A stretch of 47,467 nucleotides of DNA, taken from the NCBI GenBank assembly GCA_030065175.1, contig JASJDH010000003.1, positions 1-47,467 of the forward strand. The letters are read 5' to 3'. Shown one piece after another: positions 1-47,467 of the stretch. Every line of letters begins with the position of its first letter. Positions within the stretch are counted from its first letter, which is position 1. The notes beneath the pieces were generated by a model. It ran no database searches. It was not told where the DNA came from and saw nothing but the letters and a program-made list of their open reading frames with translations. The DNA is from Leptolyngbyaceae cyanobacterium MO_188.B28 (lineage in GTDB: Bacteria; Cyanobacteriota; Cyanobacteriia; Phormidesmidales; Phormidesmidaceae). The translations under genes and the position numbers were made by a program.

Positions 1-1089
1 GTAGAAGTCGAAGAGATTGCTGCTGGCGGTACTGCTTTAGAAGAGGGGGTGGAGGTGACCGCTACCAGGACGCTAACCTCCACTGAAATTACAGAGATTT
101 CGATTGACCTCGAAGATGCAGTTCCCGTTTTAGAAGGGTTGTTGGCGATCGCAGACAGCCGCCTCAATTCTGTCACTCTAGTTGGGGAGCAGCGCCTGAT
201 CGATCTAGCGTCGCAATATCTGCTGCAACTTGATTTGCGCCGTCGTCAGGTGGCGGTGAATGTAAAAATTGTTGACGTCAGTTTGGGTGCAACTGATGAA
301 TTTGGAGCGAGTTTCTCATTTGGGGTGAATGATGCCAATATTACTAATACAGCCGGCACGGCAATCATTAACTTTGGTGAGAGTTCACCTAACACAGGAG
401 CGATTGCACCAGGCTCCACAATAGGTGTTCCTACTGGTCTAGGGCTAGGTAGCTCACTTGCGGGGCTTGCCAACCAATTTTTGTTGCAGTTACAAGCCCA
501 AATAGTCAGTAACAATGCCAAGATCCTAACGGATCCAACCCTGATCATTCAGGAAGGTCAAACAGCAAGCGTTAATCTGACTCAAGATGTGGTTTCCAAT
601 GTCGAGAGTCAGTTATCTACCGAAACCGGTCAAATTTTAAGCACTACGATTGAGACCGAAGAGGCGGGTCTGATTCTCACTATTCAGGTTAGCCGCATTG
701 ACGACAATGGTTTTGTGACCGTAAACGTAACGCCGTCAGTGACAGCAATCTCCCCTAGTAGTGTCCAGGTTGAAGGTATTACGGTTAGCTTACTGACTCG
801 GCGAGAGGTCAGCTCTGGGGATGTTCGTTTACGGGACGGGCAAACGTTGATACTGGCGGGTATTATTCAAGATCAAGAACGAACTACGGTGACTAAAGTT
901 CCGATTCTAGGTGACATTCCGATTTTGGGCGCCCTATTTAGAAGTACAAGTCGGCAAGACGAGCGGGACGAGGTGATTGTGATGCTGACGCCTCAAATTT
1001 TAGATGACTCCGATCAATCGACCTTCGGGTACAGCTACACCCCCGGTGAAGATGTCCAGGAGTTACTGGAACGGTCTCGGCGGCGTTAG
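1..1089 (+). CDS. pilQ: Type IV pilus secretin, C-terminal part (5' end outside window)
   Basis: The reading frame is open from base 1, so this is the 3' part of a longer gene. The product is the C-terminal half of a secretin, the outer-membrane ring through which type IV pili or DNA pass. The visible part has an N-domain-like stretch (DLEDAVPVLEGLLAIADSR), then the secretin core: RQVAVNVKIVDV, a glycine/serine/asparagine-rich gate segment, QIVSNNAKILTDPTL, the long beta-strand region and the hallmark VPILGDIPILGALF followed by EVIVMLTPQIL. These are family signatures of PilQ/GspD. In a cyanobacterium PilQ is the most likely identity; GspD cannot be formally excluded from this fragment. A strong hairpin terminator lies 66 bases downstream, so this is the last gene of its transcript. 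Confidence 0.9.
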   Translation, partial: VEVEEIAAGGTALEEGVEVTATRTLTSTEITEISIDLEDAVPVLEGLLAIADSRLNSVTLVGEQRLIDLASQYLLQLDLRRRQVAVNVKIVDVSLGATDEFGASFSFGVNDANITNTAGTAIINFGESSPNTGAIAPGSTIGVPTGLGLGSSLAGLANQFLLQLQAQIVSNNAKILTDPTLIIQEGQTASVNLTQDVVSNVESQLSTETGQILSTTIETEEAGLILTIQVSRIDDNGFVTVNVTPSVTAISPSSVQVEGITVSLLTRREVSSGDVRLRDGQTLILAGIIQDQERTTVTKVPILGDIPILGALFRSTSRQDERDEVIVMLTPQILDDSDQSTFGYSYTPGEDVQELLERSRRR

Positions 1090-1154
1090 CAGAGCCTAAG
1101 AAAATTTTAGGTTTCAGAGGCGACGAGTTTAAGCGTTGCTCGAGTTAGTCGACC

Positions 1155-1196
1155 AAAAGGCTGAAAGTCCTTGTAAAAAGGAACTTTCAGCCTTTT
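1155..1196 (+). terminator. Rho-independent-type terminator after pilQ
   Basis: AAAAGGCTGAAAG (1155-1167) pairs perfectly with CTTTCAGCCTTTT (1184-1196). The inner TCCTT/AAGGA can extend the stem around a one-base bulge, leaving a 5-base loop. The right arm ends in TTTT and the left starts with AAAA, so it may act in both directions. The rest of 1090-1451 is AT-rich, has no gene, and holds the hup leader. Confidence 0.85.
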
Positions 1197-1451
1197 CGGC
1201 AGGCATTATAACTGTTGACTTTTGTAAGCAAATCAGGATTTTTTTCTGAAAAATCCCCGAAATCCATATAAATTCCAGGTTTCATCGATCTATATTGGCA
1301 AAGTTCCCCTTAGAATAGGGCAGTGAAAATTTGCGGTTTCAGGGGTTTCAGCGATTTGAGTCAATGTATTTCAGATCTAAATTTTGCCCCTGCCTCTGAC
1401 ATAGAGATGCTGACGCTCAATTATTTTGTATAAACCCATGAGGAGACGGAT

Positions 1452-1736
1452 ATGAATAAAGGCGAACTGGTGGATAAGGTGGCGGAGAAGGCTGCTGTCA
1501 CCAAAAAACAGGCTGATGCTGTCATTACGGCGACCATCGAATCGATTATGGAAGCGGTTTCGAGTGGCGATAAGGTGACTTTAGTTGGTTTTGGCTCTTT
1601 TGAACCCAGGGAGCGCAAAGCGAGGGAAGGCCGTAACCCTAAAACAGGCGACACGATGCTGATTCCGGCGACTAAGGTGCCTGCCTTTTCCGCTGGGAAA
1701 CTGTTTAAAGAGATGGTTGCTCCACCTAAGGAATAA
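1452..1736 (+). CDS. hup: DNA-binding protein HU
   Basis: A 94-residue protein of normal HU length. It binds DNA non-specifically as a dimer and bends it, acting as a nucleoid protein. The sequence has the HU/IHF layout: N-terminal helices (MNKGELVDKVAEKAAVTKKQAD), then VTLVGFGSFEPRERKAREGRNPKTG, which is the saddle and DNA-binding arm signature, then the C-terminal VPAFSAGKLFKEMV. The GRNPKTG arm is intact. The start is secure: AGGAG at 1441-1445 lies six bases before the ATG. It follows the pilQ terminator and probably has its own promoter. The next gene begins eight bases after its stop and may be cotranscribed. Confidence 0.96.
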   Translation: MNKGELVDKVAEKAAVTKKQADAVITATIESIMEAVSSGDKVTLVGFGSFEPRERKAREGRNPKTGDTMLIPATKVPAFSAGKLFKEMVAPPKE

Positions 1737-1744
1737 CAGTTTCA

Positions 1745-2854
1745 TTGTCGAATCCATTAATCAATCGACCTGTTCATGGGGGGAATTTAGTCTGGGCTGC
1801 TTCGCTGTCGGGGTGTTCCCCCTCTGATCTATTAGATTTTTCAGCTAGTATTAATCCTTTAGGGCCGCCTGAATCTGCGATTCAGGCGATACAAGCTCAT
1901 TTACCTCAATTAACTGTCTATCCCGACCCTGACTACAGCCGATTGTGCGCCGTATTAGGGGAGATCAATGATTTACCGCCCGACTGGGTTTTGCCAGGAA
2001 ATGGTTCTGCTGAGCTACTGACCTGGGCCAGTCGGGATTTTGCGTCTTTAGCCGCGACCTATTTCTTAACACCTGGTTTTGGGGATTATGGACGGGCGCT
2101 TAGGTCGTTTGGAGTAGAGGGGATAGGGTGCCCCTTAGAGTTAGAGAATGGGGAATCGGGGGCGTGGAGTGATGGGTTGGAAGCTGTGTTGAGCACTCAA
2201 CAAGTCGATCCAAAGCGGTGTGGGTTGCTGTTGAATAATCCCCATAATCCCACCGGACGACTTCTTCCCCAGGATTCTATCCTGCCCTATCTGGATAAAT
2301 TTGCCTTGGTGGTGGTGGATGAGGCGTTTATGGAGTTCTTGCCGCCCGATCGTCGGCAAAGTCTAGTCACCCAAATTGTCGATTATCCTAATCTGGTTAT
2401 TCTGTGCTCTTTAACCAAGTTTTACAGTCTACCTGGGTTGCGATTGGGATATGCGATCGCCCATCCTGATCGGCTTCGACGTTGGCGACAGTGGCGGGAT
2501 CCTTGGCCAGTTAACGTCTTAGCGGCGGCGGCGGCGGAAGCGGTTCTACACGATCACGCCTTTCAACGCCGGACGCGGCAGTGGATGGAGCAGGCTCAAC
2601 CTGAACTTTTTCAAGGGTTGTCTCAAATAGCTGGGCTGCGTCCCTTTCCGAGTGCGGTCAACTTTTTGCTAGTGGGGTGCGAATCATCCAGTTCCTATCT
2701 TCAGCTGCAGCTGCTCAAGCGGCATCGCATTTTGATTCGCGACTGTCTCAGCTTTCCAGAATTAGGAGATCGCTATTTTCGGGTCGCTGTTCGTTCGGTG
2801 TCAGAAAATTACAAACTCATTCATGGCCTCACGGAGATTTTAAGCGACTGCTAG
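1745..2854 (+). CDS. cobD: PLP-dependent aminotransferase fold, CobC/CobD type (threonine-phosphate decarboxylase-like)
   Basis: A 369-residue fold-type I PLP enzyme. HGGNLVWAA and LLDFSASINPLGPP at the N-terminus are typical of the CobC/CobD branch next to histidinol-phosphate aminotransferases. CobD makes the aminopropanol-phosphate arm of cobalamin from threonine phosphate. Visible motifs are LLLNNPHNPTG, VVVDEAFMEF and the cofactor-lysine loop SLTKFYSLPGLRLGY, with Lys225 as the expected Schiff-base residue. The start is a TTG; no in-frame ATG gives the conserved N-terminus. It lies eight bases after hup, which suggests readthrough. Histidinol-phosphate aminotransferase is the main alternative, but the SLTKFYSLPGLR motif and N-terminus favour the cobalamin family. 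Confidence 0.82.
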   Translation: MSNPLINRPVHGGNLVWAASLSGCSPSDLLDFSASINPLGPPESAIQAIQAHLPQLTVYPDPDYSRLCAVLGEINDLPPDWVLPGNGSAELLTWASRDFASLAATYFLTPGFGDYGRALRSFGVEGIGCPLELENGESGAWSDGLEAVLSTQQVDPKRCGLLLNNPHNPTGRLLPQDSILPYLDKFALVVVDEAFMEFLPPDRRQSLVTQIVDYPNLVILCSLTKFYSLPGLRLGYAIAHPDRLRRWRQWRDPWPVNVLAAAAAEAVLHDHAFQRRTRQWMEQAQPELFQGLSQIAGLRPFPSAVNFLLVGCESSSSYLQLQLLKRHRILIRDCLSFPELGDRYFRVAVRSVSENYKLIHGLTEILSDC

Positions 2855-3165
2855 CAGTCAGCTTTTTGATGGGGGTATAGGCAGACTCTACAGACGCCTC
2901 TAAACCCTGCGACTCCCTCTATATTAACCCAGAGTTCATGAAGTCTTAATTCTGCCTCTGTAAGATTACTCACTAATTGTGTAGGCTTTCAATAAAGGGT
3001 TCCTGATCGAAGCGAGCGTTTGCTTTAAGAACTCTTGTGGGTGTAACAAATTTCAAGTTTATTCAGAATAAATACGTAAATATCCTGGAAATTACGGAAC
3101 GAAGATTTGGCAAGCAATGTCTGCTTCCTTAAGGCTTTTATCCCGGTGTAACCCAATATCAGATA
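2855..3165. other. Gene-free stretch before the PilB-like gene
   Basis: This 311-base stretch has stop codons in all frames over any useful length, no strong hairpin and no tandem repeat. It presumably holds the promoter of the ATPase gene, but I cannot place one with confidence. Confidence 0.5.
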
Positions 3166-4845
3166 ATGCAGATTACTCCACCTCTCCCATCCGCATGGCA
3201 ACAGCTGAAACGAGGGGATATCAACTGTGAACAAGCGCTCAACCTGCTCAAGAATGAGCGGGGCGAACTGAATATCGAACGACTCGATAAAGAGGTTGTC
3301 ACTCGCTTTTTCCAGGTTTTTCCAGATCAAAAATTGCCCCCGGTGGCGCCCCTCTTGCTGTGGCAAAATTGTTACTATCTGGGTAGCCCGGTTACCCTAT
3401 CGGAAGAGACGGTGCAAACCCTGCGCGATCGCACCCGCACCGAAATCCAAATTATTCCCATCACCGCCAAATGCTATCGCAATTGGCACCATAGTCGGCA
3501 TTTCGACCCCAGTCGCATCCAAGTAGGGCCATTGTTGGATCCACTGACTGGGGAACTTACCGCTGAGGACATTGGCCAAACCACCGAACTCTCGTTAGCC
3601 AAGGCGGAAGGTCAGATTGAGCGGATTAAAACCATTATTTCCAGCGCCCTACGCCATCGCGCCAGCGACATCCATTTAGAACCCGCCCCTGAAGGCTTGA
3701 GGGTGCGCTATCGAATTGATGGGGTGCTGCGGGATATCACGATGCTGCCGGTTGAAGTCAGTCGTCGGGTGGTCGTGGCCCTCAAAGTAATGGCTGATAT
3801 GGATATCTCCGATAGCCGCCGACCCCAAGATGGACGCATTGGCGAACAATATACCCTGGATAATAAAGTCAAGCTGAGCATGGATATGCGGGTTAGCACC
3901 CTGCCCTGTGTGGGCGGTGAGAAAGCGGTGGTGCGCTTGCTCCCCCGCGAAAATCCCTTTTCCACCATTGCCAAATTGGGCTTTTCGCCGGAGGTGTTGC
4001 CGCTTTATAAGTCCTGGCTGCAACAGCCTCAGGGCATGATTATTTTCACCGGCCCGACTGGCTCTGGCAAAACGAGTACGCTTTATACCAGTCTGCAAGC
4101 GATCGCCACCGAGCATGTCAATGTCGTCACTGTTGAGGATCCGGTAGAGTACGTCTTACCTAGAATCACTCAAACCCAGGTGAATGAAGCGGCGGGGATG
4201 ACCTTTGCCGCTGGCCTGCGGGCAATTTTGCGGCAAGACCCCGATATTGTGATGGTGGGGGAAGTGCGTGACCATGAGACGGCGGAAACAGCTATCAGAG
4301 CCGCCTTGACGGGACATTTGGTATTCACTACACTCCACACCAATGACGCAGTGGGCGCTATTCCCCGCATTAAAGATATTGGGCCTGATCCTGGACTGAT
4401 TAGTGATGCGGTTTTGGGGGTTATTGCTCAGCGTTTAGTGCGCCGCGTTTGTCCCTGCTGTGCTGAACCCTACACCCCTCGCCCAAGGGACTTGAGCCTA
4501 CTTGGATTAGACGACAAAGCAGTGAATACGGCTAACTGGCTACGCGGTAAAGGCTGTCCTAAGTGTTTTCATTCAGGCTATTTCGGTCGAGAGGCTGTGG
4601 CCGAACTCATTGAAGTGGATGACCGTATTCGCGAGATTATCTACGATGGGGCCATTACTCAACTGCATCGCTATCTCCGGGAGATTAACTTCTTCAATTT
4701 CCGCAGAGCTGCGATTGAAAAGGTCACCACTGGTGTCACAACGGTTGATGAGGTGATCCGGGTCTTGCCCCGCACCGCTCTGTGCCGCCGTTCATCGAGT
4801 GAATCAGAGCCAATTCAGTTAGTGCAGCGATTTAATATGGGATAG
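3166..4845 (+). CDS. GspE/PilB-family secretion ATPase, short form
   Basis: A 559-residue hexameric motor ATPase of the type II secretion/type IV pilus extension family, acting on the cytoplasmic face of the machine. Walker A GPTGSGKT is at residues 296-303; the Asp-box and Walker B region (LRQDPDIVMVGEVRD) is near 355-367; the His-box region TGHLVFTTLHTNDA follows. A four-cysteine zinc site, CPCC (429-432) and CPKC (464-467), is present as in PilB and GspE. SALRHRASDIHLEP and VRYRIDGVLRD mark the N2 domain. The region before it is only about 150 residues, shorter than I expect for the main cyanobacterial PilB (around 670 residues), so this may be a second paralogue. It is not adjacent to pilT/pilC here. 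Start ATG is plausible; no clear ribosome-binding site precedes it. Confidence 0.85.
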   Translation: MQITPPLPSAWQQLKRGDINCEQALNLLKNERGELNIERLDKEVVTRFFQVFPDQKLPPVAPLLLWQNCYYLGSPVTLSEETVQTLRDRTRTEIQIIPITAKCYRNWHHSRHFDPSRIQVGPLLDPLTGELTAEDIGQTTELSLAKAEGQIERIKTIISSALRHRASDIHLEPAPEGLRVRYRIDGVLRDITMLPVEVSRRVVVALKVMADMDISDSRRPQDGRIGEQYTLDNKVKLSMDMRVSTLPCVGGEKAVVRLLPRENPFSTIAKLGFSPEVLPLYKSWLQQPQGMIIFTGPTGSGKTSTLYTSLQAIATEHVNVVTVEDPVEYVLPRITQTQVNEAAGMTFAAGLRAILRQDPDIVMVGEVRDHETAETAIRAALTGHLVFTTLHTNDAVGAIPRIKDIGPDPGLISDAVLGVIAQRLVRRVCPCCAEPYTPRPRDLSLLGLDDKAVNTANWLRGKGCPKCFHSGYFGREAVAELIEVDDRIREIIYDGAITQLHRYLREINFFNFRRAAIEKVTTGVTTVDEVIRVLPRTALCRRSSSESEPIQLVQRFNMG

Positions 4846-5183
4846 ATAAGTTAGCGTCTTGATTAATTTCAGTTGGTCAGGATGTTGTTTGTAATTGAGC
4901 GAGATAGTGCGTTCGCTTGATATCGCTATCTCCCGTGAAGAATATTGCATATAAAGCGTAAAACTCAATTCCGTCTGAGAATGCCCTATGTGATTTTGAT
5001 TTAGCTTTGACTTCTTGGGTGGGGAGTGGCCAAGATTATTACTGATTTAACTGATTTTTAATGTTGGATTTACCTCTATATTACCTCTATGTATAAGTAT
5101 TTATAAGGAGTCATTTTTTGTAGATACTCATTGTGTCTAATCCTTTTTCAATAGGGATTTCTCTTGAGTTTATTGCATCGCTT

Positions 5184-5717
5184 ATGCAAGTTGTTAGAGC
5201 GATGTTTAAAGGAGCTGCAATCAAAGCTATTATCTCAGCTGCGGTTTTAGGCATAACCAGTGCTTCTGCTTATGCGGAGGCCAATAACCTTACACTCAGC
5301 ATTTCACCCTATAGTGAAGATAGTTTTAGCGACTTAATAAAACAGGCGGAATTGGCTGCGCAGCATACAATTATCCAGAAGTTCAATCAAGATCCAACGT
5401 TGATTGAACTTAATATTACTGTGCTGAGTGAATATAACGGCCAAGTTGTTCCGCTCATAACTTCAACAGTATCTCGTTCTGATTGGCAAGCTTCGCCTAA
5501 CATCACTCGATGGACTAAGTATTTAAGTATTTCCTACGCCCTATTAGTATTTGGGAATACTGAAGGTTCTGATGCGGTTATTCGTTCTGAACCTATCCCT
5601 ATAGCCTCGCGGCCAGTTGACCCTATTCTTGAAATAATTCGGTCTGCAGAGCAAGCTGTGGATGAGGGACGTATGTCAGAAGAAGAATTGAATGAGTTAA
5701 TCGACGAATTAGATTAA
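5184..5717 (+). CDS. Small exported protein of unknown function
   Basis: I do not recognise the family. From the ATG at 5184 the protein is 177 residues and opens with a classical signal peptide: MQVVRAMFKGAAIKA, a hydrophobic run, then SASAYA before EANN as a likely cleavage site. The open frame extends back to a GTG at 5133, but that start would put about 17 residues ahead of the signal; the ATG at 5202 is a third option. The mature part is acidic, has a strand-rich middle (IELNITVLSEYNGQVVPLIT) and an acidic helical tail (DEGRMSEEELNELIDELD). It stands alone between gene-free stretches. AAGGAG at 5105-5110 is too far from any start to decide. Confidence 0.6.
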   Translation: MQVVRAMFKGAAIKAIISAAVLGITSASAYAEANNLTLSISPYSEDSFSDLIKQAELAAQHTIIQKFNQDPTLIELNITVLSEYNGQVVPLITSTVSRSDWQASPNITRWTKYLSISYALLVFGNTEGSDAVIRSEPIPIASRPVDPILEIIRSAEQAVDEGRMSEEELNELIDELD

Positions 5718-6451
5718 TTCTAAGGGTTTTTTAAAAAACCGCTCCTCTTTGACCCACAAGCATGATGATTGGAATTTCCTATTCTCCTATAACTTTGCCT
5801 CCTAAGTATTTAGACGCGACCTTGCAAGACTGATTTGGGAGATGTTGGGGTCTCGAGATATCCTTGAGGGTTCTTAAGTGCACGTTGCTTGTTTTATGAG
5901 AGATCTGTCCTGATAGATCTCTCATAAATGCTTTTCATCTGTTCATAGCTTAGCCTCATTTTTTACTAACACTCAAAAAAATAAGCTGAAGTAATTCTAG
6001 GGCCGCTTTATTTGAAGTTTTAATTAATCAAAATTATTTATTGTCTCTCACTATTTTTTAGGCAAATTATTTGTCGATAAGACTCTACTGAATATTCTAA
6101 AGAGTCAAATTCCTGTATTTATTGATTTAGAAAAAGCGGTTTAAAATACCGGCTTATTTAAACAGATTGAAGCCTTTTGTTAACCTTATTTTTACCCATA
6201 TTACGAGCAAAAATGGGAATATTTGTCTTGGGAATTACGCTGAATTTTTAGCGTTTAAATCCAGTAATTCGGCGCATATTTAGTTGTAGAAACCCTTTGA
6301 TTAAAGTGCTTTTTTGCTTATTCAAAGGACTGTTTTGCGTATTTGATTTTGGATGACGGAGGTTGGGTTTATTGACAGCTTCAGAGGCAATTTCCTGCAG
6401 CTCCAATAGCTCCATTGACTGGTTGTTTTGAGAGAAATTTGAGGGTTACTC
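5718..6451. other. AT-rich gene-free stretch between the exported protein and the phosphatase
   Basis: About 730 bases without a credible gene. It contains the loop-less palindrome GGTTTTTTAAAAAACC (5725-5740), a 13-bp perfect hairpin at 5894-5927 listed separately, and a very AT-rich block around 5960-6330 that is probably the upstream region of the phosphatase gene. A weak Pho-box-like match begins at 6179 and is discussed in the findings. Confidence 0.5.
5894..5927. terminator. Perfect 13-bp hairpin, possible terminator
   Basis: TTATGAGAGATCT (5894-5906) pairs with AGATCTCTCATAA (5915-5927) around an 8-base loop. There is no clear T-tract directly after it, so a terminator role for the upstream gene is only likely; another structured or binding element is possible. 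Confidence 0.45.
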
Positions 6452-8029
6452 ATGTCTAGACTTTCACGTCGCCAGTTTGCTGTGCTGATGGCGGCAGCAG
6501 CAGCAGGTACTGCAGTGGGTCCTATGGGCTTACTGAATGCCCGCAGAATGTTAGCTGATGGGGACGAAAGAGGAGAGAATTGTTTTCCTAGCAGTTTCAA
6601 TGTCCCTGGTTTTGGCCCCATATCACCGAAAGTTCCTCTGAATACAAGTGCTTTGGGCAACGTAGCAGGTGCAGGCGATCTTAGGGGTAAGGCTTTACTG
6701 AGACTGCCAGATGGATTTCAATACAAGGCCATCTCCATCAGAGGGGATGTCATGAGCGATGGCGTCTTGGTTCCTGGCGACCATGACGGCATGGCAGTCT
6801 TTTCAGGTCCCAAAGGGTCTGGCGTCAATATTCTGGTCCGTAACCATGAGCTAAGCCCCACCGAGAACGAAGCTGGCAGTCAGGCGGGGTGTTTAGCTCC
6901 CAACGGTCGTCAGTATGACCCCTTTCGGGGAGATGCTGCGGGGCTTGGCGGCGGCGGAACTACCACTGTTGTTGTAGATTACAACGGCAATAAAGTCAGA
7001 GACTTTGTTTCACTGGGCGGTACGATCCGTAACTGTGCTGGCGGTCCGGCTCCTTGGGGGGGCTGGATTACCTGTGAGGAAAATACCTCTACGCCTGCAA
7101 ACAATTCTCAAGTCACCAAAAAGCACGGTTATAACTTTGAGGTTAACGCCTTTTCCCCTGTGGCGGTGGATCCGGTTCCCTTGATTGCAATGGGTCGGAT
7201 GAATCACGAGGCCGTATCCGTTAGTCGCAACGGCATTGTGTATGAGACCGAAGACCGGGGCGATAGCTGCTATTACAAATTTGTGCCGAAAGTTGTGAAG
7301 CAGGGTGGAAAAGTTACCCGCACTGGACAATTGTTGGAGGGCGATCTGTTCGCCATGGTCATCGACAAAAATCAGCGCTCCAGTTGCAATGGCGATCCAC
7401 TGCCAACTAGCTTTTTGCAGGGGGCTGAAGTCGTTGACACGCGTGGAACTGCTCGCGGCGCTAAAAGCAGTATGCTGCCTTTCCTCGGTCAGTCTCTGAA
7501 GGTAAGGTGGGTCAAACTGGATGACGTTGACCCCGAAGAGGATACCCTGCGGCTTGAAGCTCAATCTAAAGGCGCTTCTGTCTTCTGGCGCGGTGAGGGA
7601 GCCTGGGAATTTAATGGCTTACACTACTGGGTGAATAGTGGCGCGGGTGATTCAGGCGAAGGCCAAGTGATGTGCTATGACCCCAAGAATGAAACCGTTA
7701 CCCTAATTGTTGAGTCTACTAATGAAAATCTGCTAGATGGTCCTGACAATATAACGGTAGCCCCTGATGGCGTCATTTACTTGTGTGAAGACGGCAGCGA
7801 CGGCAATCCAGGAGATCCCAATTTCAGCCAGTACATTGTGGGTATTAATGGCGCAGGCGGGCTGTTCCAGATGGCCCAGAATATCCTTGACACCAGCGAA
7901 TTTGCGGGCGCTTGCTTTTCCAAGGATGGCAAGTTCCTCTATGTCAATTCTCAAGGAGTTGGCATTACCTATGTTATTTGGCGTGAGGATGGTCGTCCGA
8001 TTACCCTTGGCGATGATAACGAAGACTAA
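6452..8029 (+). CDS. phoX: PhoX-family (DUF839) phosphatase with Tat signal
   Basis: A 525-residue protein with a twin-arginine leader (SRRQFAVLMAAAAAGTAVGP), so it is expected to be exported folded. The body matches the PhoX/DUF839 family, calcium/iron-dependent alkaline phosphatases that release phosphate from organic esters. Visible family features are LRLPDGFQYKAIS, the VPGDHDGMAVF segment, NHELSP near the active site, the WGGWITCEEN block, GRMNHEAVSV and YETEDRGD, and DGPDNITVAPDG near the C-terminus. The family contains uncharacterised members, so activity and the symbol are inferred. It sits alone, with a strong hairpin terminator 55 bases downstream. A weak Pho-box-like sequence upstream would fit phosphate control but is far from decisive. 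Confidence 0.85.
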   Translation: MSRLSRRQFAVLMAAAAAGTAVGPMGLLNARRMLADGDERGENCFPSSFNVPGFGPISPKVPLNTSALGNVAGAGDLRGKALLRLPDGFQYKAISIRGDVMSDGVLVPGDHDGMAVFSGPKGSGVNILVRNHELSPTENEAGSQAGCLAPNGRQYDPFRGDAAGLGGGGTTTVVVDYNGNKVRDFVSLGGTIRNCAGGPAPWGGWITCEENTSTPANNSQVTKKHGYNFEVNAFSPVAVDPVPLIAMGRMNHEAVSVSRNGIVYETEDRGDSCYYKFVPKVVKQGGKVTRTGQLLEGDLFAMVIDKNQRSSCNGDPLPTSFLQGAEVVDTRGTARGAKSSMLPFLGQSLKVRWVKLDDVDPEEDTLRLEAQSKGASVFWRGEGAWEFNGLHYWVNSGAGDSGEGQVMCYDPKNETVTLIVESTNENLLDGPDNITVAPDGVIYLCEDGSDGNPGDPNFSQYIVGINGAGGLFQMAQNILDTSEFAGACFSKDGKFLYVNSQGVGITYVIWREDGRPITLGDDNED

Positions 8030-8084
8030 GCTATGTCTAAACTATTGATACCTTAGAGTTTTGAGCGGTTTGGTTATAGATTGA

Positions 8085-8122
8085 AGGTTGGGAAGGATAC
8101 TATCTTTCCCAACCTATTTTTT
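8085..8122 (+). terminator. Rho-independent terminator after the phosphatase gene
   Basis: AGGTTGGGAA (8085-8094) pairs with TTCCCAACCT (8106-8115), and the inner GGATA/TATCT can add pairs. A T-rich run (ATTTTTT) follows directly. Confidence 0.85.
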
Positions 8123-8287
8123 GGCAATTGGGTTGGTTGAACCTGTGAAACCCAATGCAGGTGGGGGATATTGGGTATCGTTATCAGTTAATCAATCTGC
8201 ATTTTTAGGGTAGCTGTTCGAATAAGTCCCTATCTCGTTCAGCAAGGTACGATCGCAATGGTCAGAGGGGACATAAGAGGCTGAGGG

Positions 8288-9763
8288 ATGGCTGTTGATT
8301 ATGATCTAGTGATTATTGGCGAGACGCTAGAAGCTCGCGAGGCGTCTGTCTTAGCTACATCCTTTGGCGCTAGGGTGGCGATAGTGGAGCCGGAGCCGAC
8401 GCCCGTTAACCTTCTACGGTCCAGTCTGTATCAACAGACATTTTTGCAAGCGGCTCGAATAGTGCGGCGGCAGTCGGCGTTACGGCAGGAATCGCGAACT
8501 GTATTTGATTCAACCTCAGCGGAATTAACCGGGGAATGGTCGGAAATTTGGCGATGGGTTGAAATCGTCGTCGCTAATTTAATCGATTTGCGATCGCCGC
8601 ACATCATGGCTGATCAAGGTGTCGATGTTATTGCAGGCAACGGTCAGTTTGTGAAACGCCCTCGATTGGCTTTTGAAGTGGGGAATCGTCTCCTCACGGC
8701 TCGGTCTTACTTACTTGCGACTGGCGCTCAAAGCGCCATGCCGCCTAGTTATCCCCCATTACCCAAACGCTGCTTTACCCTAGACACTTTTGATCGCCTC
8801 TCCAAATTGCCTCACTGTCCCGAGCGTTTAATCGTCATTGGGGCGACTCCGGCGGCGCTTGAATTGGCCCAGACATTTAACCAGTTAGGATCGCGAGTCA
8901 CCGTTGTCACCCCAGCCAATTCTCTGCTGCCGACTGAAGATCTCGATGTGGTTCGTCTAATGCAGGCTCAACTAGAAGCGGATGACGTTCGTCTTCTACT
9001 TCGAACCCGGGTTAGCGATATTCAATCCACAGAAGTCGAGATTGTTCTGAAGTGCGAAGATCAATCGCTGATGGCTGACGCGGTTTTGATCGCCAGTTCG
9101 CCGACGCCTCATGTGTCTCATCTGAATCTTGATTCCGTCGGCGTTCGGTGGAATCAGCGGCAGGTTTTGGTCAATCGGTATCTCCAGACAACTCGATCTC
9201 GGATTTATGCCTGCGGTTCTATGTTGGGGGGCTATGGCTTGAGTGCGATCGCTCACCGTGAGGCCCAGATCGTCGTCAATAACGCCCTATTTCTGCCGAG
9301 ACAAGTCGTCGACTACCCCAACATTCCCTACAGTTTTGCCACCGCCCCAGAGGTCGGCCGTGTAGGACTCACTGAAATCCAAGCCCAATATCTCTATGGC
9401 GATTTATATGGTCAGAGCGAAGCTGTTTGGGTCTTCAAAGCTCCCTTCAAGGGCGTGGATAAGGCTCAAATGTTAAATTGCGTCACTGGCTTTTGCAAGT
9501 TGATTGGGCTGCAAAATGGCAAAATCCTCGGGGCCCAGATCGTAGGAACGCAGGCTAGCGAGTTGGTCCAATTCATCGCCTTGGCGATGCACCAAGGCGC
9601 CACGGTGGAAGAGCTGAGTCAATTCCCGGCAATCTCCGCCACCCTCTCAACAGTGATTACTCAAGCGGCGGATCAATGGCGTCGGCGTCATTGGCAGGTT
9701 AGCAACTGGCGGCGAGATTGGGCGGAAAACTGGTTTAACTGGCGCCGGTCTCAAGTTCGTTAA
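8288..9763 (+). CDS. Dihydrolipoamide-dehydrogenase-like flavoprotein lacking the redox cysteines
   Basis: A 491-residue protein with the class I pyridine-nucleotide-disulfide oxidoreductase layout: FAD domain, central NAD(P) domain (RLIVIGATPAALELAQTFNQ), FAD contact (RIYACGSMLGGYGLSAIAHRE) and a C-terminal dimerisation domain (EVGRVGLTEIQA to ALAMHQGATVEEL). Several key elements are altered. The N-terminal GxGxxG reads GETLEA, the NAD motif reads GATPAA, and no CxxxxC follows the FAD motif (the equivalent segment is NLLRSSLYQQ). The usual C-terminal His-Pro-Thr base motif is replaced by QFPAIS. It therefore cannot work as a classical disulfide reductase; FAD binding itself is uncertain. Its 3' end faces dcd with ten bases between the stops. 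The ATG is supported by the conserved DYDLVIIG opening. Confidence 0.8.
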   Translation: MAVDYDLVIIGETLEAREASVLATSFGARVAIVEPEPTPVNLLRSSLYQQTFLQAARIVRRQSALRQESRTVFDSTSAELTGEWSEIWRWVEIVVANLIDLRSPHIMADQGVDVIAGNGQFVKRPRLAFEVGNRLLTARSYLLATGAQSAMPPSYPPLPKRCFTLDTFDRLSKLPHCPERLIVIGATPAALELAQTFNQLGSRVTVVTPANSLLPTEDLDVVRLMQAQLEADDVRLLLRTRVSDIQSTEVEIVLKCEDQSLMADAVLIASSPTPHVSHLNLDSVGVRWNQRQVLVNRYLQTTRSRIYACGSMLGGYGLSAIAHREAQIVVNNALFLPRQVVDYPNIPYSFATAPEVGRVGLTEIQAQYLYGDLYGQSEAVWVFKAPFKGVDKAQMLNCVTGFCKLIGLQNGKILGAQIVGTQASELVQFIALAMHQGATVEELSQFPAISATLSTVITQAADQWRRRHWQVSNWRRDWAENWFNWRRSQVR

Positions 9764-9773
9764 GCCTAATCCC

Positions 9774-11009
9774 CTAAACTTTTGCCAAGGTCACCGATTC
9801 TGGCTGATCCTGATATTTCCCTTGACGAGTTTCGTAGCTGACTTCGCAGGGTTCTCCTTCTAAGAACAGAAGCTGAACCACCCCTTCATTGGCGTAAATG
9901 CGACAATCAGCGCTAGAAGAGTTGGAGAACTCTAAGGTGAGATGACCGCGCCAACCGGCCTCTGCAGGGGTTAGATTGGCGATAATGCCGCAATTGTGGA
10001 CGAATACCCCAGCCTCGAGCGCAAAATTTCCGGTTTCCGGCGCGGTCAAGCAATAAACATCATGGACTCCAGGAACCTCTTGAATTGAGGCCACCTTATG
10101 ATTTCTGACAGACTGGTTTATCACTGGTCCCGCTGTCGTCGGTCTGCTCAAACCAGCCGAAGTCAATACCCGTTCCGTCTGGGTTTGTGGGCGGGCGGAC
10201 TTCCACTCAAAATTCTGCTTGTGATGGATACCTTGTCGGCGATTCCACTGATCACTGAGATAAGGGATGCTAGAGAGACCGCCAGTCAAAGGCTGATAGA
10301 CTTGTTCAACTCCGCGGGCGACATGACGATATAGCGGCATGAGGGAATCGTTGGGGCGCAGCTCATGGGCTGGGGTCATCGTTCCCTCTCTCGTCATAAA
10401 TAGATGATCCGGTGTGCAGAAGATGGATTCGGTATTGTCCAATGTCATCTTCAGCAGTGAATCTCGTCCGATATATCGAGGGTATTGGAGTCGGCTAACG
10501 ATGACTTGACCCTGGCGATCGATACTATATCCCCAGAATTGCTCCCCTATTCCAGCGCGATTGGCCATCTCCTCCAAAGTGAGCGCTGTTCCATCCGCCA
10601 GCGCCACAGCTGTATCGCCCCGAAAGCAACGGGCGTAAGTGGATTTGCCGATACAAATTACGCTGATGTTATGGGGGACTTGTATTTTTTCTAGCGCAAC
10701 GCCTAAGCCGTAGGAGTGGGCCGGCAAAATAAAGTGGTCGCCGCCGTCATCTGATTGCAACGGAGTCAATTCTAGATTCTTGGGATTAAAGCGTTTAGGG
10801 TCGACTACTGTCCCTGGAATGTGGCGGAATATGCGAAATTCAGAGGGCGATAGACGAATATCGTAGCCATAGGAGGACAGTCCATAACTGATGACAGGCC
10901 TTGAGACCGGCAGAGAGTCAACCTCAATCTGACGCACCAAACTTGGCTCAAAGGGCTGAATCATCCCTTTCGCGGCCATTTGATTAATCCAGATGTCGTT
11001 TTTGATCAT
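9774..11009 (-). CDS. dcd: dCTP deaminase interrupted by an intein
   Basis: A 411-residue precursor. Residues 1-127 and 340-411 together make a dCTP deaminase of about 199 residues, which converts dCTP to dUTP for thymidylate synthesis. Visible are SSYGYDIRL, the active-site motif GKSTYAR (121-127) and LTLEFSN with the expected catalytic Glu360. Residues 128-339 are an intein inserted directly after Arg127 of the GKSTYAR motif; the first residue of the C-extein is Cys340 (CGIIANLTP). Without splicing the active site is split by 212 residues. The start MIKNDIWINQMAAKGMIQPFEP agrees with the family and means a 26-base overlap with the upstream gene on the same strand, suggesting translational coupling. 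Confidence 0.95.
   Translation of the reverse strand: MIKNDIWINQMAAKGMIQPFEPSLVRQIEVDSLPVSRPVISYGLSSYGYDIRLSPSEFRIFRHIPGTVVDPKRFNPKNLELTPLQSDDGGDHFILPAHSYGLGVALEKIQVPHNISVICIGKSTYARCFRGDTAVALADGTALTLEEMANRAGIGEQFWGYSIDRQGQVIVSRLQYPRYIGRDSLLKMTLDNTESIFCTPDHLFMTREGTMTPAHELRPNDSLMPLYRHVARGVEQVYQPLTGGLSSIPYLSDQWNRRQGIHHKQNFEWKSARPQTQTERVLTSAGLSRPTTAGPVINQSVRNHKVASIQEVPGVHDVYCLTAPETGNFALEAGVFVHNCGIIANLTPAEAGWRGHLTLEFSNSSSADCRIYANEGVVQLLFLEGEPCEVSYETRQGKYQDQPESVTLAKV
9993..10628 (-). other. Intein coding segment within dcd (212 residues)
   Basis: Splicing blocks can be read directly. Block A is CFRGDTAVALADG, with nucleophile Cys1. Block B is FCTPDHLFMT, with the TxxH pattern at intein residues 72-75. 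Block F lies in VPGVHDVYCLTAPETGNF, and block G is AGVFVHN followed by the extein Cys. This is a complete class 1 arrangement: Cys1, block-B His, terminal His-Asn, +1 Cys. The length exceeds a minimal intein of about 130-150 residues. The extra segment contains VYQPLTGG and IHHKQNFEW (HH at intein 135-136), which resembles an HNH endonuclease insert that has lost its later motif residues. Confidence 0.93.
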
Positions 11010-11583
11010 GATCCCGCTGGGGCAAATAATTTCGTCTAAATTGGGTAACCTGATCGGCGATCTCTATGATCGAATCAGGCATCTTGGGTCCTGTGAGGAT
11101 AACATCTACTTGAGCCGGGCGATCGCGCAAAAACTTAAGAACGTCAGTCTCAGGGATCAGACCAAAGTCAATGGCCAAACTCAGTTCATCTAGAACAACC
11201 AACGCATATTTCCCCTGCATCACCTTTTCCTGAATCTGGGACCAAAGATCTTGCAGGGCTATTTTCTCGTCTTCGTTAACTGGGCCATTTCTAAAGCAAT
11301 GGCGAAAGTTTCCTCGAATCCAGTCCAGATTTTGGCCCAGCTGAACCGGTCGATCAACGCCCTGATCAATGCCCCCTTTGAGAAATTGGACGACTAATAC
11401 AGACGTTCCTTGTCCGGCTGCTCTCAGCGCCTGAACCATGACATTGGTAAAAAAACTTCGATGGGTTGAGGTGAAAACCTGAATAGCGCCCTCAATGACA
11501 TGCAGGAACCGACGACTCCGAACCGAAACAGCAGGCTGACTAGAATCTGATGCAGATGTAGAGGCTCTCAGTTGTGAAACCAT
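10984..11583 (-). CDS. CobA/CobO-like P-loop family protein lacking the Walker A motif
   Basis: From the ATG at 11583 the protein is about 199 residues; the frame stays open to 11718, but that extension looks unrelated to the family. The core matches corrinoid adenosyltransferase-like proteins: ALRAAGQGTSVLVVQFLKGG, then the Walker-B-like KYALVVLDELSLAIDFGLI and RPAQVDVILTGPKMPDSIIEIADQVTQ. The position where the family has GNGKGKTT reads TSTHRSFFTN here, so the ATP-binding lysine is absent. I recall cyanobacterial proteins annotated simply as P-loop NTPase family with a similar S-H-R-x-F-F substitution, so this is probably a conserved branch and not local decay. It overlaps dcd by 26 bases and is likely cotranscribed with it. 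Confidence 0.78.
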   Translation of the reverse strand: MVSQLRASTSASDSSQPAVSVRSRRFLHVIEGAIQVFTSTHRSFFTNVMVQALRAAGQGTSVLVVQFLKGGIDQGVDRPVQLGQNLDWIRGNFRHCFRNGPVNEDEKIALQDLWSQIQEKVMQGKYALVVLDELSLAIDFGLIPETDVLKFLRDRPAQVDVILTGPKMPDSIIEIADQVTQFRRNYLPQRDHDQKRHLD

Positions 11584-11860
11584 GAACTTGGTTACTTTGG
11601 GATTGGCTAAATATAGCGTATTTTTTGAGGTTTGCTCGTTGAATAACTCTAGATGTATGAAAAAGTAGCGGTATGAAAGAGCCCGGGCAGTGACCCCCAG
11701 GGTGGGCGAGGCGTGCAAAAAGCTTTACCCCGGAGAATGCGTCCTGTTTTGGGAGTGATTTAAAGGGAAATGGTCGGCTTCCGCCCCAACTTCAGAAAAA
11801 AATTATCGTTCGTGCATTGAGCCTGCTGTATTCTGATTGAGAACTTTTGAGATAATCTCT

Positions 11861-12583
11861 ATGACTTGGCAGCGTCCGGATGGTCGTCAACCTAATCAAC
11901 TCCGCCCCGTCAAGTTTGAGCGACAGTTTACTCGATTCGCCGCGGGCTCGGTGCTCACTCACTGTGGTGAAACCCAGGTTCTCTGTACGGTGTCGGTGCA
12001 GCCTGGCGTTCCTCGGTTCTTGGAGGGGACAGGTCAGGGGTGGCTAACGGCTGAATATCGTATGTTGCCTGGATCGACGCCCCAACGCCAGCAACGAGAG
12101 CTTTTGAAGCTTTCTGGCCGCACCCAAGAAATTCAACGCTTGATTGGTCGCAGTCTGAGGGCCGCTTTAGATTTAAAAGCTTTAGGGGAAATCACGCTCA
12201 TTGTGGATGCGGATGTGCTTCAGGCAGATGGAGGAACCCGCACCGCCTCTATAACAGGGTCTTTTGTGGCGCTGCAAGATGCGATTAACCAACTGATCCA
12301 GCGGGGAGATTTGGAGGAGTCCCCGCTCCGTCGCCAAATTGCGGCGGTGTCGGTAGGCCTGGTCGAGGGCGAACCCGTTCTGGACTTGAATTATCCGGAA
12401 GATGTCGCCGCATCGGTAGACTTCAATGTCATCCTGAATCAGGATTTAGGCATTATCGAGGTACAAGGTACGGCTGAGGAGGGGAGTTTCAGCCGGACTC
12501 AACTTAATCAGCTAATGGATCTTGCAGAACAGGGCATTCAGAAGCTCCTGGCGGCTCAAAGCCAAGCCTTTGAAGAGACCTGA
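11861..12583 (+). CDS. rph: Ribonuclease PH
   Basis: A 240-residue phosphorolytic exonuclease that trims the 3' ends of tRNA precursors and forms a hexameric ring. It opens with the family signature [15 protein letters not shown] and contains [27 protein letters not shown], the [18 protein letters not shown] stretch, [22 protein letters not shown] and [14 protein letters not shown]. Length is normal. The ATG at 11861 is chosen because the conserved N-terminus begins there; the frame extends eight codons further to a TTG, which looks unlikely. It is divergent from the dcd operon, with the short region between holding both promoters. Confidence 0.95.
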
Positions 12584-12747
12584 TATCTGACCTCAATTCT
12601 CTGTTTGAATAGCGGGAATAAGAGCCAGCAGTTGACTGACTCAGCGACAGTCAAACTAGAAAGTGAAAACTGAACGGCGGGGCATGACAAGGTTCACGAC
12701 CTAACTTTTCATGGCCCAATATATGTACTGCCGGATCCGCCATCGAT

Positions 12748-12775
12748 AATGGCTGATCATCAATGGCTGATCATC
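12748..12775. repeat. 14-bp tandem duplication
   Basis: AATGGCTGATCATC occurs twice head to tail (12748-12761 and 12762-12775). The second copy contains the stop codon of the minus-strand membrane-protein gene, so its 3' end lies within a duplication. Confidence 0.9.
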
Positions 12776-14090
12776 GCTTTAAGGAAAGGCGCTTCAGAAC
12801 TTCCCCGACAACGAATAGGAATCCGCCCAAACCCAAATAGATGAGACAGAAAAATAAACTGGTGAAACTGGAAACCCAGTCACCAGGGATCAGTGTATAA
12901 GATTTTCCGTCTCGTCCTTGAACCAGGATGCGATTTGGAAATTCAATCAGGCGATAATGGACGCCTTGCCAAAACACGGTCTTTTGGGGAACGTTTTTAT
13001 GACAGGTGCGGCTGGGTTGACTCAGCGGCTTCACCTGTTCCCCTAACAATTTATATTCATCCTTGGAGACGGTTGAGCGGAGTTCAATGGGCCGATGCGT
13101 ACCGCTACAAAACTTCAAGTGTCCTTTGGCATTAGACAATAGGTAGCTGCGCTCAAATTCTCCAGTTGGTTTGTAGCGTTGTATTCGATTGAGGGTATTG
13201 GAAAGAACATAGATATAGCCTTGTGGACCCACTGTAATGCTGGCCGCGTCAATCAGAGGAGCCTCTTGATAGGTTGGGGCCTGGGTCCAATAGGCGATAT
13301 TGCCCCAACAGGCGATGGTCAGGACGAAGAGCCCTACCCCGATTCTCCTCATCAATCGAACGCTGAGGGGCGTTTTAAGGACTTTGGGATGACGATAGGC
13401 CGGACGCGCAGGAATGGGCTCAAGGGGCTGCGAAGTCGCCCCCACCACATACACATCACACTTGACCAGGCCGCCAATCCGACGCGCTAAATCGACTGCT
13501 TGCCATCGCTCCATTTCTAGTACTAGGAGGTACCACTGGGGCGGTTGATGGTGGGTTTCTAGCCAAAGGTTAGTCGGCGAGTAAGGATCGTCATCTTCAG
13601 ACTGCACTTTAATCGTCGCCACTGCGCCGAAGGAAATACGGGAAGCCGATTGAATTGCGAGATAATCGGGCTCATTATCCCTCAGCTGAAAGGTAAAGGC
13701 TTGCACTGAGCTACGCTTCAGAGAGAACGGCGTCCTCTTTTGGATCGAGGATTGTTCCTTCAGGAAAGCGGCTGGCCGGAGGGTGATCATCCGTCGAGCG
13801 GCGTCAAAGTCTGATCCCAGCCATTGCTTTTGACGCAGCGTCATGAGGGTGAAGAGCAGACTGGCTCCGGATAGGGCTAGACCGAGGGGATTAACCAGTG
13901 CAAACTTCACACCGATATAAGTTGTCGCTAGCCCGACATTCACAGCAAGAATCTGGATCGTGAACTGGACCCAGATGGGGGCGACTCGCAGGCATAGAGA
14001 TCCATCACGCCGACGTTGTGTCGTAGAAAAGGTGCGTGAAGAACGACTTCGCAGGGGTTGGGGAGGGATTAGCAACCTGAGAAAATGCAC
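12771..14090 (-). CDS. Membrane protein of unknown function with an NHL-like segment
   Basis: A 439-residue protein I cannot assign. It has two closely spaced transmembrane segments near residues 40-90 (VQFTIQILAVNVGLATTYIG and the following stretch), a soluble part of about 150 residues, a third segment near 250-270 (IGVGLFVLTIACWGNIAYW), a second soluble part and a C-terminal segment (LFFCLIYLGLGGFLFVVGEV). The second soluble part contains ITVGPQGYIYVLSNTLNRIQ, which resembles one NHL/beta-propeller blade but is not a full propeller. Two cysteines there (near FCSGTHRP and SRTCHKNV) could form a disulfide if that face is extracytoplasmic. The ATG start is unsupported by a clear ribosome-binding site. 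Confidence 0.7.
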   Translation of the reverse strand: MHFLRLLIPPQPLRSRSSRTFSTTQRRRDGSLCLRVAPIWVQFTIQILAVNVGLATTYIGVKFALVNPLGLALSGASLLFTLMTLRQKQWLGSDFDAARRMITLRPAAFLKEQSSIQKRTPFSLKRSSVQAFTFQLRDNEPDYLAIQSASRISFGAVATIKVQSEDDDPYSPTNLWLETHHQPPQWYLLVLEMERWQAVDLARRIGGLVKCDVYVVGATSQPLEPIPARPAYRHPKVLKTPLSVRLMRRIGVGLFVLTIACWGNIAYWTQAPTYQEAPLIDAASITVGPQGYIYVLSNTLNRIQRYKPTGEFERSYLLSNAKGHLKFCSGTHRPIELRSTVSKDEYKLLGEQVKPLSQPSRTCHKNVPQKTVFWQGVHYRLIEFPNRILVQGRDGKSYTLIPGDWVSSFTSLFFCLIYLGLGGFLFVVGEVLKRLSLKR

Positions 14091-14920
14091 AAAATAACGA
14101 AGAGTAAAGGGTTGTCTTCCGCACAGTGACGGTTTACGCTGTGTGCTCTCTATAACCGTTTCGTTCCGGTGGTGGACAAATCAGGAATAAAGTGCATAGA
14201 CCTGTTTTTCCTGGATGAATTCGGTGTTGATTGGTTGTCGAGGCTGGATGTAGCAATGAAGAGGTTGGATGGGTGAGAAGTAATTTAGCTGACGAGTTCC
14301 TAAGCAAGATTGTTCTGGCTGGGCTAAGGATATGGAAAGCAGAGGAGAGGGAGGGGTGCTAGTCCTATTGTTTAGGACCTGTCTGCGTATGTCATTCCCA
14401 CTTCCGTAGGAATCTCAACGAGGAAGGAATCTAATGAGGGCGTATCATTTAAGCCGGAATAATCTGTGGAATACAGAAGTCAGAATTCATGCAGGAACTC
14501 GATTCTGTCTCCTGACTCCTCTGTTCCGTCTCAGGGAAAGTTTCCTGCTTTAAGTTGTAAGCCCTAATTAGACAGATTAAGTTAGGAATCAAACGGTTGA
14601 TGCGCTGCTGCAATAGTTAAGAAGCATTTCAATTGTTTTGTTTATATTTTCTAAATTTAATGGCTGAACATCCTTTTCTATAAGGGTTGGAGCGATATGT
14701 CTTCACCAACCTGGAAGGTTTGCTTGAAGCGGGGGCGGGCTCACAAAGTCAGTATCTCTGAGACAATCGAAATCAATCTAATGGCGTTGAGAGTTTTAGC
14801 TCGTCCAGAACTCATCCTGCTGGTTGGCGCTCATCGGGTGTCGCATTATCTGAGCCGTCTGGCTAGGTTCCTAACTCAAACTCGGATAGTTAATTTAAGG
14901 AAATAAGGGAGAACTTCGGT
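14091..14920. other. Gene-free stretch upstream of chlB
   Basis: About 830 bases between the divergent membrane-protein gene and chlB. A 69-codon frame at 14697-14906 is preceded by GGAG but has no recognisable features, and I do not accept it. An imperfect inverted repeat at 14468-14526 is listed separately. The remainder is presumably leader and promoter of chlB. Confidence 0.5.
14468..14526. repeat. Imperfect inverted repeat related to the chlB terminator
   Basis: GGAATACAGAAGTCAG (from 14468) can pair imperfectly with CTGACTCCTCTGTTCC (14511-14526). The left arm shares GAATACAGAAG-CAGAA with the left arm of the terminator after chlB (16569-16586), so the gene is flanked by members of one small repeat family. 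Confidence 0.6.
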
Positions 14921-16447
14921 ATGAAACTGGCTTATTGGATGTATGCAGGTCCTGCTCATATTGGCACCCTCCGTATTTCCAGTTCCTTTCAGAATGTTCA
15001 CGCCATCATGCATGCGCCCATTGGCGATGACTATTTCAACGTGATGCGGTCTATGTTGGAGCGCGATCGCAACTTTACGCCGGTAACCATCAGTTCTGTA
15101 GACCGGACTGTATTGGCCCGAGGTTCTCAGGAGAAAGTCGTTAACAATATCACCCGTAAGGACCAAGAAGAGCACCCTGACCTGGTGGTGCTTACCCCCA
15201 CCTGCACCTCCAGTATCTTGCAAGAAGATCTGCAAAATTTTGTCGATCGAGCCCAGATGGACGCCAAAGGCGACGTCATGTTAGCGGACGTCAACCACTA
15301 CCGAGTGAACGAGCTACAGGCTGCGGACCGCACCCTAGAACAGATCGTCCAGTACTACACTGAGCGGGCTCGGAAAAAGGGCGAACTGCCCGAAGGCAAA
15401 ACCGAAAAGCCCTCAGTGAACATCATTGGGATTGTCTCCCTAGGATTCCACAATCAGCATGACTGCACAGAACTCAAGCGATTGATGGCGGATTTAGGCA
15501 TTGAGGTCAACGCCGTGATTCCTGAAGGCGCGTCGGTTCATGAGCTGAAAAACTTGTCCAAGGCTTGGTTCAATCTGGTTCCTTATCGCGAAGTTGGGTT
15601 GATGACCGCCCGTTGGTTAGAGCAGGAATTTGGCATGCCCTATGTGGACATTACGCCGATGGGGGTAGTGGAGACGGCTCGCTGTATTCGCACAATCCAG
15701 AAGGTGCTTAACGAGCAAGGGGCCAATGTTGACTATGAGGACTATATCAATAACCAAACTCTGTATGTTTCTCAGGCGGCTTGGTTCTCCCGTTCAATTG
15801 ACTGCCAGAACCTGACGGGTAAGAAGGTGGTAGTGTTTGGCGACAATACCCATGCTGCGGCTATGACCAAAGTTTTAGCTCGGGAAATGGGGATTCATGT
15901 GGTGCTGGCGGGCACCTACTGTAAGTATGATGCTGATTGGTTTAGAGAGCAGGTGAGCGAGTACTGCGATGAGGTAATGATTAGCGATGACAATGGAGAT
16001 ATTGCAGACGCGATCGCCCGGATTGAACCCGCAGCAATCTTCGGCACCCAGATGGAGCGCCACGTTGGTAAGCGGTTAAGTATCCCCTGCGGCGTTATCG
16101 CCGCCCCCATCCACATCCAAGATTTTCCCATTGGTTATAAGCCCTTTGTCGGGTACGAAGGCACTAATCAGATCGCCGATTTGGTGTATAACTCCTTTAC
16201 CTTAGGAATGGAAGATCATTTGCTCGAGATCTTTGGCGGCCACGACACCAAAGAAGCCTTAACGAAGACAGTTTCCGCCGACTCCGATCTCAGCTGGAGT
16301 AAGGATGGTCAAGCTGAACTCAATAAAATTCCTGGATTTGTCCGCGGTAAGGTGAAGCGCAATACCGAGAAATTCGCCCGTGAGCGCAATATCACCCAGA
16401 TTACCGCTGAAGTCTTGTATGCGGCGAAGGAAGCCGTGGGCGCTTAG
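14921..16447 (+). CDS. chlB: Light-independent protochlorophyllide reductase subunit B
   Basis: A 508-residue subunit of the dark-operative protochlorophyllide reductase, which with ChlN and ChlL reduces ring D of protochlorophyllide without light. The protein is full length. The N-terminal [19 protein letters not shown] is characteristic. Asp36 (PIGDD), known in this family as a ligand of the NB iron-sulfur cluster, is present, as is Cys95 in [37 protein letters not shown] and [21 protein letters not shown] are also family hallmarks, and the C-terminal [18 protein letters not shown] small domain is intact. chlL and chlN are not in the window. An AAGGGAG-like ribosome-binding site precedes the ATG, and a 17-bp terminator follows. 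Confidence 0.98.
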
Positions 16448-16569
16448 GTTAGGCGCTGTGTAAGAATAACTTCAGCAGGGCATGAGGAGTCTGAAAGGCT
16501 TACACAGCGCTAAAGTGTGAATTTATTTTTGAATGCCCCCTTAGGGTTGATCCTGGAGACAAAATATAG

Positions 16570-16622
16570 AATACAGAAGGCAGAAGTCAGTCAGCATCTA
16601 GCTTCTGCCTTCTGTATTTTTT
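16570..16622 (+). terminator. Strong rho-independent terminator after chlB
   Basis: AATACAGAAGGCAGAAG (16570-16586) pairs perfectly over 17 bp with CTTCTGCCTTCTGTATT (16602-16618), and the right arm runs into TTTTTT. The rest of 16448-16890 has no gene; its last 150 bases presumably carry the desaturase promoter. Confidence 0.92.
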
Positions 16623-16890
16623 ACCTGCTGGATTGTTCCAGCTTAAATTGAATGTCCACCCTTGTGGGACATAAATTCGACATTCAGGATGATTCTGCAA
16701 TTTTGGATTTGCCACAATAGAAATAGAGGGCATCGAGCAAGATAGGGATTGAGGCTTCTCCAATCGGCTATTGATTGACTATCGCTCCTAAACGGCTTCA
16801 TACCCAAGCCCTTTGTCCAACCTAATTGACCTAACTCAGGCGCTTACTTAGCAAACGCCAAGATACCGTAATAACTCTACGAGGTGAGGT

Positions 16891-17922
16891 ATGAGTAATA
16901 ACTTCAGCACCTCAGATCAGCTCATTCAAGATTTGAGAAAAGCCACTGTCGACCTACATCGAGTTAACCCTTGGATGGGGTTCTTCCGCTTTAGTGGAAT
17001 TGGTTTGGTGGTGATTGGCCTACTGACTTTAGCCTGGTTGACCCAGAACGCGTTTATCTTTCTGGGGCTGGTTTTAGCGGCTGGGGCAGTCTATGCATTG
17101 TGGTTGATCTGCACCCATGATGCCGTGCATCATACTCTCACTGGTTGGGTTCCGTTCGAGAATCTAGCGTCTCGATTAATTAGTTGGCCGCTCCTCTGGC
17201 CATATGGTCTCTACGCCGAGTTACATCGGTTGCACCATGGTTGGAACGGGTTGAATCTATGTGATCCCGAACGGGTCCAATGGACGTATCAAGAATATCA
17301 GAGCGTTAATCCGCTACTTCAATGGTACGTTCGCCGTCAGTGGATAGTGGACATTTTTGTACTGGGCGGTATTGGAATGATTGTTAAGACCGTGATGGGC
17401 GCGTTACGGTTTCAATCCGTAACGCCTAGTATCCGTTTCCAGTTATTCCTTGATGCAGCGGGTATCCTGCTTGTTCAAGGAGCCTTTCTCACGGTTGCAA
17501 TGCTCCATCATGCTGTATTCAAATACTTGATTTGCTGGTTTATTCTAGAGCGGATCATTGGTGTTGTAATACAGACTCGAGATCATTTAGAACACTATGC
17601 ACTCTGGGGAAGATTCGGCGGACACCAAATCACTCAGTTATACGCTTGCCGGAATCTCAAGACGAGCCCTGTCATTGGATGGCTGATGGGAGGGCTAAAT
17701 TACCACGCAGTCCATCATACCTTTCCTGGGATTCCCTTCAACCATCTGCCTGAAGCTTTTCAGCGCATTCAGGCCGTGCTGCGTCGACATCATCTCCCTT
17801 TGATGAAACTGGACGGGGGGTATTTTCAGGAATTCCGCCGCCTCAGCCAACAACCCTCTTTAATTGGGGAATCCGACCTGACAAATTTAACGGGTCGTCA
17901 CCAAATGATCCCAGTTGGCTAG
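16891..17922 (+). CDS. Membrane fatty-acid-desaturase-family protein
   Basis: A 343-residue integral membrane di-iron enzyme. The histidine boxes are HDAVH (76-80), HRLHH (112-116) and HAVHH (272-276), with an extra DHLEH at 231-235. Hydrophobic pairs at about 35-70, 90-108, 150-172 and 185-225 give the usual two hairpins with all boxes on the cytoplasmic side. The layout fits PF00487 desaturases. Sequence around the boxes (CTHDAVHHTLTGW, LNYHAVHHTFPGIPFNHLP) does not let me assign an acyl position, and carotenoid ketolases or hydroxylases of the same superfamily are an alternative. A ribosome-binding site (GAGGTGAGG) directly precedes the ATG. It stands alone between chlB and the zinc-ribbon gene. 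Confidence 0.85.
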   Translation: MSNNFSTSDQLIQDLRKATVDLHRVNPWMGFFRFSGIGLVVIGLLTLAWLTQNAFIFLGLVLAAGAVYALWLICTHDAVHHTLTGWVPFENLASRLISWPLLWPYGLYAELHRLHHGWNGLNLCDPERVQWTYQEYQSVNPLLQWYVRRQWIVDIFVLGGIGMIVKTVMGALRFQSVTPSIRFQLFLDAAGILLVQGAFLTVAMLHHAVFKYLICWFILERIIGVVIQTRDHLEHYALWGRFGGHQITQLYACRNLKTSPVIGWLMGGLNYHAVHHTFPGIPFNHLPEAFQRIQAVLRRHHLPLMKLDGGYFQEFRRLSQQPSLIGESDLTNLTGRHQMIPVG

Positions 17923-18112
17923 CCAATTGAAAAAAAAGACCGACTCTGAAGTTCATTCTTCTTAAGAAAGAAGCTTGCCGTCTTCACAATTTCCTCATAT
18001 TTGAGCCTTACACTGCTTAATTGTGAAAATCAGATGAGTTGTGTGTTCCCTCTCGGCTGGTTGATTATTTGGCTAACGTTGGCGCCGCATTTGGTGAGGT
18101 TGGAAAACATCT

Positions 18113-18319
18113 ATGAATGACTGTCCTTGCTGTTCAGGTTCATTAATCCGCCATATTCGTAATGACGGTATTTATTGGTTTTGCCCATCTTGCTGGCAAG
18201 AAATGCCAAACTTTACCTCAGAATTTGCAAGTTGTGCTGTGAACCCTAGGCTAAAGCTGGAACGCCTGCTGGCAGCCTCTTCTGTAGGCGTTTCTAAGAA
18301 ATTAGTACGCGTTGGATGA
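18113..18319 (+). CDS. Small zinc-ribbon protein
   Basis: A 68-residue protein with two CxxC pairs, Cys4/Cys7 (CPCC) and Cys24/Cys27 (CPSC), separated by GSLIRHIRNDGIYWF. This is a compact zinc-ribbon knuckle followed by WQEMP and a helical tail. Short proteins with the same opening and the YWFCPxCWQEMP pattern are familiar to me from cyanobacteria, but I know no proven function. The motif pattern and codon context make this a real gene despite its size. Nothing nearby points to a pathway. Confidence 0.75.
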   Translation: MNDCPCCSGSLIRHIRNDGIYWFCPSCWQEMPNFTSEFASCAVNPRLKLERLLAASSVGVSKKLVRVG

Positions 18320-18735
18320 TGTCTCGGTTGGGTTAATTCGCGACTACAGCTCTTGTCCTATGCCAATCGTCGCCGATATATCAATTTTCTATTGCGCTCA
18401 TGTAAACCGGGAAAACGTTTCCCGAGACAGAATTAGACTCCAGAAAGGTTCGGATATCGCTATCAAGGAGTTTAGTTAGAGGGGTTTTTGAGCAAGGGTT
18501 ACTCAAAAACCTCTCATTTCCCTTGAGCAAAATAATAACGATTGAAAATTCTATACAAACTTATACAAAACAAGCCTATACAAAACAAGTGCAGGGGTGA
18601 AAGCAAGTCTATGGATGACTGGGCGGCAGTTTGAGGTCGCCGACGGGACAAGTGCCCTGACGGTTGCTTACCCGCTTACTGTCTATCTGATTCAAAGCCT
18701 AATATCTCCAAGGAAGATGTTGTGCGTTAAGGCAG
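18320..18735. other. Gene-free stretch with a hairpin and a short direct repeat
   Basis: GGTTTTTGAG (18483-18492) pairs with CTCAAAAACC (18502-18511) around a 9-base loop, which may be a terminator for the zinc-ribbon gene, although the tract after it is weak. TATACAAAACAAG is repeated at 18562-18574 and 18577-18589. I see no gene; the plus-strand frame over 18597-18956 is a shadow of rdgB. Confidence 0.5.
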
Positions 18736-19314
18736 TCATTCTAAGACGAGCGATCGCAGTTTGGGCGTCAGCATCTGAAAGGCGATGCCTCGATGGCTGC
18801 AGCGAGCCTTTTGCGAGGGCGTCATTTCAGCAAATGTTTTTCCCTGGGTGGGTTCATAGAAGATGGGATCATAGCCAAACCCCCCTGCACCCCTTGGTTG
18901 TTGCAGGATTTCTCCTCGGCAGACACCCTCAGTTTCTAACGCAATCTCGCCATTAGGCCGCGCCAAGGCAATGGCGCAGACAAACTGGGCTTGACGGTTC
19001 GGCGTACTGCCCAACTCTGCTAATACCCGGGAAATCCGGTCAGCGTCATCCTTGCCATATCTAGCCGAATAGACCCCTGGCGCTCCATTCAGCGCCTCAA
19101 CAACTAACCCCGAGTCATCGGCGATGGCCCACTGGCCAGTTGCGATCGCCACCTGAGATGCCTTCAACCGGGCATTCTCCAAAAACGTTTCGCCGGTTTC
19201 TTCAACCTCCAAGTCTGGCGGCTTCAGCGTCAGCGTCCAATTCAGATCGGCTAAGTAGGGCTGTATTTCCTTCAATTTCCCGGGGTTTCCAGTGGCCACG
19301 ACAATGGCGAGCAT
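18736..19314 (-). CDS. rdgB: XTP/dITP diphosphatase (house-cleaning nucleotide pyrophosphatase)
   Basis: A 192-residue Ham1/RdgB protein of normal length. It hydrolyses non-canonical purine triphosphates (dITP, XTP) to monophosphates so that they are not built into DNA. Motifs are VVATGNPGKLKEI at the N-terminus, ADDSGLVVEALNGAPGVYSARY with the catalytic acidic residues, GFGYDPIFYEP, and the C-terminal CSHRGIAF loop. The ATG gives the conserved N-terminus. It is divergent from the ABC exporter gene, with about 150 bases between. Confidence 0.96.
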   Translation of the reverse strand: MLAIVVATGNPGKLKEIQPYLADLNWTLTLKPPDLEVEETGETFLENARLKASQVAIATGQWAIADDSGLVVEALNGAPGVYSARYGKDDADRISRVLAELGSTPNRQAQFVCAIALARPNGEIALETEGVCRGEILQQPRGAGGFGYDPIFYEPTQGKTFAEMTPSQKARCSHRGIAFQMLTPKLRSLVLE

Positions 19315-19467
19315 AATGCAAGATCTATACAGTGGAATGGTCTAGTACAAAGGCTTCCATTCATCCTACACGCTTCATTCTCGCTTCTCGCATATTTGCT
19401 AGTCAGCTTCGGCCCTTACCCTATCCCAGCAACCTGATCCGAGCAGTCGTCCCCGAAAGCTGATAGC

Positions 19468-21231
19468 GTGAGACAAGATGAAAACTGTTTGACAAGGACC
19501 CGATTGAAGAAGCGCTCAAATTACTGGTTACTTCTACCCTATATCCACCTTCACTGGCGAACCATTGTCCAGGGATTTCTCTGTACATTGGTGTTTACCG
19601 CCTTTTGGCCGATATTGGCCACGTTGGTTGGTAAAATGCTCGTTCTTTTAGTGGATGGCAAGGTGCTTGCCTTAGCGAAGATTGCCGGTCTTACGCTTGG
19701 GGGGTTTCTGATCCACAAAGCGGGGCAGTATGGACAAGATTCGTTAATGGCGAAGGCTGCCTTGTCGGTTGCTTTTGATCTTCGGAAACGAGTGTACGCC
19801 CACCTGCAAACCCTGAGCCTTGGCTATTTTGAAAAGACTCAGACCGGAGATTTAGCTTACCGCCTGACTGAAGATATCGATCGGATTGGAGAAGTGGTCA
19901 ACAAGCTGTTTCATGACTTTATTCCATCCGCCCTTCAGTTAATAGCGGTCTTCAGCTATATGATTTACCTCAATTGGCCGCTAACCGTCGCCGCTTTAAT
20001 CTTGGTGCCCCTCCTGGCGTTGCTGGCGGGGTGGTTTGGCGATCAAATGCTACGCTTTTCCCGCCGCAGTCAAAACCTGGTGTCTGATTTGTCGTCCCAA
20101 CTGACAGAGGTGTTCAGTGGAATTCGACTGATTCGAGCCTTTGCGGCTGAGGAGTATGAAATTGAGCGGTTCAGTCGAGAGGCGGAGCGTAATCGGCAGG
20201 CCAGATATTCGGCGGCTTGGTTAAGGGCGATCCAGCATCCTGTCGTGGGTTTTTTATACGCAGTGGTGGTGATTTTCATTTTTCTGATCGGCAGTTGGCA
20301 GATTTCCATTGGCGGTCTGACGCCTGAGGAATTTGGGGTTTATATTACCGCCGCCATCATGCTGATTGACCCGGTGGGTCACACCATTGATGATTATGGT
20401 CAATTTAAAGAAGGGGAGGCGTCGGTTGATCGGATATTCGAAATTATGACGATTAAGCCGGTGGTGTTAGAAAAAACTAACGCTAAAGTCCTCCCGGCTG
20501 TGACAGGAAAGGTGGAGTTTCGCCATATTCATTTTGGTTATCTGGCGGATAAACCTGTGTTGAAGGATCTGCACTTGTTGGCGATGCCAGGGGAAGCGAT
20601 CGCCCTGGTGGGGTCTTCCGGCGCTGGAAAAACCACTTTGGTCAATCTTTTGCCCCGATTCTACGATCCTCAAATGGGGCAAATTTTGATTGATGGTCAT
20701 GATGTTCGGGATGTTACCTTGCCCAGTCTGCGCCGCCAGATTGGAATTGTGCCCCAAGAAACCGTCTTATTTTCCGGTACAATCGCCCAGAATATCGCCT
20801 TTGGACAGCAAGAGTTCGATTTAGAGGCGGTTCAGGGAGCGGCTAAAATCGCTAACGCCCATGAATTTATCAGCAACTTTTCCCAGGGATATCACACTTG
20901 GGTGGGAGAACGCGGCGTCAATCTCTCAGGCGGTCAGCGGCAGCGGGTAGCGATCGCCCGCGCCGTTCTCCTTGATCCGCGTATCCTAATTCTTGACGAA
21001 GCGACTTCGGCTCTCGATTCTGAATCGGAAGCTTTGGTTCAGGAAGCGTTAGAGTGGTTGATGAAGGATCGAACCGTCTTTATTATCGCCCATCGTTTAG
21101 CAACCGTCCGGCGGGCTGATCGTATTCTCGTGCTAGAAGACGGTCAAGTGATTGAGTCTGGCACCCATGAAGAGCTGCTGAATAAAGGCAAGCGATACGC
21201 CCATTTCTATGCGCAACAATTCCAGGCCTAA
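19468..21231 (+). CDS. ABC exporter, fused membrane and ATPase domains
   Basis: A 587-residue half-transporter that should act as a homodimer in the plasma membrane. The first 330 residues form the six-helix exporter domain (SLGYFEKTQTGDLAYRLTEDID is the usual coupling region). The ATPase domain has Walker A GSSGAGKTT (382-390), signature LSGGQRQR from residue 486, Walker B ILILDEATSALD and the H-loop FIIAHRL. All catalytic parts are intact. It resembles MsbA-like and multidrug exporters; substrate cannot be inferred. The start is a GTG; a TTG seven codons later is an alternative. A stem-loop lies just downstream. Confidence 0.92.
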   Translation: MRQDENCLTRTRLKKRSNYWLLLPYIHLHWRTIVQGFLCTLVFTAFWPILATLVGKMLVLLVDGKVLALAKIAGLTLGGFLIHKAGQYGQDSLMAKAALSVAFDLRKRVYAHLQTLSLGYFEKTQTGDLAYRLTEDIDRIGEVVNKLFHDFIPSALQLIAVFSYMIYLNWPLTVAALILVPLLALLAGWFGDQMLRFSRRSQNLVSDLSSQLTEVFSGIRLIRAFAAEEYEIERFSREAERNRQARYSAAWLRAIQHPVVGFLYAVVVIFIFLIGSWQISIGGLTPEEFGVYITAAIMLIDPVGHTIDDYGQFKEGEASVDRIFEIMTIKPVVLEKTNAKVLPAVTGKVEFRHIHFGYLADKPVLKDLHLLAMPGEAIALVGSSGAGKTTLVNLLPRFYDPQMGQILIDGHDVRDVTLPSLRRQIGIVPQETVLFSGTIAQNIAFGQQEFDLEAVQGAAKIANAHEFISNFSQGYHTWVGERGVNLSGGQRQRVAIARAVLLDPRILILDEATSALDSESEALVQEALEWLMKDRTVFIIAHRLATVRRADRILVLEDGQVIESGTHEELLNKGKRYAHFYAQQFQA

Positions 21232-21266
21232 GCATTCGGGGGTCTACCGAATTGACCAACAGAAAA

Positions 21267-21305
21267 CCTAGCCATCTACCAGAGAGATAAAAGTAGATAG
21301 CTAGG
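21267..21305 (+). terminator. Stem-loop after the ABC exporter
   Basis: CCTAGCCATCTAC (21267-21279) pairs with GTAGATAGCTAGG (21293-21305) with one mismatch. No T-tract follows, so it could be a terminator or a 3'-end stabiliser. Confidence 0.5.
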
Positions 21306-21878
21306 CTTATCACTTGCCTAGGAGAATAGGTAAGGCTGTTTCAGGCGCCTTCCCGGAAGTAGAGCAAAGCTTATCGGGCGTCCAACGGCGCGGGATTGGC
21401 AGAGAATAAATTATACCCCCGTGCAAAAATGTCGAGTCCGCCGCTCGCCAAGTTTTGTCAGGTTAAATGTATTAGCCTCGCTTATTTCAGGGATATATTA
21501 ATCCAATAGCTATACCCCCAAAAAGGGGGTATCATTCCCAAATTAAGTTGTAAATCTACTTACGAACGCTGCTCTTTTGAGCGGCATAGACGCCTTTTTG
21601 TGAAGCGTTCTACCTATAACGGCCATCAAATTCCGACCAAGATGAAGCTAAATAGCAACTGTAAAGATAAAAACGTCTAGGGGTAAGAAGTAAAAATAAA
21701 TACAACCCTGATCATTATTCACTCAGTACAGATCATTAAAAGCGTTTTTTATCCTCCCATGGACTTCTTAAGATCTTGGAGAATGAAAAAAACTAATGAA
21801 CCTGTGTTGATTGAGCAACAATGAAAGAATTAACAAGTCGATTATCAATAGAGCAGCTAATGCATGCGCCTAGCGGCT
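21306..21878. other. Gene-free stretch with a GC-clamped hairpin
   Basis: No gene is visible. ATACCCCC (21512-21519) and GGGGGTAT (21525-21532) form an 8-bp hairpin around AAAAA; TATACCCCC also occurs once alone near 21412. The rest is AT-rich. Confidence 0.5.
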
Positions 21879-22073
21879 TTAACCATTGGGAACCAACTTT
21901 ATTCTGCCCGCATCCATCTCAGACATCAACAGCTCGAGGGCTTCATAATCTACGTCTGAAACATACCCTAGGCGCGTCAACTCATAGTTGATCTCATTTT
22001 CTATATCGGGCGTTAGCTTCCGAATATAAAGAGCTTTTTCAACAAGTTTCCGAATGGCGAAAGTGGGTTTCAT
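21879..22073 (-). CDS. Small conserved cyanobacterial protein
   Basis: A 64-residue acidic helical protein (FAIRKLVEKALYIRKLTPDIENEIN, then DYEALELLMSEMDAGRIKLV). The combination of an N-terminal VEKAL helix, a turn, and a C-terminal ExLxxLMxxMxxGxIxLV helix resembles a family of short cyanobacterial proteins, often present in several copies per genome, for which I know no function. A Crp-type site lies about 115 bases upstream of its start, but the spacing fits the opposite-strand transcript better. The ATG has no rival start. Confidence 0.65.
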   Translation of the reverse strand: MKPTFAIRKLVEKALYIRKLTPDIENEINYELTRLGYVSDVDYEALELLMSEMDAGRIKLVPNG

Positions 22074-22188
22074 GGTGATTACAAGAGAGCCAAAATGAAT
22101 CTAATTTCTTATAATCGATTGTCAAACGAACAGACGCAGAAACCAGTGATCTATAGCTAGCTGGAAGGTGATCTACATCTTTCGAAAA

Positions 22189-22204
22189 TGTGACCTAGAT
22201 CACC
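22189..22204. promoter_or_regulatory. Crp/SYCRP1-type operator
   Basis: TGTGACCTAGATCACC matches the Crp palindrome TGTGA-N6-TCACA at nine of ten defined bases. It sits inside a longer inverted repeat, AAGGTGATCTA (22165-22175) with TAGATCACCTT (22196-22206). TATACG at 22224-22229 lies about 30 bases centre to centre downstream, close to class II activator spacing for a plus-strand transcript toward the STAS gene. Confidence 0.5.
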
Positions 22205-22262
22205 TTTGTCTTCTGTAATGCCCTATACGTTAAGTAAAAACACTTACCTAAATCTTTAAATT

Positions 22263-22272
22263 AAGGAGGTGA
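22263..22272 (+). promoter_or_regulatory. Full-length anti-SD complement in the STAS leader
   Basis: AAGGAGGTGA is complementary to the whole anti-Shine-Dalgarno tail of 16S rRNA. Only an ATT lies at normal spacing (22276, a 15-codon frame). The first ATG (22295) is 22 bases away and opens a 41-codon frame that ends 13 bases before the STAS start. Confidence 0.5.
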
Positions 22273-22433
22273 CAAATTAAGTTTCGACAAATTCATGCTG
22301 TACCAGTGGGCGCCAAGGCCTGACAAGACTTACCTTCGTTTCATCCATAGAGGATTCTTGAGTCCCCCGTGTGTCGTCATTTCATCAATTCCCCATCGAT
22401 TAATTTTTTTAGAAATCTAGGAGTTAAAGGGAC

Positions 22434-22760
22434 ATGCAGAACCTTGATTCATCCATGACGTTGGTTCAGCCTTGCGGCGCATTGAATGCAGCTAATGCAG
22501 AGTCATTTCAGCAGGCCTTGACGTCGGCCATCTCATCTCAGCAATCTGAAGGGCTGCTTGTGGACATGAGCCAAGTAGACTCTATGGATAGTTCTGGGTT
22601 AATTTCCCTGGTTTCTGTTCTAAGTTTGGCTCGCACCTTAGGGAAGCGATTCAGCTTGTGTGCGGTGCCGCCTTCTGTTCGAATCGTTTTTGAATTAACT
22701 CAGTTGGATCGAGTGTTTGAAATGGTTGAGGGGTCTTCTGAAGAGACTTTGGCCGCTTGA
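22434..22760 (+). CDS. STAS-domain protein (anti-anti-sigma-factor type)
   Basis: A 108-residue single STAS domain. Family members bind or release partner proteins depending on phosphorylation of one serine. The motif VDSMDSSGLISLVSVL is present, and Ser53 corresponds to the phosphorylated serine of SpoIIAA. The flanking strands (MTLVQPCGALNAANAESFQQAL, EGLLVDMSQVD and the C-terminal VFELTQLDRVFEMV) complete the fold. No cognate kinase or PP2C phosphatase gene is adjacent. An SD (AGGAG, 22419-22423, plus AAAGG) precedes the ATG. Upstream lie a Crp-type site and an unusually strong isolated SD, and downstream a 12-bp hairpin, so it seems to be a monocistronic, regulated transcript. Confidence 0.9.
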   Translation: MQNLDSSMTLVQPCGALNAANAESFQQALTSAISSQQSEGLLVDMSQVDSMDSSGLISLVSVLSLARTLGKRFSLCAVPPSVRIVFELTQLDRVFEMVEGSSEETLAA

Positions 22761-22809
22761 TCAGGGTGGGTTTTAGAGGGCGTAAGTGCTTAGGCTTAAT
22801 TATTCTAGG

Positions 22810-22853
22810 GAGTTGTAATTGTAGACAATGGGTTATTGCATCAATTACAACTC
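22810..22853 (+). terminator. Stem-loop after the STAS gene
   Basis: GAGTTGTAATTG (22810-22821) pairs perfectly with CAATTACAACTC (22842-22853) around a 20-base loop. No T-tract follows. Confidence 0.45.
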
Positions 22854-23044
22854 ACTCCTCGACCCAATCCCATTCTTTCGCCTACCTAAGCTCCTGATTT
22901 CGCTCATAATCGCTTCAATCTTTTTGTTTCCGAACTATTGACAGCTTTTGTCATCGCTGATGTTATCGTCAGAAATATCAGAGGCAATGGTTTCGGTTAT
23001 ATTTTAAGAGATAATTTGGGAGCTATGGATTACAGATATTTATT

Positions 23045-25723
23045 GTGGCGATCGCAGCTCAAGATCTGATTACAACTGATATTTCACGACCGGCGCGGTA
23101 TCTTGGCAATGAGCTGGGAGCAGTGCATAAGCCCTGGGGTAGCGCTGAAGTGCGATGGGTGCTGACCTACCCCGAGGTCTATGAAGTGGGAGCCGCCAAT
23201 CTGGGGCATGTTATTCTCTACAGCATTCTCAATGTTCAGCCTCGGCAACTGTGCGATCGCGCCTACTTACCCGCTCCAGATTTGGCGAAACAGCTCCGGG
23301 GAAGTCAAACCCCTTTGTTTGCCGTTGAGTCTCGACGTAGTCTGGGCGATTTTGACATCCTTGGCTTCAGTCTCAGTTACGAACTCGGCGCCACTAACAT
23401 TTTAGAAATGCTGGATTTAGCCGGTATCCCCCTTACCTGGCGGGAAAGGAGCGCCCCGGGTCCCTGGAATGTTGAACAGGGGAGTTGGCCCTTAATCTTT
23501 GCGGGGGGACAAACCGCCACCTCAAATCCAGAACCCTACGCTGAATTTTTCGACTTTATCGCCCTAGGGGACGGCGAGGAGTTACTGCCTGAAATTGGTC
23601 TGGTGCTGGAAGAAGGGAAAGCAGCCGGACTAAGTCGTGAAGCCCTCCTGTTAGATTTGGCGCAAGTTCCGGGGGTCTATGTTCCGCAGTTTTATGACAT
23701 GGCCCCAGATGGCTCGGTCCACCCCAATCGGTCTGGCCCGCCAGAGCGCATCCTGAGGCGAGTTGCGGACCCCATGCCAGCCTATTCCATCGGCTTGGTT
23801 CCCTATGTTCAAACGGTGCATGATCGTCTGACCATTGAAATTCGTCGGGGCTGCACTCGGGGATGTCGGTTTTGCCAACCCGGGATGTTGACCCGCCCCG
23901 CTAGGGATGTCGAACCGCAGAAGGTGATTGACGCCATTGAGCAGGGGATGCGGGCCACGGGATATAACGAGTTTTCTCTCCTCTCTTTGAGTTGCTCAGA
24001 CTATCTAGCCCTGCCTACCCTGGGGGTCGAGCTTAAAAATCGTCTCAAAGCTGACAATATTTCCCTTTCCCTCCCCAGCCAGCGGGTCGATCGGTTTGAT
24101 CAAAATATCGCCCATATTGTGGGCGGAACTCGTCGCACGGGACTGACCTTCGCCCCCGAAGCGGGCACCCAGCGCATGCGGGACATTATCAATAAGGGCC
24201 TCACTAACGAAGAGTTATTGCGGGGAGTCAGAACCGCCTATGAACAGGGCTGGGACAAGGTTAAGCTCTACTTTATGATCGGGCTGCCCGGGGAAACTGA
24301 TGAGGATATTCTGGGGATTGTTGAAACGGTGCGTTGGTTGAGACAATCCTGTCATCTTAAGGGCCGCAAGCCGCTCGGGTTTAATCTAACGATCTCCAAC
24401 TTTACCCCCAAACCCCACACCCCTTTTCAATGGCATTCTGTCTCGACAGAGGAGTTTGAGCGCAAGCAATCCCTGTTGCGCCAAGCCTTTCGTTCTCTCC
24501 GAGGGCTGAAGGTGAACTTCACGGACGTTCGAATTTCCGCCATGGAGGACTTCGTTGGCCGCGGCGATCGCCGTTTGTCGGCGGTGGTGCGGCATGCCTG
24601 GCGCTTGGGGGCGGGGATGGACGCCTGGTGGGAAAACCTGGAACAGGCGTTTGAGGCCTGGAAACAGGCGATCGCCGCCGCCGATTTATCCTGGAAATAC
24701 CGCCAGACGGAGAAGGGTGAATGGAATCTGATGGAAACCGCCAATCCTGAGCATGCCGCCGAATTGGACGCTCCCTTACCCTGGGACCATCTTGATACCG
24801 GCATTGATAAGCAATGGCTTCAGGAGGATCTCCATCGGGCCTTGGCGGCGGCGGTTGTTCCCGACTGTTCCTTTGAGGGCTGTTCCCATTGTGGGGTTTG
24901 CGGTCCTGACTTTGGTCATAATGTGACTGTGCCCCCCCCTCCGATTCCCCAATTTGAAGGCCACTTCAAGCCGAATCAAACTCGCAGCCAACGTCTACGG
25001 GTTTGTATAGGTAAACAAGGGGATATGGCGTTAGTGAGCCATTTAGACTTGATCCGCTTGTTTGACCGCGCTGTTCGTCGAGCCGCTTTGCCCATTGCAT
25101 TTACCGGCGGTTACCATCCCGGGCCCCGAATTTCACCCGCTAACGCCCTCTCTTTGGGCGCCACCAGCGCCGGGGAAATTGTCGATTTTGAGCTTACAGA
25201 GGTCTTGGAGCCTGCTGTATTCCAGCAAAAATTGCAGGCGCAGCTGCCAGATGACATGCCCATTTATCAGGTGGAAGTGATTCCGGTAACGTCTCCTTCA
25301 GCCACCAAACAGCTGGAAAAGGCTGAATATTTCATCACAGTGGTTGGCGCAGCCGACGAAACGCCGTCTTCCCAGCAGTGGCGCATGTGGATTCAAGCGG
25401 TTCAAACCGCCGAAACGATTTGGCTAGAGCACACCACTAAGTCGGGCAAGGTGAAGCAGGTTAATCTCCGAGATCGCCTCTTTGAGCTTGAGTTGATTGA
25501 AGATGTCGACCCCTATTCGCTACCCCGCCAATCGCTCCCAACGCAGATCGCCAATCCAGTGATTCTGCGCTATATCGGCAGTTGTCGGAATGATGGCGTT
25601 TTACTGCGTCCTGAGCAAATTGTTTATATGTTGGAGCAAAGTGCTGGGCGGGAGTTGCAGTTACTTCATATCCACCGAAATCGGTTGATTCTGGAAAATG
25701 ATGGGAGTCAGGAAAATCTGTAG
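23045..25723 (+). CDS. Radical SAM protein with B12-binding-like N-terminus, fused to DUF2344
   Basis: An 892-residue protein of the TIGR03960 radical SAM family fused to the TIGR03936/DUF2344 domain. The radical SAM cluster ligands are in RRGCTRGCRFCQPG (Cys270, Cys274, Cys277). The N-terminal region (YLGNELGAVHKPW, VRWVLTYPEVYEVGAANLGH) is the family's B12-binding-like part. GLTFAPEAGTQRMRDIINKG and FMIGLPGETDEDI are barrel segments. A cysteine cluster follows (CSFEGCSHCGVCG, near residue 615), and the DUF2344 part begins at LRVCIGKQGDMALVSHLDL. The reaction is unknown to me; an RNA-modification role is sometimes proposed for relatives. Start is GTG; the nearby ATG at 23025 is out of frame. 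Confidence 0.9.
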   Translation: MAIAAQDLITTDISRPARYLGNELGAVHKPWGSAEVRWVLTYPEVYEVGAANLGHVILYSILNVQPRQLCDRAYLPAPDLAKQLRGSQTPLFAVESRRSLGDFDILGFSLSYELGATNILEMLDLAGIPLTWRERSAPGPWNVEQGSWPLIFAGGQTATSNPEPYAEFFDFIALGDGEELLPEIGLVLEEGKAAGLSREALLLDLAQVPGVYVPQFYDMAPDGSVHPNRSGPPERILRRVADPMPAYSIGLVPYVQTVHDRLTIEIRRGCTRGCRFCQPGMLTRPARDVEPQKVIDAIEQGMRATGYNEFSLLSLSCSDYLALPTLGVELKNRLKADNISLSLPSQRVDRFDQNIAHIVGGTRRTGLTFAPEAGTQRMRDIINKGLTNEELLRGVRTAYEQGWDKVKLYFMIGLPGETDEDILGIVETVRWLRQSCHLKGRKPLGFNLTISNFTPKPHTPFQWHSVSTEEFERKQSLLRQAFRSLRGLKVNFTDVRISAMEDFVGRGDRRLSAVVRHAWRLGAGMDAWWENLEQAFEAWKQAIAAADLSWKYRQTEKGEWNLMETANPEHAAELDAPLPWDHLDTGIDKQWLQEDLHRALAAAVVPDCSFEGCSHCGVCGPDFGHNVTVPPPPIPQFEGHFKPNQTRSQRLRVCIGKQGDMALVSHLDLIRLFDRAVRRAALPIAFTGGYHPGPRISPANALSLGATSAGEIVDFELTEVLEPAVFQQKLQAQLPDDMPIYQVEVIPVTSPSATKQLEKAEYFITVVGAADETPSSQQWRMWIQAVQTAETIWLEHTTKSGKVKQVNLRDRLFELELIEDVDPYSLPRQSLPTQIANPVILRYIGSCRNDGVLLRPEQIVYMLEQSAGRELQLLHIHRNRLILENDGSQENL

Positions 25724-25800
25724 ACCGCTGGGACAGGGGGAAGACAAGCGGCCATGGGACGGTAGTCAGCGGGCAAGCAGTCAGAAAGGGGCATGAGGCA

Positions 25801-26505
25801 GTGGACGTCACTCAACACCAGAGGAATGCAGATAGTGCCTTAGCCAATCATCGACATGACTCCCCTTTGCGAATCAGTCCGGTTGGTTTATTGGGGGTGG
25901 CGCTGAGCTTGATGGCAGGGTTTGGTCAACCCCCGGCTCTGTCGCAGGAGTTCGTCGAGACGAGCCCGATGGGGCAAACAAGGCGGCGTCTCTTGGATAC
26001 GGATCAAATGCCGTTAAATAGGGATCCCCAGGAAGAGATTCAGCGAAATCTAGCGATTACTCAGGATACGATTTCCGACACCTCTCTCACCCTACCCAGT
26101 CTATGGTGGAGTCGAGACCAAGTTGTGGCGGCAGTTGGCGATTTACCCCAATTTATTGAGACCTGGGTCGCCTTCCGAGGGAGTGAAGAACAACCTCGAC
26201 GGGTCGATGTTGTGGTCAACCCCCAGATTTGGAATTTATTGAATTATTTAGAACGCTATGCTGTCCTCAATCAATTTGGTGCTACAGCTAAATCCTACGG
26301 ATATAGCACCCGATTTTTTAGAGGCCTAGACCTCACGGGAGCTTATATTTGTGACTTTAGCCAGTCTCCAGATCTGGAGGCTAATGCTGTTATAACCCTT
26401 TCAACGCTTAGTGCAGAGGCGCTTACAAGGATTGACTGTATCGTTGAGCTAGATTATCGGGGACGGGGGAGTATCCGTGGAAACCCTAGTCCTGGCGGAC
26501 CTTAG
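25801..26505 (+). CDS. Exported hypothetical protein
   Basis: A 234-residue protein from a GTG start, family not recognised. It has a basic N-terminal stretch, a hydrophobic run (VGLLGVALSLMAGFGQPPA) and ALSQEF, consistent with a signal peptide with an extended N-region or a membrane anchor. The rest includes LPSLWWSRDQVVAAVG and RRVDVVVNPQIWNLLNYLERYAVLNQFG. VVNPQIWNLLNYLERY followed by a YGYSTRFFRG strand looks like a compact globular domain that is probably shared with other cyanobacteria. Its last 20 bases overlap the 3' end of the convergent solute-binding gene. Confidence 0.7.
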   Translation: MDVTQHQRNADSALANHRHDSPLRISPVGLLGVALSLMAGFGQPPALSQEFVETSPMGQTRRRLLDTDQMPLNRDPQEEIQRNLAITQDTISDTSLTLPSLWWSRDQVVAAVGDLPQFIETWVAFRGSEEQPRRVDVVVNPQIWNLLNYLERYAVLNQFGATAKSYGYSTRFFRGLDLTGAYICDFSQSPDLEANAVITLSTLSAEALTRIDCIVELDYRGRGSIRGNPSPGGP

Positions 26506-27694
26506 TCCATAGGGTCAAATACTTGTTGTTGATCGCTTCCGAAAAGGGTTCTAAAAATTCACTCTGCCGAAAGGTTTCAGGTTTGGGTAAGAGCAAGGGG
26601 TTATTTTGCAAGGCGTTGGGTAAGTCGCTCGGTGCTGTTTCGCTAAAAATGGGCGAGGCTCCCTGACTAGATATGGACAGTTGAGTCGCGACTTGTGGGC
26701 TCCAACAAAAATCAAGCCATTGCTGAATTAAATCCGCTGTGGGTGTTTGTGCGGTGTCAGCATTATCCTCCCCGTTTGATTCAATCCCGTTTGATTCAAT
26801 CTTTGCAGGCCGCACCCATACATCTGCAGTGAGCAATGAACCTGGTTCTGGAATGACCGCTTTGAGCTGCCGATATCGCTGAATGGTCGGTAAAATATCG
26901 GTGGACCAGCCGACCGCCAACCAAGTATCCTCATTGATTAAGGGCTGTAAGTAGGTGTCAGAGCTATAGAACTTTATTTGCTCTTGGTGCAGCTGAGCTA
27001 ACTTATCCGCTAAGTTGGGGACGCGTCCCAGATCGGTCTCGTTGCAGGAATGGCCGAGTGATTGTAAGGCGATGCCGATTACCAATCGAGGATGATCCGG
27101 TAAGGAAATTCGTTGCTTGAGTTCCGGCCGCCACAGATCGGACCAATTGGTAGGTCGCCAATCTAGGGATTTGAAGGGGGGGTCTCGGTAGACCATGATT
27201 AAGCTGCCCCATCGGTATGGCGCTCCCCACACTTCGCCCTGAGGCGTCAGGAGCCCTGAACGATCCCGCCTGACCAATGTTCGCCACCGTTCTGATAAGC
27301 TGGGCCAGCCCTTGAGTCGGCTTAACTCCATGGGTTGAATCAGATCCTGTTGAATGGCGGTCGCTAGCCAGTAATCTCCGAGCGTCGCCAAATCTGCGCG
27401 AGAGGCCGACGGGGTTCTTTTAATGGGCATGAACCTGGATAAACCTGACGCCTTTTCCTCAGGATTCCGCCACGTCTGAAGCAGCTTAAATAGCTTCGCC
27501 AATTGTTCTTCTGAACTAAAATCCAAATCGGCGGGCTGTGTCACCTGCCTGCGGAACTCTCGTAAGATTTGCGGCGATATCGAATTCTCCAGCAAGCTGA
27601 TTCGTAGCGAAGAGCGACGCAAGCGGCTGCACGCCGTTAAAAGTTGCTCCAACGTTACTATTCCTGCACCTAATAAAAGCGATCTTCGATTCAT
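26486..27694 (-). CDS. Solute-binding lipoprotein, spermidine/putrescine-binding (PotD) type
   Basis: A 402-residue periplasmic binding protein of the extracellular solute-binding superfamily. The N-terminus has RRSLLLGAGIVTLEQLLTACS, a lipoprotein-like leader with a lipobox-type cysteine. PYRWGSLIMVYRD, NWSDLWRPELKQRISLPDHPR and VGWSTDILPTIQRY correspond to the PotD pattern of a hinge and a ligand-cleft aromatic. No permease or ATPase gene is beside it, so it is an orphan binding protein or works with a transporter encoded elsewhere. A perfect 15-bp tandem duplication (26772-26801) gives IESNGIESNG in the protein. Ligand identity is not inferable. Confidence 0.8.
   Translation of the reverse strand: MNRRSLLLGAGIVTLEQLLTACSRLRRSSLRISLLENSISPQILREFRRQVTQPADLDFSSEEQLAKLFKLLQTWRNPEEKASGLSRFMPIKRTPSASRADLATLGDYWLATAIQQDLIQPMELSRLKGWPSLSERWRTLVRRDRSGLLTPQGEVWGAPYRWGSLIMVYRDPPFKSLDWRPTNWSDLWRPELKQRISLPDHPRLVIGIALQSLGHSCNETDLGRVPNLADKLAQLHQEQIKFYSSDTYLQPLINEDTWLAVGWSTDILPTIQRYRQLKAVIPEPGSLLTADVWVRPAKIESNGIESNGEDNADTAQTPTADLIQQWLDFCWSPQVATQLSISSQGASPIFSETAPSDLPNALQNNPLLLPKPETFRQSEFLEPFSEAINNKYLTLWTKVRQD
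26772..26801. repeat. 15-bp in-frame tandem duplication
   Basis: CCGTTTGATTCAATC occurs twice head to tail within the solute-binding-protein gene and duplicates five codons in a surface-like loop. Confidence 0.95.
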
Positions 27695-28939
27695 AAATAA
27701 TTATTCTAGGTGTAGGGCGCACGTTATATAGACATTCGTCCGTTATCAGTCGTCAACAAGAGCCGTTAAAGACTCGTCCAAGACCTATCAGTGATAAGCG
27801 GAAAATCTTCTCTGAAGCAGGATACAGCATTAGGGGGCGGATGCGAGTTCTTTCGTCAGATATTTCTATGACTTAGTAAAACTTCTCTGAAATTTTAAAC
27901 GTTCTTTTTTTATGGTTCATCTTGCGCACCGTTATCGGTGTCTGAGAAACCGTGAATCAAAATGCTGAATTAGATTTTCTTTGAAATGATTTGATTTGGC
28001 ATTAGTTGGCATTGAGAGAAAAAAGGAATGGATGAGGAGTAAACAAAGCGCTTCATTTTCTTTGACGCCTAAATCTTTCTAGAGTCTGATTTAAATCCAA
28101 TGATATTAAGGTTTCGCAAACTGTTAAGTGAGGAATTGAAGTGATTTTCAACCCGCCTGCCGAGTCGAATCTTCTATTGTTTTGGATTGGAGTGATTATT
28201 GTACAAAACTAGACTGTAATCTCAAGGCAAGCAAGTATTCTTGAGATAAAAATCTGGGTTGAGGTGGTTGAATCGATGGCCTTAAAAAAAACTGAACGCT
28301 GTGGCGCAGTCTAGGGTCCTTAAACCTATTCCTTCCGCATTTAAAGTTCTGGCTTTAGGCGTGTGATTGGAGCCAGGAGAGTCCGGTATGTTAGGAATCT
28401 GGGTTGCAGCAGCAGAAGCTAGTCAGGCGCTGATGCTGTCTCCCGGTTTCTGTATTTTTGCCTAGGGAAATTTTCCTGCCTTACGCTGAGAACGTGATGT
28501 TAATCATGGGTTATTGGTTGATTCTAAAACTGTTTGTCCAATGGCGATTTCTTTGCAATACGGCCTTTGTCATGATCGACTCAGTTTATTGGAAAGCTTT
28601 CCCCATTGAAACAGGTGACAGATTGGGTGGGGGCGTTGATTCAAAGAGAATTTATTTCAATCAGATGATTTGATTGTAATGGCTAAGTTTGGAGACGATG
28701 GTTATCCTAACTAAGTGTTCAGTCAAAGATGGCAGGTCTACTTTTCTGACGTTTCAATTTTCAGGTGATTTCATAATTATTTATTTAGCTTTGGGGGATG
28801 CCTCAATCGAAATTGGCAAGAATACTTGAAAAGTTGTGGGTGTCTAATTCAACAAAAGTTAAATGATTCAGGAATAAAGTCCTAATCTGAATTTGAGTAT
28901 TTAGGATGGATTAGTGAAATCGCTGATTAGGGGCTTTCT
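27695..28939. other. 1.2-kb gene-free stretch
   Basis: I find no credible gene. A 71-codon frame at 28458-28673 has a composition unlike a real protein and no ribosome-binding site. A short inverted repeat, ATCTCAAG (28219-28226) with CTTGAGAT (28240-28247), is the only clear structure. The length is unusual for this otherwise compact window, so a small RNA or a decayed gene could be present. Confidence 0.4.
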
Positions 28940-29314
28940 ATGGATTCACTGCAAGCGCAAGTGTCGCTTTTAACTGATAAGGTTGATTCGCTGCATCAAA
29001 TCATTGATCAGATTAATACTCAAATCACCGATGTATTGTCTGTCGCCAAGCAAGAAGGAGAAAATCCGCGGTTTGGAGTCAGTCCTCCTAGGCAGTTTGC
29101 TTATTCTTCTCGAGAATCTGATCGATCGCTGAATGGCGCATTAGAGCATAAAGATGTCTTGATTGACAATGATTATCTAGATTTAGAGAAACAGGGCGCA
29201 GAGAGAGATTTGTCTCCTGAAATTCAAATTCAACGCCTCACCGCTCAGCTGACCGCCGCTTATAACCGGATCGCCGCCCTAGAGGAGCAACTGCTTGCTC
29301 AACGAGTTCACTAA
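28940..29314 (+). CDS. Small coiled-coil protein
   Basis: A 124-residue protein, family not recognised. Residues 1-38 (LQAQVSLLTDKVDSLHQIIDQI) form a clear heptad coiled coil; a variable, charged and serine-rich linker follows; residues 95-122 (IQRLTAQLTAAYNRIAALEEQL) form a second coiled coil. This layout suggests a self-associating or scaffold protein. The pattern is hard to obtain by chance, so the gene is likely real. It converges with the CobT-like gene, 32 bases away. Confidence 0.65.
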   Translation: MDSLQAQVSLLTDKVDSLHQIIDQINTQITDVLSVAKQEGENPRFGVSPPRQFAYSSRESDRSLNGALEHKDVLIDNDYLDLEKQGAERDLSPEIQIQRLTAQLTAAYNRIAALEEQLLAQRVH

Positions 29315-29346
29315 GTGAGTTTGACGTGTAAGTTTGCCGTTGTGAA

Positions 29347-30474
29347 TCAAGGGGTTTGACTATCTACCTGAGTAGAGTCCCTAAGTAAGATTTCAATCGC
29401 GTCTAGTAATCGGTCTTGTCCCCAGTTCTGATATAGATGAGCCGCAATCGCACATCCCCCAGCTCCAACCCCTTCCTTGACATAGCCTTTTTCATAGGCC
29501 CTCAGTTGAGCATAGCGGGATGCTGCAAAGTTGAGCTGGGTCGCCATTAGCGGCGCATCGCCAATCAGTTTGGCGAGCCCTATTGTATCTCCACTCGGAT
29601 CTGCAACAACCCAATGAGTGGTCCCTATGACAATTTGCTCGGGTCGCCAAGGTAAATTCTTTTTTTTGGCGATCGCTCTCATTAGGGCGTAAATTGCCAG
29701 CATTTGCGTACCTCCCGCTAGGAGAACCCCCACGGATCGGCTGGCCGCGATCGCCATTCCCGCTACAACAACTTGCATCGGATCTCCCACTGCCGTTAAG
29801 AGGTCTAATGGATCGATTAGGGAGGCGTCCTGCGACCCTTGTTGGCTCCGCCATTGCTGCAGTCCTTTTTGGACGACCTGCCATTTTTGCCTATGGTTGC
29901 AGGTTGGGTGACTGCTGTTTACCTTGTCAGCCGCCTTGAAGCCCAATCCAATTAAAATGGCGAGTGCGGTCGTGGTGCCTCCGACTACGCATTCTCCTAA
30001 AATCAAATAACTGTCGGGGCATTGGGCTGCTAATTTCTCCCCCCATGCTAATCCCTGGCGCAGTAGATGTATAACGGTCGATGGCTCGAGCGCTTTGCCC
30101 TGACTCAGGCAAGCTGCCGCGCTTCCCCCTAAATCAATGGTGGGAGCCGATGGCGGAATTAATAATCCGGCATTAAACAAATACAGCGGAATTTCCTGCC
30201 CTGTGATCACTGCCCGGGAGATTAGGGCTGGCGAAACACCTGCCTGCAAAGGCGGCAAACAATTAATTGAGGCGGGTTGCGGCCCCCTATAAAGAAATTC
30301 TGCGTCAGCGATCGCGGTGTACTTGCGGTCTTCTGGTTCTGCGCCCGCCGCTGAAATGCCTGGTATCAGGCCTGTTTCAGTAAAGCCAAGAATACAAGCG
30401 AAAATAGGTCGTTTTCCACGATGACGGGTAAGCCAGGCATGGCCTTGGTCGACTTCTGTATAAACCTGAATCAT
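29347..30474 (-). CDS. CobT-like protein (UPF0284/TIGR00303, phosphoribosyltransferase fold)
   Basis: A 375-residue protein related to nicotinate-nucleotide:dimethylbenzimidazole phosphoribosyltransferase, the enzyme that activates the lower ligand of cobalamin. The glycine-rich GECVVGGTTTALAILIGLG and DPMQVVVAGMAIAASRSVGVLLAGGTQM segments match the TIGR00303 branch, as does YVKEGVGAGGCAIAAHL near the C-terminus. Whether the branch makes cobamides or has another role is unresolved to my knowledge. It lies six bases after the DUF2232 gene and is probably its operon partner. ATG start with a conserved N-terminus. Confidence 0.85.
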   Translation of the reverse strand: MIQVYTEVDQGHAWLTRHRGKRPIFACILGFTETGLIPGISAAGAEPEDRKYTAIADAEFLYRGPQPASINCLPPLQAGVSPALISRAVITGQEIPLYLFNAGLLIPPSAPTIDLGGSAAACLSQGKALEPSTVIHLLRQGLAWGEKLAAQCPDSYLILGECVVGGTTTALAILIGLGFKAADKVNSSHPTCNHRQKWQVVQKGLQQWRSQQGSQDASLIDPLDLLTAVGDPMQVVVAGMAIAASRSVGVLLAGGTQMLAIYALMRAIAKKKNLPWRPEQIVIGTTHWVVADPSGDTIGLAKLIGDAPLMATQLNFAASRYAQLRAYEKGYVKEGVGAGGCAIAAHLYQNWGQDRLLDAIEILLRDSTQVDSQTP

Positions 30475-30480
30475 GTAAGG

Positions 30481-31212
30481 CTATTCATCCAGTAGCGCCT
30501 GAACCCAATGGGGAGGAATGGGCATGGGCGTTCCTAATCGTTCAAATAGGAGCCAGGCGGCTAAGTGAACGGTAAATAGATAAACGATATTGCTGACTAT
30601 CACCATTACCAGGGCAAAAATCTGAACAACAAACAGATCGGGCTGTCCCAAAACCCCTAGGCCGATCAGTCCCCAATCCACCAATCGGGTTAACCCCCAG
30701 TCCAACAACTGGGTAATTTGAGTGGTTAGGTAGACCCACAGGTCTTCCCCCAGCAGGACCGACAATAACCACACTCGAAAGAAAAAGCCCAGTGAGCCCA
30801 GTAAGGACCCCAGGACAATGGAGGCTGACCAGTTGGCCTTACGTGTCCACATGAACCCCAGCTGCACCCCCAATAGGCCATAGGGCATAACGAATAGAAT
30901 GCTTCTGGGAGGACCCATCAACACCGCCAATAAAAGGCCTGACACCAATGCTGACATCCAGGCGGCCCGACTTCCCCACCGTAAATAAACGAGCGCCATG
31001 GGGATGGGAAAAAAAATCCGCAGCAAGGGGCCCGGTGGAAAGTAATAGTTAACGAACCAGATGAGGCTGGCGGCGCTGGCGAGAAATGCTGTCTCCACCA
31101 TCGCGAGGGGACCCACCTTATCTAAGTGGGCTTTGCTGGATGGGGTAGAGCGCCCGCTTACCCAGTAACGGGGCGTCATTCCTGATGGGTCAGGATACTT
31201 GTCTTCATCCAA
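30481..31212 (-). CDS. DUF2232 integral membrane protein
   Basis: A 243-residue protein with about six hydrophobic segments (MVETAFLASAASLIWFVNYY, LLRIFFPIPMALVYLRWG, AALVSGLLLAVLMG-type stretch, GSLLGSLGFFFRVWLLSVLL, a paired region near 165-185 and ALVMVIVSNIVYLFTVHLAA). FFPIPMALVYLRWG and GPPRSILFVMPYGLLGVQLG are characteristic of the DUF2232 family, which resembles small-molecule or S-component-like transport proteins. The substrate is unknown. It lies between the Crp-like regulator (87 bases upstream) and the CobT-like gene (six bases downstream); the latter spacing suggests co-translation and perhaps a shared cofactor theme. Confidence 0.82.
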   Translation of the reverse strand: MDEDKYPDPSGMTPRYWVSGRSTPSSKAHLDKVGPLAMVETAFLASAASLIWFVNYYFPPGPLLRIFFPIPMALVYLRWGSRAAWMSALVSGLLLAVLMGPPRSILFVMPYGLLGVQLGFMWTRKANWSASIVLGSLLGSLGFFFRVWLLSVLLGEDLWVYLTTQITQLLDWGLTRLVDWGLIGLGVLGQPDLFVVQIFALVMVIVSNIVYLFTVHLAAWLLFERLGTPMPIPPHWVQALLDE

Positions 31213-31299
31213 ACTCTATCACTCCTCTGATGAAGACGATCGAGGGCGGCTTTAGCCTAGTCGGCTGTTCATCCTCAACCGATTTACTCATAATTTTGA

Positions 31300-32004
31300 C
31301 TAGACCAACAGACGTTCTAGGGCGTCGATATCAGGGATTCGCAGAACATCGCGATCGCGGGAAATCAGACCTTTCTTTTCTAGCTTGCTTAATACTCGGG
31401 TCACTGTTTCCCGAGCCAATCCGCTCAGACTACTCAATTCCCGATGAGGCAGATTAGGAATTTCCACTCCTTCTTGCCCCAGGGTTCCTTGTCCATCGGC
31501 TAGGAACAAAATGATATCCGCGACCCGCGACATGCTATCCGATTCCCTCAACCTTAACCGCCGATTGACCTGTCGTAGTCGCCGCGCCATCAGCTGAGCT
31601 AAGCGAATGCCCGCCAACGGCTCACTGTGAATTAAGCGGACAAAATCTTGGGCTGGCATATTCCCGATTACCGTTTGAACCAACGTAATCACATCGGTGG
31701 AACGGGGCACCTCATCCAGGGGCGCCATTTCGCCAAATAATTCCCCCTTCCCAAGGATATTGAGGGTAACCTCCTTGCCATCCAAATTATAGGTGCGGAT
31801 CTTAACCCATCCTTCGAGAATGAAATACACAGAACTCCCCCAGTCGTTTTCCAGGAGAATGACTTGATTAGCAGGATGGCGGCGTGTAACAACCTGAGCC
31901 GTTGCTTGCTTTACAGCGTCTTCTGGCAACTCCGCAAAGAAAGAAGAAGAGAGAATGAGAGCGTTATCAGACTGGTTTTCACGAGAGCTGTACCGAACAT
32001 CCAT
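31300..32004 (-). CDS. Crp/Fnr-family regulator, SYCRP1-like
   Basis: A 234-residue regulator: cyclic-nucleotide-binding-type beta roll (about 25-130, with HPANQVILLENDWGSSVYFILEGWVKI and GELFGEMAPLDEVPRST), a dimerisation helix, and a winged HTH (LPHRELSSLSGLARETVTRVLSKLEKKGLI). It differs from NtcA sequences I know and fits the cyanobacterial SYCRP1 group, which binds cAMP and controls motility and pilus genes in Synechocystis. The ligand loop has GE and RS/T, but RST stands where the classical signature has RSA, so cAMP binding is probable, not certain. The recognition helix retains the R-E-T-V-T-R pattern typical for TGTGA half-sites. Divergent from the giant gene. Confidence 0.85.
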   Translation of the reverse strand: MDVRYSSRENQSDNALILSSSFFAELPEDAVKQATAQVVTRRHPANQVILLENDWGSSVYFILEGWVKIRTYNLDGKEVTLNILGKGELFGEMAPLDEVPRSTDVITLVQTVIGNMPAQDFVRLIHSEPLAGIRLAQLMARRLRQVNRRLRLRESDSMSRVADIILFLADGQGTLGQEGVEIPNLPHRELSSLSGLARETVTRVLSKLEKKGLISRDRDVLRIPDIDALERLLV

Positions 32005-32570
32005 GAAAGTATCACATGAGAGCCCTGAAAGCGGGAAAAAGAGCGCTAATCACTTAAAAATTCAGCCGCATAGACCGAAGCAGAAACTCCCCAATAAACC
32101 TAGTCAAAACTGGAAAAAATACCCATTTTAGAAGGCTAGGGCAACCCTAATTAAATATCTATATATGATGTTAGGGATGTTAGATTTAGCGATTCTGCAT
32201 AAATTCCATCGGAGCTATTAATATAACATTCACAGTAGGCGAGTCTATAAAAGAAAAGCTTCCCTATAGAGTTCTGAACGCCCATCTGGGATTCAAAAAC
32301 TAACCGATCCTGGTGATTGTATACCGAAAGGGGAGTGAATCATACGACAACCTGTCTAGATCCTCAAATAAATACGATTGGTTTCACCCCTCGCAGCCCC
32401 TGAAGGAATTAAGTTAAAAAAGTTAAAATTCTAGGAATTTTGTTTCTATTTGTGACTTTCAACCTAGGCTGGCATACACTTTGGGCAAAAGACTCTAGCC
32501 GTCCAAGCAACAAACGCTTCATCATGAGGTAACGTCAGGTTTGCATTTATTTAGGTCGCTCCAGTGACCC
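32005..32570. other. Divergent intergenic region between crp-like gene and giant gene
   Basis: A 566-base AT-rich stretch without a gene. It should hold both promoters. I looked for a TGTGA-N6-TCACA site (autoregulation) and did not find one. Confidence 0.5.
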
Positions 32571-35500
32571 ATGGCGCTGCCAGCACCTCCACCCGCTCAA
32601 AGGATTCTACTAGTTTTCAAGGGTTCAATCGTGACTTCCGAGAAGGATCAAATTCAAACATTGATTGCCGAGATCGAAACGTTCTTGAGCAAACCTACCC
32701 CTCGGTTACCTTGGGGGAAGGTCGGCGACGCGGACCCGCAACGCCAAATTTTGGCCAAAACACAACGCTACCTCATTGGTCTTCAGCAATCAATGCAGGC
32801 TCCAGGCGGTTGGGGGCCAATTGATCCGGAAACGGGAGCGCTGACGCCCAGCGGCCCCCCAACTCTCCCTAATCAGCTTTCAACCGAGTCGGCGCAGCAA
32901 GTGCTGCAAGCTTTTTTGCAGGAAATGCACTACCTACGCGCCAATTTACTCCAACCGTTACGGCTTGAAATCGATGCGCTGCATGAGCGGCGACAAACCT
33001 TGCAGCAGGAAGTGCAGCAGTTAGAAAATCAAAGTCGACAGGCAGGCGGCTCTCAGTCGGGGGATTCAAGGCAATTACTTAATGAGTTTATGGACGTGTT
33101 TATGGAGCGCCTCCAGCAGAGTCTAGCCGCTCAAATTGCCCAAGCCTTAACCCAGCTCAGGAGTGACGCCGCGAATAATTTGCTGCTGGAAGAATTCTTA
33201 GAGGCGGATGTTGCTGCTGCGGATCGCCCCCGTTTACACCCTGCTCAAAGACTCGACCACCTGCGAACCGTTCAATCCGAATCTGACCAATTGCTCCTCA
33301 AATTGGATTCAACCCTAAAGGTTGTCTTTGAGACGTTGGAAAAGAATGTCCAAAGCTACCAGGAGTCGCTGTCGCAGGGATTGTCTAAGATGCATGGTTT
33401 GGGCAGCCGGGGCGAAACCATCGTCACAGCGCTGATCACCCATCTGGCTCAACAACTGGGACGAGACACATCCGCATATCTGGACGCCAGCCTAGAGGCT
33501 GGCGCGGGGTCAGAACTCGGAGCCCTGTCAGGAAAATCAACTGTGCAAAATCGGCTGTTGGCTTTCCAGGAAGAGACTTCGCCTGGTGCGGCTGAGGATC
33601 CATCGCCTACCCCGGAATCTTGGGAGGCGCCGTTAGATGGTTTTGACAGCGGCGAATTGGACAGTGGGGAATTAGACTTTGGTTTGGACGATTTAGACCT
33701 CGATCTCGATATTGATATCGATGATGAGGATATGGGGCGTTTACTCGGTGATGCTGCTGACCCGTTAGCCTCTCTCGATGATGAGGATGGGGCTCTGGCC
33801 GCGGATGCAGATAGGGAGTCTACTCATCCGCATCCGCCTATCGCCATAACCGATACTGCACATCCAGCCGTCGAGCCTGCCGTTGATATCCTTAGCCAAT
33901 TAAGCGATGGCGGCCAGGAAATCGACGCAGCAGTTCCGAATGATTTACGAGATGCAGCGGCTCAACTCGATGTCTCCTCTAATCTGAAAGAACTGGATGA
34001 CTTTTATCAAAGTTTGTTTGGAGAAAGTGACGGCGAGTTAGGGGCTGAGGCCTCCACCCCGGCAATATCCGATCCTAAGGTGACTGATGCTGAACTTGGG
34101 CTGTCGGCCCCCTTAGACCTCGGGGAGGCGGTGAAGGAAGACGCAGGGTCGATGGTCGATGGGCAAACTGAGGCATTGATTCAGCCTGACTTAGAAAAAT
34201 CTGCTCTGGGGGATTTGCTGTTAGAGGCGTCTGCTGATTCTGGCCTGTCCACTCCTCCATCCTCTGAACAGGCTTTGTCTGGTCCATCGGAAGGATCTGG
34301 GCAATTAGGAGACGCCTCTGATCCGCAAACGATGATTGATTCTTTCTTCGGTGAAGTCGATTTCTCCCAACAGGCGGCGACCTGGGAAGCTGATTCTACG
34401 CCCGACACGATTTCCGCCTTGACTGATTTACTGCCAAAGGGAAAGGTTGACTCCGCCAGGTTCCTGGCGCAAGACACTGGAGAGGCGGCGCCGGAAGGCG
34501 TTGACTCTCTAGATATCGAACTATCGGAAGATTTGAGCGCTTCAGGCTGGGATGGCGACGCGTACATACCAGCGCCGCCAGAAGAAGACCTGCTGGCGAA
34601 GGAGGATCCCGCAGAAGAATTGGGGTTGAATCTAGATTTAGTGGATTCCGCCTTGCAAAAACTGATGAATGAGGAGCTCTCTAGTTTGGAAGGGGTTGAT
34701 CTGACTAAGCCGTCGGATCTTGACCAGGCATTTGCAGCGGATTCATCTTCGGATCAACCGTCAGAATCAAGTCCTCAGCCTGAGGGGGCGGGAGAGACTT
34801 CGAATCAAGCTCTGTTGGAAAGCATTGTTCAGGAGCTAGATATTGCTGATGCGCTGTCAGATTTGGAAACGGAGGGAGAAGCCGGACTAACCCCGCAAAA
34901 ATTGATCGAAACTGAGATCCAGCAAGCGACCGCAGGGCCGGTCTCCTCTAGTGACGCTGAAGACATTACAGACACTGAAGATATTACGCTAGAGGCTCTG
35001 GAAGAGTTGATTTTGGAAGATTTGGCTCCCCAGCTTGATCGCTTGTCCGCTCTATTGCCTCCGGTTGTGGCTGAGGATTTAGGGTCATCAGAGAATTTGG
35101 GCCTAGACGAGCTAGTTGAGGATTTGCTGGACGCCTCTAAGGTTGACTCAATTCCAGCGGATGATATCGAAGCCAGGCTGCTCCTTTCAGATGAGGAAGA
35201 TCCAGACAGGGAAATTGATGGTATCGAAGAAGGATTGAGTTTACAGAATGTGCTTGAGGAGGCAGTCGCCTCGAGCCAACTGGCCCCTTCAGTAGAGGCG
35301 GTTGAACTGACGCTTGAGTCTTTAGCGGCGCTGACTTTAGAAGATTTGGCGTCTGGCGATGAGAGTGAGGCCGCCCTCGAAGTAGAGGCGGGGGGCGAAG
35401 CGGATGACGGCTTCAGCCCTGAAGAGGGTATGGATCCTCAACTTGATCCCGCTTCAGAAAAGTCTGCTCCGGATATAGAACCTGGGGATGCGAGTCTAAG

Positions 35501-38078
35501 TTCTCCCTCTGCGCCTGATATGTCTGCGCCTCCTGAACAGGGAGCTGAGGCCCGAATTACATCGCCTGGGGAAGAAAGTCTCTCTGAGTGGACTCAATTA
35601 GAGTCTGCTTTAGCGCCTGATTCTCCTGATTCGGACGCCGATTTGGAATCGGCTTTAGCACCCGACGCCTTTGATGGGGTTTTTGATGATGTTCTGGATA
35701 TAGAGGGCGATTTAGACTTGGGGGCTGAGCCTCAGAGTTGGCCAGTCCATCCGCAGCCCCCTGGGGATTCTATTGCAGATGATGTGACCGATGATGATGA
35801 GTTAGAGGCTTTGCTAGAGGACGCTTTAGCTGAAGAACTCCCAGCTGCGGACTGGACTCCAAGAGAGGTGGCTGAACCCGTTGCTTACCGGGGAGGGGAC
35901 GCCCTAGACTCAACTCGGGAAGAGCCGCTAGAAACCCCGGGGGTAAAGCTTTCCCCTGAGGCGGCCGCCTGGATTGAAGAAGCGCTTAAGATTGATGGGG
36001 ATGATCTGGGGAGCATTGATGCCGCAGATGCTGCGTTAACTGAAGTGGAATCTGAAGCGGAATCTGGGCTTAAGGCGGTGGAGAATGGTCCTCCTGTTGA
36101 GCCTGCTGAGGAAGCAGAATTGCAGCAGCAGTGGTTTTTGGGGATTGATTTGGGGGGGACTGGACTGTCGGCGGTGTTGATGGATAGGGTTGAGGGGAAT
36201 GCGTATCCCATTTACTGGGTTGCTGAGGATCCGCCAGAGGCGACTGGCCCGGCTGAAAAACTATTTCGCCTGCCGGTGATTGCTTATCTGACTCAAACTG
36301 CTCCTGCAGCCGATCCGGCGCTTTCCCACCAATCCTTGGGTCTGCAGCTAGAAGCAGTCGGTCCTGGAGCGCTGCGAGTCGCTCTGGATGACTATGCCGA
36401 CGTTCCGGAGGGAGGGGGTGTCCATTCAATGCCGCCCGGATTACTTTTGCGATCGCTGAAAACCCTTCTCAAAGTGGGCATTCCCTTCTATGCCCCGCAG
36501 CAAGAAGCGTGGGAGCCGATGATTCAATGGTCTGACTCTCAACAGCTTCCGCTTCAGTTGGTTCATGAGAGCCTCCGAGCAATGCTGCACACCTTGTGGC
36601 CGCTCGACCCGCCTGGAAATTTGGACGCATCTAGGCCCGCTCTGGCTTGCGGGGCCATCGGTCTAGATGCTTACGGGTTTAAGCGGGCGTTAGAAACCCT
36701 CCAGGGCGTTATCGTGGGTTATCCGGCGAATTGGCCAGACACCTACAGCTTCAATATTCGAGAAGCATTGTTAGCCGCTCAGCTCGTCATCCACCCCGAA
36801 CAAATTTTCTTCGTTGAAGATGGCATCGCCGCCGTTTTGTCAGGATTACCCGATCCGAATGCGGACTTATCCCCTCAACCCCCTCACCAGCAAGGACTGT
36901 ATAACTGCGACTGGCAGGGAGGCACAATTGTGGTCAACGGCGGCGCCAGTCTGACCGAGCTGACCGTCGTCGATATTCCTGACAACTTAGAGGGGGTGAC
37001 CTACGGGGATTTCTCCTGCCGGAGTTTTCCCTATGCCGGTGACGCCATTGATCAGGATATTATCTGTCAATTGCTTTATCCCCCTGCCTATCGTCAATCA
37101 CGCGAAGCCGCCGACCCTGTGGCCGTCCCCGCTGCTGACGGCTGGGCGTGGCAAGCCGATCTCCCTGAATCCGCCCGAACTGACTGGCAAAGTTTGGGGT
37201 TGGAGTCTATGGAGCTGCCTAGGCCAGGGGAGCCTGGCGGGGCCAATCGACACCGTCTGCAAAAGCGGCTAGAAGATTCCTTATTGGGGCAGAGCCTGTT
37301 AGAAGCCGCTCGACATTTAAAATTAATTCTGCAGCATCAGCCCCAGTGCAAACTTGAATTGGGAGACCAACAGTGGCTCATTCGTCGCAAGGATATGGAA
37401 AGTCGCATATTTTTGCCCTATATTCAGCGGGTCAATCGCCAGCTCAATATACTGCTGAGTCAGACTGGCTTCTCTTCCCAGGCGATTAACCAGGTGATTT
37501 GTACAGGTGGGTCCGCTTCCCTAGCCGCGATCGCCCGCTGGCTGCGACAAAAATTTCCCAACGCCACGATTATTCAAGATACTTATCCTAGCGATCGCCC
37601 CGCCAGCTGTAGTCGGGTTGCCTATGGCCTGGTCAATCTGTCTCGCTATCCTCAGGTGTTAGACATGGTTCGCCAGCAATATAGCGACTATTTTCTATTG
37701 CTGGAGCTTATTCGTCACTTCCCCGAGCAGCCTTTGCCTATAACGGGAATTATGCACCTGCTCGAGAGTCGGGGAATCAACACCAAAGTCTGCTACAGTC
37801 ACATTCTGGCGTTGCTGGAAGGCCATTTACCCCCAGGACTTATCCCCACGGAGCCAGATTTGCCCTGGATGACTCAACAGTCTTTAGACAATGGTGATTA
37901 TCAGTCCCTTGGATCGCCCCCTCTGTTCACCAAGCAAGGGAAACAGATTTACATTCCCAATCTCACCCAACGACAGCGTCTTAGCGACCATTTAGAGGGG
38001 TTAATGGCTGGCAAACACCAGACATTGGAAGAACCGTTGATTGCTCAGTTAGCTCCCGTGTTTTTGGGGCGATCATAG
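32571..38078 (+). CDS. 1835-residue acidic protein with C-terminal Hsp70-like ATPase domain
   Basis: Three parts. Residues 1-330: helical, with a glutamine-rich coiled coil (ERRQTLQQEVQQLENQ). Residues about 332-1185: very acidic low-complexity sequence with few Lys/Arg and recurring leucine/acidic blocks (LDDLDLDLDIDIDDEDMG; LEALEELILEDLAPQL; LESLAALTLEDLASG; LESALAPD twice). Residues about 1188-1690: an actin/Hsp70-fold ATPase with phosphate-1 LGIDLGGTGLSAVL (Asp1193), an Hsp70-like IVGYPANWPD, phosphate-2 VVNGGASLTEL (from 1454) and adenosine motif CTGGSASL (1644-1651). The last 150 residues contain a possible winged-helix segment. No Hsp70 substrate domain follows. Phosphate-2 has Asn1456 in place of Asp, so hydrolysis may be slow or absent. 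The LysR gene starts 81 bases downstream. Confidence 0.85.
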   Translation: MALPAPPPAQRILLVFKGSIVTSEKDQIQTLIAEIETFLSKPTPRLPWGKVGDADPQRQILAKTQRYLIGLQQSMQAPGGWGPIDPETGALTPSGPPTLPNQLSTESAQQVLQAFLQEMHYLRANLLQPLRLEIDALHERRQTLQQEVQQLENQSRQAGGSQSGDSRQLLNEFMDVFMERLQQSLAAQIAQALTQLRSDAANNLLLEEFLEADVAAADRPRLHPAQRLDHLRTVQSESDQLLLKLDSTLKVVFETLEKNVQSYQESLSQGLSKMHGLGSRGETIVTALITHLAQQLGRDTSAYLDASLEAGAGSELGALSGKSTVQNRLLAFQEETSPGAAEDPSPTPESWEAPLDGFDSGELDSGELDFGLDDLDLDLDIDIDDEDMGRLLGDAADPLASLDDEDGALAADADRESTHPHPPIAITDTAHPAVEPAVDILSQLSDGGQEIDAAVPNDLRDAAAQLDVSSNLKELDDFYQSLFGESDGELGAEASTPAISDPKVTDAELGLSAPLDLGEAVKEDAGSMVDGQTEALIQPDLEKSALGDLLLEASADSGLSTPPSSEQALSGPSEGSGQLGDASDPQTMIDSFFGEVDFSQQAATWEADSTPDTISALTDLLPKGKVDSARFLAQDTGEAAPEGVDSLDIELSEDLSASGWDGDAYIPAPPEEDLLAKEDPAEELGLNLDLVDSALQKLMNEELSSLEGVDLTKPSDLDQAFAADSSSDQPSESSPQPEGAGETSNQALLESIVQELDIADALSDLETEGEAGLTPQKLIETEIQQATAGPVSSSDAEDITDTEDITLEALEELILEDLAPQLDRLSALLPPVVAEDLGSSENLGLDELVEDLLDASKVDSIPADDIEARLLLSDEEDPDREIDGIEEGLSLQNVLEEAVASSQLAPSVEAVELTLESLAALTLEDLASGDESEAALEVEAGGEADDGFSPEEGMDPQLDPASEKSAPDIEPGDASLSSPSAPDMSAPPEQGAEARITSPGEESLSEWTQLESALAPDSPDSDADLESALAPDAFDGVFDDVLDIEGDLDLGAEPQSWPVHPQPPGDSIADDVTDDDELEALLEDALAEELPAADWTPREVAEPVAYRGGDALDSTREEPLETPGVKLSPEAAAWIEEALKIDGDDLGSIDAADAALTEVESEAESGLKAVENGPPVEPAEEAELQQQWFLGIDLGGTGLSAVLMDRVEGNAYPIYWVAEDPPEATGPAEKLFRLPVIAYLTQTAPAADPALSHQSLGLQLEAVGPGALRVALDDYADVPEGGGVHSMPPGLLLRSLKTLLKVGIPFYAPQQEAWEPMIQWSDSQQLPLQLVHESLRAMLHTLWPLDPPGNLDASRPALACGAIGLDAYGFKRALETLQGVIVGYPANWPDTYSFNIREALLAAQLVIHPEQIFFVEDGIAAVLSGLPDPNADLSPQPPHQQGLYNCDWQGGTIVVNGGASLTELTVVDIPDNLEGVTYGDFSCRSFPYAGDAIDQDIICQLLYPPAYRQSREAADPVAVPAADGWAWQADLPESARTDWQSLGLESMELPRPGEPGGANRHRLQKRLEDSLLGQSLLEAARHLKLILQHQPQCKLELGDQQWLIRRKDMESRIFLPYIQRVNRQLNILLSQTGFSSQAINQVICTGGSASLAAIARWLRQKFPNATIIQDTYPSDRPASCSRVAYGLVNLSRYPQVLDMVRQQYSDYFLLLELIRHFPEQPLPITGIMHLLESRGINTKVCYSHILALLEGHLPPGLIPTEPDLPWMTQQSLDNGDYQSLGSPPLFTKQGKQIYIPNLTQRQRLSDHLEGLMAGKHQTLEEPLIAQLAPVFLGRS

Positions 38079-38159
38079 AAAGAACCGTAAGCCAATCCTA
38101 TTTTTGATAGAATAATATCTATAATCATTCAGCTTTATTTCCTTAAGGGGGAAGCACCG

Positions 38160-39143
38160 TTGATTCATGCAACGCTCCACCAACTGAAAGTCTTTGAGGC
38201 GACTGCTCGCCATGGAAGCTTTACTCGGGCCGCCGAAGAATTATTTCTGACCCAACCCACCGTTTCAATCCAGGTCAAACAATTGACTAAGGCGGTTGGT
38301 TTACCCCTCTTTGAACAAATTGGCAAGCGCTTATACCTCACCCAGGCGGGACAAAAACTCTTAGAAACTTGTCAGGCTATTTTCGAGCGATTAGAGCAGT
38401 TCGAAATGTCTGTGTCGGATCTGAAGGGAATGAAGCAAGGCCAGCTACAACTGGCTGTCATTACCACCGCCAAGTATTTTGTCCCTCGCTTACTCGGTCC
38501 TTTCTGCCAACGTTACCCCGGTATTGATATTTCTCTGAAGGTGACAAACCACCAGATCATTCAGGAGAGAATGGCGGATAACCAAGACGATCTCTATATC
38601 ATTAGTCAGCCGCCGGAGCAACCGGATCTGAAAAGCCACCTCTTTTTGGAAAATCCTTTGATTGTATTGGCGGCTAAGAATCATCCCTTGGCGGGACAAT
38701 CGAACATTCCGATTCAGGCTCTGAATGATCAACCTTTTATTATGCGTGAACCGGGCTCGGGCACTCGCCATGCGGTTCAGAAACTATTCGAAAAGCATAA
38801 AGTTGCGGTCAAGGTGAGATTAGAGCTGGGCAGCAATGAAGCGATTAAGCAAGCGATCGCAGGCGGGTTAGGGATTTCTGTTCTCTCTCAGCACACGATT
38901 GTTTCAGAGGGAACTAACGGGGAATTCGCGGTTCTAGACGTAGAACACTTTCCGATTGAACGCCACTGGTATGTCGCTCACCTTGCTGGGAAGCATTTGT
39001 CGGTGGTGGCTGAAACGTTTCTCAATTATCTGCTGACCGAAAGTCATAGTGTCGCCCAGCAGTTTCTGCCCGATATCAGTCAATATTCCGATAGAAAAGA
39101 ATATTCCGATAACAAAGAGCAGGATCTGCTATCGAAGGTTTGA
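38160..39143 (+). CDS. LysR-family regulator, CmpR/CcmR-like
   Basis: A 327-residue LysR regulator. HTH at about 5-65 (LHQLKVFEATARHGSFTRAAEELFLTQPTVSIQVKQL), linker helix, then the effector domain (LQLAVITTAKYFVPRLLGPF). The sequence is closer to cyanobacterial CmpR/CcmR, regulators of inorganic-carbon uptake, than to RbcR; that placement comes from memory of the families. None of their target operons is in the window. Start is TTG at 38160, eight bases after AAGGGGG; the nearby ATG is out of frame. The C-terminal tail (SQYSDRKEYSDNKEQ) comes from an 18-bp tandem duplication and is probably unstructured. Confidence 0.85.
   Translation: MIHATLHQLKVFEATARHGSFTRAAEELFLTQPTVSIQVKQLTKAVGLPLFEQIGKRLYLTQAGQKLLETCQAIFERLEQFEMSVSDLKGMKQGQLQLAVITTAKYFVPRLLGPFCQRYPGIDISLKVTNHQIIQERMADNQDDLYIISQPPEQPDLKSHLFLENPLIVLAAKNHPLAGQSNIPIQALNDQPFIMREPGSGTRHAVQKLFEKHKVAVKVRLELGSNEAIKQAIAGGLGISVLSQHTIVSEGTNGEFAVLDVEHFPIERHWYVAHLAGKHLSVVAETFLNYLLTESHSVAQQFLPDISQYSDRKEYSDNKEQDLLSKV
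39082..39117. repeat. 18-bp in-frame tandem duplication at the 3' end of the LysR gene
   Basis: AATATTCCGATAGAAAAG (39082-39099) is followed by AATATTCCGATAACAAAG (39100-39117), two mismatches. It duplicates six codons of the C-terminal tail. Confidence 0.92.
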
Positions 39144-39296
39144 TCAGAAAAGTCCCAGATGATCGGAGGCAAAGCCTCCAAGGAGGGCTCTACAGGCAGA
39201 ACCTGGATAACCCGAGACGGCATTAAATTATTCGCCAGCAGCATAGGCTAAGGCGCTTAAAGTTGCATTAGTGATTGAACATGCTATTGAGGATAG

Positions 39297-39368
39297 GTAG
39301 GGGCGTAGTATTTGGCTGAAAGTTTCCAGAGGGTTCTGTAGATTTTGCTCCAAATGCTACGCCCTTAC
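39297..39368. repeat. About 72-bp inverted-repeat element, copy 1
   Basis: The ends GTAGGGGCGTAGTATTTGG (39297-39315) and CCAAATGCTACGCCCTTAC (39350-39368) are inverted repeats, 17 of 19 matching. The internal sequence matches copy 2 in reverse orientation. It has no coding capacity and resembles a miniature, MITE-like element. Confidence 0.8.
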
Positions 39369-39420
39369 AGCGCTACACTGATTATCCGTAACCGTGACGG
39401 CAATAAGTAAAGGCGAGAGG

Positions 39421-40404
39421 CTATCCAACGATCCCAGCAGCAGCCTGTTTCAGGGCGGCTAAAACCGTGTCATGGATAGCGCCATTGCTAACTACTACCC
39501 CCTGGTTATCCACCAGTTTCGCCCCTTTTGAAAAATCGAGGGGCTGGCCATGCATATCCGTCACTCGGCCTCCCGCCTCTTCAACGACTATTACCCCCGC
39601 AGCGTGGTCCCAAATTTTCTCCCGATAATTGAGGGATTTAGGCGAAGGCAAACGCAGGTATAAAGCCGCATGACCAGAGGCGACCGCGCCATATTTGGCC
39701 TGACTATCCATGCGAGCTGAATCTTGGGTAATGCCCACCGCTTTGGCTACCGCTGACTGCAATGATTGGTGCCCATGACTCGCCTCTACGCTTTCAACGA
39801 ATCGCAGATTTGCCTGGTCTTCAGGCCCGACGACTTTGATGGGTTGCGGCGTTCCACCCGCTAGAGGCGCCATTGTCGCCCCTTCTCCGCGAACCGCCAC
39901 GAATAGTAGACCTGTGTCGTCAGAATTGAGTTTGAGCGCTGGACAAGCCAAAACGCCTACTTTGATGTCGCCATTTTCAACCAAAGCGAGTGCGACGGCG
40001 TATTGATCTCCCCGGAGGAATCCCTTCGTGCCATCGATCGGATCTAATGTCCAATAGCGATCGCCCACCTCTCCATTGCCGTGATCAATCCAGTCTGTGA
40101 CCGCTTCGGAAGTTGCATCCGGCGCAATGGCTTTGACATAACCGGTCACTTGTTCGAGGCGGTCCGCCATGTCCGGTTGACGCAGTTCAGCGGCATCCTC
40201 TTCCCCGACAACTGGATCAGTGGGGAAATTAGCCGCTAACGCCCGACAGATTAAAGCCTGGGAGCCAAAATCGGCAACCGTCACGGGACTCCGGTCCTTT
40301 TTCTCGATCGCCTCGGGAACCATCTGTCCACGTACTTTTTCACAGAGTTGGGCGGCTGCAATAGCCGCTTCGATGGCAATATTTTTTTCTTTCTCGTAAG
40401 ACAT
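39421..40404 (-). CDS. 3'(2'),5'-bisphosphate nucleotidase (HAL2/SAL1 type)
   Basis: A 327-residue magnesium- and lithium-sensitive phosphatase superfamily member. It probably removes the 3'-phosphate from PAP, a by-product of sulfate assimilation. Visible motifs are VTVADFGSQAL, VVGEEDAAEL, DPIDGTKGFLRGDQYAVALAL and WDHAAGVIVVEEAGGRVTDMHG. The length (over 300) and the GDRYWTLDPIDGTKGF arrangement favour the eukaryote-like HAL2/SAL1 branch over inositol monophosphatase or short CysQ. The ATG gives a standard N-terminus. It lies alone between the two inverted-repeat elements. Confidence 0.9.
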   Translation of the reverse strand: MSYEKEKNIAIEAAIAAAQLCEKVRGQMVPEAIEKKDRSPVTVADFGSQALICRALAANFPTDPVVGEEDAAELRQPDMADRLEQVTGYVKAIAPDATSEAVTDWIDHGNGEVGDRYWTLDPIDGTKGFLRGDQYAVALALVENGDIKVGVLACPALKLNSDDTGLLFVAVRGEGATMAPLAGGTPQPIKVVGPEDQANLRFVESVEASHGHQSLQSAVAKAVGITQDSARMDSQAKYGAVASGHAALYLRLPSPKSLNYREKIWDHAAGVIVVEEAGGRVTDMHGQPLDFSKGAKLVDNQGVVVSNGAIHDTVLAALKQAAAGIVG

Positions 40405-40606
40405 AAAAATAGTTTGAGGGGGTTAGCCGTTGTACGAATGAATGGCTGGCGGCGAAAATTAATCTCGCTGAGAGCCATGCGGCGTCTGATTGTTGCAGAC
40501 TCACTAGGGGAGTCATGCGGTTCAGAGCTAAATTCACAGAAGAATAACCACCCTTTTTTGTGCCCCTTAGGGTTGGTGTAATCATTAAGTCCCAGCTGGA
40601 GGAAAT

Positions 40607-40654
40607 GGATGGGTGGATGGGTGGATGGGTGGATGGGTGGATGGGTGGATGGGT
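40607..40654 (+). repeat. Six perfect copies of an 8-bp tandem repeat
   Basis: GGATGGGT is repeated six times without error over 48 bases. The G-rich strand has runs of GG and GGG that might form a G-quadruplex. This is a short tandemly repeated repetitive sequence as known from cyanobacteria. Confidence 0.98.
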
Positions 40655-40905
40655 AGCTCTGTTTAATGCTCAGTTTGCCCTTCCCAGTCTAGTGGGGGAA
40701 CATTCAGAGTCCATCCAATTTGGGGAGTATCTTTATCAATTATTTATATAATCTTCAATCCTTCCTATGCGGCTCCACTTTGTCGCTCTCCCCGCTTCCC
40801 CATCGTCCCTAGGACCGATTCTCTTACGGAAGAATAATCTTAGAGCGCTTGGGAATTTGCAGATCAGTGATGTCTCGATGGAAGGGCGCTAGCGAAGCCA
40901 TGCCC

Positions 40906-40977
40906 CTTGGGCTATTGCATTTGGAGCAAGATTATCAGAGACGTCTGAAGACTCACAGCCAAATGCATTGCCCCTAC
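40906..40977. repeat. About 72-bp inverted-repeat element, copy 2 (reverse orientation)
   Basis: The reverse complement starts GTAGGGGCAATGCATTTGGCT and contains CTTGCTCCAAATGCAATAGCCC, aligning along its whole length with copy 1 at 39297-39368. The terminal inverted repeats (TTGGGCTATTGCATTTGG and CCAAATGCATTGCCCCTAC) have diverged slightly. Confidence 0.75.
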
Positions 40978-41090
40978 AAATCCTCAACCAGACTGCTTAG
41001 CAACTATCCGACTCGTTCGACCTGAGGCATTATCCAACTGCACACGCCTCTGACATGTCACGTCTCTACAGTTTCAATCCATCCCCCTCT

Positions 41091-41160
41091 CTTCCCCTGC
41101 TCCCCCTGCTCCCCTTGCTCCCCCTCCTACTCCCTCTGCTTCCCCGTCTCCCCCATCCCT
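41091..41160. repeat. CTCCCC(T/C)G(C)-type pyrimidine repeat entering the kinase gene
   Basis: Repeats of CTCCCCCTGCT with variants run from about 41091 to 41160. The stop codon (41127-41129) and the last dozen codons of the PfkB-family gene lie inside it. Confidence 0.75.
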
Positions 41161-42032
41161 CTCCCCATAGCCAGCCAAGATCGCGTCCCGAAAAATTGAC
41201 ACGCAAAGGCAGCAACCTCGGCGGCTTGGGCTAAGGCGGCTTGGAAGTCAGATTGCAATACGTAATGGCAGAATGCGCCGTGGAAAATGTCGCCAGCGCC
41301 TAAGGTGTCCACCGGGGTGATTTGGGGCGCGGGTATATGGCCTACCCTGCCTTCGCTGACAAATTCAATCGGTTCTGCGCCATGGGTGATGGCGATATGG
41401 GGAACCGCCAACTGCCTTAAATAGGCCAGGGTATCGGGTGTGTTTGTGTCAGCCGGGGGGTGAAAATTGGCGGAGCAAATGACATAGTCTGCTTGGCGTA
41501 GAACGGTCTCAAATCCAGGTTTCCAACTGCCGCCATCCACGACTATTGGGACGCCCTGCGCTTTGGCTCGACGGGCGATCTCGCATCCTACCGCCATCTG
41601 ATGGCCATCAATCAACACCACATCAATGTTTTGGAGAATCGCGGCGGGAATTTGCTCAGGCGCAGCTTGATGGCGAACTGCATTTAGGGAAACAACGGCG
41701 CGATCGCCGGTGGATTCAGTCACTAGAATAGATGAGGTCGGCGGTGGTTCCTGGCGGGTGGAATAGAGATCTGCGATCGCCACTCCCTGGGTTTTTAAAT
41801 CCTCCACAATTAAATGTTTGATGGGATGGGCTCCTAATACCCCCAAAACGACGCCTTGGTTCCCTAAGTGACTGAACGACACCGCGGCATTGGCGGCCGG
41901 TCCCCCAGCGGCAGTCATAGAGTCCGAAGCCGTCATTTTCTCGTTTTCCTTGGGTAAATGGGAAACCAAATAGGCCACATCTAAGCTGATCAAGCCGACG
42001 AATAAACCTCGGTAGACGGGAAATTGCGCCAT
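41127..42032 (-). CDS. PfkB-family carbohydrate/nucleoside kinase
   Basis: A 301-residue ribokinase-like enzyme. Substrate-side glycine motif TAAGGPAANAAVSFSHLG and the C-terminal catalytic motif DTLGAGDIFHGAF (with the base Asp) are intact, so it should be active; ADP/ATP-dependent phosphorylation of a sugar, nucleoside or sugar-like metabolite is expected. FVGLISLDVAYLV and VDGGSWKPGFE fit the ribokinase/fructokinase group without fixing a substrate. Residues after FGTRSWLAM (GRGMGETGKQRE) are encoded by a pyrimidine-rich repeat and are probably an accidental extension. It is divergent from the histidine kinase gene, 50 bases away. Confidence 0.9.
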   Translation of the reverse strand: MAQFPVYRGLFVGLISLDVAYLVSHLPKENEKMTASDSMTAAGGPAANAAVSFSHLGNQGVVLGVLGAHPIKHLIVEDLKTQGVAIADLYSTRQEPPPTSSILVTESTGDRAVVSLNAVRHQAAPEQIPAAILQNIDVVLIDGHQMAVGCEIARRAKAQGVPIVVDGGSWKPGFETVLRQADYVICSANFHPPADTNTPDTLAYLRQLAVPHIAITHGAEPIEFVSEGRVGHIPAPQITPVDTLGAGDIFHGAFCHYVLQSDFQAALAQAAEVAAFACQFFGTRSWLAMGRGMGETGKQRE

Positions 42033-42082
42033 TAATATCCAGAGAATATAGTTGCTAAATCTTCATTCTCCCTCGATTTATT

Positions 42083-44506
42083 ATGACTGCCATGCAACTT
42101 TCCAAACTGACAACTCAGGATTTGAATTGGGGGAAGGCGATCGATCGCAATGTTCTCATTGTCAGACCTGAAACCGCCCTGCTTGAAGTCATTGAGAAAA
42201 TGGATCAAACCCAGGCGAGTTGCGCCTTTATCGTGGAGGCTGACCAATTGATGGGGATGTTTACAGAGGGCGATGTTGTCAAACTTGCAGCGGCGGGCGC
42301 CAAGTTTTCCGAGATTGAGGTTGACGCGGTCATGACCCGAAATGTGAAGCCTCTCCTGCAATTGGGGGGGGAAAGTCTATTGACTGCATTAACTTTGCTC
42401 AATCAGCATTGTATTCGCCACCTCCCAGTCGTGGGTCAACAAGGACAGCTTTTAGGCGTCATCACCCCCGCCAGCATCTGTCAATTCCTGGAGACCTTCC
42501 CCCAGCAGTCAGTGTCACCTAGACAACTGCGATCGCCCCTAGAACATTTAAATGGGGATCTAACTCAGATGAATGCGCCGATAGACGCTCAGTCATGGGA
42601 AAACCACGGGGGTTTCTGGGTTGCGCCTGAAAATCTAATCCAGACAATTTCTGAGGGTGAAAATGGACAGACATTCTTGCATCAAACCAACACCGAATTA
42701 CAAGCGATTCTCAAAGCCTTGCCTGACGCCGTCGTCGTGCTGGATGAGGCCGGTCAAATTCAAAGGGTCAATCAGGCCTTCCTGCAATTGTTCGGCTACG
42801 CTGATGATGAATTGCTAGGCCGCTCTACTCGACTGTTATACGTCACGGTTGAGGACTATGAAACGCAGGAACGGCGCAGAGATAATCTAAACCTTCAGGG
42901 GCCGCTCAAATCCTATGAAATGCATTACCTTCGTCGGAATGGAGACCAGGTTGTCAGTGAAACAACCGAGGCGCCGCTCAAAGATGATCAAGGGCGCATC
43001 ATCGGTTGCTTGATGTTGATTCGGGATATTAGCGATCTCAAACAGGCCGAAGCTGATTTGAAGCAGTATCGTGAACGTCTAAAGCTTAGAGTCATCTCCC
43101 GCACGGCTGAACTCACCCAGGCGAATCAACTGTTACAGCGTGAAATCAATGAGCGTCAGCAGATAGCAGCTTTTCTGAAGGATCAAGCTGAATTAGAAAA
43201 GCTCATCAGTGACATTTCTAATCAATTTATCAATTTGCCCCTTGATGGGGTGGATCAAGGAATTGAGTCGGCTCTACAGTCTATTTGCGAGTTTATGAAA
43301 GCGGATCGGGGTCATGTCATCCTAAATTCAGACTCCGGCAAAACCGATTGCGGCCTCTACGTCTGGAGTGCGCCAGGCATAGACGCCCCCCAACAGAATT
43401 TGCAAGCAGGCTTGCTGAGCGGCGGCGGTCCTTGGATAGACTGGCAACTTGAGCAGTTTGGCGTCGCCCGTATCTCCTCAATGGCCGATTTACCAAGGGA
43501 CGCCAGCGCCGAAAAAGCTCTGTGTCAGAGGGATGGCGTCCAATCTTTGGTGGTGGTGCGCATGGTTTATGGGGGGACGCTAATGGGATTGCTCAGCATT
43601 GAGTCGCTCCAAAGGGAGAAAGACTGGAGCGCCAAAGACATTACGCGATTGAGGCTGATCGCTGAAACTTTCGCCAGCGCCTTAAAGCATTGCCGCAGTC
43701 AGGGGGCGTTGGTGGAACGCACCCGAGAGCTAGAAAGGTCGAATGCAGACCTAGAACAATTTGCCTATGTGGCGTCCCATGATTTGCAGGAACCGTTGCG
43801 AGCGGTGACGAGTTACGCCCAGTTATTATCAAGACGGTATGCCGGTAAACTTGACGCCAAAGCGAATAAGTACATTGGGTATATCGTAGATGGCGGTAAC
43901 CGCATGCAGCAACTGATTCAGGATTTACTGAATTACTCTCGAGTAGGGACAAGGGGCAAGGCGTTTCAATCCGTCCAAGTGGATAAGGCGATCAGTCAAG
44001 CATTAACAAATCTAGCGATCTCCATTCGTCAGTCTGGAGCCAGAGTGACCGTCGACAGTTTGCCAACGGTCATGGCTGATGAAAGTCAGTTGAGTCAACT
44101 GCTGCAAAATTTAATAGGTAATGCGATCAAATTCCGGGGAGAGGACTGTCCCCAGATTTATATCTCAGCTGTGCGCCAAAAGGATGGCGAATGGCTGACT
44201 GTGAATGGCGCAATCGTTCCTGACCTATCTCCCCTATCCCATCCTTGCGTTAGGATGCAATGGCTATTCTTTGTTAGAGATAATGGGATTGGTATTGAAC
44301 CCAATTATGCTGAACGCATTTTTACCCTCTTCCAACGTCTCCACACCCGTCGGCAATATCCAGGCACTGGAATAGGGCTAGCCATCTGCAAAAAAATCGT
44401 AGAGCGTCACGGCGGCCAGATTTGGGTTGAATCAGAATTAGGAGTCGGCTCCACTTTCTATTTCACCATTCCAATGAGTTCACCGTTAAGTTCACCGTTC
44501 CAATGA
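42083..44506 (+). CDS. Sensor histidine kinase: CBS pair, PAS, GAF, HisKA, HATPase
   Basis: An 807-residue soluble histidine kinase; no transmembrane segment. Order: paired CBS domains (about 20-145; DAVMTRNVKPL, RHLPVVGQQGQLLGVIT), PAS (about 205-325; PDAVVVLDEAGQIQRVNQAF and LIRDISDLKQAE), coiled coil, GAF (about 385-545; ADRGHVIL), HisKA with phosphoacceptor His566 (YVASHDLQEPLRAVTSY) and HATPase (LLQNLIGNAIKFRG; VRDNGIGI; GTGIGLAICKKIVERHGG). CBS domains usually sense adenine nucleotides, so energy status could be an input. The phosphorylation domain is of the phytochrome-like ASHDLQEPLR type. It converges with a single-domain response regulator nine bases away, its likely partner. The C-terminus carries a 12-bp tandem repeat. 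Confidence 0.93.
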   Translation: MTAMQLSKLTTQDLNWGKAIDRNVLIVRPETALLEVIEKMDQTQASCAFIVEADQLMGMFTEGDVVKLAAAGAKFSEIEVDAVMTRNVKPLLQLGGESLLTALTLLNQHCIRHLPVVGQQGQLLGVITPASICQFLETFPQQSVSPRQLRSPLEHLNGDLTQMNAPIDAQSWENHGGFWVAPENLIQTISEGENGQTFLHQTNTELQAILKALPDAVVVLDEAGQIQRVNQAFLQLFGYADDELLGRSTRLLYVTVEDYETQERRRDNLNLQGPLKSYEMHYLRRNGDQVVSETTEAPLKDDQGRIIGCLMLIRDISDLKQAEADLKQYRERLKLRVISRTAELTQANQLLQREINERQQIAAFLKDQAELEKLISDISNQFINLPLDGVDQGIESALQSICEFMKADRGHVILNSDSGKTDCGLYVWSAPGIDAPQQNLQAGLLSGGGPWIDWQLEQFGVARISSMADLPRDASAEKALCQRDGVQSLVVVRMVYGGTLMGLLSIESLQREKDWSAKDITRLRLIAETFASALKHCRSQGALVERTRELERSNADLEQFAYVASHDLQEPLRAVTSYAQLLSRRYAGKLDAKANKYIGYIVDGGNRMQQLIQDLLNYSRVGTRGKAFQSVQVDKAISQALTNLAISIRQSGARVTVDSLPTVMADESQLSQLLQNLIGNAIKFRGEDCPQIYISAVRQKDGEWLTVNGAIVPDLSPLSHPCVRMQWLFFVRDNGIGIEPNYAERIFTLFQRLHTRRQYPGTGIGLAICKKIVERHGGQIWVESELGVGSTFYFTIPMSSPLSSPFQ
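44477..44500. repeat. 12-bp in-frame tandem duplication at the 3' end of the kinase gene
   Basis: AGTTCACCGTTA (44477-44488) is followed by AGTTCACCGTTC (44489-44500), coding for the Ser-Ser-Pro-Leu / Ser-Ser-Pro-Phe tail. Confidence 0.9.
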
Positions 44507-44515
44507 CGCCGCCGC

Positions 44516-44935
44516 TCAGCCTACGTTCTGCGACACGGTTTTATCCTCAAGCAGCCGACTGACGATTCCCAATAAATAGTCAGGAGAAATAGGCTTCTGA
44601 AGCGCCATATCGATCCCCATTTGGTTAGCTACATCTAGCGGGGTGCTAGCCATGTAACGGCTCCGCCTGAGCCCACTAACGCCAATAATAATCGGCTGAA
44701 CTTTATTCATTAACTTCAGTTTTGCGATTAAATTCAAGCCCCCCTCTGGCATTGTTTTGTTCCCTCGTTTGACGAGCATATCAACAATCACTAAATCCGG
44801 TGGGGTTGACTCAGTTATCTTAATTGCCTGCGGTATCGTATCGCATTGTTGAACAGTATGGTGCGCCGCTTCTAGGCGTTGTCGCCAGTGGAGCGCGAGC
44901 GGTAGTTCATCTTCAAAAATCAGAATGTTAGCCAT
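44516..44935 (-). CDS. Single-domain response regulator
   Basis: A 139-residue CheY-like receiver without output domain. The acidic pocket is in LIFEDE, the phosphoacceptor is Asp52 (LVIVDML), Thr/Ser switch region is IIIGVSG, and the conserved lysine is Lys114 (ALQKPIS). Between Asp52 and the switch region there is a short insert (VKRGNKTMPEGGLN) typical of some cyanobacterial receivers. Its gene converges with the CBS-PAS-GAF kinase gene, whose histidine it probably receives phosphate from, or passes it to another phosphotransfer protein. Confidence 0.9.
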   Translation of the reverse strand: MANILIFEDELPLALHWRQRLEAAHHTVQQCDTIPQAIKITESTPPDLVIVDMLVKRGNKTMPEGGLNLIAKLKLMNKVQPIIIGVSGLRRSRYMASTPLDVANQMGIDMALQKPISPDYLLGIVSRLLEDKTVSQNVG

Positions 44936-45490
44936 GATATTTTGTGAATCGAGCGAGTGATGAGTTAAAGGTAGGTTTAATGAATATATATATAGGGTCG
45001 ATGGGAATTCCTAAACTATCCCAGTCACAGCTTTTTAACAGGCGCGAATCGAATTGTGAGTTGTTCCCGCCACGTATAATTTAAGGCCGCACACTTGCAT
45101 AGAAGACGAATTCATAGCGAACAGTTCCTTGCCGGTAAGGTGCTTGAAGATTCACGTGTTTTCAGGAAACTAGCGTTTCATACAGTATTGTCCCTCATTC
45201 GAGTTTAGCTTGCCCGTAAAATTGGAGGATCTAAACCAGATCCCTGAATTTTGAGGACGCTTGCTGTTGGGGGCAATCAACCTATCGAATAATTGAAGAG
45301 GGTAAGGTGATTTCTGAGAAAGAATTTACCGCCTTTGCCGAGATGATTCCTGCCCTGAAATATATTCAGCCGATTTATTTGGTAATTAATTTCCTGGAAA
45401 TCACCTAAACCGTCAAGTGTGTCGTTTAATGGGTGAGTCGCTCTTAGGAAAGCGTCATGATTGTCGGCGTTGATTTAATTAGTATGACGC
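44936..45490. other. Gene-free stretch with a possible gene remnant
   Basis: About 555 bases. A plus-strand open frame at 45235-45408 without ATG, TTG or GTG near its start reads like real protein (IIEEGKVISEKEFTAFAEMI); it could be a remnant. AGGTGATTTC (45305-45314) and GAAATCACCT (45397-45406) form an inverted repeat exactly around its GTG-to-stop segment. Confidence 0.35.
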
Positions 45491-47467
45491 TTAACTGTTT
45501 AGAAGCTTGCTGATGGTTGTGTCAAGCGTTGTTGCGTCGATTGGCTTCTTGAGGAGAGGATAGCGTTGAAGTTGATCGGGAATGACATGATAGGACTGAT
45601 AGCCGCTGGTAAAAATGAAGGGAATTTGCTTCGCCATTAAGGTCTGGGCGATTTCAAAACTCGTTTCTTGCTTGAGATTAATATCGAGTAAACAAATCCG
45701 ATATCGATTCTTCTCCATTAGTTTGAGGGCGCGGGCGGTGCTGGGGGCGCAATCAATGGGTTCAAATCCTAAGTATTTGAGAATGTTTTCCATCTCCATG
45801 GCGAGCATTATGTTGTCTTCAACCACAAGCGCCGTCCCCTGTGTATAGTCAGCCGATGTCTCAGGGAGAGCATTTGCAAGGGAGGATGAGGCGGTTAGGT
45901 TGCGTCGAAATTCTTTTTGTTTAGGTCGCCACTGTATGAGATGGCGAGGCAGCCAAAAATCTGCCTCGACTCCTGAGGGATTGAAGCGGAGGATGGTTTC
46001 CCCTTCAAATTCGTAGGGAATGGCTCGTTCAATCAGCGTAAGCCCAAAGCCTCTATGTTTAGGTTCTTGCACCAGAGGGCCTTGGGCTTCTCTCCAGTGG
46101 ATGCATAATCCTTCATTTCTTTCAAACCATTGAACGGTCAATCGCCCCTGCGATGTTGACAGAGCCCCGTACTTGGCCGCATTAGAAATTAGCTCATGTA
46201 GGACTAAGACAAAGGTGGGAATGAAATTCGCCTTGAGGCCAACGTCTTGGCCGAGGAGTGTGACCCGAGATTCTGAAGCCATTGAGTAGGGTCGAAGTTC
46301 CGTGGTGATCAGTTCATGCAGGGTTAACCACTCCAAGCCATGTTCTGCGACGAGATCATGAGCCATGGCGAGGGCCGCGATCCGACTTTCTAGTAGATTT
46401 GCATAGTCAGGTAGAGACGTGGTTGACGCCTGAGTTTGTCGAGCGACCGAGCGAATCAAAGCCAGGACGTTTTTAACTCGATGGTTAAGCTCTGCGACTA
46501 ATAAATCTTGCCGCCGCTGTTGGAAAAATTGAGCCCGATCGACGGCGTAGCGAATCAATTGAGTTTGCAGCTCGTGCGCCGCTGTTAAGTTGTAACTTGA
46601 CCAAGGGTGGCAATGTCCTCTAACCGTCTCTTTGTATTCCTCAAAGGAGGCTCTGGGACAGAGTCGAGGGCCTAAGGACGTATCTACGATTGTTTTTTTC
46701 TCTGGGTTGCCTGCCCAGCGAATTTCACGAATAATCTCGTTTCTGAAAAAGACGACATGGGATAATTCGGTCAAGGATAATTCTATGATTAAAGCGCCTG
46801 CGCTAATGTCCCAGTTCTGTATTGTATTCGGACCCGTCTGTTGAAGATTGTCGATTTTTATGATGTTTGGTTTGATGTCGGTGTGGTGGGTCTTGACTAG
46901 GGTGACAATGGCGGGTTGCGGGGGGACTTCTCCGTAGGTCGTAATCCCTTGACTAGACACAAAAGCAACGCCATGGGCGGAGAAGAGTTGACAGAGTTGA
47001 GATTGGATATCCATCGCCAGCGTCTGCCAATTTTCGCTGTCCAATTGTGCAACCAGAATATTGGCGATCTCCGCCGCTGTGCGTCGAAGATCGTGGACGT
47101 GCGCTGCAGACAACCTCTGCTGGAGAAGCAGCGAAAATAAGCGGCCAAACAATTCAATCGTCGAGCGGAAAGCCGGGGAGAGTAATTTGGGCTGCCTGTG
47201 ATGAAATGCGAAAAGTCCCCATAGTTCACCGTTCAGAAGGATTTCCAAGGTCATGCTGGCTTCGATCCCCATGTTCGCCAGGTATTCTAAATGGAGGGGG
47301 ACGACACCGCGTACATGGGTCAAAGAGAGATCTAGAGGCTGCTCCGTCCGATCAAAGGCCAGTAACTGAACGGGGTTGGCGTGAATGTCGGGAATGACTC
47401 GGAGGGAGATTTTGAGGGCCAGGTCTCGCACTTGCTCCGGGACATCGGCGGCGGGGAAACGGAGGCC
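45491..47467 (-). CDS. Bacteriophytochrome-like light sensor, C-terminal part, with HWE kinase and receiver (5' end outside window)
   Basis: The frame is open to the window edge, so the start is missing. Reading inward: end of a phytochrome GAF domain (RFPAADVPEQ, then VVPLHLEYLANMGIEASM), PHY domain (GLFAFHHRQPKLLS; tongue motif CPRASFEEYKETVRGHCHPW), an HWE/HisKA_2 kinase (ELNHRVKNVLALIRSVARQT; HELISNAAKYGALS; HWREAQGP; GFGLTLIERAI) and a C-terminal receiver (LVVEDN; LLDINL; lysine in LLKKPID). The GAF position that carries the bilin cysteine in Cph1-type phytochromes is Leu here (PLHLEYL), so a biliverdin-type cysteine in the N-terminal PAS region, outside the window, is expected. PAS-GAF-PHY-HWE-REC is a known but less common phytochrome design. 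Confidence 0.92.
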   Translation of the reverse strand, partial: GLRFPAADVPEQVRDLALKISLRVIPDIHANPVQLLAFDRTEQPLDLSLTHVRGVVPLHLEYLANMGIEASMTLEILLNGELWGLFAFHHRQPKLLSPAFRSTIELFGRLFSLLLQQRLSAAHVHDLRRTAAEIANILVAQLDSENWQTLAMDIQSQLCQLFSAHGVAFVSSQGITTYGEVPPQPAIVTLVKTHHTDIKPNIIKIDNLQQTGPNTIQNWDISAGALIIELSLTELSHVVFFRNEIIREIRWAGNPEKKTIVDTSLGPRLCPRASFEEYKETVRGHCHPWSSYNLTAAHELQTQLIRYAVDRAQFFQQRRQDLLVAELNHRVKNVLALIRSVARQTQASTTSLPDYANLLESRIAALAMAHDLVAEHGLEWLTLHELITTELRPYSMASESRVTLLGQDVGLKANFIPTFVLVLHELISNAAKYGALSTSQGRLTVQWFERNEGLCIHWREAQGPLVQEPKHRGFGLTLIERAIPYEFEGETILRFNPSGVEADFWLPRHLIQWRPKQKEFRRNLTASSSLANALPETSADYTQGTALVVEDNIMLAMEMENILKYLGFEPIDCAPSTARALKLMEKNRYRICLLDINLKQETSFEIAQTLMAKQIPFIFTSGYQSYHVIPDQLQRYPLLKKPIDATTLDTTISKLLNS

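Follow-up and report, generated by a model that had tools for sequence, protein, structure and literature searches.

Ssz1, the ribosome-associated Hsp70 of yeast, binds ATP without hydrolysing it, and the adaptor PilM binds the N-terminal peptide of PilN. PopZ and FimV/HubP are acidic polar scaffolds in which helical ends are joined to a long acidic linker that has few conserved peptides, and we know of none among them that carries an Hsp70-type domain. Here we show by computation that a giant protein encoded in the window (the whole stretch of 47,467 nucleotides that was analysed, which is contig C313 of a cyanobacterial genome of 8.5 Mb) has, in this order, a helical N-terminal domain, a disordered acidic linker with a single-copy motif, and a domain of Hsp70 fold in which the phosphate-2 Asp is lost. 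Its two parts are encoded by a gene pair in some lineages and by a fusion in others, and a Crp gene is found divergent from it.

The giant ORF on the + strand (32571-38078) is a single uninterrupted frame of 1835 codons, counted from the ATG at 32571, and is a real, conserved gene. The open frame of the preliminary description was thus confirmed, whereas its ATG start was not. The conserved N-terminus of the relatives opens with MTSxxDQIQ, and the equivalent position in the window is a GTG at 32631, preceded by AAGGG. Hence the true start is probably GTG 32631, the probable frame is 32631..38078 (+) with a product of 1815 aa, and the 20 residues that precede this GTG in the ORF are probably not translated. 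No segment of the giant protein has the hydrophobicity of a membrane helix, the Kyte-Doolittle value over 19 residues reaching 1.25 at most. The architecture had been regarded as one without a characterised match; we looked for a characterised family matching the whole protein, and Pfam, NCBIfam and PDB profile searches gave none. Pfam and NCBIfam hold no named family for it, and no study of the family was found in the open-access literature, which was searched without a locus tag. One paper (PMC2821919) lists all3951, at most a candidate orthologue in Anabaena PCC 7120, under 'Arginyl tRNA synthetase anticodon binding'.

The C-terminal 648 residues (1188-1835) were modelled with AlphaFold using 24 relatives; alignments of 24-30 sequences are a shallow input for this method. 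The model (pLDDT 84.7, pTM 0.89) was Hsp70-like, as had been anticipated, and the 50 best matches found by Foldseek in the PDB were all Hsp70 proteins, Ssz1 among them (best E 1.8e-13; TM about 0.65 when isolated nucleotide domains are used for normalisation). Together with the motifs and profile comparison, this places an Hsp70-type nucleotide-binding domain at about residues 1188-1681 (36132..37613, +). Single-sequence searches gave weak Hsp70, HscA, PilM and BadF matches for the C-terminal part, and a single-sequence PDB search with the window protein gave no usable match; a profile of 24 relatives returned marginal matches to DnaK, Sse1 and PilM in the PDB profile search. On hhalign comparison, the family aligned with cyanobacterial Hsp70-family proteins of ~530 aa over 376 columns (probability 96%, E 1.9e-9), its match to DnaK being weaker. 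The C-terminal part of the window protein missed the curated Pfam HSP70 cut-off (10 bits vs 20.6), and weak HSP70 matches were obtained for 12 of 24 family members.

The nucleotide site retains phosphate-1 (GIDLGGTG), connect-1 (VEDGIAA) and adenosine (CTGGSAS) motifs in the window. Phosphate-2 is degenerate (VVNGGASLTEL, residues 1450-1467), with Asn replacing Asp as had been noted earlier, and the catalytic phosphate-2 signature of Hsp70 (Asp, GGGT) is absent from the protein. Among 108 sequences the Asp position is occupied by S in 47 and by N in 46 (93/108 together) and by D in 6, so that the Asn of the window is, as judged from these sequences, a trait of the family. Kept among the same 108 are the phosphate-1 Asp (107), the adenosine Gly (108) and the connect-1 Glu (96). 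Loss of the phosphate-2 Asp with retention of the other site residues, read against known Hsp70 catalysis, suggests a domain that would bind ATP with doubtful turnover, and the ATP-splitting chemistry has probably been lost. The early hint of binding over turnover is thereby supported at the family level, although absence of hydrolysis cannot be general, since 6 of the 108 sequences retain the Asp. An Hsp70 substrate-binding domain is missing, as first described, and in its place stands a different tail of ~130 residues (about residues 1682-1835; 37614..38075, +), which is conserved in the alignment and is modelled as helices with a small beta pair behind them. This further domain (about 1682-1830) had been overlooked in the preliminary description, where only the nucleotide domain was recognised within the C-terminal 650 residues. 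The tail fold may be winged-helix-like in the model. No Pfam family, including any HTH family, matched the tail, and its identification as a known HTH family was rejected.

The linker (residues 336-1187; 33576..36131, +) bears out the claim of more than 800 acidic, disordered residues. Its 852 residues contain 26% D+E and 3% K+R, with a net charge of -199. L119 of Desmonostoc (1187 aa) is the shortest of the fused relatives, and when it was modelled in full length its linker came out as disordered, with pLDDT of about 25-35. Linker length among the relatives ranges between 289 and 1692 residues, and nearly all of these linkers are acidic, D+E falling to 12-18% in some. The leucine/acidic blocks were said to recur in many copies, and this was not upheld. 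The strict LEALEELILEDLAP-type pattern exceeds the expectation from composition in the window linker (0 in 500 shuffles) but occurs just twice (residues 805-820 and 913-928; 34983..35354, +), and it is absent from the 95 other linkers examined. Mapping of its conservation thus showed a duplicate peculiar to the window species.

A different peptide is widely conserved. Linker motif 1, with the consensus [LF]-Y-x-[ST]-L-F-G mostly behind D-x (D-x-[LF]-Y-x-S-L-F-G), is represented in the window by KELDDFYQSLFG (residues 473-484; 33987..34022, +). In its strict form it was found in 70 of 95 linkers, as a single copy in each (shuffled expectation 0.00) and 62-297 residues downstream of the N-terminal domain; the relaxed form was found in 79 of 95 (~0 expected). 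The strict form is present in 11/19 split and 59/76 fused proteins. Motif 1 is missing in several lineages, e.g. L048, L051, L154 and L166. Two weaker motifs, LTDLL and YIPAxPxExLL, each occur in about one third of linkers; in the window these are motif 2, DTISALTDLL (residues 612-621; 34404..34433, +; 32/95 linkers, shuffled mean 0.7), and motif 3, DAYIPAPPEEDLL (residues 663-675; 34557..34595, +; 28/95, shuffled mean 0.05). Conservation is much stronger in the folded ends and in motif 1 than in most of the remaining linker. Docking of motif 1 on the nucleotide domain or the tail was not seen in the whole-protein model of L119, where confidence is low, and intramolecular docking on the Hsp70-like domain was rejected on this model.

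The N-terminal domain (residues 21-335; 32631..33575, +) is helical, in line with the first description, with conserved coiled-coil-like blocks in a 22-sequence alignment; its helices have low to medium confidence in the AF2 model of a relative. The coiled-coil-like sequence suggests that the domain oligomerises. A relative of this coil domain is also found fused to an EamA/DMT-type membrane transporter (L151:1462-3309, L056:16488-18338 and L058:18190-19501), which suggests that the coil domain is a reusable cyanobacterial module. The first of these loci belongs to the window's own genome (contig C495) and lies directly behind an alaS-like gene.

The domain is kept in fused and split relatives alike. 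The protein is one chain in the family of the window, in Nostocales, Oscillatoria and others, whereas in several other families two adjacent genes on the same strand encode the N-terminal domain plus acidic linker and the Hsp70-like protein, respectively (L054-L058, L063, L155, L159-L161 and L164-L169). At L063, L168 and L169 the two frames share 4 bases, an overlap of the kind seen in translational coupling. When mapped on a tree of 67 nucleotide domains, the fused/split state requires 6 changes, at least 3 of them forced by well-supported branches; the tree was made by a quick method, has some long branches, and leaves out L095, L096, L112 and L114 because of possible frameshifts. Since the halves are adjacent genes in some lineages and fused in others, with at least three changes between these states, they are probably partners with a joint function, independently of annotation. 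In the four loci left out (L095:4070-10934, L096:6289-10994, L112:2835-10287 and L114:6048-11143) the linker is broken by a frame change with acidic sequence on both genes, which reflects either sequencing frameshifts in these draft genomes or recent gene fission.

Of the 195 genomes sampled from the class, 142 had a match at E <= 0.001. In about 112 of them the match was strong (E < 1e-25) and was counted as the family itself, the remainder being other Hsp70-family proteins. Most genomes smaller than 3 Mb lack the family, and named matches came from Nostoc, Scytonema, Fischerella, Chlorogloeopsis, Leptolyngbya and Nodosilinea.

The gene had been placed between a Crp-type and a LysR-type regulator gene, and of these two only the former is a conserved neighbour. 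The divergent Crp-family gene (31300..32004, -) was present in 74 of the 84 loci that extend far enough upstream, many of the relatives' loci being contig ends, and it is the only conserved neighbour at the promoter of the giant gene. The LysR neighbour is confined to a few close relatives, and linkage to it was rejected. Behind the Crp gene, most loci carry genes for a DUF2232 membrane protein (30481..31212, -; Pfam match) and then a CobT-like phosphoribosyltransferase (29347..30474, -; TIGR00303 match). Downstream neighbours of the giant gene were not conserved among the loci compared; some Nostocales have a gene for a bacterial sugar transferase (PF02397) behind it (L116:12273-12980). The Crp regulator is 62-87% identical across most sampled cyanobacteria, and its E...RS residues are those expected of a cyclic nucleotide binder; it may be SyCRP1, AnCrpA or DevH. 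Upstream conservation revealed a promoter-like element, TGTGACTTTCAACCTAGGCTGGCATACACTTTGG (32450..32490, +), with a putative -10 TACACT at 32475-32480, which a sigma-70 consensus scan did not detect. The sequence TACACTTTGG occurred in 25 of 71 intergenic regions and in none of five shuffles. Ahead of the giant gene, Leptolyngbya-type relatives share a block, TGTGAC...CTGGCATACACTTTGGGCA, in place of which Nostocales carry a GTGACTTC block. A conserved E. coli-type CRP operator (TGTGAN6TCACA) was not found between the Crp and giant genes, nor did a generic dyad scan and an NtcA site search of the intergenic region give anything convincing.

We tentatively favour the giant protein as a soluble scaffold or tether, in which an oligomerising N-terminus and an acidic, motif-bearing tether are combined with an ATP-bound, non-cycling Hsp70-like clamp. 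The N-terminal helical domain would self-associate or anchor the protein. The long acidic linker would hold both ends apart and present a few conserved peptides to a partner protein, foremost among them D-x-[LF]-Y-x-S-L-F-G. The C-terminal domain, its hydrolysis motif degraded, would bind ATP as a stable ATP-dependent clamp and not act as a cycling chaperone, with the tail domain replacing the substrate-binding domain. The scaffold or condensate idea of the preliminary description survives in this altered form, as a tether with conserved peptides, its many copies of a short motif having been given up. As for a cellular process, a connection of the giant protein with type IV pili or polysaccharide secretion would be attractive but is speculative. 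The two are linked in Nostoc by a DnaK1/DnaJ3 system (PMC9239167), and in Synechocystis pili are under the control of SyCRP1 (PMC2633013), with which the Crp neighbour may or may not be identical.

The same Hsp70 fold could instead be that of a divergent Hsp70 in a specialised chaperone or co-chaperone role, working with canonical DnaK/DnaJ partners as Ssz1 works with Zuo1, with ATP bound and unhydrolysed. The presence of Ssz1 among the best structural matches, the cyanobacterial Hsp70-family proteins as nearest sequence relatives, and the DnaK1/DnaJ3 precedent in Nostoc all agree with this. The substrate-binding domain is missing, however, the tail matches no Hsp70 domain, and no J-protein gene was recognised among the conserved neighbours. 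We also know of no counterpart of the giant N-terminal half and acidic linker among Hsp70 co-chaperones, and a chaperone role is rather unlikely. A PilM/FtsA-like adaptor, with the actin-fold domain on a membrane machine such as type IV pili and the acidic half recruiting components, would account for the weak matches to PilM_2 that 17 of 24 family members give, the marginal PilM hits of the PDB profile search, and a phosphate-2 pattern (VxxGAxxTEL) that resembles PilM as well as Hsp70. But the match of the window protein is only 13.6 bits against a Pfam cut-off of 27, Foldseek ranks Hsp70 proteins ahead of PilM/FtsA, and no pilus gene (pilNO or other) was recognised among the conserved neighbours; we regard such an adaptor as very unlikely.

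Two further explanations shift the function away from the nucleotide domain. The acidic linker may itself carry the function, as a polyanionic brush or by forming condensates, with the terminal domains as mere anchors. Retention of acidity while the sequence and length of the linker vary freely speaks for this; yet the linker bulk is far less conserved than the ends and motif 1, and the D+E content of some members is low, so that we consider it decidedly unlikely. The least probable reading is that of a DNA or transcription protein, whose winged-helix-like tail would bind DNA or RNA polymerase and whose acidic linker would serve, with Crp, as an activation region or nucleic-acid mimic. It draws on the divergent Crp gene, on the order of helices and beta pair in the modelled tail, which would fit a winged helix, and on leucine/acidic peptides that may resemble activation motifs. 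Against it, the tail matches no HTH family, the same Crp gene is also present in genomes without the giant gene, and the stretch between the two genes holds no conserved CRP site of the E. coli type.

The scaffold or tether reading would extend, though here we are more doubtful, to a widespread machine of a new type, with an ATP-locked Hsp70 clamp, a giant acidic linker, an oligomerising N-terminal domain and a conserved LYxSLFG peptide on which a conserved partner would dock, repeatedly split and fused. The family occurs in most cyanobacteria with larger genomes (among them Nostoc, Fischerella and Leptolyngbya) and has no Pfam or NCBIfam name, and it apparently uses the Hsp70 fold without the chaperone cycle and without a substrate-binding domain. 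The pair/fusion pattern and the single conserved linker motif provide simple handles for finding its function.

The likeness of the giant protein to PopZ and FimV/HubP is one of analogy only, as no such match was obtained in Pfam or NCBIfam. With the PilM/FtsA adaptors it shares the superfamily, the phosphate-2 pattern and weak profile matches, but its structure is nearer to Hsp70, its match lies under the cut-off, and no pilus or division gene was recognised nearby. Ssz1 resembles it in the Hsp70 fold matched by Foldseek; unlike the giant protein, Ssz1 has a substrate-binding domain and the partner Zuo1, and no acidic giant partner. The nucleotide domain of Hsp70/DnaK (PF00012) is similar in fold and in the phosphate-1, connect-1 and adenosine motifs. 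The giant protein differs from it in the lost phosphate-2 Asp, the missing substrate-binding domain, a score below the Pfam cut-off, the extra tail, and its fusion or pairing with a giant acidic part.

Follow-up and report, generated by a model that had tools for sequence, protein, structure and literature searches.

A 5'-truncated HWE-kinase bacteriophytochrome gene in a Leptolyngbyaceae cyanobacterium and an adjacent receiver gene proposed as its partner

Organization of the locus

The window, that is, the whole analysed stretch of 47,467 nucleotides, corresponds to an entire contig (G000:C313) of the assembly of Leptolyngbyaceae cyanobacterium MO_188.B28 and stops at base 47467, inside the GAF domain of a phytochrome gene that also encodes a histidine kinase of the HWE class and a C-terminal receiver domain. 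Full-length cyanobacterial orthologues of this phytochrome comprise 847-883 aa. Behind it lies a small gene encoding a single-domain receiver (Table 1). The intergenic gap was considered as a repeat element and rejected as such, being not multicopy in the genome. An earlier note on this DNA, made from the sequence alone, had given the coordinates, the strand and the open 5' end of the phytochrome gene correctly, the frame running into the contig end. Among the other genes of the window, a kinase with CBS-PAS-GAF-HisKA architecture (42083-44506) converges on the receiver gene at a distance of 9 bp, genes for a secretin and a type II/IV secretion ATPase (49-1089 and 3166-4845) are perhaps pilus genes, and an 1835-aa open frame (32571-38078) has no Pfam match at 1e-5.

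Table 1. Features of the phytochrome and receiver genes in the window
Feature	Coordinates	Strand	Evidence or remark
HWE bacteriophytochrome, 5'-truncated by the contig end	45491..47467	(-)	658 aa of expected ~850
GAF, C-terminal part, residues 1-112	47132..47467	(-)	Pfam residues 41-112; residues 1-40 by alignment
PLHLEYL motif, with Leu in place of the Cph1 cysteine and the pocket His and Tyr conserved	47279..47299	(-)	Alignment
PHY domain, residues 135-310	46538..47065	(-)	Pfam PHY 7.9e-40
PHY tongue, WAGNP ... PRASFEEYKE, with clade-marking Tyr278	46628..46717	(-)	
HWE histidine kinase (residues 326-510) with phospho-acceptor His329 and the ATPase part	45938..46492	(-)	Pfam HWE_HK residues 326-407; remainder by alignment
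Fused receiver, E550 D551, D595, K641	45515..45829	(-)	Pfam Response_reg residues 547-651; invariant columns
Gap between phytochrome and receiver gene, 555 bp	44936..45490	.	Single copy in the genome, save for a 29-bp and a 33-bp match
Single-domain receiver encoded separately (139 aa), the putative cognate partner, with D9, D52 and K114 conserved	44516..44935	(-)	Pfam Response_reg 1.4e-8

Besides the PHY domain, Pfam recognizes in the phytochrome the HWE kinase (HWE_HK, PF07536, 3.1e-22), the fused receiver (Response_reg, 5.9e-9) and the partial GAF domain (2.3e-5), and the GAF and PHY matches bear out the earlier reading of a GAF end followed by a clear PHY tongue; the NCBIfam BphP model gives 155 of 1040 bits, far under its cut-off. 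Residue-level comparisons were made with 67 sequences selected from the fetched loci, comprising 9 cyanobacterial HWE phytochromes, 42 other HWE phytochromes and 16 HisKA phytochromes, with Aurantimonas-like sequences thinned. Pocket residues are identified by the numbering of other phytochromes. The leucine noticed earlier in PLHLEYL, at the position of the Cph1-type cysteine, is Leu58; the His and Tyr that come after it are conserved, and so is the Asp in the PASDIP-type motif. Among the HWE sequences, Leu, Ile or Val is the usual residue at this site. The kinase had likewise been recognized as HWE rather than HisKA, and by alignment it carries the marks of that class, the N-box His424 and W458-x-E460. 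W458 and E460 occur in 51/51 HWE sequences and His424 in 50 (Asn in one), and none of the three is found in the 16 HisKA sequences. All 16 of these match Pfam HisKA, and four (L021, L022, L029 and L040, all cyanobacterial) also have a fused receiver.

GAF (partial here) and PHY domains with the pocket Asp, His and Tyr and a PRxSF tongue, together with the absence of a bilin cysteine from the GAF Cph1 site, mark the protein as a bacteriophytochrome, and the GAF cysteine plus HisKA kinase typical of Cph1 are both lacking.

Relatives and distribution

Among plasmid records, the best-matching protein comes from Acaryochloris sp. 'Moss Beach' (49.7% identity over the full frame); full-frame identity amounts to 49.7-52% for six cyanobacterial loci (Moss Beach, G003, G028, G033, G211 and G234) and to 46% for G217. 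At E<=1e-80, orthologues were detected in 7/388 sampled genomes of the class and 4/63 genomes of the family, the MO_188.B28 genome included in both counts, and in 3/29 genomes of the family of G234. A peptide-pattern scan yielded Leptolyngbya PCC 7375, Adonisia turfae, Leptolyngbya cf. ectocarpi, an Acaryochloris metagenome-assembled genome and Hyella patelloides among 80 loci, a sample biased to the query because just two patterns were used and 80 of 86 loci were kept.

The window gene is a member of a known, rare and already published group of cyanobacterial far-red sensors. According to the available text of PMC4901347, AM1_5894 of Acaryochloris marina MBIC11017 clusters with proteins of CCMEE 5410 and Leptolyngbya PCC 7375, and the HWE kinase and receiver were noted there; covalent binding of both biliverdin and phycocyanobilin depends on Cys11, as examined also with the C11S variant, and the biliverdin adduct photoswitches between a Pr ground state at 705 nm and Pfr at 758 nm. 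The window protein shares with this cluster the domain order, the HWE kinase, the fused C-terminal receiver in a cyanobacterium and the lack of a GAF cysteine, and the Leptolyngbya PCC 7375 protein (L048) falls in its clade. It differs in being about 50% identical to its relatives, in its missing N-terminus and in the distance to the partner receiver.

Phylogeny and gene transfer

In the tree of the GAF-PHY region, the nine cyanobacterial HWE sequences, with the Acaryochloris and Leptolyngbya PCC 7375 proteins among them, form a single clade (support 100/97), which is nested in a clade of 31 sequences (100/100) that also contains Planctomycetota, Myxococcota, Bacteroidota, Actinomycetota and some Pseudomonadota. 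Their nearest neighbours are Planctomycetota, Myxococcota and one Robiginitomaculum metagenome-assembled genome (92/87, not starred). The tree of the kinase-receiver region, built from the 51 HWE sequences with no outgroup, recovers the cyanobacterial group (98/94), joins it to the same neighbours (99/94) and separates 20 alphaproteobacterial sequences from the same 31 clade members by a branch with 100/99 support. Because many of the neighbours are metagenome bins, any single phylum label is weak.

The tongue residue follows this division. The Tyr that the earlier note had picked out in FEEYKE, where Trp is common, is Tyr278; it is present in 9/9 cyanobacterial HWE sequences, and Tyr or Phe in 22/22 other clade members (31/31 together). 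It marks the clade but is not exclusive to it, since the Lewinella-group sequences have Tyr too (3/3). The 20 remaining HWE sequences, labelled Agp2/AtBphP2-type by layout (Agp2 itself lies outside the set), have the same PAS-GAF-PHY-HWE-receiver layout as the window protein but belong to the separate clade and have Trp in 19 cases and Phe in one. Cph1/Rcp1 and the other ordinary cyanobacterial phytochromes resemble the window protein in that 4/13 also have a fused receiver, but they fall apart from the cyanobacterial HWE sequences in another clade of the sensor tree, with HisKA in 13/13 and tongue Trp in 13/13. The clustering with ordinary Cph1-like proteins that would speak against the earlier proposal was thus not observed in the sensor phylogeny, and the suggestion that the gene was acquired by transfer agrees with the position of the nine cyanobacterial sequences as one clade amid other phyla. 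That this phytochrome has been shared between phyla by gene transfer, from whichever donor and in whichever direction, is well supported by the trees.

The available text of PMC4422448 proposes a flavobacterial donor for the A. marina HWE phytochrome gene and places HWE phytochromes, besides A. marina, in Bacteroidetes and Proteobacteria only. Flavobacterial (Polaribacter-type) HWE phytochromes share the HWE kinase and fused receiver with the window protein, and the five Bacteroidota clade sequences also have a separate receiver; they are, however, not sister to the cyanobacterial sequences in our trees, and grouping these five with the cyanobacterial sequences was rejected (p-AU 0.00048) in a post hoc test on a set that did not include Polaribacter. 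Our trees call into question both the published donor and the published phylum range, as given in that part of PMC4422448.

Among alphaproteobacterial plasmid HWE phytochromes, L006, L129, L130 and L133 have an annotated heme oxygenase gene directly upstream. A 197-aa frame upstream of a Pirellulaceae phytochrome (L052) was considered as a heme oxygenase and discarded, having no Pfam match at 1e-5.

The separate receiver gene

Orthologues of the window receiver were found near the phytochrome in Moss Beach, three g3 genomes, G234, G217 and Hyella. A profile built from seven of these with a second search round, and applied with no overlap filter, detected a separate receiver (E<1e-6) near 29/31 clade phytochromes vs 0/20 other HWE and 0/16 HisKA phytochromes, counts that are to be read with a profile drawn from the clade, the sensitivity of which leans to the clade although it still catches fused receivers at about 1e-4, and with loci flanked by 1.5 kb, beyond which a receiver gene would escape. 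The two clade members without a nearby receiver are L046 and L090. Among the detected receivers, the match at L055 is weak (1.8e-8, across two short frames), that at L061 lies inside a 775-aa frame and that at L047 is divergent. Weaker matches, from 2e-6 to 5.5e-3, were obtained at L128, L129, L132, L020, L023, L034, L038, L122, L125 and L127. A separate small receiver gene near a phytochrome gene is also the arrangement of Cph1-Rcp1.

In an alignment of 20 of the 29 receivers, Asp52 and Lys114 are invariant (20/20), and E8 and D9 nearly so. Distances between receivers correlate with those between the phytochromes (r 0.81 for the sensor and 0.77 for the kinase, n=29), with 0/2000 permutations reaching as high a value; this indicates shared inheritance rather than contact, as co-inheritance of a cassette gives such a correlation with no interaction. 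The receiver tree does not match the phytochrome tree, because it separates the two Acaryochloris receivers from the remaining six cyanobacterial receivers. In eight chosen genomes, the receiver accompanies the phytochrome in 6/7 cases and was not found in G001, a genome of the same genus with no phytochrome of this type. The exception is G211 (locus L046; 87% complete), in which no receiver was found near the phytochrome or elsewhere in the genome. A search of 72,556 plasmid records at 1e-5 returned Moss Beach as the sole match, an NCBIfam search gave nothing specific, and the solved structures matched (best 60 of 192) are generic receivers. At L139 (G234), a multi-PAS HisKA kinase (1941-4400) and a small receiver (4563-4988) lie convergently on the side where the window has its CBS-PAS-GAF-HisKA kinase.

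The small receiver might be an unrelated neighbour or a hitch-hiker, the fused receiver being the only phosphoryl acceptor, as in the published HWE phytochromes, which, in the available text of PMC4422448, have their receiver fused in one polypeptide, other bacterial phytochromes having separate ones. The gap of 555 bp, the divergent orientation at L047 and the failure to find the receiver in G211 speak for it, or at least against a fixed partnership. It is nevertheless a doubtful explanation: the active-site residues of the receiver are kept, and hitch-hiking would hardly persist near 29/31 clade phytochromes under six phylum labels. The separate receiver is read here as a putative dedicated phosphoryl acceptor, which would make this a two-receiver system. 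The broader proposal, that the clade has been spread across the six phylum labels by transfer as a two-gene cassette and uses a fused and a dedicated separate receiver at once, is about as likely as not.

The adjoining separate receiver is apparently a new observation for this phytochrome group. The terms 'response regulator' and 'operon' are absent from PMC4901347, and no paper title addressing a separate receiver in this group appears in the searched literature (including the available parts of PMC12362586, PMC11021371, PMC4422448, PMC13259208, PMC9415938 and PMC11633204), which mostly excludes subscription papers, so a prior description is possible.

Chromophore binding and ground state

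The PAS cysteine cannot be read in the window gene, because the contig ends in the GAF domain and searches of the assembly did not recover the N-terminus. It is present in 8/8 cyanobacterial HWE orthologues covering the site, the ninth cyanobacterial sequence being the truncated window protein, in 19/22 other clade members (3 gaps), in 19/20 remaining HWE sequences (1 gap) and in 12/16 HisKA sequences. All nine cyanobacterial HWE sequences (9/9) retain the Asp, the two Arg, the His and the Tyr of the pocket. In the Hyella patelloides orthologue (L071, 4001-6652), Gln replaces the PRxSF Arg and the GAF motif (FHTQHYL) contains an extra residue. The window phytochrome very probably binds a bilin. 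The earlier suggestion of a biliverdin-type photoreceptor is supported by orthology, through the eight PAS cysteines and the biliverdin binding of AM1_5894 at that residue; an exclusive preference does not follow, because AM1_5894 also binds phycocyanobilin in vitro.

The window protein is unlikely to be a bathy phytochrome, one whose ground state is Pfr, as in the Agp2 type, which has the HWE kinase and fused receiver too. The structure 6g1y, that of bathy Agp2, is among the solved structures close to the window protein in sequence. Among known bathy phytochromes, the majority have an HWE kinase, and glycine at PRxSF-8 is a bathy trait, if neither exclusive nor universal (available text of PMC12362586). 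The window protein, however, has Thr263 at this position, its WAG-to-PRxSF tongue stretch is one residue longer than in L006 and L063, it lies outside the group of 20 alphaproteobacterial HWE sequences (Agp2 itself being outside the set), and the ground state of AM1_5894, which belongs to the same cluster, is Pr (available text of PMC4901347). A Pr ground state is favoured, although it may not carry over to the window protein, since its tongue is one residue longer than that of L045 (G234, 847 aa), taken as the A. marina type, and the residue at PRxSF-8 differs.

Still less probable is that the gene is a remnant, its N-terminus truly lost or broken and its product blind to light. The gene start is indeed absent from the assembly, which has 650 contigs and is an estimated 83% complete: a PAS_2 profile search matched only the phytochrome on contig C355, and the first 219 residues of an orthologue gave 27 matches, the missing N-terminus not among them, of which the best is the C355 protein at 35% and the others are GAF-like stretches in other frames and the end of the window's own contig. 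The break, however, falls where the contig stops, the frame of 658 aa is open, and the catalytic and pocket residues that were examined are conserved. The C355 protein, the genome's second phytochrome (L001 427-2805, about 13.3-15.6 kb of G000:C355), has a PAS_2-GAF-PHY-HisKA-HATPase architecture with Cys at the Cph1 site, a second Cys in the usual pocket-His column (DPCCIEYHTNMGVKALL) and Asp at the PAS-cysteine column, a pattern unusual among the 67 sequences.

That the contig is contamination and the phytochrome not cyanobacterial is highly improbable: the estimated contamination of 4.88% and the lack of both genes in the same-genus genome G001 would fit it, but chlB lies on the contig (14921-16447), making a photosynthetic, cyanobacterial origin credible, and the nearest relatives of both phytochrome and receiver are cyanobacterial.

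Proposed mechanism

The protein is probably a bacteriophytochrome of the AM1_5894 type, with a Cys-PAS-GAF-PHY sensor, an HWE kinase and a fused receiver, that belongs to a transferred gene pair and works as follows. A bilin, most likely biliverdin, would be attached to the N-terminal PAS cysteine predicted from the orthologues. Red and far-red light would toggle it between Pr, the ground state, near 705 nm, and Pfr near 758 nm, values known for AM1_5894 only. The tongue would pass the change to the HWE kinase, leading to autophosphorylation at His329, and the phosphoryl group may then move to the fused receiver, the separate receiver or both, as their conserved active sites and co-inheritance suggest. 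More speculatively, output may be carried by the small receiver, with the fused one tuning or buffering the kinase. The gene pair would have entered cyanobacteria by transfer and been retained patchily.

Implications for far-red sensing

By its relationship to AM1_5894, the window phytochrome may have a role in far-red acclimation. The receptor for far-red acclimation (CA5) in A. marina is called undefined in the available text of PMC9415938, and AM1_5894 has been proposed for this role in that of PMC13259208; the accessible parts of these two papers and of PMC4901347 name no response regulator for the A. marina far-red receptor. If true, the two-receiver reading would contradict the fused-only rule for HWE phytochromes, as it appears in the available text of PMC4422448, and would identify the output step that is missing for the far-red sensor of A. 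marina. For that sensor, the receiver near 29/31 clade members is a concrete candidate partner.
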